From Melanopsichium pennsylvanicum (Eukaryota > Basidiomycota > Ustilaginomycetes > Ustilaginales), in NCBI GenBank assembly GCA_900208305.1, contig OAPG01000018.1, positions 124,001 to 188,000 on the forward strand: a DNA stretch of 64,000 nt. The letters run 5' to 3'. The notes under the pieces were generated by a model. The model had not been told where the DNA came from and made no database searches. It worked only from the letters and a program-made list of their open reading frames with translations. Positions 1 to 64,000 of the stretch are shown here, one piece after another. Made by a program: the position numbers and the translations under genes. Each line of letters starts with the position of its first letter. The first letter of the stretch is position 1.

Positions 1-73
1 TGGTAGAAGCTAAGTTCTCTGCGCCGCCGGACTTCATTACCTCGCAGGAGCTCGGTTCTTGGAAGGGGGGTAG
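1..73 (+). mobile_element. 3' internal end of a family-1 Ty3/gypsy element cut by the window edge
   Basis: These bases match 18703-18775, directly upstream of the 3' LTR of Element 1, with a few C/T differences. They end in the purine-rich tract GGAAGGGGGGTAG, the expected plus-strand primer site. The body of this second family-1 copy therefore lies to the left, outside the window. Confidence 0.9.
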
Positions 74-243
74 TGTTACCGGAGGTGGATTTCAAACCCG
101 GTGAAACACTGTGTTCTATCGGGTTTCAGGTTGACATCCGCTAGAACACGTGGTTTCATCCGATATCAGTGCAACGCCCTCTGACAGCCTCCGTCTGGTA
201 CAGGAGGCCTGATGGAAGGGTGCAACATGATGTAGGACCGTCC

Positions 244-515
244 GCTGTGTGTGTCATGGTTGCTGACAGCCAGCACTGGTTAGCACAGGGCCCAAGCTCA
301 AGGGCGACATGGTTGCTGGCAGTTGGTATTGTTTAACACGGGGCCCAAGCTCGTGGTTGTCATAGTTGAGGGCAGTCAGCATTGTTTAACACAGGGCCCA
401 AGCTCGTGGTTGTCATAGTTGATGACAGTCGGCATTGATTAGCACGGGGCCCAAGCTCGTGGTTGTCATAGTTGATGACAGTCGGCATTGATTAGCACGG
501 GGCCCAAGCTCGCGG
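244..515 (+). repeat. Tandem repeat of about 55 bp in the U3 part of the family-1 LTR
   Basis: About five head-to-tail imperfect units, each holding a TGTCATGGTTG- or TGTCATAGTTG-like start and a GGGCCCAAGCTC end. The last two are almost identical. The array lies upstream of the TATA box and recurs in both LTRs of Element 1 (about 12043-12314 and 18946-19217). Its place suggests promoter or enhancer elements, which is inference. Confidence 0.85.
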
Positions 516-598
516 ACACGTCGAAACTCTGGTGGCCATTGATACTCTGGTGTACCAGGGTCATAGCGGACAAAGGGGAGCCCCTGGAGGGCCATAGG

Positions 599-606
599 TA
601 TATAAG
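599..606 (+). promoter_or_regulatory. TATA box of the family-1 LTR
   Basis: TATATAAG, conserved in the other family-1 LTRs (12398-12405 and the matching place in 18776-19869). It lies 43 bases upstream of ATCCACTCTA. The family-2 LTR has nearly the same TATA-to-ATCCACTCTA spacing, which supports transcription starting at or just before that motif. Confidence 0.7.
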
Positions 607-1167
607 AACACAGTCTTTACAGCCGTGGAGGAGCAGGACTCATCCACTCTACTTTATATTAACCCAGTCTTTACTTTACAAGTCGTTATCAGTTACTCAG
701 TATATAGTTCTCGTCAGCAGCTGCAATCATACGGTATTGCAGCTATCCAGTGTCTGTGTTCTCCTCAGTATAAGGAGACAAGCTTCACCGACGATTGTCA
801 GCACCATCACTGACACTACAGCACCTCAACTGTAGGCGGAACCTCAACCGCGGTCACGGAACCTCCACCGTAGCCAATTCATTATCACGACAGCTTCAAG
901 ACCATCCGAAGCAGTCCCTGACGGTGACCAACACTTGCATCAAGAGCACTCGTGCATCGTGAAGGTCTTACAACACACAGACGAGCCGCATTACCTCTGA
1001 ACGGAGTGTTCACAGTGGTCAGTCAGCTCAAGAGTTGCGCAGCAGGTCTCATAGCGAAACACAATAGAACCAGCCTGCTTATCAGGTCTCAATCTCAAAC
1101 ACGCTAAAACAGACGGTTTCAGCGGATCTCGGCGCGAAGCTTGAGTTTGGCACAACGCCCCCTGACA

Positions 1168-2413
1168 CAGACATTGGTGGAGAATATGCTCACAACAACA
1201 GACAGAGAGCTCTTGCCGCCAAAATCTCCAACTTGGCCAGAGATTCCAATTGGAAGCGCTCTTGCCTCAAGGTCTATTTATCCAGCAACCAGATTGCAAA
1301 TGGCTTTTGGCAGATAAGTCCCAACTCCAACCACAATGACAGCCTTGGCAATTGCTGAGTCCATCTCATCCAGCTTGCATGTTGGAGACACTCACAGATG
1401 CTGTCCATCAAATGAAGGAGATTGGAGGCCCAACCTTGCTTTCTTGCTTGTCTCAGCACCACAGAGTATCTTCATTTTCTGGTTGTCAGCATCATGTCAA
1501 GCATTTATTGATGCAAATTGAGTGCACAAATACAGTGGTTGCTTTTATGTTCCTTGTCATGCGGGTGTGTGACTTAAACAATTGGTGCTTTGTGCAAGTG
1601 ATTGCCAACAAAGGGCCTGAGTGTGGGTAGCCTTTCTCCTTTCATTTGGGCTATGGCACCCTTCCAGCAATACTAGCTCAGTACTGCTCTACTAGACCTC
1701 AGATGAAATTGCATAGAACCACATGTTTTATTGAGTCTAATATTGAGTTACAATAGAACCACCAGATTCATTGTGTTTCAAACCAGTACCCAGGTTTGGC
1801 ACACCAGTCCCTGACAGTGGGCCACAATTGGTTAACAAGCTCAATGTGCCGCCGCTAGCAACTGGGCTGGGGGCACTGTAGTGCAACCCACTGTGCTGGT
1901 GGAAGCAACCCAGTGTGCCAAGCACATTCATGTTTTAGTATGTTGATTGTGTTCTATCTCATCCATCCCAGTAGGAAGAAATCTCAGACCGTTTGTACAA
2001 ACAACCTCACCAAGCCTGCTGACAACATACCAGATCACCAACCCAATAACCTGCCTGTGGCCATTGCTTGGCTCACATCCACAACTGTTGGACCCAATTG
2101 GTGCTCAGACCCCACCTGCTTAACCCTTCCCTTTAGATGCCAATAGGCTTACTTCCTCAAGCGCTTCCTGCAGGGCAAAGTGAACAAGCTCATCAACACC
2201 AGTTGGGCTTGGTTTGCAAGCAAAAGAAGAGGCAATTCAGGGTCACACAGCTCAAGAAACCTACAGGATTGGCTTGAACAAGCAGGATACACCTGGACAG
2301 TGAGATGTTGCATGGGAATTTCACAGGATAGAGGCTGCATTCAAGTTCAATGATGACAAGCATATCAATACATAGGCACAGTGGAGACTTGCTCGAAGTA
2401 TACTGCTATGACA
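1168..2413. other. Intergenic stretch with no supported gene; possible decayed RT remnant
   Basis: No long coding ORF, and the base composition is more AT-rich than the neighbours. A conceptual plus-strand reading near 1270-1320 contains YLSSNQIANGFWQIS, which loosely resembles the conserved 'YFSSLDLANGFWQ' block of Ty3/gypsy-like reverse transcriptases. The resemblance is short and may be chance. The part nearest 2414 would include the 3' UTR of TAF5. Confidence 0.4.
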
Positions 2414-5400
2414 TCAATCCTCATATACACCGGCCACGAGACACAGATTCCTTGGAGTGAAATGCACATCCAAAACTGGAGTTCTCTTTGTGTGAAAGGT
2501 CGCAAGGCAGTCTGCGCTTGCGTTGATCAGATCCGCTCCACTTGCCAGCTGGGCTGCTGCTGCGCTTACCAAGCCACCATTCGCCAGTTGTGCTGCCGAT
2601 GGCGCGGCTGCCACCATTGCTCCTGCGGCTGCAGCTGCTTGTTGCGATTCCAACGAGCCCTTTGCAGGTGCTCTGCGTGCACCACCAACGGAGCGAACAT
2701 CCCAGCATCGCACACTGCAATCTTCACTTCCAGTAACCAAAAGCGACCCGTCAGCAGAGAAATCCATCGAGTAGATCCTCTCGGTGTGACCCCACATCTT
2801 CTTGATTCTCCTACCACTGGCCAGATCCCACAGCGAGATGGAAACATCATTCATGTGAGCGCCCTTGGAGGTTGGGTCGATGCCATCGACTCCAGCAAAT
2901 TGCGATGCCGTACCATTACCAGCGGCTGCAGAAGCGAGGTACCTACCATCTGGACTGACTTTGAGACATGAGATGGGGGACTGGTGCCCAACAAACAATC
3001 GTACGCATGCTCCTCGCTGTACATCCCAAAGTCGACAACTTCTATCTGAAGAGCCAGTAGCCAAGTACAGGCTATTCGAATGGAAGGTGAGACAATCGAC
3101 ATCCGACAAGTGTCCAGCGTACATGCGCAGCGGATTGACGCGTTCTGTACTCCACAGCCTCGCTGTCTTGTCTGCAGAAGCGGTGGCAAAGTAGGTACCG
3201 ATTGGGCTCCACTTGATGTCCCAAATCGGGTGCTGGTGCCCTCTGTACACGACAAGCGCGCTATATGTGTCCAAAGACCAGAGTCTCGCCGTTGCATCTG
3301 CTGAACAACTCAACAAATGCCGAGGGGCGGATGCAGAGCCTCCGACAGGGTCAAAGTCGACTCCGTAGACCGGACCCGAGTGGCCGATGAGTCGCCGTGT
3401 CGAGTAAGATTCGGCTTCGCGTTGTCTCGCTAAGGTTCTACTATCGCGAATGGAGGAAAGGTTGGGGTTGCCACGCAGACCGCGCAGCTTTTCACCTTTG
3501 AGCGACCAGACTTGTACAAAGGACTCTTCGAAACCTGCGGCCATGAGGGTGATGTCATCCGAAAAGGTGGAGCAAGTGATTCCGTCGTCAGCATCGTGGA
3601 AAGTGTAAGCACATACTGAGGGAAGGGCTGCGATGCGCGCTGTATGGGCGCCTTGCTCGCCCAGTCCATTGATTGCGGGGTCCCGCACGCCCGAACTGAA
3701 GGTAGACGACGATGAAGCGGATGCGTTGAGGGAAGAGGGGTCTAGGCGGATGCGTTTACGCGCATCGCGAACGCGCTGGACTTCGCGCTTGACGTCGACG
3801 GAGCGGAAAGTGGGTGCTTGGGGTGGAAGATCGGTGATACTTGCTGCGAGCAGGCCTACGGAGAAGTCTGGACCAGAAGGTTTTGTTTCAGCTGGGGCAG
3901 CAGGAGCCGCAGTCCCCGCAACCGATGACGGTGGCTCGGAAGGGCGCATCGAGGCCGTTCTTGCCCTGGATTGGGTACTGCCATCATCGGCGTCATCTGC
4001 GGTGCTTATGTCCTGCATGTTTGCGTCGCCATCTTGCTGCTGCTTTACATTACTTCCGTCAGTTCCATCCTGTGCTGGCACTGTTGTGGAAGTGGATGCC
4101 TCTGCGTCCTTGCTCCTGGCCTCATCAACTCGCACAGCAGCGATGGTCTCCTTCTCGCGACGCTCTATCTCCTGCAGCTCTTTGTTGACTTCGTTCTCCA
4201 GCCTCTCAGTGAGTGGAACCGATGGATGGAGCTTTAACAGGGGACCGGCGGCCTTCGCGTTGAAATCTGCGAGCGCGTCACTGTCCGAGACTGCGTTCTT
4301 GGCCAGCGAGATGTGGATGCGACTGCGACCTGCTGCGCCCGTAGTGACGCTGGAGTAAGTTGGTCCAGCGCCCGTAAGACCAGTCCCCTCTTCGAGTACG
4401 GCGGCATCGATTTGGTGTGGTTGGGCGGCGAGCACCTGAATCCTGCATCTCTCGTTGATGATCTTGAGCATAGCCTCCCTTCCGCGTCTTGCAGGTGCTT
4501 CTGCCTCTTCCAACCCGCTAGCGCCGCTAGCGGTACCAGTGACGGGTCCGCCTCCATCGGTCAACCAGCCAAGAAGAAGGCTGAAGACTGTGTTGGACAT
4601 CTTGACGACATACCGCTCTGATCGGAAGCGTTGTGCGAGCGGGTCGGACTGAATATGCGATGGAAAGGCAAGTGAACGGATCTGAGAGAGCAGCGCGGTA
4701 TGAGTGGGAAGGAACGACGCAGCGTGGGCAGTGCAGAGCGCAGAGGCAGCCGGGCCATGGCCCATCAGCACAAGATCGAGGAACGAATGAAGGAACAGCG
4801 GAAGCAGGATAGGCAACAGCTCGGGCTGGTAGATGTCAAGACTTCCTTGACACCATGACTTGAGCATGGCGAATCCTCGTGCGCGGTCAGTGGGATCGAG
4901 AAGCAGGGCCTGGGTCGCTGCCGCGGATACGTCGCCGTCCTCTGCAAAAGTGAGATCTGCGTCCGCTGCTGCGACTGTCTTGTCCTTGTTTGCATCACCA
5001 CCTTCCTTGTCCTTTTCGCCATCCTTGTCAGCAAGCGTGCGTGGTGCGTTCTTGGCAGCGAGATCCTCGAGACTAACAATTGAAGGACGACCAAGCACGT
5101 CAGCGGCGGCAGCAGCTTGCTCGGCAGTGGCACCTGAAGCAAGCGCATCAAGCTCGGCCTTGAAAGCCGCCTCGACTCGATCAAAGCCGCGCTTTTGGAG
5201 GTATGCGAGAACGGCAGCGGTCATGTCGGGACTGCTGAACACGCTGCCATCTGAGGCTTCGTTGACGGTTGATGTTGAGCCGGATGCGGCGGATGTGTTG
5301 AGCAATGGCGTCGTGGTATCTTTGGGAGTCTGGTTTGCTGAATTCGAAGCTTTGTTGATAATGGCATTGGATGTGATCTTTTCGTCGGCTGCCACGGTGG

Positions 5401-5425
5401 CAGCCGGTGTTGTCGGCGCCGGCAT
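2414..5425 (-). CDS. TAF5: TFIID subunit TAF5 (WD40 repeat protein)
   Basis: A 1,003-residue intronless ORF. The N-terminus is low complexity and is followed by a LisH-like helix pair (about 65-95, 'VLAYLQKRGFDRVEAAFKAE'). Next is a helical region typical of the TAF5 N-terminal domain (about 170-310, with 'LYQ/IYQPELLPILLPLFLHSF'-type sequence). The linker is acidic and Ser/Ala-rich. From about 605 on there are WD40 repeats with clear GH...WD units, for example GHSGPVYGVDFDP, GHQHPIWDIKWSP and GHTERIYSMDFSADG. TAF5 is a scaffold of TFIID (and in some fungi SAGA) and acts in RNA polymerase II initiation. An Ala-rich insert of about 60 residues before the last WD repeat is unusual. Start: the ATG at 5425 is the first in the frame and the LisH part follows it closely. 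Confidence 0.93.
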   Translation of the reverse strand: MPAPTTPAATVAADEKITSNAIINKASNSANQTPKDTTTPLLNTSAASGSTSTVNEASDGSVFSSPDMTAAVLAYLQKRGFDRVEAAFKAELDALASGATAEQAAAAADVLGRPSIVSLEDLAAKNAPRTLADKDGEKDKEGGDANKDKTVAAADADLTFAEDGDVSAAATQALLLDPTDRARGFAMLKSWCQGSLDIYQPELLPILLPLFLHSFLDLVLMGHGPAASALCTAHAASFLPTHTALLSQIRSLAFPSHIQSDPLAQRFRSERYVVKMSNTVFSLLLGWLTDGGGPVTGTASGASGLEEAEAPARRGREAMLKIINERCRIQVLAAQPHQIDAAVLEEGTGLTGAGPTYSSVTTGAAGRSRIHISLAKNAVSDSDALADFNAKAAGPLLKLHPSVPLTERLENEVNKELQEIERREKETIAAVRVDEARSKDAEASTSTTVPAQDGTDGSNVKQQQDGDANMQDISTADDADDGSTQSRARTASMRPSEPPSSVAGTAAPAAPAETKPSGPDFSVGLLAASITDLPPQAPTFRSVDVKREVQRVRDARKRIRLDPSSLNASASSSSTFSSGVRDPAINGLGEQGAHTARIAALPSVCAYTFHDADDGITCSTFSDDITLMAAGFEESFVQVWSLKGEKLRGLRGNPNLSSIRDSRTLARQREAESYSTRRLIGHSGPVYGVDFDPVGGSASAPRHLLSCSADATARLWSLDTYSALVVYRGHQHPIWDIKWSPIGTYFATASADKTARLWSTERVNPLRMYAGHLSDVDCLTFHSNSLYLATGSSDRSCRLWDVQRGACVRLFVGHQSPISCLKVSPDGRYLASAAAGNGTASQFAGVDGIDPTSKGAHMNDVSISLWDLASGRRIKKMWGHTERIYSMDFSADGSLLVTGSEDCSVRCWDVRSVGGARRAPAKGSLESQQAAAAAGAMVAAAPSAAQLANGGLVSAAAAQLASGADLINASADCLATFHTKRTPVLDVHFTPRNLCLVAGVYED

Positions 5426-6258
5426 GCTTGTAGCCTTTGCTTGTCACGCCAGACGGTTGCTAATGCGGGTCGACGTGCGATGCCAAAGTAAGGGGTCGAG
5501 TGATTGCAAAGGTGTGGCCGATGGAGCTGATCTTATGGTATTGAGCTGCACCAATATTTGTAGCAGCGTCTGTGTTGGTGGATGGAGGGGATTGGCAGAA
5601 AGTGCAGGGAGGACCAGGATGAGGGGAGAAGAACACAAAGCGAATGTGTGTGTGACCATGCCAACGCGATGTTGTAACGCGCGGAACTCGGCTTTGTTTG
5701 CGAATCTTGATCAAATCGGCCTTTGCTTCGTTATGCAAAGTCTAACAGCTCCTCATTAAATCATCTCCACAATAATCAATGAGCACGTGAACATTAAATG
5801 TGAATTTGTCAAAATTGTTATACAGTAAAATTTAATACAGTAAATTATTATTATACAACACAGGTACCTCACACTGAGCAGTGATTATCGTAGCTATGCC
5901 AGGCGATACGCTCCAGTCTGCCTGCATAACCGAAAGCTGTCTGATACGTTCCATATCCGATGACGTCCCACTCTCGGCTCACTGTGCCTTGTCCTACCTG
6001 TCACGCAAAAGCTTAGTTCACATGTCAATGCCAAAAGGTTTCCCCTGTCTTTATTTGTCCTCCCTGGACCGCCCCTCTTTCCACTCCGAGGTCCCATTCT
6101 TGCGTTCCTGTCTTGATTTTCGACTGTCACCTCGACTACCATCCAGTCGATGTTACAATTGGTTCAGTGACAGGCTGAACAGACCAATAGTGCTTTCTTC
6201 ACCGCCTGCGTTTCTGCTGCATTTTCTATGCCCCTCCGTACATTCCAACACAGCAACA
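5426..6258. promoter_or_regulatory. Divergent intergenic region between TAF5 and the acyltransferase gene
   Basis: About 830 bp between two divergently transcribed genes, so it should hold both promoters. It includes an AT-rich core (about 5755-5870, TTATTATTATAC-like) and a pyrimidine-rich run near 6030-6110 on the acyltransferase side. The acyltransferase frame stays open upstream to 5881. That extension lacks domain similarity and reads as leader sequence. Confidence 0.5.
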
Positions 6259-8505
6259 ATGTCGGCCACAGCTGATACCTTCTCTCCCGCCGCCAAAGTT
6301 CAAGGTTCAGGCAAGACTGCTCACAATGGCGATGCTAGCAAAGCGGTCAAGTTCAGCGGTGCGACTCCCAAACCCAGCCCCAAGCTTCAATCGTCCTCTC
6401 GTTTTGCTCGCATGAACGGCATATCCAGCACAAATGGCAATCCAAGTGCCTCAGACTCGCCCTCTCTTGCCAGCAAGACCTTTCTCCCTCTCTTTCCCGG
6501 TGTAGCTTCAGCACTCGATGAGAGCCCTTGGACCTCTGGCTACAACACCCCCACGCTTGGAGCTGCCATTCACAACGTTGCTGAGCGTACCGAAGATGCA
6601 TTGCAGAAGCTCGTCGAGCAGCCCAATGGAGGCCTCTTAGACCGCCTAGCACGAACAACTATCAGCATCGCCGACCAGATCGAGCGTCTCATTCAATGGG
6701 AACTGTACAGCCGCATCAACGCCATCGGCGGCCTCGACAACATGTGGCTTCTCATCGACGGCATTAGCGCATTCAATCCCGTCTGCACTGCCACCTACAC
6801 TTTCAAGGAGCCTGCAAAGCTCCAAGACTTCCAGGAGTCCATGCTGCGTCAAATCGGCCACTTTCCAAAATACACACAGAAACTCGCCGACATTGGCCGC
6901 TTCTTCCATGGAACTGTTTTCATTGACGATGGACATTTCGACATTGATCATCACATGAAAGCACACACACTCCCGGGCAATGCAGGTAAGCAGGAGCTTG
7001 AAAAATTTGCTTCAGAATTCATTGCTCAGGGCTGGGATTACTCTCGCCCATTATGGGAAGCTGCCGTGCTGGAAAACTTTGTGGATGAGGAGAGCGGCGC
7101 AAAGGGGGCCTGTGTCATCCGAGGCCACCACACGCTGGCGGACGGGCAAGGCTTCATCATGAGCCAACTGCTCATAACGTCTCTGGGTCCGAAGCTCGAG
7201 AGTATGATGTCCGATGGAGCACAATTGCTCAGCGATGCAAAGCAGGGCAAAGCGCTTCCTTCTCGAATGAACAAGAAGCTCGCCAGCCTTGATCGTTTCC
7301 ATGGCACTATCGCTCTGCAGCTCGTCATGATGGCATTGTATTGGACCAGCTGGCTCGTCTCTCTCGTCACTGATCTTGCAGGCTGCTTCACTCTTGCCAT
7401 CTCCACCAGCTTCTTCTTCTTGGCTACTTTCTGGCGTCAACGCTACGTCACAGCCAGCTATCAAGGGGAGAGGAAGCACGAGAAAGAGTTTAGCGTCTCC
7501 AAGTCGTTCTCTCTTGGGGACGTCAAGATTGTGTCAAAAGCCTTCTCTGGTGTTCAGCCTGGCACAATTCTCGACAGGGTTCAAGGTGGTAAGCGTTACT
7601 CGCGCCCTCTCATCGGAACTCATCTCACCGTCAACGACATTATCTGCACCGTCATCGCCGACGTGATCAACGATGAACTCGAACGACGAGTACACCAGCC
7701 AGGCTTCTTCAACCAGATCCGTCGTCTCTCGCACAAAATCCTCCCTTCGCCCATTGGTATCATGATCCCAATCTCGATTCGCGAGCCCGGCGATTGGTCC
7801 CTACGCAACCTTTCCACCGGTGGCATTGCGTACTTGCCCACCACCAAGGGTCTCCCCACCGACGTTCGCATCCTACATAAGCGCCTCCACACCACTCGCC
7901 GCCGACTCAACATCCTCAAGAACTCGCTTCTCCCCAAAGTCTTTTTTTACTTGATCCAGCTCACAGGCCAACTCCCAGCCATCTTCCCGATCCCCTTCGG
8001 CCTCCTCCCCAAGCACCATCTCAACCTGTTCCGCTACCCGGTCGTCTGGGTAACCGAACAAATTCTCACTTCATTCACTGCCGTTGTCACCAACGTTCCC
8101 TGCCCTTCCAAGCAGCGTATCAAGCTAGCAGGACAGGAAGTGGTGCGCTGGACCGCGCTTCCTCCTCAAGCAGGAAAAGGCACTCTCGGTATCGGAATCT
8201 GCTCATACGGCGGTGACTTTAGCATCTCCATCTCGGCGGATAGGGTAGAAGGAAGCGAAGGTGTCGCAGCAAGGTTGACGGAGAAATTCGGAAACAGGTG
8301 GAAGGAGTATGTCGAGACGAGTAAGGGGCTGATCAAGGAAACGGGGAGTGAGAGTAAGGAGAGGGTCAAGCGATCCAATTCGAGAGCGTCAACCAGTTCG
8401 GAGAAAAGCGTCAAGAGGAGGAGAAGTCCCGGGTCGGCTTCTTCGGCTTCTTCTTCCCCTTCCTCGCATAAAGACGTTTCAGTCAAGGGCGAGAAGGAAA
8501 CATAG
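6259..8505 (+). CDS. Wax ester synthase / diacylglycerol acyltransferase (WS/DGAT) family protein
   Basis: A 748-residue protein from the ATG at 6259 (MSATADTF...). It has the catalytic HHxxxDG motif of the WS/DGAT and condensation-domain superfamily at residues 290-296 (HHTLADG). A hydrophobic membrane segment follows (about 350-390, 'LVMMALYWTSWLVSLVTDLA'). The C-terminal domain contains 'TNVPCPSKQRIKLAGQEV' and 'GIGICSYGGDFSISISAD', as in the WS/DGAT C-terminal (DUF1298) domain. Enzymes of this family acylate long-chain alcohols or diacylglycerol with acyl-CoA to make neutral lipids, probably at the ER or lipid droplets. The exact substrate cannot be read from sequence. The Ser/Lys/Arg-rich tail (about 690-748) is extra. 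The frame is open further upstream (from 5881), but 6259 gives the first ATG of plausible coding sequence. Confidence 0.85.
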   Translation: MSATADTFSPAAKVQGSGKTAHNGDASKAVKFSGATPKPSPKLQSSSRFARMNGISSTNGNPSASDSPSLASKTFLPLFPGVASALDESPWTSGYNTPTLGAAIHNVAERTEDALQKLVEQPNGGLLDRLARTTISIADQIERLIQWELYSRINAIGGLDNMWLLIDGISAFNPVCTATYTFKEPAKLQDFQESMLRQIGHFPKYTQKLADIGRFFHGTVFIDDGHFDIDHHMKAHTLPGNAGKQELEKFASEFIAQGWDYSRPLWEAAVLENFVDEESGAKGACVIRGHHTLADGQGFIMSQLLITSLGPKLESMMSDGAQLLSDAKQGKALPSRMNKKLASLDRFHGTIALQLVMMALYWTSWLVSLVTDLAGCFTLAISTSFFFLATFWRQRYVTASYQGERKHEKEFSVSKSFSLGDVKIVSKAFSGVQPGTILDRVQGGKRYSRPLIGTHLTVNDIICTVIADVINDELERRVHQPGFFNQIRRLSHKILPSPIGIMIPISIREPGDWSLRNLSTGGIAYLPTTKGLPTDVRILHKRLHTTRRRLNILKNSLLPKVFFYLIQLTGQLPAIFPIPFGLLPKHHLNLFRYPVVWVTEQILTSFTAVVTNVPCPSKQRIKLAGQEVVRWTALPPQAGKGTLGIGICSYGGDFSISISADRVEGSEGVAARLTEKFGNRWKEYVETSKGLIKETGSESKERVKRSNSRASTSSEKSVKRRRSPGSASSASSSPSSHKDVSVKGEKET

Positions 8506-8603
8506 GTCCGCTCTGCCTCAATATGCACGATCTTATCGTGAACACCACGTAACATTGCTGTTGAGGTTTCAGTAGCTAGAACTAAATTCTCAGTCTGATG
8601 AAC

Positions 8604-9773
8604 CTATGACTGAAATTGAGCAGCAGCGAGGATTACTCGCGCAACGGCCTCGGTGATGGGCCTGTATGCAGTCCACACCTGACCGTTTTCGCTGGAATTT
8701 GCCGTGCACCTATTCAGTACCGCTCGGATGGTCTGTGAAAGTATGTCGCTCGAGAGCGACCTGAATAGAGGGAATGCGCTCGGCGTGGTTGAAGTCTGCC
8801 CAATTCACCCACATTATCCGACCAGCAAGGGGCGTCAGTTAGGGTACCACTATAGCACATTCAAGTGATGCAAGTGGAAGCATGCAGTTGCACTTACAAT
8901 ATTTTCGTTGACCCCCCCAAGAGTCACTCCCGCCAAGTCAACGCTTTGCAGCTCACCCGTCGCTTCTGCATCTTCCGCATCAGCGTTGTCATCGGCGAAA
9001 GAGGGTGTAGCATCTATAACAGCCTTCATGACTTGCGCCACTTGCAGTTCGAGTGTGAACTCAGTTTCTGTGAAGCTCGCGACCCTGGCTCTAATTCGTT
9101 TGAGCGCTACCCCGGCAGGCAGAAGGCCTCTCTCTGCTGCCGTCTTCAGATAGCTGTGCAATGCGGAGAGGTACTTTTGTACTGCTTGAGGCGTTTTTGG
9201 AGGCTCCAGATACTGTTGCGCTGATGATGAGATGATGTTGTCGGGATTCTGCGAGGGCAGAAAAGCACTTACCTCCGCTTTTCCCCTTTTCGCTGCGTCG
9301 TGTCTCTCTTTGCCTTCAGTCCCATCCTTTGCGGTCCTTGCTGCATGGGTACGAGGTGGGACGGGCGGGCCCCAGCTATTCACTTCAAGCACCTTTTCCT
9401 GCTCCACAAAGAGCCGTCTTTTCTTCCTCACCCTCAATATCCTCGCCTTCTCGTCACCTTCTTGCATCAATCGTTCCGCCAAATTGAGAGCAGTCCCGAC
9501 ACTTGAGCCATCCGAGAGACGAGCTACTAGCTCGCTAGAAACACGAAATGCATGATCTAGATTTGCACGATAGCGTTGCATCACTTCGCCAGAGCTTGTC
9601 TCATTTGTTGGCAGGAGAGGCGTGAGGAGAGTGGGTAGAAGATGGGTAAGTCCGCCAGGTCGGTAATCGAGAAGCGGGATGAGCTGCTGGATTTGGGACA
9701 GAGCTATCATCAGCTCTGTGCTATTTGATTTGGACGTAGTCGCGCTACTATTTGAGCCAGCCGTAGGGTCCAT
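8604..9773 (-). CDS. Unrecognised two-exon protein, helical
   Basis: Exon 1 is 9773-8898 (292 codons). The donor GTAAGT lies at 8897. A 102-bp intron ends in GGGCAG. Exon 2 is 8795-8604 and continues in frame for 63 residues to a TAG, giving 355 residues. Without splicing the ORF runs to 8850 with an implausible tail (SATACFHLHHLNVL), so the spliced model is preferred. The protein is predicted helical and has a basic stretch (RVRKKRRLFVEQEK) and an acidic patch (DDNADAEDAEATGE). I do not recognise the family. The size and helical character would fit a subunit of a transcription complex, but that is only a guess. It is convergent with the acyltransferase gene, with only about 100 bp between the two stop codons. 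Confidence 0.65.
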
Positions 9774-10130
9774 CCTTGCAAAGCAGAGATGTGCGGTTGC
9801 TGCTTCGGAGCGATAGGGAAAGATGATTGAGGTGGGCTGAGGATTAATATACCGTATGCATCAGTTTGTGCGACTCGTGATTGTCAAGATGCAGGTGTGG
9901 AGTGTCCGCAATCCGAGTTTTAGAAGCCCTCAACGCGTGACCGCTTTATTCGACAGCCATCCTCATCGAAATCATTTCATGAACTCTCAATTGCAAAGAT
10001 GATACAGTACCTGCCCAGCAAATCAAGTGCTGTAGTCTTCACACACACATTACATCCTGTCATGGACGCATATGGTCTGTCAGCTTCATACTCAGTAAGA
10101 CTGATTTTCTAATGACATCTGAGTTCCAAG
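9774..10130. other. Intergenic, no gene seen
   Basis: Upstream region of the 8604-9773 gene, followed by unique sequence. No ORF, RNA gene or repeat could be supported. Confidence 0.5.
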
Positions 10131-10327
10131 CTAAGCCAAAGTAGTGTTCTTGGCCCACACCTGCTCAGCGTACAAAGGATACATATCCTGCATTGTGTAC
10201 TGGTTGTATGGCGCAACATTGCCAAGTGTGTAGATTTTGTCAGTCTGGACACTGTTCAAAATCCTGACTAGATTCTTAGCACTGAAGTTGAGGAAGATCA
10301 CATCAACCTTGTCATCTGCATCCACAC
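10131..10327 (-). pseudogene. C-terminal fragment of a protein gene truncated by an LTR
   Basis: On the minus strand about 65 codons read as well-formed protein (VDVIFLNFSAKNLVRILNS... to ...EQVWAKNTTLA, stop at 10131). Beyond 10327 the frame runs into LTR sequence starting TGTTAGTGCC. The gene's 5' part is missing, so this looks like the remaining 3' end of a gene broken by transposon insertion. Family not recognised; a secreted hydrolase-like fold is possible but unsupported. Confidence 0.5.
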
Positions 10328-10744
10328 TGTTAGTGCCCCACCAACCGTAGTCCAAAGAGTGGGCGCTCGGCCCCCCTCCCAATGGAGCGACCGTTGCGGT
10401 CAAGCCATGACTGATCTGGATCACGCCCCGCCCCTGTAGTCCAAAGGGTGAGTGCTTGGCCCCCCCTCCCAATTGAGCAACTGTTGCGATTGAGCCACGA
10501 CCAATCCTCTCCAGATCCCCCGCAGAGGAGCGGTTGGCCTAACACAACCCTCCTACCGTCCAACCGCGGCTGGCCCCTCCATAAGCAGAATACGGCCGTT
10601 GGCAATCTAACATTGTAGCGCCGCGGTGGGAGGCAGTTACTGCAGTCGGCACAGGAGGTGATGGATAGTTCTTGGACCTTACCACCCCGCCCCTGCCTGA
10701 CATGAGGTTGCCTCCGGACCTTGTTGCATGTATTACTTAGTTAG
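10328..10744 (+). repeat. Diverged family-3 LTR, left part only
   Basis: Starts TGTTAGTGCC and follows the 432-bp family-3 LTR (11307-11738) with many substitutions. It contains a partial internal duplication of the 'TAGTCCAAAG' region. It stops after ...TTACTTAGTTAG, where a family-2 LTR (TGTCACGGG...) begins. The missing right part of a family-3 LTR, in opposite orientation, is found at 44026-44161. Confidence 0.85.
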
Positions 10745-11202
10745 TGTCACGGGAGTGGGTCCCAAGGGAGAGGTCTGCGCAGACCAGAGATGTTGAATCG
10801 GCTGAGATCCGGTGGGAGAGCATGTCTCGACGGATCTCAGGGAGATCTGGTGGATATTGGTGGGCTCATGGGATTTAAGGTTAGCGCAGAACCGAGAAGT
10901 TGAATCGGACGAAATCCGGTGAGAGAGCAGGCCTCAACGGATCTCACGGAAATTCGGCGAGTGGCAGTGACTCGCCGGATATCAAAGGTATCGATGGCAA
11001 GGGGAGCATCTGCGACGGCGGCGACCAACGCCACGCCGGAACAACACGTGGGCCGATCGACGCCCAGGGGGGCAATGGAGAGAGAGCACGCGGGCGTGCT
11101 TGGAAGCACCCTGCCGAAGGACTAGGGGCAGTCTTATCGTGCGGGGGTCCAAGCTCGACGCACGCAGGTCGTACAGTACCGATGGACCTCGCACACGATA
11201 CA

Positions 11203-11214
11203 TATATATAAATA
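11203..11214 (+). promoter_or_regulatory. TATA box of the family-2 LTR
   Basis: TATATATAAATA, conserved in all family-2 LTR copies. It sits 45 bases upstream of ATCCACTCTA, almost the same spacing as in family 1. Confidence 0.65.
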
Positions 11215-11301
11215 CTCTGTTCCCCGCTATCGGATGAGCGGAAGCTCATCCACTCTATCTTATATCTCAGTCACACATAGTTATCAGTACGTCGTACTTA
11301 T

Positions 11302-11306
11302 CATAC
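11302..11306 (+). repeat. Target-site duplication CATAC, left copy (Element 3)
   Basis: CATAC directly before TGTTAGTGCC. The same five bases follow the 3' LTR at 30374-30378. This perfect 5-bp duplication defines Element 3 as a single insertion into the family-2 LTR. Confidence 0.93.
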
Positions 11307-11738
11307 TGTTAGTGCCTACCAACCGGAGTCCAAAGAGGGGGTGCTCGGCCCCCCTCCCGATTGAGCGATCGTTGCGATCGGGCCCCGACAGACCCTCTCC
11401 GGACCCCTCGCAGCGGAGCGGTTGGCCTAACACGATCCTCCTACCGCCCAACCGCGGCTGGCCCCTCCGTACGCAGAATACAACCGTCAGCAATCTAACA
11501 TTGTAACGCCGCGGTGGGAAGTGACCGATAGCTCCTGTACCTTACCACCCCGCCCCCCGCCTGACATGAGGTTGCCTCCGGACCTCATCGCATGTATTAC
11601 TTAGTTAGCTCTATAGCAACGCAGTAGTGTGCTCTGACCCCCGACTGCCTGTGTCGCCCACGCCTACGACCTCTCCGTACCCGTAGACTCCATCCCGGCT
11701 GTAGCCGCCCGCGGTATCTAGACCCTACAGCCTTAACA
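11307..11738 (+). repeat. 5' LTR of Element 3
   Basis: 432 bp, TGTTAGTGCC...CCTTAACA, with the 5-bp terminal inverted repeat TGTTA/TAACA. It contains CATCGCATGTA (11586-11596; the 3' LTR has GTCGCATGTA), complementary to the sequence just after the LTR. Confidence 0.93.
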
Positions 11739-11753
11739 TTACATGCGACCTCC
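11739..11753 (+). other. Minus-strand primer site of Element 3 (self-priming type)
   Basis: The bases after the LTR, TTACATGCGAC, are the reverse complement of GTCGCATGTA(A). Ten of these bases occur inside the element's own 3' LTR near 30225, nine of them in the 5' LTR. No TGG expected of a tRNA primer site is seen at the LTR edge. Confidence 0.55.
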
Positions 11754-11777
11754 CCACGGGACGACGTCGTAACCAAG

Positions 11778-11872
11778 ATGAGTACACGCTCCAACCGACG
11801 AAACCAAACGGACGCCTCCCCCCAAGCGGAGGGAGACGCTCCCACCATCTCCCCCAGCGGAGACGAGCCGGC
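11778..11872 (+). pseudogene. gag of Element 3, first part (interrupted by Element 1)
   Basis: The ATG at 11778 opens MSTRSNRRNQTDASPQ... and reads 31 codons to the Element 1 junction. After removal of Element 1 and one target repeat, the frame continues exactly at 19875 (…DEPA|SVVAPSGEPP…). This shows the interruption is a clean insertion. A basic/acidic, Pro/Ser-rich N-terminus is usual for fungal gypsy Gag. Confidence 0.85.
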
Positions 11873-12966
11873 TGTTACCGGAGGTGGATTTCAAACCCGG
11901 TGAAACACTGTGTTCTATCGGGTTTCAGGTTGACATCCGCTAGAACACGTGGTTTCATCCGATATCAGTGCAACGCCCTCTGACAGCCTCCGTCTGGTAC
12001 AGGAGGCCTGATGGAAGGGTGCAACATGATGTAGGACCGTCCGCTGTGTGTGTCATGGTTGCTGACAGCCAGCACTGGTTAGCACAGGGCCCAAGCTCAA
12101 GGGCGACATGGTTGCTGGCAGTTGGTATTGTTTAACACGGGGCCCAAGCTCGTGGTTGTCATAGTTGAGGGCAGTCAGCATTGTTTAACACAGGGCCCAA
12201 GCTTGTGGTTGTCATAGTTGATGACAGTCGGCATTGATTAGCACGGGGCCCAAGCTCGTGGTTGTCATAGTTGATGACAGTTGGCATTGATTAGCACGGG
12301 GCCCAAGCTCGCGGACACGTCGAAACTCTGGTGGCCATTGATACTCTGGTGTACCAGGGTCATAGCGGACAAAGGGGAGCCCCTGGAGGGCCATAGGTAT
12401 ATAAGAACACAGTCTTTACAGCCGTGGAGGAGCGGGACTCATCCACTCTACTTTATATTAACCCAGTCTTTACTTTACAAGTCGTTATCAGTTACTCAGT
12501 ATATAGTTCTCGTCAGCAGCTGCAATCATACGGTATTGCAGCTATCCAGTGTCTGTGTTCTCCTCAGTATAAGGAGACAAGCTTCACCGACGATTGTCAG
12601 CACCATCACTGACACTACAGCACCTCAACTGTAGGCGGAACCTCAACCGCGGTCACGGAACCTCCACCGTAGCCAATTCATTATCACGACAGCTTCAAGA
12701 CCATCCGAAGCAGTCCCTGACGGTGACCAACACTTGCATCAAGAGCACTCGTGCATCGTGAAGGTCTTACAACACACAGACGAGCCGCATTACCTCTGAA
12801 CGGAGTGTTCACAGTGGTCAGTCAGCTCAAGAGTTGCGCAGCAGGTCTCATAGCGAAACACAATAGAACCAGCCTGCTTATCAGGTCTCAATCTCAAACA
12901 CGCTAAAACAGACGGTTTCAGCGGATCTCGGCGCGAAGCTTGAGTTTGGCACAACGCCCCCTGACA
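11873..12966 (+). repeat. 5' LTR of Element 1
   Basis: TGTTACCGG...CCCCTGACA, 1,094 bp, near-identical to 74-1167 and 18776-19869. The tandem array lies at about 12043-12314, the TATATAAG box at 12398-12405 and the self-primer stretch ATCCACTCTA about 43 bases further on. Confidence 0.95.
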
Positions 12967-12980
12967 TTAGAGTGGATCGT
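12967..12980 (+). other. Minus-strand primer site of Element 1 (self-priming type)
   Basis: TTAGAGTGGATCGT directly follows the LTR. TAGAGTGGAT is the exact reverse complement of ATCCACTCTA in the LTR, 43 bases after the start of the TATA box. Element 2 has the same 14 bases next to its 5' LTR. This matches the arrangement of Tf1, whose transcript 5' end primes reverse transcription. Confidence 0.7.
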
Positions 12981-13002
12981 TCAAGTAGTGCCCCTTGCCA
13001 AT

Positions 13003-14481
13003 ATGACAGACGAATCCCAACCCCGGACTCCGGAGCAGACGGGACGACCCCTGTTCCAGACGCTCTATGACACCACGGGTCAATTACTGACAAAGATGAA
13101 AGACTTCAAGAATCACATCGAGGAAGTTGAAGCCCGACAGAAGAGGACGGACCAGAGCATCGACAGACTCCAGTTGTTGGTGGAACGTGTGCTCGTCCGC
13201 CTGGAGGTATCATACCGCCCAGAGCCGGAGACACCGACGCCTACGGCCCGAAACCGGCCAGACGACGACAAGGGCAACAGAGCTCGCTTGTACGAGCTCT
13301 ACTCTACCCCAACCGGGGCTAGACAACAGGTCGCGCCCACGGAACTCCCCCCGGCCTTAGGATTGGCCACCAAAGCAGTGGTAAGTAGGCCGCCTGGAGA
13401 GTCAGCCCCGCAGTCGAAAGACGACGAGGAGGCCAAGTGGCCAACGGAACTCAAGACCCCGTTCCCGAAGATGGACCTCAAGGATATGGACATGTTCTTC
13501 ATCGAGGCTGAGTGGTGGTTCAGAATGAAGGGTATCCGGGACCATGGTAAGATGGTCGCTTACACCAGTCAGTTCCTCGAGGGCAGTGCTCGAGAATGGT
13601 GGAAGTCTAAGCTAAGGGCCGACCGCCAACAGCAAGGCATCCTCTTCAACGACTGGAATATGTTCACACAGAGACTCAAGGAACAATATGGACAGCAAGA
13701 CCTGAGGCTTGAGGCCATCACGGAGCTTCAGAAGCTGCGTATGCAGGACGACCGTCCCGGCACGGCCACCAGGTACCTTGAACGGTTTAGGGACCTTGAA
13801 GGCCGAGCCAACATTGGCGACCAGGAGCTCGCAAAGTACTACTTCCGCTCAGGACTCTCTCGCAGCCTGCAGGAGAAGTTCGAGCAAAGCCCACCCCCAT
13901 CGCTTTGGGAGTGGTACGCCGAGGTTGAAGCCATCGACCGGCAGCGGGTGGTAAACCAGCAAGCCCAACGATGGCACTCGATTCCACCAACGGAGTCGTC
14001 CAGGCCGGCGTACATGCCATCTGGCCCACCGATGGCCGTTAACAGACCCGTTGGAGGACTCCAGGCCACGCCCAAGCCAGCCCAGCAAGCTCCAAGGGCC
14101 AGCTATACCCCTCAGGGTATCCCAATTGCCAATCGGGCGCCGCCTCCCCACCTGGCTCCACGCACCCCTGCTCGAGCTGGACCCACAACCGTGGGGAGTG
14201 ACACTTGCTACATCTGCAAGAAGCCAGGCCACTGGTCCAACAACTGTCCTCAAAAGACAACTCATGCGGTCGTCAGGCCATCAGGACCCCGTGTGGGAGC
14301 GAACGTTGTCATCGCAGATGAGGAAGGCAGGGAGGATATACAGCAGGAACCTGAGGAGGCCAATTACAAGGGCGAGCCCCAGCTGGACCTAGAAGCCGCA
14401 GTCTATGACGACGAAGGCACGAGTAACCCCGAAGGAGATCCTGACGACAGGCAGGGAAACGAGAGTGGGGCAGCACACTGA
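13003..14481 (+). CDS. gag: Gag of Element 1
   Basis: 492 residues from ATG 13003. The N-terminal part is coiled-coil-like. A retrotransposon Gag core follows (about 160-330, with 'FFIEAEWWFRMKGI', 'EWWKSKLRAD' and 'YFRSGLSRSLQEKF'). A Pro-rich linker precedes one CCHC zinc knuckle, CYICKKPGHWSNNC. Gag packages the element RNA into virus-like particles. The tail is acidic. The stop TGA overlaps the pol start (TGATG at 14479-14483), so pol probably depends on reinitiation or a frameshift. Confidence 0.92.
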   Translation: MTDESQPRTPEQTGRPLFQTLYDTTGQLLTKMKDFKNHIEEVEARQKRTDQSIDRLQLLVERVLVRLEVSYRPEPETPTPTARNRPDDDKGNRARLYELYSTPTGARQQVAPTELPPALGLATKAVVSRPPGESAPQSKDDEEAKWPTELKTPFPKMDLKDMDMFFIEAEWWFRMKGIRDHGKMVAYTSQFLEGSAREWWKSKLRADRQQQGILFNDWNMFTQRLKEQYGQQDLRLEAITELQKLRMQDDRPGTATRYLERFRDLEGRANIGDQELAKYYFRSGLSRSLQEKFEQSPPPSLWEWYAEVEAIDRQRVVNQQAQRWHSIPPTESSRPAYMPSGPPMAVNRPVGGLQATPKPAQQAPRASYTPQGIPIANRAPPPHLAPRTPARAGPTTVGSDTCYICKKPGHWSNNCPQKTTHAVVRPSGPRVGANVVIADEEGREDIQQEPEEANYKGEPQLDLEAAVYDDEGTSNPEGDPDDRQGNESGAAH

Positions 14482-17400
14482 TGGCGTGTCTTGCCCTACG
14501 ACCACCTATGCCATCGCAATGCATTGCTCAAGACTGCCAATTCTGTTTCACAGCCACATCGGGTTCCTCGGTACTCGAACTCAAGGGCACCGTTGAGGGC
14601 CATGGAGCTCGCATACTCGCAGATACCGGTGCTGGCTTGTCTATACTTTCACAAGCATTTGTTTCGGACCACAAGATAACCACAAAACCTACAAAAACAA
14701 GATCGATTCACGGCGTAACGGGTCACAAGATGTACATAGACCATACCGCCGTTGTACAGGTAAGTATCGACCACTATTCACTGGGACAGGTGGAAGTAGC
14801 GGTCGCCGAGGCGGCGGATTATGACCTTATCATAGGCTATGATCAGCTGCGTAAGCTCCGACCCTCAATCAATTGGGAGGAAGGTCGAGTGGAGTTTGGG
14901 ATGACAACGAACGCCGAACCCTGCGAATTTACTCCACAAACCGGGGCCCCACACAAAACCCGATTAAACAACGCGTTTTATCGGATTTCAAACGAGACCC
15001 GACAGGACGGGTCAGTTCAGCGGATTTCAACCAAAACCCGCCAGAACAGGGTGCCGGTCCTGGACTTCAAACTCCACGGTCACGAGTTTGTATCGGCCAA
15101 GCAGCTTCTAAGGGCTGCCGTTGAAGATGGACCCATTGGGTTCATGCTTCTCGACGTTCCGGCAACGTCGTTGCCAGCCTTTGGGTTTGTCCCTACCGGG
15201 GCAGACAAAGGGGTTGACATGGAAGTTGAGAAGGACAAGCCCCCGGAGCAGGTACCGGAGCCTTACCAGGACCTTGCCGAGGTCTTTAACGAGGTCGAAG
15301 CAGACAAGCTACCCCACCGGACCGAACACGACCTCAAGATAGAGCTCGAATCGGGAGCAAAACCTCCTCAAGGCCCGCTCTATCTGAAGGGTCCTAAGGA
15401 GATGGAGGAACTGCGCAAGTACCTTGACGAGAACCTCGCAAAGGGATTCATTTGACCGTCGAAGAGCCCTGCACGCTTGCCAGTCCTGTTTGTGCCCAAG
15501 AAGGACGGGAGCCTACGTCTCTGCGTCGATTACCGTGGTCTCAATGAGATCACAATTAAGAATAGAGCGCCGCTGCCCCTCATTGAGGAGCAACTATTCT
15601 TACTCCGTAATGCAAAGGTATATACTAAGCTGGACCTTAAGGCTGCATATAACCTGGTTCGCATCGCAGACGGCGATGAATGGAAAACAGCTTTTGGTAC
15701 TCAGCTCGGATTGTACGAGTACTTGGTGATGCCGTTCGGGTTGGCCAACGCACCATCGCATTTCCAGTCTCTGATCAACAGTATCTATAGAGACATCATT
15801 GGCGTGTTTGTTGTCATATATCTGGATGACTTCCTCATCTTCAGCAACAATGAGGAGGAGCACATCGATCACGTCCGGGAGGTCTTGGAGAGGCTTCGAG
15901 CCAACCGGCTCTTTGCCAAGCTCTCAAAATGCACTTTCCATACAGATCAGGTCAAGTTCCTGGGGTACATCATTAAGCCCGGAGGGATTGAAATGGACCC
16001 CGAGAAGGTACGAACCATTCAGGAGTGGCCGATGCCAGCCTCTATACACGATATCCAGCGATTCCTAGGGTTTGCCAACTTCTATAGGAGGTTCATTGCT
16101 CATTTTGCACGAATTGCAAGGCCTCTCACCTCGTTGGTCAAGCCGACGGAGAGGTTCAAGAAGTTTGAGCTGCCAGAGGATGCCCAACACGCTTTCCACA
16201 AGCTCATTGAGGCCTTCACAACGGCCGGAGTACTCAAGCATTTCGATTACCATCTGCCGACTCGCCTAGAGACTGACGCTAGCGATTTTGCCATAGCAGG
16301 AGTCTTGAAGCAGGAGCACAAGAAACGTTGGCACCCTGTGGCCTATTACTCAAGAAAGATGCAACCAGCCGAAAGGAACTATGAGATCCATGATAAGGAA
16401 CTCCTCGCCGTCGTGGCGTGCCTGCAGCAATGGCGACATATGCTGGCAGGATTGCCAAGTCAGCTGGTCATCTACACGGATCATGAAGCCCTCAAATACT
16501 TCAAGTCACAGAGGCGTATAAACGGGCGACAAGCTCGCTGGGCGGTAGTGCTCGCCGACTACGACTTCGTGCTCCATTACAGGCCTGGCAACAAAGGTGG
16601 AGAGCCTGATGCACTCACTCGGCGATCGGACATGCAACCGGCAGGAATGGAGAAAGAGCACAACATGCGGCAGCTGCTGCCGGCAAGCGTGTTTGAATCG
16701 CCGGAAGGAAATCCAAATCAGCATGAAAGCGTGGTAGCTTACCCGATTTTGACGCGAAATCGGATAAAACATGGTACAACCACCGGATCTCAACTTGAGA
16801 CCCGGTTAAGGACGACGATACCAACCATGGAGGAGATAGCCACGGGAGGCTTGATGAGTCTCATCCGGACATTCCAACCACTGGACAAGCAGCTTAAGGA
16901 AATACACCAACACACCCCGTTTGAAATTAAGGATGGGTTATGGTATAAGAATGGGCGCATTGTGGTACCAAGAGTCACCCTCGGCGGCCGTAAGGGCAAA
17001 GCAAGGCCACAGGTAGCCAAACAATCGCTATCTGTGGAACATTTAAGGTACATGGTAATGACACAGTGCCACGATGGGATCAATGCGGGCCACGTTGGGC
17101 GAGACGCTACCTTAGACCTTGCCCGCAGACACTACTGGTGGCCAGGCATGGCCGCTTGGGTGGCAGACTATGTGGCAAGCTGCCCTGTGTGTGCGAGATA
17201 CAAGACGCCGCGCCACAAACCATATGGCTTGTTGCAGCCGCTATCGACACCAGAGAGACCTTGGGGGTCGATATCCCTCGATTTCATCGAAGGCTTGCCG
17301 AGCTCAAGTGGTTTTGATTCCATACTGGTTGTGGTTGACCGGCTTTCAAAACTTGCAGTCGTAATGCCAACGCATAAGACAGCAACGTCGAAGGACACGG

Positions 17401-18320
17401 TCGAGCTACTGCAGGCACATGTATTTAAGAGGTTCGGGGTGCCTGAACATATCGTATCGGACCGAGGACGACAATTCATCTCTGCGATCTGGAAGGATTT
17501 TGCTCAACAGCACAACATCAAACACTCTTTGAGCACCGCATATCATCCTCAGACAGACGGTCAAACGGAACGGGTGAATCAAGTTGTCGAGCAGTACTTG
17601 CGTATCTATTGCAACTACGAGCAAGATAACTGGGCAAGCTTGTTGCCAATGGCGGAGTTTGTGTATAACAACACCGTCCATAGCAGCATTGGGGTGTCCC
17701 CGTTCTTTGCATGCTATGGGTGGAACCCTAAAATGCACCCAGAGCTACCAGAACAAGTGGGAATACTGGACCCCAAGCGCCAAGAATTTGCCAAAACCAA
17801 CAAAGAGCTAGTACGATACCTTCAAGAACAAGTCAGGCAAGCACAGTCGCGGGCAGTCGAACAATACAACCGGAAACGAAAGGACATAGAGTTCAAGGTC
17901 GGTGACAGGGTTTACGTCAGTACCAAGAACTGGGCCACTCGGCGACCTACAGCGAAGCTCAACACTAGGTTTGCTGGACCATTCCCGGTGATTGAGCGAA
18001 TTGGCCGCAGGGCGTACCGAATTCAATTACCAAGTTCAGTCAGGGTTCACAACGTCTTCCATGTCTCAATGCTCGAGCGTACAAAGGATAGCAAACTAGA
18101 AGGACGCTCAACGATACAACCATATCCGACATTGCATGATGAGGACTTGGAATTCGAAGTGGAAGCCATTGTTGACATACGTCGGCGACAAGGCCAGGTG
18201 GAATACTTGGTCCAGTGGAAAGGGTATCCCGAGGAAGCAGCTTCATGGGAACCAGCAGAGGCGGTCAACGCCCCCCAACTCATCCAGGAGTATGAGCGAT
18301 TGGAGGGGGGGACGGCGTAG
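14481..18320 (+). pseudogene. pol: Pol of Element 1 (protease, RT, RNase H, integrase, chromodomain) with one stop codon
   Basis: A 1,279-codon frame broken only by TGA at 15453-15455; Element 2 has TGG (Trp) at the same place (GFIW PSKSPAR). Domain order: aspartic protease (D48-T49-G50); RT with 'VLFVPKKDGSLRLCVDYR' and YLDD near 445; RNase H ('TDASDFAIAGVL', 'EIHDKELLAVV'); integrase with an HHCC finger ('GHVGRDATLDLARRHYWW', 'CPVCARYK') and a D,D-35-E core ('SDRGRQFISAIW', 'YHPQTDGQTERVNQ'); and a C-terminal chromodomain ('EAIVDIRRRQGQVEYLVQWK'). The chromodomain places it among chromoviruses, which are often targeted to heterochromatin. Short hairpin-like modules lie in the protease-RT and RNase H-integrase linkers. 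Confidence 0.92.
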
Positions 18321-18775
18321 AAGTACCATAAAACCGCCCCGGATTGCCTTGGGACAAAGCATCGCAAAAGCTAGGTTTGAATCTCAGACCCGGTAAAACG
18401 CGCTGTTTTATCCGAATTCAGTTGAAATCCGATAAAACAACCCTCTGCAGCCGATCTCAGTTGAAACCCGCTTAAAGTGGTAATTCTATCGGATCTCATA
18501 CACCGGGGCTGAAAGTGGAAGGCGACGGTTGGCGACGTCACAGGCTTTTCAACACAAACATGGTAAGAAGGAACAAGACATTGCAATTACAACATGATAC
18601 AGGCGAGTCTGTTGCATTAAGATTGCACGGAGGATCGTGGTGATATAAGAATAGATGATGAAGACCATTGCAAAAGAAGAGTTGTACACCGAGGATAAGG
18701 GCTGGTAGAAGCTAAGTTCTCTGCGCCGCCGGACTTCATTACCTTGCAGGAGCTTGGTTCTTGGAAGGGGGGTAG
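18321..18775 (+). other. 3' noncoding end of Element 1 with hairpin modules and polypurine tract
   Basis: No gene here, unlike the matching region of Elements 2 and 3. At about 18385-18505 there are alternating copies of a motif like GTTTTATCCGAATTCAG and its inverse (TTGAAATCCGATAAAAC). The stretch ends in the polypurine tract GGAAGGGGGGTAG abutting the LTR. Confidence 0.75.
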
Positions 18776-19869
18776 TGTTACCGGAGGTGGATTTCAAACC
18801 CGGTGAAACACTGTGTTCTATCGGGTTTCAGGTTGACATCCGCTAGAACACGTGGTTTCATCCAATATCAGTGCAACGCCCTCTGACAGCCTCCGTCTGG
18901 TACAGGAGGCCTGATGGAAGGGTGCAACATGATGTAGGACCGTCCGCTGTGTGTGTCATGGTTGCTGACAGCCAGCACTGGTTAGCACGGGGCCCAAGCT
19001 CAAGGGCGACATGGTTGCTGGCAGTTGGTATTGTTTAACACGGGGCCCAAGCTCGTGGTTGTCATAGTTGAGGGCAGTCAGCATTGTTTAACACAGGGCC
19101 CAAGCTCGTGGTTGTCATAGTTGATGACAGTCGGCATTGATTAGCACGGGGCCCAAGCTCGTGGTTGTCATAGTTGATGACAGTCGGCATTGATTAGCAC
19201 GGGGCCCAAGCTCGCGGACACGTCGAAACTCTGGTGGCCATTGATACTCTGGTGTACCAGGGTCATAGCGGACAAAGGGGAGCCCCTGGAGGGCCATAGG
19301 TATATAAGAACACAGTCTTTACAGCCGTGGAGGAGCGGGACTCATCCACTCTACTTTATATTAACCCAGTCTTTACTTTACAAGTCGTTATCAGTTACTC
19401 AGTATATAGTTCTCGTCAGCAGCTGCAATCATACGGTATTGCAGCTATCCAGTGTCTGTGTTCTCCTCAGTATAAGGAGACAAGCTTCACCGACGATTGT
19501 CAGCACCATCACTGACACTACAGCACCTCAACTGTAGGCGGAACCTCAACCGCGGTCACGGAACCTCCACCGTAGCCAATTCATTATCACGACAGCTTCA
19601 AGACCATCCGAAGCAGTCCCTGACGGTGACCAACACTTGCATCAAGAGCACTCGTGCATCGTGAAGGTCTTACAACACACAGACGAGCCGCATTACCTCT
19701 GAACGGAGTGTTCACAGTGGTCAGTCAGCTCAAGAGTTGCGCAGCAGGTCTCATAGCGAAACACAATAGAACCAGCCTGCTTATCAGGTCTCAATCTCAA
19801 ACACGCTAAAACAGACGGTTTCAGCGGATCTCGGCGCGAAGCTTGAGTTTGGCACAACGCCCCCTGACA
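18776..19869 (+). repeat. 3' LTR of Element 1
   Basis: 1,094 bp, same boundaries and internal features as the 5' LTR. About four differences by eye (for example TCCAATATC here against TCCGATATC). Confidence 0.95.
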
Positions 19870-19874
19870 CCCGC

Positions 19875-20184
19875 CAGCGTCGTTGCACCCTCGGGCGAAC
19901 CGCCCGCCGCCCTGACCACCTTGGTCCAAGGGCAAGTGGATATCCTGGCGCTTCTGCGTGAAACCTCTGAACAACAGCGGCGCATTACCGCTCTGTTAGA
20001 GGCCGCCTTCTTCCCCAGGGAGGATCAACCTAGACCGGAGTCTTCCCAGCACTACCAAGGAGCAACCGCTGCCCAGGTTCCCCCGCCAACCGTAGCCCCC
20101 GTCTACGTGGAGGCCGCGCCCCGCGAGCCAGAGATTCGACTCCAGGCTCCGGAATGGGACGGCAGCCAAGACAAACTGGAGGAC
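19875..20184 (+). pseudogene. gag of Element 3, second part (cut by the Ngaro-type element)
   Basis: Continues the frame of 11778-11872 after Element 1 (SVVAPSGEPPAALTTLVQGQ...). It reads to ...APEWDGSQDKLED at 20184, where the next base begins the A1 repeat of the tyrosine-recombinase element. The last residues resemble the start of the Gag core domain (W/F-D-G-S...LE), so most of Gag is missing. Confidence 0.8.
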
Positions 20185-20368
20185 TGTTAGATCGCTTGAT
20201 TAGTCAGGCGATCATTTCAACAGTCTCTCTCGGCCGAGTGATTTCCAAGCACCTGCCGCAGTCTCGTCGCACGATAGCTAAGCCTTGCTTAGCGCTCTCC
20301 TCTCTCCACTCTCTCACCATCATCATCATCACACGCACTGGCCTCGTAAGGCAGTGTTTCAAGCTTTT
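20185..20368 (+). repeat. A1 split direct repeat (left end of the Ngaro-type element)
   Basis: Matches A2 (26434-26617) over 184 bp with one visible difference (CTCCTCTCC against CTCCCCTCC). Its first 38 bases form an imperfect palindrome: TGTTAGATCGC at the start and GGCGATC plus AACA at the end. This is a plausible recombinase binding site. Confidence 0.92.
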
Positions 20369-20439
20369 GCCCCCTTTTTCCGAACCTCTGCAAGCCGTCC
20401 GGATCACAAACGCGACGCTTGCAAGTCTTCAACACACTT

Positions 20440-20940
20440 TCTGCTCGTCCTTTGGACTCGAGCGCATCTCCTCGCCGCCCTCCTCGCTTCCGGCCTCTGC
20501 GACTCTGCCCTAGCGCAAGTCCCAAGCCTCTCTTCTTGACCTCCTCCTGCTCGTCTTTGGACTTGAGCGCATCCCCCTGTCATCTGGTTCCCCCCCCCTT
20601 GTTGCACCTGCCTCGAGCGCGGTTCGGACGACGCCGTGCTGTTCTCTACCGAACCAACCTGTCTCTCCCCCTCCCCCCTTCCACAGCACCTTGGTTCCTG
20701 CTCGCCTCCCTCGGCTTGAGCGCACTCCTTCGTGAACGACGCCGAGCCCTCCTGCCGGCTGATCTTCTCCTCTCCTCTGTCTCGGTCGGTTCCCCTGCTC
20801 GTCTTCAGGACTCGAGCGCAATCTCCTCCTCCCCTGACGGCGCTGCGCACCTCTGCCAGCTCGTCCCCCCTTTTTTCTCTTGATTCCCTGCTCCAGTTTC
20901 CTTTGCTCGTCTTCCAAGACTCGAGCGCATTTGGCAGCGC
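20440..20940 (+). repeat. Spaced repeats in the leader of the Ngaro-type element
   Basis: A motif close to TGCTCGTCTTTGGACTCGAG followed by CGCA recurs about five times, near 20448, 20548, 20698, 20797 and 20907, in C/T-rich surroundings. The long leader (20369-21796) has no coding ORF I can support. Confidence 0.6.
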
Positions 20941-21796
20941 CGCGCTCACAGCCGGCCTGTCCTTCACAGTCTCCCCCACCGGCGCCACTAACCAGCACCG
21001 GTGGGCTCAATTTCCCCCCCTTTTTTCTCTACTGCTCCCATATCGCCCTTTGGTCCAGGCGATCGACAAAGGTCCCGTGCGCTTGGCGAGCCGTGGTAGA
21101 TACCTCGACCCGCTGTCTTGAGAGTTGTGCCTCGAGGCCCAACAAAAGCTGCTCGCTAGGGGTTGATCGCCCTAGCCATCTCTGTCTGGCTTGACACGAT
21201 CAGCGCCGGCTTTGATCCCCTGCGCTCGACAGGCCCCTCGACTTGCACAAGGGGTAACACACCCCCGGTCTGACAAACCGGGATCATCCTCGTGGGGTGG
21301 CTTCCGTGCAATACAGTTCGCAGGTGTTCGACACGTCCTCACCAGCAGCTGCGGCCCAACAGCTATTCGACGCTGGGACATTCGACGGGCAGTACAAGAC
21401 TTTTCCCGCTTGTGCTTCCATCTGCCGCTAGATCCCGGCAGCAACAGCGTCACCAACACTCGTGGCGAGCGACCTTCGCTGGGGCTCCAACAGCGCGAAG
21501 AATAGGTCTCGGCGGGGCTCAGCGTGCTCACACACGTTGGTTCATCTACTGGCTGACCCAGTAGCGACAGCGTTGCCAACCCTTCGCGACGAACACCATC
21601 GCCGCATAGCTCAGCGACGTCAAGCATTGGTCTCGACGAGCGGGCGTTGTTAAAGGTCATCGCCGACAGATCGTGTACCTTGTGTTGGAGCCTGGCAAGC
21701 CCTCGCAAGCTCTGCACGTTCTCTTTTTTCACTCTGCGATCCTGTGTGTCTAGGTCTGGCACACCTTCACACTCGCTCTCCAGAGTCTCTGTTTTC

Positions 21797-23053
21797 ATGA
21801 CGGACCTCCAGGCCTGCCCCAAGTGCAGCCGTTTGGTGCCGTCTTCACACTTCATTGGTGTTCGTGGCGTCATTGTCAAGCTCTGTGCTGGCTGTCGCAA
21901 AAGACCTCTCCCTGCTGACCTGGCCCTGGCACCTTCCACACCCGAGTCTGCTCGCACCCTCTCCCTGCGGATCTCTCGCTCACGTTCCCCCTCCCCTGCT
22001 CCACCAACCGCTCAAGCGCGCCGTAACTCTGGCGTCTTCGCCACAGCAGTGTCCGTCGCCGCACTCCAGCAGCAGGTGGAAGAACGCATTGGCCGCCTGG
22101 AGTCTCGTTTGGATTCGCAGTTTAGCCAGCTGCTGGATACCATCCGGGCCTCCCAACAGCCACCTCTTGCCGCCGCCCCACTGCCTACTCCGGCCCAGGC
22201 TACACCTCCTCCCCCTCCAGCCCAACCAGCAGTAGCGTCGGCAACCCCCTCTGCTGGTCTCACCTCCACTGCTGGTGAGTCCTCCTCCCTCTCCCTCTCG
22301 CGCTGCTTCCCCTGGGTCTCGCAGGACCTGATCAAGCTCGTCGCCAACGACCAGCTCAAGCCGGAGCTCCTCACCAAGCTTCGCAACCCAGAGTCCCGGG
22401 TCTCCAGAGAACCCTCCCGCCCCTCGGCCTTCATTCTCAGTGACGGCCAGCTCAAGATCGCCGAGGATACCGCCGAAGGCCGTACCTCCACCTTCATCAA
22501 GGCGATCCCCAACGTGGCTGCCCTCGCTCAAGTCTGGCTTGCGTACATCGACATTCGAGTGCGCCACACTAAAAATATCGAGCTCAATAGTGCTCTCTTG
22601 GCCCATCTTGAGCATCTCCTCGAGTTCGACAGCACCTACACCTGGCGCGCAGTAGCTGAGTACCATCTCGCCGTCTGCAGGAAGCGCTTCGGCACTGGCG
22701 TCGTTGCTGAGTGGGCTACCACAGACTCCGAGGCCCACAGCAGGATCCTCGTCTCCTCCTTCCGTCCTGCTCCCTTCGCCCCCTCCAGCTCCCGTAGTGA
22801 CTCGGCCTCTGGCTCTCGCCAGCCGGCACCCTCGCTCCGAATCGGCCGCTCTCAGCGCTCCGCCGCCAACCCCTCATCAGGAGATCCGTGCAAGCGTTTT
22901 AACGCCGGCCAACCTTGCACAAACTGTACACGCCCTCACATCTGCATCCATTGCAGAGGTCCTCACAGCCTCTCGAGCTGCCCAGGATTCGCCTCCAACC
23001 GGACAGCGAACTCCTCCTTCCCCAACAACATCTCCACCAGAAAGGCGCCTTAA
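21797..23053 (+). CDS. Gag-like ORF1 of the Ngaro-type element
   Basis: 418 residues from the ATG at 21797; the frame is open upstream, but the preceding residues look like leader. The N-terminus has paired Cys motifs (CPKCSRLVP... LCAGCR), a possible zinc ribbon. A coiled-coil stretch follows ('LQQQVEERIGRLESRLDSQF'), then a Pro-rich linker and a helical core. A C-terminal Cys/His cluster (CKRFNAGQPCTNC, HICIHCRGPHSLSSC) is similar in style to those of DIRS/Ngaro Gag proteins. Expected role: packaging of the element RNA. It ends three bases before the ATG of the RT ORF in another frame. Confidence 0.75.
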   Translation: MTDLQACPKCSRLVPSSHFIGVRGVIVKLCAGCRKRPLPADLALAPSTPESARTLSLRISRSRSPSPAPPTAQARRNSGVFATAVSVAALQQQVEERIGRLESRLDSQFSQLLDTIRASQQPPLAAAPLPTPAQATPPPPPAQPAVASATPSAGLTSTAGESSSLSLSRCFPWVSQDLIKLVANDQLKPELLTKLRNPESRVSREPSRPSAFILSDGQLKIAEDTAEGRTSTFIKAIPNVAALAQVWLAYIDIRVRHTKNIELNSALLAHLEHLLEFDSTYTWRAVAEYHLAVCRKRFGTGVVAEWATTDSEAHSRILVSSFRPAPFAPSSSRSDSASGSRQPAPSLRIGRSQRSAANPSSGDPCKRFNAGQPCTNCTRPHICIHCRGPHSLSSCPGFASNRTANSSFPNNISTRKAP

Positions 23054-23055
23054 CC

Positions 23056-25250
23056 ATGGTGAGTTCGCCTTCTCACTCAGACGACCATGTTCGTCTTCAG
23101 CCCGCGCCGCTCCCAACAGCGCCTTCCACCTGGCTCGCGCCGCCCCCAACAGCGCCTCACCTCCGACCCGCGCCGCCCCCAATAGCGCCCTCTCCCCTGT
23201 CTGCGCCGCTCATACCGGCGCCATCACCACAGCCCGCGCCGCTCCAAACAGCGCCATCAACACAGACCTTGCCGCCCACAATAGCGCCTCTCCCACAGCC
23301 CGCGCCGCTCCAATTAGCGCCTTCACCACCGCCCGCGCCGCCCACAACAGCGCCCTCACCACAGCCCGCGCCGCTCCAATTAGCGCCTTCACCACCGCCC
23401 GCGCCGCCCACAACAGCGCCCTCACCACAGCCCGCGCCGCTCACAATAGCTCTAGGTCCTCTAGACCTCCTTGCCCCTGACGGCATCGCCGACATGTCGC
23501 CGGCCTCTGCCAGCAGCTCCATTCTTCCCCTGCTCACAGGTCTCCCGCCGCCGCCCAGGCCCAATACCGTATGCCGGCAACCCATCTTCAACGTCGCCGA
23601 CGTCCCCGCCACGATTGGATCTCTCCAACTCCACCTTTGGTCCCATTTCCTGGACCTTTACCCTGACCAGGCCTTTGCGTCTCAGCTGCAAGGAGCCCTG
23701 CGTCACGGTGTCAAGCTTGGTTACAACGGACCTCTACGTTCGTCAGCACGCTTAGAGGTAGCCAACCTACCCATGGACGCCAATGATACCTTCCACCTAC
23801 GCCGCGAGATTGACGCGCGCTTACGAGAGGGCCGTCTTCACCATGTGGTTGACCCGGACGGCATCCAACTGGTCTGCTCGCCGGTGGGTGTGGTGCCCAA
23901 GCCTCACTCTGACAAGAGGCGCACCATTTACCACCTCTCCCACCCCCGCAAGCCCGGCTCCCGCCTGCCATCAGTCAATGATGGTATCCATCCTTCCTTT
24001 GTCACCATCCGCTACGAGAGTCTTGACGCAATCATGGATTTCATTTGCAAACACCCTAGCGCCTCTCTGTGGAAAGCAGACTTGGAGGATGCTTTTCGAC
24101 ACGTCATAGTGGCCAAGTCTGACGCCAGACTCATGGGCATCCACTTCGACGGTCAATACTACCAAGAATGCGCACTCGCGTTTGGAGGACGCTCGTCGCC
24201 TTTCCTGTTCAACCTTTTTGCCGAGTTCTTGCACTGGCTCGCCTCCTTTGTGCTGCAGTCCGTGTCGCCATCGCCAAGTGCCCACTCCGAAGTCTCTCAC
24301 TACCTTGACGACTTCTTTGGTGCTTCCGACCCTGCGGCCAACGACGCCACCCCAGTCCAAGCTCTTAGCATAGCAGCGTCGGCGCTCGGCTTTAAGCTCA
24401 GCCGGCGGAAAACGGTCTGGCAGACCACCAAGCTTGAGATCCTTGGCATCGAGCTTGACTCAGTTGCTCAGACCGCCGCCATCACTCCACAGCGCAGCCA
24501 GCGCATCATCCAGCTGTGCTCGCGCATTGTCAACCGCGGCCGTGCCTCTCTGCTAGAGCTACAACAGGTGGCCGGCCACTTGCAGTTTGTCACAAGAGTG
24601 GCTCCACACGGCCGTGCTTTCCTTCGACGGATCTACGACGCCGTCAAGGCACACCATAGTGCTCCACACGGCCGCCGGATCAGCAAAGCCACACAATCCG
24701 AGCTTCTATGGTGGGTCAACACACTCCAGTCTTGGGATGGTGTTTCCCTCCTCCAACCCTCGCCTCTGCTCATTGAACACATCTGGACCGATGCCTCCAA
24801 GCGCCGCATTGGTGGCCATTGGGGCAGCATGGACCATCCCTCTGCTGCCTTCACCAAAGAGCTTTCCCGCCGCCACCGCGCTAAGGACATCCGGTTCCTA
24901 GAGGCTCTTGCCGTCCTTGAGGCCTTGCGCCTCTTCTCTCCTTCCTGGACTGGCCCTCGTCGGGTGGTCATCCACGTCGACAACGAAAACGTGGAATATG
25001 GCCTGCGCAAGGGCTCTATACGGGACACTCAGACCCAGGCGCTCTTTTGCGAGATCTTCTCGCTGTGCCTGCAGCGGCACATCGACCTAGTCCCATTCCG
25101 CGTGAGCTCTGAAGCCAACATCCTCGCTGACGCCCTCTCTCGCCGCCGCTTCTCCTTTATCCAGCAGCAGTACCCTCAAGCCTTCGCTCTGCTGCGATTC
25201 AACCGCCCGAGAGCTTTGCCAGAGCCTCTGACCTCTCCAACCAGGCCGCC
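23056..25250 (+). CDS. Reverse transcriptase-RNase H ORF of the Ngaro-type element
   Basis: Begins at ATG 23056, three bases after the ORF1 stop. The N-terminal 150 residues are Pro/Ala-rich tandem repeats (APLQLAPSPPPAPPTTAPSP-type, DNA about 23090-23450). A DIRS-type RT follows: 'VGVVPKPHSDKRRTIYHLSH', 'LWKADLEDAFRHVIV', 'ALAFGGRSSPFLFN' and catalytic YLDD in 'SHYLDDFFGAS'. RNase H begins around 'HIWTDASKRRIGGHWG' and includes 'VVIHVDNENVEYGLRKGS' and 'NILADALSRRRF'. The frame stays open to 26355, but recognisable sequence passes into the -1 frame at about 25190-25210, where the recombinase starts. The end coordinate is therefore approximate. Confidence 0.85.
23090..23450 (+). repeat. Tandem repeat coding for a Pro/Ala-rich tract
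   Basis: Imperfect units of about 30 and 60 bp built on CCCGCGCCGCCCACAACAGC and CCGCTCCAATTAGCGCC-like words. Two 63-bp units near 23320-23440 are almost identical. The array lies at the N-terminus of the RT ORF and is also open in a second frame, so copy number can change without breaking it. Confidence 0.8.
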
Positions 25251-26222
25251 CTCCTCCTCTGGAATGGCCTCGCCCCCAGCACACGCGCCAGATCCTCAGC
25301 CGTATGCTCCGACTTCACCAGCTTCGCCACGGCCACCCTCCACATCGCCAACCCGTTCCCTGCCTCGTCAACCATGCTCATCGAGTGGGTCGCGCACCAC
25401 CACATGGCGGAAAAGTCAGTCAACACACTTAAGCGCGATCTCTCCGTGCTCAAGTCGTGGCATGTCGACCTCGGCCTCTCCACCTCGGCCTTTGACTCGG
25501 AACGCCTCAAGAGAGTGGTGCGCGGATACAAGCGCGTCGTCGGCCAACCCCTCCCATCTGCCAAGCTGCCCATCACCTTGCCACTCTTGCGACAGCTTGC
25601 GCGCGCCCTCTACACAGCCTGTCCCTCTCCTCACGACCGGCGCATGTACAAAGCGGCCTTCTGCGTTGCCTTTGCCTGCTTCTTGCGCTCGGGTGAGCTC
25701 ACTTGGGAAGCGCAAGGCCCCAATGTGCTCACCGTTGCCGCCGTCTCCTTTGCCGAGGACTTCTCCTTTGCCACAATCACCCTCCCGGCCAGCAAGACGG
25801 ACCCCTTCAGGCACGGCGTTGCGCTCACCGCCCCGGCCGTACCGCTCAGCACTTGCGCGGTCACGGCTCTCCGGATCATCTGCGCAGGTCGCAGCCCCAT
25901 TGATCCACTCTTCACGCTGGAAGGCCGCCAACCTTTCACGCGCTCCTCCTTTGTCTCGATGCTCCGGCGCTGTCTCGACGTCTGTGGCGTCCCGTCCGGT
26001 TCCTACTCTGGCCACTCCTTCCGCCGTGGAGCTGCGACGTGGGCCGCCGCCAACGGCGTTGATGCTGACACCATCCGTGGTCTCGGCAGGTGGCGAAGCG
26101 ATTGCTTCCGCCGCTATGTTGACAAGTCGGCCGCCGAGAGAGCCGCCACCTCAAAGGCAGCTCTATATGTCAACTCCTCCGCCCCTTTGCATCTCGACGC
26201 CGTCGCCTGGCGCGACTTCTGA
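25190..26222 (+). CDS. Tyrosine recombinase of the Ngaro-type element
   Basis: In the -1 frame relative to RT-RNase H. The domain reads from about 25190 ('FARASDLSNQAALLLWNGLA'); the first ATG is 25374 (MLIEWVAHHH). The catalytic set is visible: an Arg in 'FLRSGELTWE', HxxR in 'GHSFRRGAATW', a Trp in 'GLGRWRSDCF' and the nucleophile Tyr in 'FRRYVD'. This enzyme would integrate a circular DNA intermediate instead of a DDE integrase. Expression could need a -1 frameshift from the RT ORF or separate initiation. An inactivating frameshift is also possible. Confidence 0.85.
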
Positions 26223-26315
26223 CTTGTTTTGCTACACTCTGGGCTCGTCTCTCGCTGCTCTCCAGCCTCAGCTCATGACTGTTACACCTTACGGTACGCC
26301 ACTCGCACAACATGT

Positions 26316-26617
26316 GGCCACGGCTGGGAGCTCGCAAGCGACTCCCTCGAGTTAGGCAAAATATATGTTTCTTCCCTTATTGTCCTGGTTGTGTTCTGGC
26401 TGCGCTTGGAGACTCGGCGACTGAGACTGTTGATGTTAGATCGCTTGATTAGTCAGGCGATCATTTCAACAGTCTCTCTCGGCCGAGTGATTTCCAAGCA
26501 CCTGCCGCAGTCTCGTCGCACGATAGCTAAGCCTTGCTTAGCGCTCTCCCCTCTCCACTCTCTCACCATCATCATCATCACACGCACTGGCCTCGTAAGG
26601 CAGTGTTTCAAGCTTTT
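26316..26617 (+). repeat. B1-A2 junction repeats of the Ngaro-type element
   Basis: B1 (26316-26433) ends ...GACTGAGACTGTTGA and A2 (26434-26617) begins TGTTAGATCGC with no gap. B1 equals B2 and A2 equals A1 in length. This internal copy of the right-end/left-end junction is the hallmark of split direct repeats. Confidence 0.92.
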
Positions 26618-26727
26618 CCCACCCTCCCATTCCCCTTTTTTTTGTGATTTCTTTTTCTTTTCATGTGCTAGGTCTCGCGCACACTCCGCCTCGCTCTCAT
26701 GCGACGCTCAACCACCGTGCCCCTTAC

Positions 26728-26845
26728 GGCCACGGCTGGGAGCTCGCAAGCGACTCCCTCGAGTTAGGCAAAATATATGTTTCTTCCCTTATTGTCCTGG
26801 TTGTGTTCTGGCTGCGCTTGGAGACTCGGCGACTGAGACTGTTGA
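26728..26845 (+). repeat. B2 split direct repeat (right end of the Ngaro-type element)
   Basis: 118 bp, GGCCACGGCTGGGAG...GACTGTTGA, matching B1. About 110 bp of unique T-rich sequence separates it from A2. Element 3 sequence resumes at 26846. Confidence 0.92.
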
Positions 26846-28065
26846 ATCCTGGCCGCAAGACGACCCTCCATCTCATGCGTCAACGTTTTTACTGGCCAAC
26901 CATGGTGCAGGACACCGACAGCTATGTCGCCTCTTGCGCGGCCTGCCGAAGGGCAAAACACCCCCGTCACAAACCCCACGGCTACCTTCTCCCGTCGGTC
27001 CCTCCCGATCGGCCGTGGTCCACTATTACCATGGACCACATCACTGACCTCCCGCCCTCCCTTGCCAACGGCACCACCTACAACTCCATTCTCGTAATCG
27101 TCGACCGCCTCACCAAGTTTGTGGTCTTCATTCCTGCAAACAAAACTGATACGGCGGAGACTTTGGCGTACCAGCTCCACCGCTACGTCTTTTCATACTT
27201 TGGCCTCCCGGACACCATTGTATCTGACCGAGGAACCACGTTTGTAGCTTCCGTTTGGACGGAACTCCTCCGGGCCCTCCGGATTAAAGGGTCTTACTCG
27301 TCGGCCTACCACCCTCAAACAAATGGCCAGACCGAGCGAGCCAACCAGACGCTGGAGTTGTTCCTCCGCTTCTATACGGCCTACGACCACAGCGACTGGG
27401 CAACCCTCCTGCCGACAGCACAGCTCGCGCTGAACCAAAGACCGTCGGCGACCACAACCATCGCCCCGGCTATAGCTTGCTTCACATTTGCACCTCGGGC
27501 ACACCCCTCCATCCCCCCGGCCACCTCCAACGTCCCGTCGGCGGATAAAGTGCGGGTGTGCCAGGACGCCATCGCCAGAGCCAACCTTGCCGTCGCGAAG
27601 TGGTTTAACCGTCGCAGGAGCGACGTCTCGTTCCGCCGGGGGGACCTGGTGCTCCTCTGTACCAAGCACCTCCGCAGCGACCGACCCTCCCACAAGCTCT
27701 CCAACCCCCTCGCCGGCCCGTTCAAAGTCGACAAGGTGATTAGCGACCGAGCCTACCGACTCCTCCTGCCTCCGTCGTGGAAGGTCCACCCCGTCTTTCA
27801 CGTACAGATGCTGATGCCATACCCCGACGGAGTCAGGGAGTCCAGCGACGCCCCCCAACCGACTACTCTGGAGGACGACTACGCCAATTTCGAAGTCGAG
27901 GGCGTATTGGACTCCCGCCGCCGCGCCGGACGCCTACAGTACAAGGTCTCCTGGGTAGGGTACCCCCCAAGCTGGGTCCCGGCGGAAGACGTGGACCGCG
28001 CCCCGGATCTGGTCGCTGCGTACCACGCCGCGAACCCGACCAAGCCTGCCCCTACCCGGCGCTAG
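26846..28065 (+). pseudogene. Integrase and chromodomain remnant of Element 3 pol
   Basis: About 405 codons. The integrase zinc region ('PGRKTTLHLMRQRFYWPTM', 'CAACRRAKHPRHKPHGY') is followed by a D,D-35-E core ('TMDHITDLPPS', 'SDRGTTFVASVWTELL', 'YHPQTNGQTERANQTLE'), a GPY/F-like module ('LAGPFKVDKVISDRAYRLLL') and a chromodomain ('VEGVLDSRRRAGRLQYKVSW', 'GYPPSWVPAEDVDRAPDLV'). There is no stop codon inside, but protease, RT and RNase H are missing upstream, so it cannot be an active pol. Confidence 0.88.
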
Positions 28066-28244
28066 GCACGGATACGAGCGACGGTTGCCGTCGGGAGACC
28101 CCCCGCCGGAGCCAAAACCCCTCCGGTCCCCGACCTCTTGGCTAGGAGACCCGGTCGGGCTCCCCTCACCCCCACTCCCACACACGGACACACACACACG
28201 CAAGCGACAGAAAAAACAAATGCATTCGAATAAGGGCCCCGGGG

Positions 28245-29640
28245 CTAGTCCCTCAGGAAGCCCTCCAACCACGCCCAGACCACGTCCACCTGCTGTCGCG
28301 TGTTCTGCGACAGCTGCTGGATCTCGCTGATCCGGCGGAGCTCTCGCTCGCCGCCGGTCCTCAGCGACTCTGCCAGCAACAGCGCAGCCACGTCGGCCAG
28401 CCCCTGTTGAAATAACTCAGTCCCCTCCTGCACCCCGTGGAAGAGGGACTCGGCACGCCTTACGGCCGCACCCAGGTCCCCCAGGCCCGTAGCGGACTCC
28501 CCCGGCTGGCCTTGGGCCCGCGCCCGAGTGCGGCGCCGCTCTCGGGCAGCCTCGGCTGGACGGTCGGGGCGGGACCTAGCTCGCTTGCGAGCCGCCTCCC
28601 GCTCCCGACCCACCGCGCCCACCCGAGCCACCTCCTCCCTCAATTCCTCCTCCTCCTCCGGGATCTCGCCAAGTGTCCTCAGCGACAACCTGACGTTGGG
28701 GTGGGGGCGGCGACGCCGACCGACCCCCCCGGACCTCCACCTCTCAAGCAAGCACGCGTAAACCCTCATTCGGAGGGGACCTTGGGCGCCGCCAAGTGGG
28801 GGGACTGTCAGGGAAAACAAAAGGAAGAACAAGAGTCAGCCAACCACCCAATACATCGCGACAGACGCCCGACGGAAATACTTACCGCGCATATCCGCGT
28901 CGCAGGGTTGCCTGTGCTGCCCCTGACACCGACGGCAGCGGAGATCGCCTCCCGCCCGCTCACAGGCAACGCCGGCGCATACGCAGGCGTAGCAATCGCC
29001 CCACGTCTCGGCCCATAGCGGGGCAAGATCTGTCGCAGCGGCAACGGAAACACAAACGTCAGTAGCGATCCCAATCAACACAGCAATGGAACAAATACTT
29101 ACCATCACCAACGAGTTCCGGAGTGATCTCAATGGGAACCGAAGGACGCGACCACGGCATCGAATTCCGGGGCGCCAGGACAAGGGAAGTGGTGGAGGAA
29201 GGACTGACCGACGGATCGGCAGACTGTTGACGCACGGCGTGCTCGTGACGGCCTGAGTTGGCCCCCCGGGAAAGGTGAGCACGCGGGGAGCGGCGCACCC
29301 CCCGGATGGGACCAGCGGAGGTCTCCGACGGCCGATCTGTCGTAATTGAAACAAGGGGGAGGGAACAAATGTCAGTAACCCATTCTACGGCACCGACCGG
29401 TGGTTGTCAGACCCTCTGGGCCCCCCATCCACAACCGAACCACGACGGAACCACGACCGACTCACCTCCGGAAGCGGGTATTGTTGTTGTTCTTGTTGTT
29501 GTTGTTGTTGTTGCTGCTGCTGCTGCTGCCGACGCTGCCGCCGTCGCAGACGTAGGCGATGGTGGGGGAACGGTACTGATGTCGGCCGACGGGTTGTCGG
29601 CCGGGGAATCCATGATAGCGTCTGCTGGTGACGACGACAT
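28245..29640 (-). CDS. Antisense spliced gene in Element 3 with a Zn2Cys6-like cluster
   Basis: Transcribed against the element, between pol and the 3' LTR. Exons are 29640-29466, 29336-29103, 29029-28886 and 28804-28245. Introns are 129, 73 and 81 bp with donors GTGAGT, GTAAGT and GTAAGT, and each acceptor ends in CAG. All three introns are phase 1 and the frame stays open, giving 370 residues. A TATAAGG box lies about 60 bp upstream (near 29705). The N-terminus is Ser/Ala/Thr-rich. Exon 3 holds C149-X2-C152-X6-C159-X8-C168-X2-C171-X7-C179, which fits the Gal4-type Zn2Cys6 spacing. The C-terminal part is Glu/Arg-rich and probably coiled coil. A DNA- or RNA-binding regulator of the element is a guess. 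It is not a usual pol or gag product. Confidence 0.7.
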
Positions 29641-29941
29641 TGCGAAAAGGGAATGGGGAAGAATGGGGGAAATCGAGAAGGAAGACCCGTCGACCCCCAT
29701 CCTTATATCCCCCCTCGATAGCTACGCACGAGCAATGGCGCACAGTCAATTCTGCCGGTCCAAGGCATTGTGGGTGGTATTGCCTCATTGCTGCGCATCC
29801 GCGATTAAATTGCCGAGACGAGCGTCGCGACTTGTACAGAGAGGCGTCCCTGGCGCGGATTAAGGTTGAGGGAGTACGACCCCCCTCGCCCTCCTGTCCT
29901 ATCAGCCGCCTGGGGACCAGTCGGCCTGAACCGGGGGGTAA

Positions 29942-30373
29942 TGTTAGTGCCTACCAACCGGAGTCCAAAGAGGGGGTGCTCGGCCCCCCTCCTGATTGAG
30001 CGATCGTCGTGATCGGGCCCCGACCGACCCTCTCCGGACCCCTCGCAGCGGAGCGGTTGGCCTGACACGATCCTCCTACCGCCCAACCGCGGCTGGCCCC
30101 TCCGTACGTAGAATACGACCGTCGGCAACCTAACATTGTAACGCCGCGGTGGGAAGTGACCGATAGCTCCTGTACCTTACCACCCCGCCCCCCGCCTGAC
30201 ATGAGGTTGCCTCCGGACCTCGTCGCATGTATTACTTAGTTAGCTCTATAGCAACGCAGTAGTGTGCTCTGACCCCCGACCGCCTGTGTTGCCCACGCCT
30301 ACAACCTCTCCGTACCCGTAGACTCCATCCCAGCTGTAGCCGCCCGCGGTATCTAGACCCTACAGCCTTAACA
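29942..30373 (+). repeat. 3' LTR of Element 3
   Basis: 432 bp, TGTTAGTGCC...TTAACA, preceded by the purine-rich CCGGGGGGTAA. About 14-15 differences from the 5' LTR by eye. Confidence 0.93.
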
Positions 30374-30828
30374 CATACTCTTCACACGTCGCACATCGCA
30401 ATACCATTTATTGCGATCCATATAGTCTGTGTCCCCGTCGGTGAACGGAGAACAACGTATAGACGTCGTCGACACCTCAATCGACGCTGTAGCACCTCAA
30501 CTACAGGCGGAACCTCAACCGCGGGCCTGGCACCACAACCAGTCCCTCATATCTCCACCGGCAACGACGGCTGAGGTCTAACCCAGCCACCAGCAGTATC
30601 CCGTCGACGTCGTGACACTTGCGTCGACCGAGTACCCCGTCCGAGCTTGCCGCGTTACCTCTGTACGGAGTGTCACCAGCGGTCAGCCAATATCCGTCGA
30701 GAGATCGCCACTCGCGGGATTCTCTTCGATATCCGTTGAGGCCAAGCTTAGCCGCCGGAACTCACTGAAATCCGGCAAGTCAAGATTTCTCATGGGAAGT
30801 TGGATCTCTGGCATGCGACCGCTGACAA
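30374..30828 (+). repeat. Family-2 LTR, right part, with the CATAC duplication
   Basis: Starts with the second CATAC (30374-30378), then completes the family-2 LTR to ...CGACCGCTGACA at 30828. The 3' flank ATGGT does not repeat the left flank GTTAG (10740-10744), so this LTR no longer has its own matching target duplication. Confidence 0.9.
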
Positions 30829-31601
30829 TGGTGTTGGTGGTGAAGCAGAAGCTGAGCAGACAGGTTGAGCAAACAAAGAATCCGAGTCTGAGTAGATGGG
30901 TTAAGTAGATCCCTGACACAAATCCTGGACACAAAAAGCATACTGCACCAATGCATTGTTCAATAAACTGCCAATGTATTGTTCAATAATTGAGCAGGTA
31001 AAATGAGGTTGTGTAACTGATTACAGATTCCATATAACACCCATTCAATTCAGATAGTGCCTATGCTGCCCAAAATTGGATCTCCCATTCTAAATAAGTT
31101 CCAGCTTTTCTCTTGCTTGTGACCATTGTCAATCACAGACTATGCTCACTGTGAACAGCAGGCAATCTGTCAGATCACCAATATTGCTCCAATAAGCATG
31201 ATTGCAGAGGCTGTATAGCATTTCTCAGAAGCTTGTTGCCAGGAAGTTGACATTTTGAAATGCAATGCAACACAATATGGCAGCAATACAATGAACAATT
31301 AATTGAATGTTTGGAGGACAAAAGGTGCAGAGCTGTTGTCAACCAGTGGGGTTAGAAGCTCTAGCTAGCAACAAGAGAGCAGCGTTGCGGCAGCCCACCG
31401 ACCAATATTTTCCATAAGGAAATCGCCGATTTTGACCAGTAGAGGCAATGTCGGAACTCGGCTAAATATTTCTCTCTTTGTAGGGCAACATTGCCGACGC
31501 GTTTCTGACAGGGTCCATGGAACAAGCATTCGCTCGTATCATCCACAACACTTCACCCCAACATCAATATCGCCTCTTGTCCATCAAAAATTAGCAGCAC
31601 G
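30829..31601. other. Intergenic, no gene seen; CLP1 promoter
   Basis: AT-rich unique sequence with repeated CAATGTATTGTTCAATAA-like words near 30950-30995. No ORF of note. The last part should hold the CLP1 promoter and 5' UTR. Confidence 0.5.
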
Positions 31602-33476
31602 ATGGATGGTCAAGCAGAAGGCTCTCAGAAGTACAGGCGAATCTTCCTTCCACCTCGTTCCGAATATCGCTTTGAACTAGAGCCCCATGAGCGTCTCTCT
31701 ATTCGACTTGTCCAATCTCGAACGCAGGCCGGCGAAGAGCCCGATGCAGAAATTTTTGGTGCCGAACTCGTCGGTGGTGCACAAGAGCGATGGTATCCGT
31801 TTGGAGACGAAGCAAAAGCAGCGGTATCCTCATGGCGCGGCGCTGAGATCGAGATCGCCGGTTCTGCTTCCACCGAATACCTCGCAGATGAGCCATCGCC
31901 TGTCTACACTGCGTACAGCAATCTTCACCTATACCTCGAACGCAAGCGAATCGAAGCACGTCAAGCACTGCGAGCTGATGCAAAATTGCTCTCGACACTG
32001 GCCAGTAATGTGATGGACTCGAGCTACATTGCACCCCGAACGACGGATCAAAGCACAGAGACGGAGTTCGATCCGAGTGGAACAGCAGCAACCACAGTCT
32101 ACAGGCCAGAAGGGCAAGGACCTCGCGTCATGGTCCTCGGACCTGAATCAGCCGGCAAATCAAGCTTGATCAAATTCCTCGCCAATTATGCACTTCGATC
32201 CCCAGCTGTAGCCAATCTGGGAAAGGGCGAAGCTGGCAAAGTCGCCGAGTCACTACGTACAGGTGGAGACGGCATTATCTTTCCCAATATGGAAGCCAAC
32301 CTTTCAGAGGAAGCCAAGAAAGCGAAACGTGAGGAAGAGAAACGGTCCGACATCACAGGCTGGTGGCCTGTTGTGGTCAACCTCGACCCAAGTGATGGCG
32401 CCCCTCCTTTGCCCTGCTGTCTCTCGGCTCTTCCGCTATCGCCGCTTCCACTCGCGTCGCTGCCTTCGCCAGGTCCAGCTTTCCCATTCGGTACAAACAC
32501 AGGCACTACGGGAGCCATTCCTCCCGGAACATCCACTGCACACGGTGTCGCCCCCCTATCTTTGTGGCTCGGAAAGGAGAACGTCAGGGAGAACGAGCGA
32601 CACTTTCGCCGAGTAGTCGATTGGCTAGCTGAAGGCGTAGAACGAAGACTTGCACGAGACTTCCGCAGTCGCATGTCTGGTTTGCTCGTAGATACTCCCG
32701 GTGTGATCACTTCAGACGCCAGGACCAAATATGCCTTCATCCAGCACTGCGTCAAGGCTTTCAAAATTGACACAATCGTCGTTCTGGGTCATGAGAAGCT
32801 GAATTTGGAGATGACCAAGATCTTTGGCAACCCAACCGCCGAGCTATTGGATGTCCCAGGAAGTCAGGGACAAAGGCTGCCCCGGATCAACGTCATCAAG
32901 CTTCCGAAAAGCGGAGGTGTGGTGGAGCTCGACGAGACGTACAGGTCCCGGTTGAAAGCTTTGCAGGTCAAGACGTACTTCTATGGTGGATCAAACCCAA
33001 GCACAGGCGAAGGCGGTGTTCCCAAGCAAGTCCTGCCAGGCCACAGCGATCCTCTGGGTGGAGTCCCTTCCCTGAGCCCATACAGCACAACCATCCCTTT
33101 TGACCTTTTGGAGATCTACAAGGTTGGGCAAGAATCCCTAGCACCCTCATCAGCACTGCCTATCGGAGCCAGTAGAACGGTGACCGAAACACAGCTAGTC
33201 AAATTGGATCCCACCAATTCGGCGGCTGATCAGACGAGTCTTCTCCACAGCGTTCTTGCCTTGGTTCAACCACCTCGAGGGGGAGGCGGCGCAGGCCAGC
33301 CGGATAGCTCAACAAACCCAACAGACGATGAGATCATCGGTGCTCCCATCTTAGGCTTTGTCCATGTGGCGGACATCGACACTGTCAGGAGGAAGATCAC
33401 AGTGCTCAGTCCGAGTACTGGAAGATTGCCGTCCAAGACTGCCATTCTGGGAAGTCTAGATTGGCAAGATGTCTAG
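31602..33476 (+). CDS. CLP1: CLP1, mRNA cleavage and polyadenylation factor subunit (polynucleotide kinase fold)
   Basis: 624 residues, intronless. The N-terminal domain begins 'YRRIFLPPRSEYRFELEPHE'. The central P-loop is GPESAGKS at residues 180-187 within 'VMVLGPESAGKSSLIKFLAN'. A Walker-B-like 'GLLVDTPGV' follows, and the C-terminal domain ends '...ILGSLDWQDV', as in Clp1 proteins. Clp1 binds Pcf11 in cleavage factor IA and works in pre-mRNA 3'-end formation in the nucleus. Compared with yeast Clp1 (about 445 residues) it is longer, with inserts in the GTPase-like domain (a Pro/Gly/Ser-rich stretch around 275-310) and a C-terminal insert. It is a single-copy host gene stranded between two transposon clusters. 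Confidence 0.92.
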   Translation: MDGQAEGSQKYRRIFLPPRSEYRFELEPHERLSIRLVQSRTQAGEEPDAEIFGAELVGGAQERWYPFGDEAKAAVSSWRGAEIEIAGSASTEYLADEPSPVYTAYSNLHLYLERKRIEARQALRADAKLLSTLASNVMDSSYIAPRTTDQSTETEFDPSGTAATTVYRPEGQGPRVMVLGPESAGKSSLIKFLANYALRSPAVANLGKGEAGKVAESLRTGGDGIIFPNMEANLSEEAKKAKREEEKRSDITGWWPVVVNLDPSDGAPPLPCCLSALPLSPLPLASLPSPGPAFPFGTNTGTTGAIPPGTSTAHGVAPLSLWLGKENVRENERHFRRVVDWLAEGVERRLARDFRSRMSGLLVDTPGVITSDARTKYAFIQHCVKAFKIDTIVVLGHEKLNLEMTKIFGNPTAELLDVPGSQGQRLPRINVIKLPKSGGVVELDETYRSRLKALQVKTYFYGGSNPSTGEGGVPKQVLPGHSDPLGGVPSLSPYSTTIPFDLLEIYKVGQESLAPSSALPIGASRTVTETQLVKLDPTNSAADQTSLLHSVLALVQPPRGGGGAGQPDSSTNPTDDEIIGAPILGFVHVADIDTVRRKITVLSPSTGRLPSKTAILGSLDWQDV

Positions 33477-33742
33477 CACCGCATCGACAACCCTTCTTTG
33501 TGTCATGTATGTCAGCTCGCACACCTCGGAATCGCACTTGTACGCCTCTACGGCACTCTCATGTTCCCGACATGTCTGTCTCTGACCACCGTGGCATGAT
33601 GGGCAATCTGCCAATGTGACCATACATCCTAGTAAAACTTGCAAATAATCAATTTATGGTCTTGGCCAATGCTCACAATGCATGGACTTTGAGCTACACG
33701 ATGAGGTCTTTGCGTGTGAAAAGAGGTAGGAAAAGATTGTGA
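33477..33742. other. CLP1 3' flank, no gene seen
   Basis: Unique sequence, probably the CLP1 3' UTR and terminator. It ends at the CTGAG target duplication of Element 2 (33743-33747). Confidence 0.5.
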
Positions 33743-33747
33743 CTGAG

Positions 33748-34756
33748 TGTCAGCGGTCGCGTGCCAGAGATCCGAATTCCCGTGAGAAAGCGCGACTCGC
33801 CGGATTTCAGTGAATTCCGGCGGTTAAGCTTGGCCTCAACGGATATCGAAGAGAATCCTGCGAGTGGCGATCTCTCGACGGATATCGGCTGACCGCTGGT
33901 GACACTCCGTACAGAGGTAACGCGGCAAGCTCGGACGGGGTATTCGGTCGACGCGAGTGTCACGACGTCGACGGGATACTGCTGATGGCTGGGTTAGACC
34001 TCAGCCGTCGTTGTCGGTGGAGTTATGAGGGACTGGTTGTGGTGCCAGGCCCGCGGTTGAGGTTCCGCCTGTAGTGGAGGTGCTACAGCGTCGATTGTGG
34101 TGTCGACGACGTCTATACGTTGTTCTCCGTTCACCGACGGGGACACAGACTATATGGATCGCAATAAATGGTATTGTGATGTGCGACGTGTGAAGAGTAT
34201 GGTAAGTACGACGTACTGATAACTATGTGTGACTGAGATATAAGATAGAGTGGATGAGCTTCCGCTCATCCGATAGCGGGGAACAGAGTATTTATATATA
34301 TGTATCGTGTGCGAGGTCCATCGGTACTGTACGACCTGCGTGCGTCGAGCTTGGACCCCCGCACGATAAGACTGCCCCCTAGTCCTTCGGCAGGGTGCTT
34401 CCGAGCACGCCCGCGTGCTCTCTCTCCGTTGCCCCCTGGGCGTCGGTCGGCCCACGTGTCGCTCCGGCTGGCGTTGGTCGCCGCCGTCGCAGATGCTCCC
34501 CTTGCCATCGATACCTTCGATATCCGGCGAGTCACTGCCACTCGCCGAATTTCCGTGAGATCCGTTGAGACCTGCTCTCTCACCGGATTTTGTCCGATTC
34601 AACTTCTCGGTTCTGCGCTAACCTTAAATCCCATGAGCCCACCAATATCCACCAGATCTCCCTGAGATCCGTCGAGACATGCTCTCCCACCGGATCTCAG
34701 CCGATTCAACATCTCTGGTCTGCGCAGCCTTTTCCTTGGGACCCACTCCCGTGACA
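33748..34756 (-). repeat. 3' LTR of Element 2 (family 2)
   Basis: Plus-strand sequence TGTCAGCGG...CCCGTGACA; in element orientation TGTCACGGG...CGCTGACA. Contains a TATA box and ATCCACTCTA as in copy 10745-11306. Confidence 0.95.
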
Positions 34757-34858
34757 CTACCCCCCCTTCGAGAGCCGAGCTCCGTTGAGGCTTAAATAGG
34801 GTCGGCGGGTGTTTCCCCGACTTATTCTTCCACCAACAGCGTTTCCCAAAATATCACA
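34757..34858 (+). promoter_or_regulatory. Promoter region of the antisense gene in Element 2
   Basis: About 100 bp between the LTR edge and the antisense ATG. It contains CTTAAATAGG (near 34790), a TATA-like box, and a short CA-rich leader before AATATCACAATG. The promoter lies inside the element and next to the polypurine tract, so every insertion carries it. Confidence 0.5.
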
Positions 34859-36016
34859 ATGCCAAGCACTTCAAACACTGCCCCTTCCGCTGCGTCATCG
34901 CGACCAGCGTCGACACAAATGCCTGCCTTTTGGGCAGACGAGCCTGTGCGTCGTAGCGCCAGGCTTCGCGAAAGAGATCCTGCCACTCGGGCAGTGGCAA
35001 CCCCTTTGGCTGTCGGCCTCGAGGCCACAGCTACATCGTCCTCTGCTGCCGGCGAGCAGCCTCTCGAAATTGTTGCGGCCGAGCAGCTCGTCGCGTTGCG
35101 GTCGACGCCGCGACCACTAGAACCGTTGTTCCTGGGGAATGATGCTACAGGGGAGGAGGAGGAGCGGCTGGAGGCAATGGAGGTGGAGGAGTCAGTTGTG
35201 GGGAGGGTTAGCGAGGCCAGGGGGGACCCTGTTGCTCCGCTCGTTGGGCCTCGTGTGCCAAACCACCTCGAGATCGCGCTGTGGGCGGAGTCTTTTATCG
35301 CTCCGGTGTTGCTGGTATTTGTGGCGTGCGGGGCCTGGCCCCCTACTTGGGAGGTATCGGAGGGTTCCGTGACGGCCGGTTGGCTGCATCGTCTGGTCCT
35401 CCTTCGACTGACCGAGGGCTGCATGCCTTGGCCGAGCTGGCAATGCGCCCGATGCGCGAAGCTTGGTATACCGTAAGTACTACTGCTCCCTTCTCCGTTC
35501 GATACTCGTGTCCGTTCGATACGCATTGCTGACCGCGGTTCTCCCCTTTTTTGTCCCAGTTGTTTTGCGTCGGCTTTCGCTGACGTACTTTCTGCCGGTG
35601 GCAAGGGCAGGACTCCGCGCGCTTGTGTGCACTGCCACCTTGGCGGCCACAAGAAATGCGTGCGTACTGTGAGGGCGTTGCCAACGACGGTATACGCTGG
35701 CGACGCTCCCCCTCGCCATCTGCATCGAGGCGAGCGTGGCGTCGAGCGAGCTCACGTCACTGGAGCGGGAGGTCGAGGATTGGGGGAGGTACGTGGGATC
35801 GACCGTGACTCGGATGGTGTGGCGGACCCCCACTGGGCGCATGCAATGCGCATCATTTGGTCTGCCTCGCCTCGTAGTCGGCGAGTCCCGGTGCTGACGA
35901 TGATCGAGGAGTACTTCGATCGTCAGCGGCGAGTGCGGTCTATGCGCTCGCCATTCGAGGCTCTCGAGCCTTCTTCGGTGCCTGGGCCTTCATCAGCCCC
36001 CAAGTCGGCGGAGTAG
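34859..36016 (+). CDS. Antisense spliced gene in Element 2 with a Zn2Cys6-like cluster
   Basis: Transcribed opposite to gag and pol. Exon 1 is 34859-35472. The first intron is 35473-35559 (GTAAGT...CCCAG) and keeps the frame. Two further introns are likely, 35669-35729 and 35789-35877, because coding character shifts frame there and both lengths restore it. This gives four exons and 306 residues; without them one exon 2 gives 356. Residues 196-238 hold C196-X2-C199-X6-C206-X20-C227-X2-C230-X7-C238, the same spacing as in Element 3 except for a longer middle loop. The N-terminus is Ser/Ala/Thr-rich with 'RRSARLRERDPATRAV'; the middle is acidic; the tail has 'VLTMIEEYFDRQRR'. Function unknown; a nucleic-acid-binding regulator is inferred. 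Confidence 0.62.
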
Positions 36017-36455
36017 TCTGTGCCCGCTGGCTGTGTCAACTTGTTGCAATGGCAGTGCTTCGTTACCCATTGAACCTAGTGTGAGCCTGATTGTGTGACT
36101 TCCGGTGTGCAACAGGTGCGACGACTCTGAGAAATATACTTGTCAACTCGCGTCGCCCATTAAGGCCTGAGATCCTTTGGATCATGCATTCCTCGGCAAA
36201 TTTCGTGACTTTTAGGTTCTCGTTACCCCGCAATTTTTTTTTTATATTTTTTCTCTGAGATCCGTTGAATTCTGCAGTACTTGGCGGATTTCGTGGAAAT
36301 TCCCTGAGTTGGGGTCATTGTCCGGATCTCGATTCCTGCAACCTTCTACCTTCGCCGCTCGACATCGTCCTTGTCGAGCTTCGTCCTTGTCGAGCTTCTC
36401 ACCATCTTACTCTCCTGTGATGGCATGCATCGCGGCTCGCAAGCTCCTCTTCGGC
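36017..36455. other. 3' region of Element 2 between the antisense gene and the pol stop
   Basis: Contains a hairpin-module cluster near 36250-36345 (GGATTTCGTGGAAATTCC-like) and a poly-T run (36234-36250). No further gene. The antisense gene and pol are convergent here. Confidence 0.6.
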
Positions 36456-39400
36456 TTAGTGTCTCCGTCCCCCCGCCAATTCCTCATACTCCCGGATGAG
36501 GTCTGGGCAGTTGAGACAGTCTGTCGGTTCCCACAAGGCTGCCTCCTCGGGGTAGCCCCTCCATTGGACTTTGTACTGCACTTGCCTACCTTGTGTTCGC
36601 TTTCCCACAATAGCCTCTACCTCGAATTCTAGAGTGTCGTCCGGTAGGGGCGGCGTGATTTTGAGTGTGGAGCGCTGTGGGAGTGAGCTCGCCCTTTGAG
36701 GCTCGAGCATCGAGACATGGAAAACGTCGTGTACGCGCAAACTTGCTGGGAGTTGGAGCCGGTATGCTCTTCTGCCGATTCGTTTGAGGATGGGGAACGG
36801 GCCTGCTAACCTTGTGTCGAGTTTGGGACTGGGTCGAGCTGTCTTCCAGTTCTTTCGGTTGACGTAGACCATGTCTCCAACTTTGAACTCGATGTCCTTT
36901 CGTTTGCGGTTATATTGCTCAACGGTTTGGCTTTGAGCGTACCTGATTTGCTCCTGTAGATACTCCGTAAATTCTTTTCTTCGGGTGGCAAACTCTTTTC
37001 TCTTGGGGTCGAGCACACCGACTTGTTCTGGGAGATCGGGGTGTGACTTTGGATTCCACCCGTAGCAAGCAAAGAAAGGCGAGACTCCTATGCTGCTGTG
37101 GACCGTGTTGTTGTAAACGAACTCGGCCATCGGCAGCCAGGTTACCCAGTTGTCCTGCTCGTAGTTGCAGTACATACGGAGGTACTGCTCAACAACTTGA
37201 TTGACTCGCTCCGTTTGCCCGTCCGTCTGTGGGTGGTAGGCTGTGCTGAGCGAGTGGTGGATGACCAGCTTGTCGGTGAACTCTTTCCATGCCGCCGAGA
37301 CGAATTGTCGGCCGCGGTCTGAGACAATGTGCTCCGGTACCCCGAAACGGGACATAACTTGGTCTTTGAGCATCTTTTCCGTCTGCTCCGACATTATTGT
37401 CTTGTACGTCGGGGTTAAGATGGCATATTTGGTCAACCGGTCGACCACTACGAAGATCGAGTCATACCCCTCCGATTTAGGTAACCCTTCAATGAAATCC
37501 ATCGAGATGGAATTCCAGGGTCTTGACGGCGTCGACAGCGGCTGCAAAAGGCCATATGGTCGGTGTCGCGGTGCTTTATATCGAGCGCACACTGGGCAGC
37601 TTGCTACATAGTCAGCAACCCATGCCGCCATATTCGGCCACCAATAATGCCGCCTTGTGAGCTCGAGGGTGGCGTCTCGACCTGCATGGCCAGCGGTAGC
37701 GCCGTCGTGGCATTGGGACATTACCATGTATCTCAGGTGCTCCACCGAGAGCGAGCGATCCTTTGCTTCGGCAGCACTCCGAGTGTTGCGTTGACCTTTC
37801 TTACCTGGTAATGTGACTCGCGGCACCACTAGCCAACCGTCGCGATACCACAGGCCATGTCTAACTTCGAAAGGTTGCTTCTGATGAAGCTCTGCGAGCT
37901 CGGCATCGAGCGGCTGGAAAGTCTTTACGAGTTGGACCAGCCCTCCCTCCGCAATATCGGACATCGTTGGCTTTAGCATATTTATTTGAGATTCGGCGAG
38001 TAGCTCTTTCTTGGCGAATTTCAGTGAAATCCGCCGAGTTGAGTCCACTCGGCGGTTTTCGAAATCCTCGGCAAATACTCGTGCCGGTAACAGCTGTCGG
38101 ACGTTGTGTAGGTCTTCTTCTGCGGTCGGCTGCATATCACTTCGTCGTGTCAATGCATCTGGCTCTCCCGCTTTATCTCCCGGTCTGTATTGGAGTACGA
38201 AGTTGAAGTCAGCGAGTAACACCGACCATCGAGCCTGCCGACCTGTGATCTTCCGCTGAGATTTGAAGTATTTGAGCGCCTCGTGATCAGTGAGAATAAT
38301 GAGCTGACTAGGTAGTCCTGCAAGCATGTGCCGCCAGTGGTTGAGACAGACAACAACAGCGAGGAGTTCCTTGTCATGGATCTCGTAGTTCTTCTCCGCC
38401 GATGCCATCTTGCGCGAGTAGAATGCTATTGGGTGCCATCGTCCGTCGTGCTCTTGTTTAAGTACTCCAGCGAGAGCGAAGTCGCTTGCGTCCGTTTCCA
38501 ACCGGGTAGGACGATGGTAATCAAAGTGTTTGAGAACCCCAGCGGTGGTGAACATTTCCACCAGCTTGTGGAAAGCAGCGCGAGCGTCGTCAGGGAGGTC
38601 GAACTTTTTGAATCGCTCTGTGGGCTTAACGAGGGAAGTGAGCGGTCTCGCTATACGTGCAAAGTGAGAGATGAATCTGCGATAGAAGTTGGCGAACCCG
38701 AGGAAGCGTTGGATGTCGTGTATAGACTCCGGCATCGGCCATTCCTTGATAGTCCTGATCTTGTCGGGGTCCATCTCGATACCTGACGGCTTGATAATGT
38801 AGCCGAGGAACTCAACAGTATCGGTATGGAACACGCACTTCGAGAGTTTGGCAAATAACCGCCATACCTTGAGCCTACTGAGCACCGTCCTGACGTGCTC
38901 GATGTGTTCCTTCTCATTGTCGCTGAAGATCAGGAAGTCGTCCAGGTATACTACCACGTATACGCCAATGATGTCGCGGTAGATGGTGTTGATGAGCGAT
39001 TGGAAGTGCGCGGGCGCATTTGCCAATCCGAATGGCATGACCAGATACTCATACAGTCCGAGTTGAGTTCCAAACGCGGTTTTCCATTCGTCCCCGTTGG
39101 CGATCCTAACCAAGTTGTAAGCTGCCTTTAGGTCCAGCTTGGTATAGATCTTCGCTTTTCGTAGGAGGAACAGCTGCTCCTCGATTAAGGGCAGTGGCGC
39201 TCGGTTCTTAACCGTGACCTCGTTGAGACCGCGGTAGTCTACGCAGAGTCGCAGGCCGCCGTCCTTCTTAGGCACGAAAAGGACGGGTGATCGCGCCGGG
39301 CTCTTTGAGGGCCAAATGAATCCTTTCTCGAGGTTCTCTTCGAGGTACTTCCTCAGCTCGGCCATCTCCTTAGGGCCCTTGAGATATAGCGGACCTTGAG

Positions 39401-40220
39401 GTGGCGTCGAACTGGGTAGTAGCTCGATGTGCAAGTCGTGCTTTGTGTGAGGGGGAAGCTTGTCCGCTTCGACCTTGTCGAATACATCCTTGAGGGGGTA
39501 GTACGGGGCTGGGATGTCGACAGCAGTGGGAGGCTCTTCTAGTGTTGTTTCCATCTCTATGCCTTTGTCGCCTCCCGTGGGGACAAAGCCAAACGACGGG
39601 AGCGACGTCGGAGGAGCGCTGATTAGCATGACCCCTATGGGGCCATCCCATAGTGCCGCCTGAACAAGCTCGTTGGCGTCGACGAACTCGTAGCCATGTA
39701 CTACTAAGTTTGCTCGAGATTCGGCAGATCGGCCGGTCTCGGCGGATTTCGGTGAAATCCCTTGAACGACCGCGTCTGACCGGATCTTGTTGGGTTTTCC
39801 GAAATCGAGCTGTCCAGTATTCCAATGGACCCTTGGCTGTAGGCGTCGTAGTTCATCGTACCCCAGGATGAAATTGTAGTCGCTAGCGTCAGCGACGGCA
39901 ACCTTGAGCATCCCTAGGTGTTGTCCTCCTATGACTACGTCGACGTCAGCAGCGCTCGTGATCGTGAGGGAATGTCCGGTCACTCCGTGTACGGTTCTGT
40001 TTTTTATGGGTTTTGTGGTTATCAAGTACTTGCAAACAAACGGAGCTGAAACTATAGACAATGCAGCGCCGGTGTCGGCGAGGATGCTAGCAGGATGGTG
40101 GTTGACCGTACCTGTTAGCTCGAGTACTGAGGCACCGGAAGCTGCAGAGAAACATAATGAACAATCTTGACATATACAAGGTGATGGCAAAGGCAGTCTT
40201 AGAGCGATGCATGCCATCAT
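36456..40220 (-). CDS. pol: Pol of Element 2 (protease, RT, RNase H, integrase, chromodomain)
   Basis: An intact 1,254-residue polyprotein. Protease D49-T50-G51. RT with 'VLFVPKKDGGLRLCVDYR' and YLDD in 'VVYLDDFLIFSDN'. RNase H 'TDASDFALAGVL'. Integrase HHCC finger ('GHAGRDATLELTRRHYWW', 'CPVCARYK') and core ('SDRGRQFVSAAWKEF', 'YHPQTDGQTERVNQ'). C-terminal chromodomain 'EAIVGKRTQGRQVQYKVQWR'. The start ATG overlaps the gag stop in ATGATGG, so expression probably relies on termination-reinitiation. The protease-RT and RNase H-integrase linkers each hold a hairpin module at the same places as Element 1. All catalytic residues I can check are present. Confidence 0.95.
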   Translation of the reverse strand: MMACIALRLPLPSPCICQDCSLCFSAASGASVLELTGTVNHHPASILADTGAALSIVSAPFVCKYLITTKPIKNRTVHGVTGHSLTITSAADVDVVIGGQHLGMLKVAVADASDYNFILGYDELRRLQPRVHWNTGQLDFGKPNKIRSDAVVQGISPKSAETGRSAESRANLVVHGYEFVDANELVQAALWDGPIGVMLISAPPTSLPSFGFVPTGGDKGIEMETTLEEPPTAVDIPAPYYPLKDVFDKVEADKLPPHTKHDLHIELLPSSTPPQGPLYLKGPKEMAELRKYLEENLEKGFIWPSKSPARSPVLFVPKKDGGLRLCVDYRGLNEVTVKNRAPLPLIEEQLFLLRKAKIYTKLDLKAAYNLVRIANGDEWKTAFGTQLGLYEYLVMPFGLANAPAHFQSLINTIYRDIIGVYVVVYLDDFLIFSDNEKEHIEHVRTVLSRLKVWRLFAKLSKCVFHTDTVEFLGYIIKPSGIEMDPDKIRTIKEWPMPESIHDIQRFLGFANFYRRFISHFARIARPLTSLVKPTERFKKFDLPDDARAAFHKLVEMFTTAGVLKHFDYHRPTRLETDASDFALAGVLKQEHDGRWHPIAFYSRKMASAEKNYEIHDKELLAVVVCLNHWRHMLAGLPSQLIILTDHEALKYFKSQRKITGRQARWSVLLADFNFVLQYRPGDKAGEPDALTRRSDMQPTAEEDLHNVRQLLPARVFAEDFENRRVDSTRRISLKFAKKELLAESQINMLKPTMSDIAEGGLVQLVKTFQPLDAELAELHQKQPFEVRHGLWYRDGWLVVPRVTLPGKKGQRNTRSAAEAKDRSLSVEHLRYMVMSQCHDGATAGHAGRDATLELTRRHYWWPNMAAWVADYVASCPVCARYKAPRHRPYGLLQPLSTPSRPWNSISMDFIEGLPKSEGYDSIFVVVDRLTKYAILTPTYKTIMSEQTEKMLKDQVMSRFGVPEHIVSDRGRQFVSAAWKEFTDKLVIHHSLSTAYHPQTDGQTERVNQVVEQYLRMYCNYEQDNWVTWLPMAEFVYNNTVHSSIGVSPFFACYGWNPKSHPDLPEQVGVLDPKRKEFATRRKEFTEYLQEQIRYAQSQTVEQYNRKRKDIEFKVGDMVYVNRKNWKTARPSPKLDTRLAGPFPILKRIGRRAYRLQLPASLRVHDVFHVSMLEPQRASSLPQRSTLKITPPLPDDTLEFEVEAIVGKRTQGRQVQYKVQWRGYPEEAALWEPTDCLNCPDLIREYEELAGGRRH

Positions 40221-41587
40221 TGCATCGCTCCAAGGTCGTTTCCCTCGTCCTCGTGGTAGGGCTCGCCTGCGTCGTGATCGTCGGCGAAGAGGTTGGGGTC
40301 AAAGTGGTCTTCAAGACCGCCATCGTCTTCGCAATGGTCTTCAGCTCCGTCTCCTTCCTCTGGTGAGCCGTCCTGTGGTTTCTCCGACTCCAACACCACG
40401 TGCGCTCGCATCTGTGGTCCTGATGGTCTAGCCGGGTAAACCGTTGGCTTGGCGTCTGGACAGTTCCGCTGCCAATGCCCGGTCTTGCCGCAGACCCTAC
40501 AGGCGTCGCTGTTAAATGTTGTCGGGCCGGGGACAACCCTTTGGTCGTCGCGAGGTCTCGGTGGTGCTTCCCGTACCGGCAGCTTCTGTGCCAGATGAGG
40601 GGGCAACGGTCGAGAGCCAGTTCTCTGGGGAATGCCCGGTTCAGTCTGAGCAGTCCTGATTGCTGGGGTTGGGGCAAAGCGGACAGCATTCTGCTGATGC
40701 CGCATACGCTGGCGATCAATGTCCTCGACCTCCCGGTACCAGGCCCACTGGTCTTCAGGTGGGTTACGCTCGAACTTCTCCTGAAGTGAGCGAGTAAGGC
40801 TCCCTCGGAAGAGGTCAATGACGAACTCAGGGTCCTCCATGTGGCACTGAGCTGCCAGGTCTCGGAATTGCTCGACATGTCGCGTTGCTGCTCCTGGTGT
40901 GTCGGTAATAAACCTCAACGCTAGGAGTTTGTTGTAGGCATCGACCCTGTCGCTGCGCTGATTGTACAGCTCCCTGAGTCGAGTGGTGAAGTGGCTCCAA
41001 TCATGGAAGAGCATCCCTTGACAATGCCGATCGACGCGGAGCTTACCCTTCCACCACTCTCGAGCGGTGCCCTCGAGCTGGGCTGCCGTGTGTAAGATCA
41101 TCGAAGTATGGTCGTACACACCATTAGCCTTGAACCAAGCGTCGGCCTCGAGAATGAAGATATCGATGTCGCGAGTGTCGAGCTTGGGGAATGGAGTCTT
41201 GAGGGCAGCGTGGGGCTGAGTGTCCTGTTCACTGCCAGTGCCGGTCCATGCCTCCGGAGTCACCGGTTTGACATACCGAGGTCCAGTAGGCGTAGCGTAC
41301 TTCTCTTGATCGGTGTACGCTCGTCGGTCAAGAATGTCGAAGGTGACGGACCGAGGGTGTGGTCTAGTCGCAGGCGTGGGTGTCTCGAGACCACCGAGGT
41401 AGGACTCATCCGCCTGCTGCGAGGCTCGACGGGTCGGGGAGCTTAGATCATGCTCCCTAGCTCGTCGACCAGGGGATGGAGTCTCCTGTTGGTCGAGCCG
41501 AGCCTTGAGTGCGGCATTGTCTACCTGCTGCTGCTCAAGGAGGGCGATGAGGCGGTCGAGTCTGTCATGTAGTGCAGAGTCGGCCAT
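40217..41587 (-). CDS. gag: Gag of Element 2
   Basis: 456 residues. The N-terminal coiled coil reads 'DRLDRLIALLEQQQVDNAAL'. The Gag core includes 'IFILEADAWFKANGVYDHTS', 'EWWKGKLRVDRHCQG' and 'DLFRGSLTRSLQEKF'. A single CCHC knuckle is CRVCGKTGHWQRNC, followed by an acidic tail. It is homologous to Element 1 Gag throughout but clearly diverged. The stop codon overlaps the pol start by four bases. Confidence 0.93.
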   Translation of the reverse strand: MADSALHDRLDRLIALLEQQQVDNAALKARLDQQETPSPGRRAREHDLSSPTRRASQQADESYLGGLETPTPATRPHPRSVTFDILDRRAYTDQEKYATPTGPRYVKPVTPEAWTGTGSEQDTQPHAALKTPFPKLDTRDIDIFILEADAWFKANGVYDHTSMILHTAAQLEGTAREWWKGKLRVDRHCQGMLFHDWSHFTTRLRELYNQRSDRVDAYNKLLALRFITDTPGAATRHVEQFRDLAAQCHMEDPEFVIDLFRGSLTRSLQEKFERNPPEDQWAWYREVEDIDRQRMRHQQNAVRFAPTPAIRTAQTEPGIPQRTGSRPLPPHLAQKLPVREAPPRPRDDQRVVPGPTTFNSDACRVCGKTGHWQRNCPDAKPTVYPARPSGPQMRAHVVLESEKPQDGSPEEGDGAEDHCEDDGGLEDHFDPNLFADDHDAGEPYHEDEGNDLGAMQ

Positions 41588-41613
41588 CTTGGTGAACTTG
41601 GGGCGTCGCTTGT

Positions 41614-41627
41614 ACGATCCACTCTAA
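41614..41627 (-). other. Minus-strand primer site of Element 2 (self-priming type)
   Basis: On the minus strand TTAGAGTGGATCGT follows the 5' LTR, identical to Element 1. TAGAGTGGAT is complementary to ATCCACTCTA in the family-2 LTR, which sits 45 bases after the start of the TATA box. Confidence 0.7.
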
Positions 41628-42636
41628 TGTCAGCGGTCGCGTGCCAGAGATCCGAATTCCCGTGAGAAAGCGCGACTCGCCGGATTTCAGTGAATTCCGG
41701 CGGTTAAGCTTGGCCTCAACGGATATCGAAGAGAATCCTGCGAGTGGCGATCTCTCGACGGATATCGGCTGACCGCTGGTGACACTCCGTACAGAGGTAA
41801 CGCGGCAAGCTCGGACGGGGTATTCGGTCGACGCGAGTGTCACGACGTCGACGGGATACTGCTGATGGCTGGGTTAGACCTCAGCCGTCGTTGTCGGTGG
41901 AGTTATGAGGGACTGGTTGTGGTGCCAGGCCCGCGGTTGAGGTTCCGCCTGTAGTGGAGGTGCTACAGCGTCGATTGTGGTGTCGACGACGTCTATACGT
42001 TGTTCTCCGTTCACCGACGGGGACACAGACTATATGGATCGCAATAAATGGTATTGTGATGTGCGACGTGTGAAGAGTATGGTAAGTACGACGTACTGAT
42101 AACTATGTGTGACTGAGATATAAGATAGAGTGGATGAGCTTCCGCTCATCTGATAGCGGGGAACAGAGTATTTATATATATGTATCGTGTGCGAGGTCCA
42201 TCGGTACTGTACGACCTGCGTGCGTTGAGCTTGGACCCCCGCACGATAAGACTGCCCCCTAGTCCTTCGGCAGGGTGCTTCCGAGCACGCCCGCGTGCTC
42301 TCTCTCCGTTGCCCCCTGGGCGTCGGTCGGCCCACGTGTCGCTCCGGCTGGCGTTGGTCGCCGCCGTCGCAGATGCTCCCCTTGCCATCGATACCTTCGA
42401 TATCCGGCGAGTCACTGCCACTCGCCGAATTTCCGTGAGATCCGTTGAGACCTGCTCTCTCACCGGATTTCGTCCGATTCAACTTCTCGGTTCTGCGCTA
42501 ACCTTAAATCCCATGAGCCCACCAATATCCACCAGATCTCCCTGAGATCCGTCGAGACATGCTCTCCCACCGGATCTCAGCCGATTCAACATCTCTGGTC
42601 TACGCAGCCTTTTCCTTGGGACCCACTCCCGTGACA
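41628..42636 (-). repeat. 5' LTR of Element 2 (family 2)
   Basis: 1,009 bp, near-identical to 33748-34756, followed by the CTGAG duplication. Confidence 0.95.
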
Positions 42637-42641
42637 CTGAG

Positions 42642-43090
42642 CTTCAAATGATTGTGTGGTGATTGAAACTGAAATGGACGTGATGTACTTGAGGATGTTC
42701 AACACGGGCATCATTGCTATTTGCGGTGACCTAACGTATCAGCTGCCTGTGATTGTCTCAGAGATTATCATCAACTGGCATTGGACGGCTGACAAAACAA
42801 CCTGACAGGTTCTGCAACTGCTTATGGGGAAGGGATGGCCTTGCCATTGAGCTTGTCATTGAGAATTGCTGCAGACTGTTCGAAGAGAGGCTATCTGAAG
42901 ATTGCATGACTGAACACAAAGTGATTCAGCCATTCCTGTTGCAGAAGGACTGCGTCCTGAAGAAACATAGTACAAAGCCTGCAAAGCGTCTTGCAGAACT
43001 GAATGGCGCAGTAGTTGATATTGTTGGAGGCCTGAGCATCGTATTGGCGTGATCAGGCCAATCCATTGTTGATGGTTCTGGTATGCCGGC
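42642..43090 (+). other. Unique sequence with a protein-like ORF, unrecognised
   Basis: A plus-strand ORF at about 42753-43052 reads as plausible protein (for example 'ELVIENCCRLFEERLSEDCM', 'QPFLLQKDCVLKKHSTKPAK') but has no recognised domain. It has no clear start region and is hemmed in by repeats. Possibly a decayed gene or old transposon piece. Confidence 0.3.
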
Positions 43091-43431
43091 TGTTAAGGCC
43101 GTAGGGTCTAGATACTGCGGGGCAGCTACAGCCAGGATAGGGTCTACGGGTACAGAGAGGTTGTAGGCGTAGGCGACACAGGCGGTCGGGGGTCAGAGCA
43201 CACTACTGTGTTGCTATAGAGCTAACTAAGTAATACATGCGACAAGGTCCGGAGGCAACCTCATGTCAGGCGGGGGCGGGGTGGTAAGGGGTGGTAGGAG
43301 GATTGTGTTAGGCCAACCGCTCCGCTGCGAGGGGTCCGGAGAGGGTCGGTTGGGGCCCAATCACAACGATCGCTCAATTGGGAGGAGGGCCGAGCGCCCC
43401 CTCTTTGGGCTCCGGTTGGTAGGCACTAACA
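43091..43431 (-). repeat. Solo family-3 LTR with CCGGC target duplication
   Basis: Plus strand TGTTAAGGCC...GCACTAACA, reverse of the family-3 LTR, 341 bp. It lacks about 90 bp of the inner part. It is flanked by CCGGC at 43086-43090 and 43432-43436, so it formed by LTR-LTR recombination of a former full element at this site. Confidence 0.9.
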
Positions 43432-43436
43432 CCGGC

Positions 43437-44025
43437 CATACCTGGTACCCAAAGATAGGTAGGGGCCCAAGCCCTACCCGCGTGTGTTCCGTCGTCCTTT
43501 TCACAGGGTAGTTTGCATAGAACAAAAGACACTTTGTCAGTCCCATCTCTCTCTATGCCCCGCACCACATTCAATCACTGTCATTACTTACTGCACCATT
43601 TTGTTATCACTGTCAAGGAATACATCCTGCGTCCTACTAACATTAACGTGTATGCGTGCTACCGCCGCCTGCGTGCACAATCAGAACAACAGATCTTTCC
43701 TGGTGCAACCTTTTCAAAGCGCTTGAGCTAGATGTCTGCGTTGGGAAAGATCATCTCCTGCAGCTTTTGAGGGACTTTGACATCTCAAGAAAGGATATAG
43801 TCATCAATATTTATTGTGAGGCTGGCAAGCAGATGCATGAATCCACGGCCAAATTTGCCGAGATTGTCACAAATGATGCTCTCCCATCATCCGTGGCTGG
43901 TGCTTTTGCGTGTACTGACACCATGAATGTGCACAAATTGATCTGCAGTCTTGTAGAACAGTTGGTTGAAAGAAGGCATCAGGATATTCTGACGCTTCCT
44001 CATCTCCGTGACAGCCGCGCAATGT
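43437..44025 (+). other. Unique sequence with a protein-like ORF fragment, unrecognised
   Basis: A plus-strand reading at about 43656-44025 has protein-like composition ('LLQLLRDFDISRKDIVINIY', 'VHKLICSLVEQLVERRHQDI') and runs straight into LTR sequence at 44026. It looks like part of a gene or old element cut by the LTR. No family recognised. Confidence 0.35.
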
Positions 44026-44161
44026 TGTTAAGGCCGTAGGGTCTAGGTACTGTGGGGCAGCTACAGCCAGAGTAGGGTCTATGGGTACAGAGAGGTCGCA
44101 GGCATAGGCAACACAGGCGGTCGGGGGTCAGTGCACACTACTGCGTTGCTATAGAGCTAAC
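44026..44161 (-). repeat. Family-3 LTR fragment (right part only)
   Basis: 136 bp equivalent to family-3 LTR positions 11604-11738 in reverse. It ends in CTAAC (reverse complement GTTAG), where the family-2 LTR starts. It overlaps by exactly these five bases with the left part preserved at 10328-10744. Confidence 0.88.
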
Positions 44162-45170
44162 TGTCAGCGGTCGCGTGCCAGAGATCTGAATTCCCATGAG
44201 AAAGCGCGACTCGCCGGATTTCAGTGAGTTCCGGCGGTTAAGCTTGGCCTCAACGGATATCGAAGAGAATCCCGCAAGTGGCGATCTCTCGACGGATATT
44301 GGCTGACCGCTGGTGACACTCCGTACAGAGGTAACGCGGCAAGCTCGGACGGGGTACTCGGTCGACGCAAGTGTCACGACGTTGACGGGATACTGCTGGT
44401 GGCTGGGTTAGACCTCAGCCGTCGTTGCCGGTGGAGATATGAGGGACTGGTTGTGGTGCCAGGCCCGCGGTTGAGGTTCCGCCTGTAGTTGAGGTGCTAC
44501 AGCGTCGATTGAGGTGTCGACGACGTCTATACGTTGTTCTCCGTTCACCGACGGGGACACAGACTATATGGATTGCAATAAATGGTATTGCGATGTGCGA
44601 CGTGTGAAGAGTATGGTAAGTACGACGTACTGATAACTATGTGTGACTGAGATATAAGATAGAGTGGATGAGCTTCCGCTCATCCGATAGCGGGGAACAG
44701 AGTATTTATATATATGTATCGTGTGCGAGGTCCATCGGTACTGTACGACCTGCGTGCGTTGAGCTTGGACCCCCGCACGATAAGACTGCCCCTAGTCCTT
44801 CGGCAGGGTGCTTCCGAGCACGCCCGTGTGCTCTCTCTCCGTTGCCCCCTGGGCGTCGGTCGGCCCACGTGTCGCTCCGGCTGGCGTTGGTCGCCGCCGT
44901 CGCAGATGCTCCCCTTGCCATCGATACCTTCGATATCCGGCGAGTCACTGCCACTCGCCGAATTTCCGTGAGATCCGTTGAGACCTGCTCTCTCACCGGA
45001 TTTTGTCCGATTCAACTTCTCGGTTCTGCGCTAACCTTAAATCCCATGAGCCCACCAATATCCACCAGATCTCCCTGAGATCCGTCGAGACATGCTCTCC
45101 CACCGGATCTCAGCCGATTCAACATCTCTGGTCTGCGCAGACCTCTTCCTTGGGACCCACTCCCGTGACA
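44162..45170 (-). repeat. Family-2 LTR without matching target duplication
   Basis: 1,009 bp, TGTCAGCGG...CCCGTGACA. Left flank CTAAC, right flank GAGTT. No internal element sequence is attached, so it is a solo LTR or a recombination product. Confidence 0.92.
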
Positions 45171-48100
45171 GAGTTCATCAAGTTGCTTGCAAAGCTGCAA
45201 GAAGTTGTCCAAAAAGGCATGTTACCTGCTGTGTTGCCCATTGCCAACCATCAAGCAACACCACTGGAAGACCTTGACTGTACTCTGCTGCAATTGACTT
45301 CAACATTGGCATCAGCTTCAGCTTCAACTTCAACATCAGCTTCAACGTGATTGTGATTTGCAAGTATGTGATGCACATCTGTTCATCTTTTCAACATCAA
45401 TAATATCACCAATATAACATCTTTTCATGCCATCTTTTCATTTCATGCCATTGCCAAATTGCAATCAAGAGTGCAAGCAAGTGCAAGTGTGTGTAGCGCG
45501 CGCAGTGCAAGCCAACAACGTTGTACCGTTGGGCGACCTTGACAACCTTGTCCTGTGTGTTAGATCCAGGTAGCAGTACACATAAAAAACGAAAAAATAA
45601 TAATAATGGGCTTTTCCGCGAAAATCGATATCCGGATTCATAACGGGTTGGATTGGAATTGTTTTGGGACCAATTTACCCACCAAACGCGTAAAAATTTC
45701 GGTCTGGTGGGGCCAAATAACCTCTAGCTTTTGACATGGAGTCGCATGAAATGTTTTCTCGCCGCTCACCTGTCGAACAGAACAGCACACGCGTCCAAAA
45801 CTGTTTTTAGCATGCCTTTAGTTACTGTTGTTGAGCTGCATGCACGTCCAAGTCGAATTGTGGCTTCTCTGGACATTAGCCGACTAGGAGCGAGGCAAAC
45901 AAATGGATGACACACAACCTCTCTTCTGTCCAAAGCTGTCTTGTTGGTGATTGACGCGAAAGGGAGACTCGCATGAACGTATGCAGGGAACATGTGATTG
46001 GAGCAGAGGGCATGAGCTAGAAGACTTGCGGGGCGGATTCTATCGGAGATCAGCAAGCCAGCAGAGTGAGAAGACGTCGGCAATGCCAGCAGAAGCGAGA
46101 CTTTCTCGAATGCAACTCAACAGCATGTGTCGCATTGTCAAACGAATGGCTGTTGCGCCTACATTGGCATGCGAGACGAATCAACCACTTGGAAAGCTGA
46201 CAGCTTGTACCTTGACAAACTCACAACACGCTCACTCGAGAAGACGGACTGCAGCGTCTTCACCGTGCACAGATACAACCTGTTGGCCGTGATCGACTCT
46301 GAGGAAAAACGAAAAAAGGCCTGTGCGTCACTCCACGTTTGCAAAATTTGGCCGAAATGAGATATACGAAACCGAAAGAATTCCATTCCACGAGCCAGGC
46401 TTTCGTCAACGACAGCAGAACTGTCCTTGTTTCGAGGACACATGGTCAATTGCTTCCGCAAATCAAGACTTGCACTTCCAGCCTTCAATGTGTTTGTGGG
46501 ACGACCAAATCAATGACCAGAAGGGGCCAGGGGACGTCCGTGTGGGGTGAGCGTAAACATGATCAGAATGACGTGCGCCGAGACTGCGGTGCCACAGCCG
46601 AACCAGCCTAGGCACGATTGTACGCACTGTCGCGGATCAAGATAGACACCTAGTTGGCGTTGAACGAGACATCGGAAAGGTCCGCTGCTCCGGATTATTG
46701 ACCTTCGATGACTAGTGCGACCCCACACCTTGCGAGAGATGGATACCTCTGGCGGATCTGTGGAGAGCGAGATCAGGGTAGGCCATGCCCTGGCCGTATA
46801 TTTTGGTTAGATGGCCAGAGAGAGACGGCCAAGAATTCGAGGGAATCTTCCCAATATAACGACGAGCTTTTCCGACTGCGAGTAACGGCGAAGGGGACTC
46901 ATGCGGGGGCTGCACAAGGTCGCGTTTGGCCGACAGAAGGCGACTTTACAGCCTTTGTGCTCTTTGTGGCTCTGCGACAGAGAAAGCGGAAGCTTTGGAC
47001 GGCGAATCAGATGGCAAAAATCCGGGGTGGTCGATGATCATAGCCAGTGTAGCCATTTCACCTGTGCAAACAAGTAGCGGAGATTCAGGATCTAAAAAGT
47101 AACATTTGAGGACGACCAAGCAAAGGCGCAGAGAAGGGAGAGGAAGGGTTGAAAGGTCATGCGGGGTAGGACAAGTTTCGTTGTTAGGCGCACCTCGGCA
47201 CCATACCTGTGTTCCTGCTCGGGGAACCAATCTTGGTGAGGTCAGTGGACCACAGTCATTTGGACTCCAACACGCTGACAGTGAGAGCAAAGAAGCTGAG
47301 GAAACACACAGAGGTCGTCGAGACACTGCAGCTGTCACAGCAGGAAAGAGAGATGAATAAGAGAGAAGAGAGACAGAGACATTCGCGTCAGGCCGCAAAT
47401 ACAGTAGAGACAGCAAAGTTAACTCAGAGGGTCTTAGAGTGTGAGTGTATCATGCAAAAACTTCGAATTTTCTACGCTCAGGCCAACCGTATACACCTTC
47501 ACTCACTCAATCACCGAATTGTGTGCCAAAGTACTGTAGTTAAATATAAATAATTAAAATCGTAGGCGAAGGAGTGGAGGTAGATGGTGGAATCCACCGT
47601 CCAAGCAACATGCCATGATCCATTCTCGCTTCTCGACGTGGCTCTTTATTTTATTTTAAACTATACTTCCTATTTGCCGTCAATGCAAAGAGGCGAAGAG
47701 GCAAGACATCCTCAAGCAGGCATCCTCCTCAATCCCTTGGCCGTTGAGCGAGAGAGCCTGTTGGTCGGATTACCGCCCGATGGGCCGAGACAGTCTCTTT
47801 CTTAGACTTTGGTTGGACCACAAGTCCAATCCCACTCAGGGCCGTCCCTGCGCCTCTTTGTGGCTGCCAACCTTGGGAAGTGGGCTTGTGGGATGCATGA
47901 TCTGCTTGGCATCTCGCGTCTCTACGGCCTCCTTCGTCTCGACGGAGCTGCTGAGGCCGCTATTCTGCTGGAAATGCGGAGCCAAAGAGAGAGAGAGAGG
48001 TGTGTGTCATGACCTCGATCTCTTCCGCTTCCGCCGCTTGTGGCCACTCTCTCTAGGAGTCCTTTCCACATAAGCCCATCGCTGCCGACAGTCGGCAAGC

Positions 48101-48320
48101 TCGAGCGCCTCTGTGTACTGTATATAGACTCCGCATAGTTCCTCAGCAATCCCATTTTTGTTTTCCCCTTTTCCATCTTGGACCATCTCTGTTCGTCTTC
48201 AACGGCCCAAAAGTGCATCTTCTCTTCCACCAACAGTCCCGTAGACAGTCGGATCTTCCTGTTTCTGCACACCAACAGCTTTCTCTGGAAAACGCTGTCT
48301 TCTTCGCCAGCAACGTCAAC
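45171..48320. other. Long intergenic stretch, no gene supported; ACS promoter and leader at its end
   Basis: About 3.1 kb without a convincing ORF. It contains a short imperfect trinucleotide tract (TCAGCTTCAACT-like, 45298-45348) and mixed unique sequence. The last several hundred bases, with C/T-rich runs near 48000-48320, should be the promoter and 5' UTR of the acetyl-CoA synthetase gene. Confidence 0.45.
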
Positions 48321-50628
48321 ATGGCTGAAGCAGACATCCCCGAAGTCAAGCAGTACGACGTTCCCTCCCGCCTTTTGGGAAAGGACGGCCGTCCCGCACC
48401 TCACGTCACTCAGGAAAAGTACCAGAAGGACTACCACGAGTCTATCAACAACACTGACGAGTTCTTTGGCAAGGTTAGTTATCATCCGCGACTTTCGGTC
48501 CTCCTTGTCTAAGTTGGCTTGTCCGATGAGATTCTACCTCTTTTCACGCTTTGAACGCTGCCGAGAGAGCGTGGTCCGCTCTTTTCTGTGGGCATGCGAG
48601 CTGTTCGCAACCTTCACGCTCGGCTTTTCCGTCTCTGCAACACAGAAACGCAGGTGGCAGTGCCCGAGGAGCACCTGCTAGTCAATTGAGGGCATGGACG
48701 TCGTATGTTTGTAGCGAATCCGAAAAACAGCAGCATCTGACCTTGAACAATTCTCTCTCCTGTCTGACATATCTTTCCATCTGCAGCTCGGAAAAGAGTT
48801 GATCGATTGGGATGTTCCCTTCAAGACTGTCCGCTCCGGCGGCTTCGAGAATGGCGACGTCGCCTGGTTTAACGAAGGTCGTCTCAATGCCGCTTACAAC
48901 TGTGTCGACCGATGGGCTCACAAGTATCCCGACCGTGTCGCCATCATCTACGAGGCCGATGAGCCCGGTCAGCATCAGGAAATCACCTACTCCCAGCTCC
49001 TCGTCCAGGTCTCCCAGGCTGCCAACATGCTCAAGAGCCTTGGTGTCAAGAAAGGAGACACGGTCATCGTCTACCTTCCCATGATTCCCGAGGCTGCTGT
49101 TGCGCTCTTGGCTTGTGCTAGGATCGGTGCTATCCACTCAGTCGTCTTCGCCGGTTTCTCCGCTGACTCACTCCGCGATCGAACCAACGACTGTGGTGCT
49201 CGTGTTGTGATCACGACCGACGAGGGCAAGCGTGGTGGTCGTACCATTGCCACCAAGAGCATTGTCGATGCTGCGCTCAAGGAGTGCCCCAAGGTCGAAC
49301 ACGTAGTTGTCGTCAAGCGTACTGGAGGCCAAGTCAGCATTGACGAGAAGCGCGACATCTGGTGGCACGAGGCTTGCTCTCGCGAGCGTGCCTTCTGTCC
49401 CCCTGAGTCAGTTTCCTCCGAAGACCCCCTTTTCATCCTGTACACTTCGGGCTCCACTGGAAAGCCCAAGGGTGTCGTCCACGCCACTGCAGGTTACCTT
49501 CTGGGCACCGCATTGACCCTGAGGCACGTCTTCGATGTGCACCCCGAAAAAGGGGACCGATTCGCCTGCATGGCTGACGTCGGTTGGATCACTGGTCACT
49601 CGTACATCGTCTACGGTCCTCTTATGAACGGTGTCACCACTCTCATCTTTGAGTCTACCCCCGTGTACCCTTCGCCTTCGCGATACTGGGAGATCGTGGA
49701 CACTCACAAGTTGACCCAGTTCTACACTGCTCCCACTTCGATTCGTCTCCTTCGCCGACTTGGCGATGAGCACGTCACGAAGCACGACCTCTCTTCGCTA
49801 CGCGTCATTGGCACCGTCGGTGAACCTATCAACCCCGAAGCCTGGCACTGGTACAACGACAATGTTGGTCGTCAACAGTGTGCTATCGTCGATACCTACT
49901 GGATGACCGAGTCTGGTTCGATCATGATCACTCCTTTGCCCGGTGCGACCAAGACCAAGCCTGGTTCGGCTACTTTCCCCTTCTGGGGTATCAAGCCCGT
50001 CCTCCTCGACCCTACCTCGGGCAAGGTTTTGGAGGGAAACAACGTCGAAGGAGTTCTCGCCATTGCTCAACCTTGGCCCTCGGTCGCACGAACGGTCTAT
50101 CAGGACCATCAGCGTTTCTTGGACACCTACATGCGTGCTTACAAGGGCTACTTCTTCACTGGTGACGGTGCGGCAAGGGATAAGGACGGTTACATCTGGA
50201 TCAAGGGTCGTGTCGACGACGTCATCAACGTTTCTGGTCATCGTCTCTCCACTGCCGAAATCGAATCTGCTCTCATCCAACACCCGGGTGTGGCCGAGAC
50301 TGCCGTCGTGGGAATTCCCGACGAAGTCACAGGTCAAACCATTGCTGCTTACGTCACCCTCAAGCCCGAGTTCAGCTACGACTCTGAAGAGGCACTCACC
50401 AAAGAGCTCGTCATCCAGGTCAGGAGGAACATCGGTCCCTTCGCCGCACCCAAGAAAATCATCCATGTCAACGATCTTCCCAAGACAAGGTCTGGAAAGA
50501 TCATGCGCCGTCTGTTGAGGAAGTGCGCTTCTCACGACACTGATAACCTCGGCGATCTCAGCTCTTTGGCGGACCCAAGCATCATTGATCACATTAAGGA
50601 AAAGACGAATGCTTTCGACAACAAATAA
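48321..50628 (+). CDS. ACS: Acetyl-CoA synthetase
   Basis: Exon 1 is 48321-48473 ([17 protein letters not shown]..., 51 codons). A 313-bp intron (GTTAGT at 48474, ...CTGCAG at 48786) is phase 0. Exon 2 is 48787-50628. Total 664 residues, the usual length for eukaryotic Acs. It makes acetyl-CoA from acetate, ATP and CoA through acetyl-AMP. Motifs: [11 protein letters not shown] from residue 270, '[16 protein letters not shown]', '[20 protein letters not shown]' and the catalytic, acetylation-controlled Lys622 in TRSGKIMRR. The N-terminal '[11 protein letters not shown]' region fits the family's ACAS_N part. The long first intron close to the start codon may have a regulatory role, but nothing in it is recognisable. 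Confidence 0.96.
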
Positions 50629-51329
50629 CACGCCGCAGGGTAACTTTATATATATACTGTATACACATGCTCTCTCTATGCAATGGAGGTTGTTTATCTA
50701 AAATCGTCGCGCTTTGATCCCGCTTCGGATGTTCTTTGCATGTGCCGAAGCCTTCCTTACTTTCGAATTCTGGTCTGACCATCATCACCAGCAGTCTTCG
50801 CTCATGAGATTCTACAGTCCCAATCGTTCTGTTGCAAGAATATGTCGACGTCGTTCGGGCTCAATGATTTACGGTACTGTACGGTTTCTTGAAGACCGGG
50901 GTGACGAGGAGACGGTCTTCAACGTGGGGTGAATTCAGCAGTGCGCACGGGGCAACCCAAGACAATCGCGTGCTCCATGGCATTTCGGCAGGTTGCCTTC
51001 GGCTCGCGGAGAGAGAAACGGAAATAAGCCTTGAGCCCGTAAAGTGTTGATCTCGTAGAAGGCTATACTCTAAAATGAGCATGATTGTGAGATCATCGGA
51101 AGAGGCCGTCGCTATCAAAGCTGGACTTTGAGCGAGTGTGAGCGCGATGTGTTTTGAAATTGGCTCGAATCGCGGAGATGCCGAAGGTGGGAGATCTCTA
51201 CGCCTGTCGTTGGATAGCCGTCGGGACGTCCGGTTTTGCTAAATCGACAAGGCTGAGTTTGGTTGTGCTTGAATATACTCGTCCCCTCTTCTCTTCGATT
51301 TCTCCCTCTGTCTCTTTTGCATCATTGCC

Positions 51330-52415
51330 ATGGCCTGTCGACTCGGTCTTCTCAGCCGACAGTTCGCATCGCTTTCTTCCACCACAATCATCTCCACTCC
51401 TGGCAGCATCGTGTCTCGCAGAATGTCCACCATCAACGCCCTTGAGATTCAATCCCAGGGCGGCCCCGAGGTCGTCTCCGTCATTCCCATCTCACCACCT
51501 TCCCTGCCCGGCTCAAAGCACGTCATCATCAAGAACGAATATGCGGGACTCAACATGATTGATACGTATCACTACGGTGGACTTTACCCACTTCAATGTC
51601 CCATCATCATTGGACAGGAGTCCGCTGGCGTGATAGAATCGGTGGATCCCGATGTGACTCTCGTTAAGCCGGGCGACCGCGTGGTACAGTACGGCGGCGG
51701 ATCGTACACCGAGAAGCAACTCTTGCCTGCTGAACGAGTCGTCAAGCTCCCTGACACCATCACCACCAAAACCGCAGCTGCATCCTACCTTCAAGGCCTA
51801 ACTGCGTTGACTCTCCTGAAAGAAGCTCACCAAGTCAAGAAAGGCGACTGGCTTCTGGTCACAGCTGCAGCGGGCGGTGTTGGTCTCCTCCTCTGCCAAT
51901 TGGGCCGCGCCTTTGGAGCCCGAGTGATCGCGGTTACTTCCACACCCGAGAAGTGCGCTTTGGCCAAAGAACACGGCGCTGAATACGCGCTTCAGTACAA
52001 CAAAGAGAACCCTGACGCCTACATTGCCGAAATCATGTCCGTCACCGGCGGTCACGGTGTCGACGGGATCCTAGATGGAGTCGGAGCAGATACTTGGGAA
52101 GCCAACTTCAGCATTGCTGCTCGCAAAGGAACCATCGCTACGTTCGGAAATGCGAGTGGCCCCGTCCCCGCATTCGCCCCGCTCAAGCTCGCCGCGAAGA
52201 ATCTCAAAATTTGCAGACCCACCCTGTTCAACTATGTCACGACCAGGGAGGAGAGGGAAAGGTACTCGAAGGAGCTATTCGACCTGGTCGAAAGTGGTCA
52301 AGTGAAGATCAATGTTCACAAGGAGTACGAATTCTCTACCAACGGAATGAGGGCGGCATTTACGGATATCAAGAGCAGAAAGACTACCGGAAAGCTCCTT
52401 GTCAAGATCCAGTGA
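51330..52415 (+). CDS. ZTA1: NADPH:quinone oxidoreductase (zeta-crystallin-like, Zta1 type), probable mitochondrial form
   Basis: 361 residues, medium-chain dehydrogenase/reductase fold without zinc ligands. The NADPH-binding motif is 'TAAAGGVGLLLCQLGRAFGA' followed by 'VIAVTSTPEKCALAKEHGA'. 'GLNMIDTYHYGGLYPLQCP' and 'GQESAGVIESV' are typical of the quinone oxidoreductase subgroup. Yeast Zta1 reduces quinones and reactive alkenals. From ATG 51330 the first 31 residues are rich in Arg/Ser/Thr without acidic residues (MACRLGLLSRQFASLSSTTI...), which fits a mitochondrial presequence. A second in-frame ATG (51423, MSTINALEIQ) would give the cytosolic form of usual length. The ATG at 51330 has a good context (GCCATGG). 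Confidence 0.9.
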   Translation: MACRLGLLSRQFASLSSTTIISTPGSIVSRRMSTINALEIQSQGGPEVVSVIPISPPSLPGSKHVIIKNEYAGLNMIDTYHYGGLYPLQCPIIIGQESAGVIESVDPDVTLVKPGDRVVQYGGGSYTEKQLLPAERVVKLPDTITTKTAAASYLQGLTALTLLKEAHQVKKGDWLLVTAAAGGVGLLLCQLGRAFGARVIAVTSTPEKCALAKEHGAEYALQYNKENPDAYIAEIMSVTGGHGVDGILDGVGADTWEANFSIAARKGTIATFGNASGPVPAFAPLKLAAKNLKICRPTLFNYVTTREERERYSKELFDLVESGQVKINVHKEYEFSTNGMRAAFTDIKSRKTTGKLLVKIQ

Positions 52416-52731
52416 AATACAAGGAGAGATATCTCAGATGCAGAGACTTGTGACGCATACCGATCGAAAATGCGATTGAATCAAGTACTGAACTAGAAAA
52501 CAACAGGGAGACGATAAGATTGTGTGATGCGAGATGGAAACTATCTTATTGGACATATGACGCATGTTAGCTAGCGTTCGGAATCAACCCGAAGCATGGA
52601 GAATGTAGGCAGAGAACTGTATACGAAAGGAGTCAAGCTGAGAGAAAGATTCGTCCTACTATCTGCCGTTCGGAAAAGTATATCGACCTGTCAACACACG
52701 CCCCATTCTAACCGTGGCAGCCGCCGGGCCT

Positions 52732-54612
52732 TCATTGTTCAGCTTTGAAAGGCGAAATGGTGCGAGAGCGGTCCCCACCTTCCGTGCCGAGCTTCAAAAG
52801 ACCCTTGTTGCCGCTGATGCTGTCATTTTGAGTATGCTGAGGGCTACTGCTTCGGTTTGACCTCCAAGGGAGCGCTCCATCACCACCCGTACCTCGCTGG
52901 AAGGGATTCCTCCTGTTTGGGTTCGGTGATACGCTAGGTGACGTGTTCACACCAACACCAAGCCCCAGCGATTGGCCAAGAGCGCCAACGTTGGGAGAAG
53001 CATTGCCTGGCGATCGACCGAAGAGGTTTCCGTTGGACTGCTGGCCAGCCAGCCTACCGAACACCTCGGTGTTCGGGCTCGCAGTCGCAGGTGAACGTGA
53101 GAAACCTTTACCAATGGGCGACGTCGGACTATAACTCGCTCCGGTTGCACCGGCTGCTGTTCGCTTAGCGCCATCCGCATTTGGCAGCCCTGCAGCTGGT
53201 CCGAACGTGCTGATTGTAGGTGTCCTTGCCATCTGCTGCATTGGATTGGAGATTCTGAACAGGCCTTCCAGCTTGGCTTCGTCTGCATTGTCCGAGTGCG
53301 AGCTGAACTCGAGCGAGATACCTGGCTCCTTTTCCAGCTCGAGCAACGAAAGCAGCTTCTTGCCAATGCTGTTGACCGTTTCGACGTTCGTACTATCCTT
53401 GATCCAGAGGCTGATACGATCGCCCCGGGGCTTGACACTGCAGACGGCTCCACAAGTTTCATCCTTCTCATCCATCGCTTCCCCGATCAAGCCGAGGACC
53501 AGCCACAGCCAGCTGCGATCGATCAAAGCCAGGTTGCGCTGGCGGAACGTGATGGTCCATTTGCCACCATTGGTGTTGCGCGGGTCTTCCCACATTGGTT
53601 TGATCCCATCCTTAAACACGTGGTAGGAAGATTGACGGTCGAGCTGAGATGGGCGATGAAGCTTAGAGAAACATCCAAGGAAGTTGTTGACCGTTGCGAA
53701 AGATCCTATCGTTCTCAAATTTGCTTCCCATGACGAGGTGGTGAGAGTAGGCGTGGGAGGGGCGTGAGAGGATGACGAATCTGGCGTGAAGCCAAGGGTT
53801 GATGGCCCGGCTGTACGCGTGTCGAAGAACAGAGTCCATTCATGCTGAAGCAGGTAAGTTGGTGCTTTGCTGGGCGTCGGAGGAAGTGGATGAGTCAGCT
53901 TTGGGACGCTAGCTGAACTCGTCGATACCTTTAGAGTGGTCTCCATTTGCGCCTCGGGTTGCGGCTGTATGTCTGCTGGGACTCGAGCTGATCCAGACTG
54001 TGCAGCTTTTTGGATCTCGGGTGACTTTCCCAGGCGCTCTGAGTCGAATTTTCCAGGCGATGATGGTGTGGAGTCAATCTTGGGGCTTGTACCATCGCTC
54101 ACGGTGGTCAAACCTTTACGAGACATCCGATCGCGAATTTCTTCAAACCTGGGCAACCCTTTGGCCAGCATACGCTTCGTCGGCGAACACGATCCAGAAG
54201 ACAGAGTTTTGGGCGACAGGCAAGTGAGCGACGAGTCATCTGGCTTGTCTTCTGCACATGTTGCCTTGGAAGGGGAAGGTGGCAGCAACGGGCTCTTTTG
54301 CTCTCCCAGCTGGAGTGGCTTGGGCGAGCCAGTGATTCGACCAATAGGCTCCAATCTTGGCCTAGCAGCCTCGATACCACCGCTAGAAAGCTGTTTTGTT
54401 GGCGAGCTGCTAGGGACAGATGTGTTTCTGTCGCGATTGAGCCTGGCAGAGATGTCTCTGAGCGTGGGCAGTTTGGATGGGGAGCGCGCATGACTGCCAA
54501 AGCTCGAAGGAGAAGTCGCAGCCTGGATTGAGCATGAGGCAGCAGGCATGTTGTTTTCGTCTTGCACCTCTACTATTCGCAAAGGGAGCCTTCGCATGCT
54601 CGTAGAAGTCAT
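52732..54612 (-). CDS. eIF4E-family cap-binding protein with long low-complexity extensions
   Basis: 626 residues from ATG 54612; the frame is open to an ATG at 54741, but the extra 43 residues look like leader. An N-terminal region of about 220 residues is Ser/Pro/Lys-rich ('KLPTLRDISARLNRDRN', 'LPRFEEIRDRMSRKG'). The eIF4E core runs over about 53830-53250: 'LQHEWTLFFDTRT', 'SWEANLRTIGSFATVNNF', 'YHVFKDGIKPMWEDPRN' and 'GGKWTITFRQ'. Both cap-stacking Trp positions (SWEANL, KPMWED) are present. The dorsal Trp that in eIF4E contacts eIF4G (EDFW) is Leu here (NNFL). The C-terminal 170 residues are Gly/Asn/Ser-Pro-rich. It may therefore be a translation repressor or a specialised eIF4E, not the main initiation factor. 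Confidence 0.8.
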   Translation of the reverse strand: MTSTSMRRLPLRIVEVQDENNMPAASCSIQAATSPSSFGSHARSPSKLPTLRDISARLNRDRNTSVPSSSPTKQLSSGGIEAARPRLEPIGRITGSPKPLQLGEQKSPLLPPSPSKATCAEDKPDDSSLTCLSPKTLSSGSCSPTKRMLAKGLPRFEEIRDRMSRKGLTTVSDGTSPKIDSTPSSPGKFDSERLGKSPEIQKAAQSGSARVPADIQPQPEAQMETTLKVSTSSASVPKLTHPLPPTPSKAPTYLLQHEWTLFFDTRTAGPSTLGFTPDSSSSHAPPTPTLTTSSWEANLRTIGSFATVNNFLGCFSKLHRPSQLDRQSSYHVFKDGIKPMWEDPRNTNGGKWTITFRQRNLALIDRSWLWLVLGLIGEAMDEKDETCGAVCSVKPRGDRISLWIKDSTNVETVNSIGKKLLSLLELEKEPGISLEFSSHSDNADEAKLEGLFRISNPMQQMARTPTISTFGPAAGLPNADGAKRTAAGATGASYSPTSPIGKGFSRSPATASPNTEVFGRLAGQQSNGNLFGRSPGNASPNVGALGQSLGLGVGVNTSPSVSPNPNRRNPFQRGTGGDGALPWRSNRSSSPQHTQNDSISGNKGLLKLGTEGGDRSRTISPFKAEQ

Positions 54613-56280
54613 GACGATAGCAGCACCACCTATTTGACCCTTTGAGGGAAGATTGCTTTTCAGATAGACGAGTTGTAAAAGATTGTGTCGGAAGCTGAGC
54701 TTGGGAAATGGTCGGATTGGAAAGCGTGATGGAAGATGCAAGGTAAAGGCGTTGGTGGGCTGGATGTGGGCTTAGAGGAGCAGTTGAAGGCGTTTTTCAA
54801 AAAGGTAGGGGCAACGGTTGGCGGGATGTGCAGGAGACCAAGACACGGACCCTTGTGCTCTAAAAGTGTACAACTCGCCTCGATTCTGGTGGAAAGCGAA
54901 GGCCACTATCCAGCAAAAGATGAGGAGCCTAATACTTGTCCATTGGTTCAAGGAAGCAAGAGATACATTCAGGCCGCTTGTGCCCTAGCAAAGGTATGTA
55001 GTAGGCGGCAGTGCTGAGATCAAACGAGCACAACAAGCAGGATCGGAGCAGAGAAGGCCAAGCAGACGAATCTGCGATGCAGAAGTTAAATGCCCCGTGA
55101 GCGTTTGATCGGTGCAAAGCTGAACTTAGGCGTGCAGCAAAGTACGGAATGAACGGTGTCGATCTGAGGCGCCAAGACTAGGACGGCGTCAAGAAAAGGT
55201 CTTGCTTGAATGAGGAAGCCACAGAAAAAGCTGCGTGCAGTACCTCGTCCATCTTGTATGCGATTTGTTCGCGCGGAAAGGCGACGACTGGAACGTTTTC
55301 TGCGATCGTGCACCCTTCAAGAGGGATGCCGAGATTCAGTGAGCGCAAAAGTCATGATCAACGCTATGTTGTGTTGACAGGTGGAAGCATGCTCATTGGA
55401 ATGCAGGTTAGCCTGACCACTTGGACTGAAGCGAAACAGAACTCAATGCGCAACTGCACGGCACGCGTTTGACATGGCGTCACTGTATTTGACGTCAAAG
55501 CTTAACCAGTGACGGCTCCTTCACATGAAAGAAAAAGAAGGAAAAAATCAATCTCTTGGCAGGTCGTGCCGAGCCATTAAATCTCCTCCTCCAGTGGTAA
55601 ACGAAAGATGGCCGCCTCAATCACCAGCTCTCGGACAGAACAGAATCAATTCCGGAGCGGATCAATCTTGATGGCTTTGGTAGATGCTTGGAGGGGCCTT
55701 AAAGTCTGGGCACGTTGTGGCGGCCAAGTAAATTCGAACAGAGTTGAGGTAAGAAAACTCGCAGCATACAGAATTCGACGTTGGCCAAGTGCTGTGAAAT
55801 GCAAATTCCGCGTGGACCCTGCCTGTCCTGTCGAAAGTAACATGTCAGAAATTGAAATAGAATGGTATATTACTATTTTATAGAAAGAATTATCAGGTTG
55901 GCAGCTAAGTTACAGTCGAATCAGGATCGAGATTCAAGAAAAGATCGGCTTGAAGCAGCTGGCTCAATCGGGACAAACTTATGTCCGAATCAGGATCGGC
56001 ATTATTCATGTGATTTGTGATTAGTTCCCCTAAACGCTTATCATCTTGTTGAACAAGAATCCATTCTCCAAGGCATCCATCAGTTAAGCAAGATCTCTTA
56101 CTCTTGGCGTTGCGCTTTTTGGCGTTGACGGTTTCAAGCCCAGCCTGTCATAGCCACTCAAATATTGCACCTAAGCGTGCTGCACGCTTGGATGCATGAA
56201 ACTATCACTTTTCCGCCTGCTCCACCTCCTATCCGTACCGTAGAATGGTCTACGTGATCCGCAAACGCTCGTGACAATAT
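54613..56280. other. Intergenic, no gene seen
   Basis: Divergent spacer between the eIF4E-like gene and the 56281 gene. It has only short chance ORFs and a few AT-rich runs (near 55540 and 55860-55900), and should contain both promoters. Confidence 0.5.
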
Positions 56281-59200
56281 ATGGCGGAGCTCAAGTCGCG
56301 ATCTTGCGCAGCTAAGGATCCGACCTCTGCAACTATGAACCGCGACAGCTCCACTGACGCCCCAGCAACCGTCAAAACAACCAAGAGCAAGGATGCTGGT
56401 GGTCTGTGGATCTGGCCTCGACGGCTCTCGGCTGCCCGCGTCTTCGGCTTCGGTTTGTCTCGTTCACAACCCAGCCAGACCGAGCGTGTTGAGATTGAAA
56501 TTGCTTCGCCGACCGGACTTGCAACAACAGGGCAACTCAGCATACCTCGGTCACCAGTCGACGTGGTCGGAATGGAGGTGAATCCAGCTTCCAATATGCC
56601 AAAACATGCCGTGGGAGATCCTAGTACGGGCAACTCGTCCCAGTCTTCCTTTACCTCCTTGGCGCCGCCAGTCCCACCTGCTCCTGTTCCACCGCTCCGT
56701 CGACCACGTCGTCCTGCGCAAAAGACGCCGATGCAACGACTGGACGAGTCCGACTCGGCTGACTCTACCTTAACGCTCGATTGGTTCGATCTTTCTACTG
56801 CATCGCGCAATCAGATGTCAGACCGACAAGCGGAGACTGGCCGAGTAAGTCTGGCACACAGTGACACTGTCAGATCATCAAACCCTGGCACAGTGCTCAG
56901 TACGTTTGACGCGTCTTTGGCTATGGAAGCTGTTTCCACGGCCGCGACCAGCGTCAGTCCAGCTACGTCAACACCTGCGAAGCCAACTTCCATGTCCGCT
57001 TCGAATGAAACGATTATCGACCACACGGCGAGGCCAGGTACTGGCGATTTCTTCATGTCACCTGCACTGACCGTGTCGCGACGCCTGTCAGAAAGCTCAG
57101 ACGCTGGCACCAAAGAAATACTGCTGTCAGACCGTGAATCGCTGGCCGGGCCCAAGATGAGCTCCGATTCCTTCATTCGCGGTCCCATCGATGAGCAACA
57201 TCCTGACCTTCAAACGTTCTATCCAGTTGGTGCTTCGCTCGTTCGACCAGCAAGACCGATTGTGTCCGATGTCATCCCACCGCTGTCTCCAATGACGAAA
57301 GAAGAAGCTGTCTCAGCACTGCCCCGCCGTGTGGGAGCCGTTCCCGATTTGTCGTCCCCTCCAACCTCTTCGGGCCGCGACGAAAGCTTAGGTCGAGCAA
57401 AAAGTCCACGCCTACAACAGAGCACTCTTACTGAGCACGGTCGTTCCTTCCGCTCGGTCCGCTCGTTCAGATCCACGAGCGATGGCAGCGTGAGACGGTA
57501 CCGACCTCTGCCAACGATCCCAGGTCGATCTCGGGGCTACTCGATGGATCCTACGATCGACCATCGTGACGCTTCCCATGAAGCGGACTCGTTTGTCACG
57601 GCAGATGCACACGTTCGACACGGCTCCACCGAGCAGACAAGAGCTGGCCAAAGAGATGGCTTACCCCTGCACAAAGACTTACCCCTGCGCGATGCACAAA
57701 TCTCGCCCCCCATGCTCACGGGCATGGTAGCTGGGGTAAGCTCACCAACCCAATGGTCGCACAGCACCCCTGATCAATCAGGTACAGGCATCGAGCGCTA
57801 CGGTTACAGACTCTCTAGCGCAAGCACAGTATCGGTGAAATCACCTGTGCTCGGTACACGACCTCTTCCCTCCATTTCAGATCGAAGTATTGATGCCATT
57901 TCTGCATCTGCTGAATTGCACGCCAAAAAAGCCAACCAGAGACGATCTTGCAACTCTTCGCAAAATAATAGCGAGCGTCCATCTTTGTCACCATCGGCTT
58001 TCTATGGTGACAAGACTCATTTCAAGCATCCAACAAGGTCCCCGGCTGGTCCGAGGGCCAGTTGGAGCTCAGCTGATGGTCCTTGGTCGGCTGCGGTGAC
58101 GTCAAGCTCGATACTTGGTGCTGTTCGAGGTATGGCTGCCCCAGAAACAATGGTGAACGACAGCGAAGTACTACAACGGGCGCTTTCTCAGCCACGCGAC
58201 GATGCTTATCGCAACACTGATATTTATTCCATGTCTCATGTCGCGACCAAGGATGAAGATCAAAACGCCGAGTTGACTCGTCTCGAAAAGTCTCGTTCGA
58301 GCAGCGGGGCCCTGCCACGACCGAGCAAAATCGAAAACATAGAGCTTCCAGACAGCCTAGAGAGAGCGCCGTTTGCTGATACAGGTGTACAGGCGAGTCT
58401 TGCTGCGCTTCGGGCTCTCGAGTCACCGGGCGAGAGTCTGAGGACGATCCTGGCGCGTCAGCGCATCTTTGGCGAGCCCGATGCCTCTGTCACTGAATTT
58501 CTGAGGGAGTCGCGCATACTGAATCAAGATGATGAGGATCCTTTAGCCATGAGGGGATCACGTCAAAGCAGACGTGCTGCGCCTTATCCACGATTCAGGA
58601 ACGCCTGCTATTCCTCTGAAGAGCTTTCATCTAGTGGCAGAAGTCTTTCTGGTCGTCGGGCTGAAGCAGTCAGGGGGCGACATCGCAGGGATGAGACGGG
58701 GATGGCGGAAGTATCGAGAGCTTCGTTTGTCGAGACAAGCGGGCATGGCTCTGACTCCGAGGGTGCGACGCTTGCTGCAATCCGCTCAGTTCGCAATGCC
58801 ACAGCCGATCACCTCGGATCCTTTGCTTGTGGAGCTGCAGGTGTCGAGGAAGTCTTGAGTCTGCGCCATCTTGCCGCTTGGGAAGATCTTTCAGGACTAA
58901 GACAGCCGTCAAGAGATCCGTCTGCCGCCTCATCGCGTCCAGCCAGAGCCAACGACCTCGCGCGGGATGATCAAACCAACTCAGCTGCGACTTCACCTAT
59001 AGATGCTCCTCTGAAAGGCGAGCACCCTCAAATGCCACGTCATGACAGGTATGTTACAGCGCTGTCGCATACCAGCGAGCAAGATACGCAGCGTCAAGTA
59101 CGAGACGAGCAGCCTCGGCCAGCTCATCGTGAATCTCCAGAGATCCTCAGAGAAACTGCTACAAATTTGCAAGCCAATACAGGCTTGCCTGCGTCGACGA

Positions 59201-59880
59201 TGAGTCCCGCGTTGCTGCTCAGGCGCGAGCGCTTAGCATCACAAGTCCCCTCCACTGTCTACAAAGGATCACACATTGCCTTCACTCCCTCCGCGGAGAT
59301 GGGCTCGCCTCTCATTCAGCAATTGTCCATGCGTTCTCCCTCCTTGCCTCTTGAGCTAGCGTTTGCTGGTCGTCGGAACTCGCGCAACGTAGACACGCCA
59401 GACACCGGAACAGTCGCCTCGAGGATTGGGAACGACGCTGATCTCATGACACGAAGCATTCTTTCAAAGCAACAGCAGCGGTCCCGCAGCGATGTGCATG
59501 GGTCCAGCATTCGGAACAACATTCGGAACAGCATTCGGAACACTAAAATGAGCACGCATCTACCGGGGCGCCACGAAACTGACAAGAGCCGATTTGATGT
59601 GCAGCTCGAAGACCTCTTGCTGCTTCGCGAAAAGGTTTTGCAAGCCGGAAGTCCAAGCCGCCTCGATGGCCTCAACGCTAGCTTTGACCATAGCGATACA
59701 GTTTCGATGTCGCAAGACCCTTTGTACAGTATGGACCGCTCTGCAAGGCGTCCTCGAAACAGTTCGATTTCGTCCAAACGAAGGTCGAGGTCGTCTAAGC
59801 TGGGCTACACCATGCCAGACATTCTTGCATGGCAAGCCGGTCTTGATAAGAGCAACGAGGCTTCGACTACGATCATGTGA
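56281..59880 (+). CDS. Large Ser-rich protein of unknown function
   Basis: 1,199 residues in one exon. No catalytic domain is recognised. It is rich in Ser, Arg and Thr, with repeated SR/RS-type contexts ('RSFRSVRSFRSTSDGSVRRY'), a Pro-rich stretch near 130-145 ('PPVPPAPVPPLRRPRRP') and many potential kinase sites. The C-terminal part includes an unusual IRNNIRNSIRNT repeat (DNA 59507-59545, 'CATTCGGAACA' three times) and 'QLEDLLLLREKVLQAG'. The pattern suggests a disordered cortical, cytoskeletal or signalling scaffold, but this is not demonstrated. A second ATG at 56335 could be the start. Long conserved smut proteins of this kind are usually annotated only as hypothetical. Confidence 0.75.
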   Translation: MAELKSRSCAAKDPTSATMNRDSSTDAPATVKTTKSKDAGGLWIWPRRLSAARVFGFGLSRSQPSQTERVEIEIASPTGLATTGQLSIPRSPVDVVGMEVNPASNMPKHAVGDPSTGNSSQSSFTSLAPPVPPAPVPPLRRPRRPAQKTPMQRLDESDSADSTLTLDWFDLSTASRNQMSDRQAETGRVSLAHSDTVRSSNPGTVLSTFDASLAMEAVSTAATSVSPATSTPAKPTSMSASNETIIDHTARPGTGDFFMSPALTVSRRLSESSDAGTKEILLSDRESLAGPKMSSDSFIRGPIDEQHPDLQTFYPVGASLVRPARPIVSDVIPPLSPMTKEEAVSALPRRVGAVPDLSSPPTSSGRDESLGRAKSPRLQQSTLTEHGRSFRSVRSFRSTSDGSVRRYRPLPTIPGRSRGYSMDPTIDHRDASHEADSFVTADAHVRHGSTEQTRAGQRDGLPLHKDLPLRDAQISPPMLTGMVAGVSSPTQWSHSTPDQSGTGIERYGYRLSSASTVSVKSPVLGTRPLPSISDRSIDAISASAELHAKKANQRRSCNSSQNNSERPSLSPSAFYGDKTHFKHPTRSPAGPRASWSSADGPWSAAVTSSSILGAVRGMAAPETMVNDSEVLQRALSQPRDDAYRNTDIYSMSHVATKDEDQNAELTRLEKSRSSSGALPRPSKIENIELPDSLERAPFADTGVQASLAALRALESPGESLRTILARQRIFGEPDASVTEFLRESRILNQDDEDPLAMRGSRQSRRAAPYPRFRNACYSSEELSSSGRSLSGRRAEAVRGRHRRDETGMAEVSRASFVETSGHGSDSEGATLAAIRSVRNATADHLGSFACGAAGVEEVLSLRHLAAWEDLSGLRQPSRDPSAASSRPARANDLARDDQTNSAATSPIDAPLKGEHPQMPRHDRYVTALSHTSEQDTQRQVRDEQPRPAHRESPEILRETATNLQANTGLPASTMSPALLLRRERLASQVPSTVYKGSHIAFTPSAEMGSPLIQQLSMRSPSLPLELAFAGRRNSRNVDTPDTGTVASRIGNDADLMTRSILSKQQQRSRSDVHGSSIRNNIRNSIRNTKMSTHLPGRHETDKSRFDVQLEDLLLLREKVLQAGSPSRLDGLNASFDHSDTVSMSQDPLYSMDRSARRPRNSSISSKRRSRSSKLGYTMPDILAWQAGLDKSNEASTTIM

Positions 59881-61178
59881 AAACCGCATATTCTCTCTTC
59901 CACAAGCCGTGCGTAACAACAACGAAGAGTCGGTCGTGATAAATCTGAATCCTATCATCCTCGCATCTTGCCCTTCTGCCAGCTTTTTCATTCTCTGCTT
60001 TGTAATCCGACTGTGCTCTATCCCTTCAATTTGTAAAATTTGGCAGAAGGGCTCTTCACGTTCCTCATCCATCCTGCCGGGGATGAAGCTCTAAATGGAG
60101 CTCTTCCAGCGGCTCATGCAATAATTGGAAGTGTCCGACGGTCGACGGCCCGCTAGTCCTCGCTTCTGAGGCGTCAGGACTGCACGGAGCACTCCTGTCC
60201 CACTCTTCCTTGTCAGTTGACTCCTTCCTTTCCCATGACGGAATCTGCATTCACTGTCACACTCTTTTCCGCTAATAACACACTCGTTCAATGTTCAGTA
60301 TGACGCGTAATCAAATCTTTAAATTGCAATCACATGCCGACGTCTGACCATAGTGAGGCGTGTTTGAACCATAGGCTAGTCTTTTTACAGGCCCCGAAAG
60401 CCTAAGACTAGATCAGAGCGTTTTTAGAGAAATTTTGCGCAAACATCATGGTTGAGCATTCGAAAGAAGTTCTAACAGATACTCTTGAGTTGCAAGGGGC
60501 GTTAAGTGCCGCAGCAGTGCAGTTGGCGCAGAGTTGGACGCCCAGACAAATCGATGTTTGACTTGACGCATGCTCTTGCTGTTCTCTGGTGCGTGCATAC
60601 AATGTTTGTGGGTCCAAGCTCAATGATTGGTGGTTGAGCTAAGAGAAGCCAAGTAGCCAGAACTGATTTCCAAGTCGTACACTTTTAGTTGTGTGTCTTG
60701 TAGAAAAGAACAAAGCTACTTTTGACAATCATTGTTGATGCTTCCAATCTGGTCATCGGACACCCCTGTCATCTGCTGTTGCGCAAGACAGGATTTAGTG
60801 TCTATTGCACTCTTCCCTAGGCCGTTGCTGGTCATCTCTGGTAACGAGGGTCTACTTTGGCGCTCACACTGTCAAAGGCAAATTTCCAAGATCTTGACTT
60901 CAAAGGAGCTGTTTTGTTTGTGACAGCGACGAGATTGAGTGAAGCCGTTGCTGCTCGAAGCCCTGGTGTTCTGTCGATATCCTCCTGACGCTCTGGAGAA
61001 GAAGCCCTGGCTCCACTGCTGTCCCTTGCTCCCTACACTCCTCCCCTTGACTGTCTCTAATCTGGTGTTGCTATACCCTCACGGAACCAATCTTCACGCA
61101 TCATTCTTGTGTTCCCTTCCACTATTACGTACCACCCCTTCTAGTTCTTCAACTCTAGTTCCATATTTTTTTTTCGAG
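59881..61178. other. Intergenic, no gene seen
   Basis: The 3' flank of the 56281 gene, then AT-rich unique sequence. The last 250 bases are pyrimidine-rich and probably form the promoter and leader of the small secreted-peptide gene. Confidence 0.5.
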
Positions 61179-61373
61179 ATGCGTCTTTCTTCTTCCCTAC
61201 TCGTGATCCTCGCGGCCATCATCATTGCCAATGCCGCCTCAATGGTCGACTCTGTGACCCACCCCAAGCACGGGATTGCTCGCGTGAAGAATGGCAACGC
61301 TCACGTCGACGCCCTCCTCACCAGCGTCCTCAGAGAGGTTCCCAATCTTCAGCGCCATAGCATGCATCCTTGA
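61179..61373 (+). CDS. Small secreted peptide candidate, probably frameshifted
   Basis: 64 residues: a typical signal peptide (MRLSSSLLVILAAIIIANAA, likely cleavage after ANAA/S), then a short charged peptide without Cys. Right after the stop, the +1 frame continues in well-formed sequence (…NVVSFKAPGLSSKVSKVTGL…) to a stop at 61462-61464, in a style consistent with the first part. No splice sites were found that join the two frames. The gene may have suffered a one-base change, or the product may simply be short. Smut fungi have many such secreted candidates, but no role can be assigned. Confidence 0.5.
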   Translation: MRLSSSLLVILAAIIIANAASMVDSVTHPKHGIARVKNGNAHVDALLTSVLREVPNLQRHSMHP

Positions 61374-61728
61374 TAACGTTGTGTCTTTCAAGGCTCCCGG
61401 TCTTTCTAGCAAGGTGAGCAAGGTTACCGGCCTTGCCAACAAGACCACCAAGTCGCTTCACTGAGGTTCTATCCCTTCAGGCGTCGAGACACAGGTTTTT
61501 TTTCTTTCTTTCTTTCTTTTTCCGGATTCCTTTTTCGTTGTTGACGGAAATAAGCAGGATTCACCTCTCTTTGGCTTGACTTCTAAGAGTTTGTTTGGCT
61601 TCGAAGCAAAATCGCAGTTCCTTCTCTCCCTCTCTTTTGCTCTGATCGTGCTGCTTGAATTGATTACAATCGTCAAACCACTGACGATGATTAGATGATA
61701 TACAAGCAGCATTTCAGCGAGAAAAAAT
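61374..61728. other. Spacer with CTTT microsatellite; 3' flanks of convergent genes
   Basis: Contains the out-of-frame continuation of the peptide ORF to 61464, then a pyrimidine tract (TTTCTTTCTTTCTTTC, about 61494-61522). Probably the terminator regions of the two convergent genes. Confidence 0.5.
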
Positions 61729-63933
61729 TTACATAGGATTCGAAGAGTATCTCTTTGGCGAACGCGAGGAATAAGAAGACGAGGAGGGATGGCGAGGGAA
61801 AGATCTGCTGTCACGGCTTTGATATCCACCGTCTTCCTTGTTAAAAGCTCTTGGATACCTCCTGTCTGCACTGCCGCTGTAGTTGGCTCCACCTCTCCTG
61901 TTGTCAATGCCATCGTCGCTACTACTAGAATGAGATTGATTCCAACTACCTCTGTTCACACCTTGATCCTTTTTTGGTCGCCTCTGCAGGAGTCTGAATG
62001 GCTGACCAGCAAGATTGGTCGCTGACTCAGCATTGCGTAACAGCCACCTGTGGCTCCAATCGTGCCCTTCCGAAAGTATCTTGTTCTTGGACATTGCCTC
62101 GCCAACACCTCCTGCCAACACATCTTCGGGTTCGCCGTAAAGATGCTTGTGTTTGAAATCGGGATCCGAAGCCATTTGTTGGTCAACGACGTACTTGCGA
62201 ACCTCGTTTGCAATTCTATCGACAGTCTCTCGGATGGCTTCATCTTCGCTGTTAGCGAAACTACCTCTGCCTCCCAGAGCTCCTGTCTCTTGGGGAGGCG
62301 GGGCAATGAACGAGTTCTTCAGCGGGACAGAAAGAATTCCGGTTTCGCGCGCTTGACGCAGGGTGAGGACCACACCCTGGAGATCGCCGAACCAGTCCCA
62401 TTGCGTTTTGAGAACTTCGTTGTAGAGCGAACCTGTGACGCCGAGTACGTAACTTTCGATACCGAGAGAGCGTGTGATGCGAGGAATGGACAGGGCAATG
62501 TGAGGACAACGGTAGCGGTCTCGGATAGCAAGGAAGAGCAGATGAAGGACGCTTGGATAGTATGGTGTATCTTTCCCATATTTTGGCTTCCTCTCTTCCT
62601 TCAGGCTCTTCTCTCCTGCTTCGGCTGATTCCGTTCCATTTGCTCCTTCTGCGATTGCTTCTTTCATCTCGGCAGCATTGCTGTTGCTATTTCCGAAAGA
62701 TGTCTCGGAAAGCATCGTGGTAAGATCCTTGGCGTTCCCACGACCAATGTCATAGCCGATCCCCCACACTTCGCGCTTAGCCCAATTGATCAGCTCGCTC
62801 AAATTCTCGCACATGGCGACGGCCTCTCTTGCTTCGTCGATCCCAGCCTCCAACTCCAGAGGATCGATTTCGGCTGCTAACCCTTCCCTAACAAATCTTT
62901 TTGCTCTTTGCGCTCTCGCCTCCTCAAACCTTTTCAGCCTGTTTCTATTTGCAAACGCCTGCAAGAGTGTTTTGGAACCGGATTGTGTTTTTGGGTTGCT
63001 GATCAGGCTTGTGTAAGATCCGAACGGTGTATGGCCTCCGGTGCCAGCAGAGGAAGAGGAGGTGGAAGATGAAGCGGGTGTAGAAGAAGATGTGCCGGCA
63101 AGGGCTTGATTGAGGAGGCTCATAAAAGCATTTGCTTCCTGTTGGGTGAGTGGCGTTCGGTCTAAGCGCTTTCGCGTAGAGCTGAAGGAGGAGGGCTTAC
63201 GAGGTCTGAAATACTCAGATTGACGAGCCGATTCAGAGTCGGCAAATAGGACTGATCGTGGGATGGCATGTTTCTTTCGTCCATCGATTCCGGTGTTGTG
63301 AGGATTGCGAGGATTGCGAGGATTGCGAGGACTGGAGGTGAGGCTGTCGAGTTGGTCACTGAGCCAATTCCCTGTGCTAACTTCGGAGTGGAAGTCTGAA
63401 GGGGAGTCTGAGGGGGAGTCTGAAGGAGAAGTGGGCGACTTTTTCGAAAGGGTAGGAACCTGGACCTTTGGAAACGGATCGTTGCCATCAAACAGTCCAG
63501 CATACGGGTTGTTGGCGCTAGAAGAGGGCGCTTCGGAGGATGCGCGAGCTGTATCGGAAGAAGAGACACTGTCAAATGGCCACGAGCGAGAGGCTTTAGA
63601 AGGTGGCTGGTAATCGGTTGCGGATGCAGGAGAAGCGATGTCGCTTGGAGAGCTCTCGCTCGACTTGTTGTCGGAAGGACGCGAGCTCGAAGTTGGCTCT
63701 GATGATGATGATGAGTGCGATGACTTGTCCTCTTCGAACTGGCTCACACTGGCAGAGAGATTGCGCCTAGCTGCGTACGACGTTCCAATGCATATGCAGC
63801 AGGGCGGCGTAGCTGAAGCTGCGATCCTCAGCCGCGGGACTGAGCGGCTCACTGCAAATACCATGATGCGGCGACGCTCTTGAGGAAACTTTCCGGATCG
63901 AAGTGTCTTTGTACGAGCTATGGTGGAAGACAA
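61729..63933 (-). CDS. Mtf2-like mitochondrial protein (Mtf2/Nam1 family)
   Basis: 734 residues, intronless. The Arg/Ser/Ala-rich N-terminus without acidic residues ('MVFAVSRSVPRLRIAASATP') fits a mitochondrial presequence; starts at 63933 and 63864 are both possible. The first 300 residues are Ser/Pro-rich. The conserved part lies at about 330-540, including 'LSELINWAKREVWGIGYDIG', 'YPSVLHLLFLAIRDRYRCPH', 'GIESYVLGVTGSLYNEVLKT' and 'WDWFGDLQGVVLTLRQARET'. These are typical of the fungal Mtf2-like C-terminal domain, known from yeast Mtf2/Nam1, which couples mitochondrial transcription with RNA processing and translation. The Arg/Ser/Gly-rich C-terminal 150 residues ('RRYPRAFNKEDGGYQSRDSR') may bind RNA. 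The assignment is by remembered family pattern. Confidence 0.7.
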   Translation of the reverse strand: MSSTIARTKTLRSGKFPQERRRIMVFAVSRSVPRLRIAASATPPCCICIGTSYAARRNLSASVSQFEEDKSSHSSSSSEPTSSSRPSDNKSSESSPSDIASPASATDYQPPSKASRSWPFDSVSSSDTARASSEAPSSSANNPYAGLFDGNDPFPKVQVPTLSKKSPTSPSDSPSDSPSDFHSEVSTGNWLSDQLDSLTSSPRNPRNPRNPHNTGIDGRKKHAIPRSVLFADSESARQSEYFRPRKPSSFSSTRKRLDRTPLTQQEANAFMSLLNQALAGTSSSTPASSSTSSSSAGTGGHTPFGSYTSLISNPKTQSGSKTLLQAFANRNRLKRFEEARAQRAKRFVREGLAAEIDPLELEAGIDEAREAVAMCENLSELINWAKREVWGIGYDIGRGNAKDLTTMLSETSFGNSNSNAAEMKEAIAEGANGTESAEAGEKSLKEERKPKYGKDTPYYPSVLHLLFLAIRDRYRCPHIALSIPRITRSLGIESYVLGVTGSLYNEVLKTQWDWFGDLQGVVLTLRQARETGILSVPLKNSFIAPPPQETGALGGRGSFANSEDEAIRETVDRIANEVRKYVVDQQMASDPDFKHKHLYGEPEDVLAGGVGEAMSKNKILSEGHDWSHRWLLRNAESATNLAGQPFRLLQRRPKKDQGVNRGSWNQSHSSSSDDGIDNRRGGANYSGSADRRYPRAFNKEDGGYQSRDSRSFPRHPSSSSYSSRSPKRYSSNPM

Positions 63934-64000
63934 AGTGACGTCGAACGTGTGCAGATTCTACGAACCCTTTTTTTTCTTCTTTCCTTTCAACGAAATCAGG
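63934..64000. other. Upstream flank of the Mtf2-like gene, cut by the window end
   Basis: Purine/pyrimidine-biased 67 bp, presumably the promoter or leader of the minus-strand gene. Nothing else is seen. Confidence 0.4.

Follow-up and report, generated by a model that had tools for sequence, protein, structure and literature searches.

What does a chromovirus of a smut fungus gain from a spliced gene that runs against its own gag and pol? The question arises from a 64,000-nucleotide stretch of the Melanopsichium pennsylvanicum genome (here referred to as the window), which holds retrotransposons denoted Elements 1, 2 and 3. A first-pass annotation of the window had proposed that Element 2 carries, between pol and the 3′ LTR, a plus-strand gene for a Zn2Cys6-like protein. 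Here we examine whether this gene is real, how it is distributed, and what its product may do.

Element 2 and the structure of its antisense gene

Element 2 was classified as a chromovirus (Ty3/gypsy) by its gag, its PR-RT-RH-IN pol, the C-terminal chromodomain and the flanking LTRs (Table 1). The 3′ LTR showed 99.6% identity to 41628–42638 over 1011 bp, and the target-site duplication CTGAG was found at 33743–33747 and 42637–42641. The antisense gene occupies the interval that separates the 3′ LTR from the pol stop at 36456, with no overlap with pol. It runs from an ATG at 34859 to a stop at 36016, and its two exons encode a 356 aa product with six cysteines arranged as C-X2-C-X6-C-X20-C-X2-C-X7-C.

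Table 1 Features of the window discussed in the text
Feature	Position	Strand	Basis or remark
Element 2	33748-42636	minus	chromovirus of the smut Melanopsichium pennsylvanicum
Element 2 3′ LTR (plus-strand left end), TG...CA	33748-34756	minus	LTR identity and target-site duplication
Element 2 5′ LTR	41628-42636	minus	LTR identity and target-site duplication
Element 2 gag with CCHC knuckle	40217-41587	minus	Pfam Retrotrans_gag and zf-CCHC
Element 2 pol: protease, RT, RNase H, integrase, chromodomain	36456-40220	minus	Pfam
Antisense accessory gene, exon 1, with first two cysteines	34859-35472	plus	29-copy alignment
Antisense gene, intron 1, 87 nt	35473-35559	plus	GTAAGT...CAG ends
Antisense gene, exon 2, cysteines 3-6 and stop	35560-36016	plus	29-copy alignment, no further introns
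Candidate antisense promoter, lying outside the LTR (TATA-like TTAAATA)	34792-34798	plus	invariance; activity inferred
TATA-like candidate sense promoter in Element 2 LTR	34290-34301	minus	sequence; inferred
U3 module, Element 2, 37-bp CCG-N19-CGG	34556-34592	.	
Second U3 module, Element 2	34663-34699	.	
N20-spaced module between antisense stop and pol stop	36256-36293	.	
Two weaker N19 modules inside Element 2 pol	37987-38061	.	
Further weak N19 module, Element 2	39753-39789	.	
Three N19 modules of Element 1, in its pol-LTR gap, repeating every 39 bp	18384-18498	.	
N19 module, U3 end of Element 1 LTR	18794-18830; also 11891-11927, 92-128	.	
Junction of gene-removing deletion in Element 1	18634-18640	.	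comparison with L072/L073
Element 3 antisense gene, four exons	29640-28245		splice signals

The genome holds at least 41 matches to this gene at no fewer than 40 places; 40 places were taken, of which the 29 spanning the gene were aligned and the 11 partial ones left out. The proposed gene was borne out by this alignment, as was its first intron: the ATG, the acceptor AG and the stop are each kept in 29/29 copies and the GT donor in 28/29. No copy has an exon frameshift, and all exon indels are multiples of 3, belonging to only two types, a 9-bp one seen in a single copy and a 21-bp one seen in six, with none at all in exon 2. Intron 1 varies from 70 to 93 nt, mostly through frame-breaking indels, and a 17-bp deletion within it is present in 15 of the copies. 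In the Element 2 family as a whole, a match to the gene adjoins 33 of 37 copies of the pol end; three more retain remnants, and one is rearranged.

The first-pass annotation had also proposed two further introns, of 61 and 89 bp, and hence four exons. As only their lengths were given, we placed them at about 35690–35750 and 35790–35878. Neither intron could be upheld, since after intron 1 a single frame is open to 36016, so that two exons suffice, the proposed stretches contain no indels, and the longer Ustilago homologues read through both with no intron. The retained frame is constrained across the two stretches (dN/dS 0.27 and 0.23) and between them (0.08, against 3.3 and 2.0 for the other two frames). 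By codon-position count, the second stretch is biased towards the third position (8, 3, 13; p 0.044), and the first is of too little length for a verdict (3, 4, 4; p 0.91).

The antisense gene is conserved as a protein

The dN/dS of the spliced frame over the 29 copies was 0.286, with 0.56 in the N-terminus, 0.21 in the region of the first Cys triad and 0.144 in the first 43 codons of exon 2; by exon, it was 0.329 and 0.233. Parsimony-informative sites by codon position numbered 41/30/68 in exon 1 (p 0.00026) and 26/18/49 in exon 2 (p 0.00024), and 10/10/10, with no codon periodicity, in intron 1. From the exon indels being restricted to multiples of 3, the dN/dS, the codon periodicity and the lack of overlap with pol, it follows that the Element 2 antisense gene is a real, protein-coding gene under purifying selection.

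A chance open frame in GC-rich antisense sequence had been named beforehand as one of the findings that would undo the proposal. The ORF in the same register on the opposite strand, which shares third positions with the gene, indeed has a lowered dN/dS (0.454 over exon 1 and 0.348 over exon 2), but it is stop-free in just 4/29 copies and less constrained than the plus frame, and the intron is conserved. The copy alignment thus rules out a chance product for the Element 2 gene, and we leave this explanation practically no probability.

Sixteen of the 29 copies are fully open and 13 carry point stops. In 8 of these 13, on different branches of the tree, the stop is at codon 261 (35726–35728), a recurrence which suggests either CpG decay or a tolerated C-terminal truncation after the zinc motif.

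Zinc-cluster-like domain, homologues and public gene models

Zn2Cys6 proteins follow the spacing CX2CX6C-X5-12-CX2CX6-8C. Both triads of the antisense protein fit this spacing, but the middle loop, of 20 residues in Element 2 against 18 in the Element 1 family as well as in Ustilago, exceeds the canonical range. Pfam Zn_clus (PF00172) scored 8.3 bits on the public protein P0001, below the cut-off of 21, and the Pfam search gave no PF00172 match in P0025, P0026 or the Element 3 protein. Structural support was weak: the first structure model was poor (pLDDT 36), and Foldseek returned no match at E ≤ 10. The Cys motif resembles that of Zn2Cys6 proteins, as the first-pass annotation had it for the triads, without establishing membership of the class.

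A profile search, scoring only the candidates that shared most words, recovered 87 proteins, and the named ones were all from Melanopsichium and Ustilago species. Fifteen of them have the full CX2CX6CX(18 or 20)CX2CX7C pattern; many others are shortened, some ending exactly at the intron (P0034–P0036). The Ustilago proteins, with the six cysteines conserved, extend the distribution of the gene to another genus. The two-exon translations of four copies are identical, letter for letter, to P0001–P0004. On the other hand, nine public models of this genome were aligned, namely P0001 and a choice of those in which the full pattern is lacking; eight of the nine lose at least the first Cys triad to splicing, through an upstream donor that removes residues of about 153–205. 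Since this skipped stretch is under constraint, the sequence favours the full-length form, and both isoforms may exist.

Retention and loss in the Element 1 family

The copy of Element 1 in the window lacks the gene. A search with P0026 led to further loci, of which L069–L073, L075 and L076 are members of the same family as Element 1, with L072 and L073 showing 99.3% identity to the window copy through pol. In these loci, antisense-gene sequence homologous to that of Element 2 follows pol on its 3′ side, with the intron at the same place and the six cysteines, exactly where the window copy lacks it. The gene is open over 439 aa in L069–L071, has a stop in L072, misses a part in L073 and is interrupted in the C22 copy (L075/L076); accordingly, six loci hold gene sequence (3 intact, 3 broken) versus at least 20 that are gene-less. 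In L069–L071, pol is without its integrase part, yet the antisense gene is open. A decayed third family, L074, with 63.5% identity in pol and about 31% in the antisense protein, shares this intron site.

L072 and L073 align with Element 1 as far as 18640 and resume at 18634; between these points they hold 1371 and 820 bp. The deletion sets in shortly ahead of the ATG and ends a little short of the stop codon; the sequence upstream of the ATG is kept. The same junction was found in at least 20 copies, including that of the window, at 98–99% identity when 40 of 84 candidates were scored; a single deletion in the Element 1 family has multiplied. As gene-less copies were amplified, either the gene is dispensable in cis, or its supply in trans is enough, or losing it brought an advantage.

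The antisense gene of Element 3

Element 3 likewise has an antisense gene, open in 18/20 aligned copies, with a dN/dS of 0.62 that indicates weak constraint and with the triads CX2CX6C-X8-CX2CX7C. Homology between the Element 3 and Element 2 proteins was undetected by BLASTP (E 2.8) and by hhalign (probability 1.5%), a comparison in which the Element 3 side was a single sequence and which leaves room for remote homology. The first-pass annotation had read the common position and Cys pattern as an old accessory module of this chromovirus lineage, lost in Element 1. It was right in that more than one chromovirus family has the gene and the Element 1 copy of the window lost it, and in the likeness of the triads; the middle loops differ (20 residues in Element 2, 8 in Element 3), and one ancestral module for Elements 2 and 3 found no backing in the two comparisons. 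What these two elements have in common may be convergence.

Three public proteins (P0037, P0038 and P0040) skip the zinc-motif exon of the Element 3 gene (28886–29029, minus strand), possibly by alternative splicing or by a prediction choice. Another, P0043 (MEPE_01710), fuses the Element 3 antisense exons, including the zinc exon, to a protein with PF00565 and PF00567, which we take to be nuclease-like and Tudor domains; exonisation and annotation artefact are both possible. The coding region of Element 3 has a 33-bp tandem repeat at the start of a long ORF (23098–23483). To judge from internal repeats (20185–20375 and 26434–26625; 26316–26433 and 26728–26845), the pol of Element 3 may have been split by a further insertion.

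A recurring 37-bp palindrome

After a hint in the first-pass annotation at binding to the LTR or to hairpin modules, we hunted for CGG-type sites. This yielded a 37-bp everted repeat, TNARAYCCG-N19-CGGRTYTNA, whose half-site consensus was drawn from the modules themselves; it recurs in the LTRs of both the Element 1 and the Element 2 family and in their internal regions. The centres of CCG and CGG lie 22 bp apart, or roughly two turns of the helix. Across the LTRs and pol-LTR gaps of the two elements, 7 of the 14 half-site pairs (spacing 0–40) were at N19, against a mean of 0.025 in 40 mononucleotide shuffles. Control regions (39 kb) held 15 pairs, 5 of them at N19, and these five are all within gag-pol of Elements 1 and 2 (at 14954, 14993, 37987, 38025 and 39753).

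All 23 N19 matches in the window fall in Element 1/2 family sequence, and within the window the modules are absent from Element 3 and host genes. Across the genome there are 351 matches to the core pattern at N19 and 35 at N20, with none at N18 and none facing inward; all but one of the N20 matches are the module at 36262. Among 50 N19 places listed, 49 have Element 1/2 spacers and seven distinct modules are represented, so most of the 351 matches are copies. The remaining one of the 50, a lone module at L080:4251-4287 (C1:2101752), has a spacer unlike those of both families and is near Element 3-type repeats. The modules may have descended by duplication of one ancestral site, in which case N19 would be inherited and not selected. 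The module at 34663–34699 has no variable position in 16 LTR copies versus 8/97 in its flank, a difference not significant alone. The LTR of the Element 1 family also has 53-bp tandem units (202–568, 12001–12367 and 18904–19270).

A possible self-encoded regulator and its alternatives

A TATA-like box lies in a segment (34784–34802) that is invariant in the 29 copies, while the 5′ UTR (34820–34858) is variable at 13/39 sites. Since the U3 modules of Element 2 sit between this box, which is directed into the antisense gene, and a sense-strand TATA-like sequence, an antisense product able to bind DNA could act in trans on transcription both ways. The antisense mRNA would start at the box, just outside the 3′ LTR, and then be spliced; the intron, lying antisense to the genomic RNA, would for that reason outlast retrotransposition, as follows from the mechanics of that process. 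The protein, predicted to combine a conserved helical block and the binuclear-zinc-like domain with an N-terminus that is disordered, would enter the nucleus and bind the modules as a dimer. Through binding in U3 it could determine how much of itself is made and how strongly gag-pol is transcribed, and it would be a self-encoded, copy-number-sensing regulator acting in trans on every copy carrying sites. We thus infer transcription of the gene, and zinc binding, DNA binding and regulation by its product, and assign a probability of about 0.45 to the reading that this protein binds the modules and regulates its own and the gag-pol promoters. Gene-less Element 1 copies outnumber gene-bearing ones, which argues that the gene is not needed in cis. 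That the lineage has its own transcription factor and a dedicated palindrome, in a trans feedback circuit that the gene-less subfamily escaped or exploits, is put forward tentatively. Several points weigh against regulation: the Pfam score, the long middle loop, the Foldseek result, the pLDDT, the excess of gene-less Element 1 copies, the stops in 13/29 copies, the first Cys triad missing from 8/9 public models, the self-derived consensus and a spacing that is perhaps inherited.

The selected accessory protein might instead bind RNA or protein through its zinc domain, for example as a nucleic-acid chaperone, a nuclear import factor or an anti-silencing factor, with a host factor or a different protein of the element recognising the modules. 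The coding evidence would hold equally, the canonical Zn2Cys6 signature is lacking, and modules also lie inside gag-pol, which is unusual for promoter operators. However, fungal zinc-cluster dimers classically target CCG triplets in symmetric half-sites set a fixed distance apart, and the modules are present in both families with the protein but neither in Element 3 nor in host genes of the window; we regard this alternative as rather unlikely, though a serious one. It is improbable that the modules form hairpins in the genomic RNA, as packaging or dimerisation signals recognised by Gag. Several are near-perfect palindromes, and inner pairing is slightly higher within modules (4.54 of 9) than between them (3.75 of 9), with an excess at positions 11 and 14; but pairing at most positions equals the prediction from base composition and some modules pair at just 1 to 3 of 9. 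The half-sites are kept as sequence, mostly not as pairing. That the antisense RNA is what matters, through dsRNA or interference, would suit the gene-less Element 1 copies, in which the sequence upstream of the ATG is kept and antisense RNA may persist. The overall dN/dS, the indels in multiples of 3 and the six cysteines conserved in another genus speak for the protein, and make control by RNA very improbable.

Comparison with known antisense genes

Antisense genes of LTR elements are known. The accounts of plant Ty3/gypsy elements describe aORF-3R genes between pol and the 3′ LTR, such as gene23 of Grande and those of RIRE2 and Retand (ORF4); Retand ORF4 carries a TRP28 domain with predicted DNA binding, and nuclear localisation and an own promoter are reported for gene23 (PMC7264820, PMC11963269). 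The smut gene is like these in position and antisense orientation; in being conserved as a protein and present in most copies it agrees with them in the Element 2 family, whereas presence in most copies does not hold in the Element 1 family. It differs in belonging to a fungal chromovirus, in being spliced and in having a six-cysteine domain instead of TRP28, and no sequence relation to the plant genes was found in the protein, profile and Pfam searches made. In fungi, brtn of Boty from Botrytis cinerea is described as an antisense additional gene (PMC7264820, PMC8365987); its host is an ascomycete, and the likeness is one of description. For the Steamer-like element MchSLE-1 of a mussel, antisense RNA from the 3′ LTR and an ORF expressible in cell culture are reported; this is an animal element, and its abstract and outline do not mention a zinc-cluster protein (PMC10974842).

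The smut protein differs from Zn2Cys6 factors such as Pho7 and HAP1 in its loop of 18–20 residues, its sub-cut-off Pfam score and its being encoded by a retrotransposon. HBZ of HTLV-1 is encoded by an antisense gene at the 3′ end of the virus and is a nuclear bZIP regulator of viral transcription. Its 3′-end antisense position is like that of the smut gene, but as a bZIP factor it is unrelated. An antisense promoter is described for HTLV (PMC7264820). Among the titles and abstract openings of the literature searched, we found no antisense zinc-cluster gene in an LTR element, nor a spliced version of one in fungal chromoviruses together with a set of palindromes. What is new here is the recurring 37-bp palindrome.

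The review of Ty3/gypsy elements states that the function of their antisense genes is unknown (PMC7264820), and genome sizes in this fungal group are reported to follow the expansion of LTR elements (PMC9603552). The Element 2 gene offers a tractable case, with selection over 29 copies, amplified gene-less siblings and a candidate site with exact spacing. If binding to the modules is true, this would be an LTR retrotransposon that encodes its own sequence-specific transcriptional regulator.
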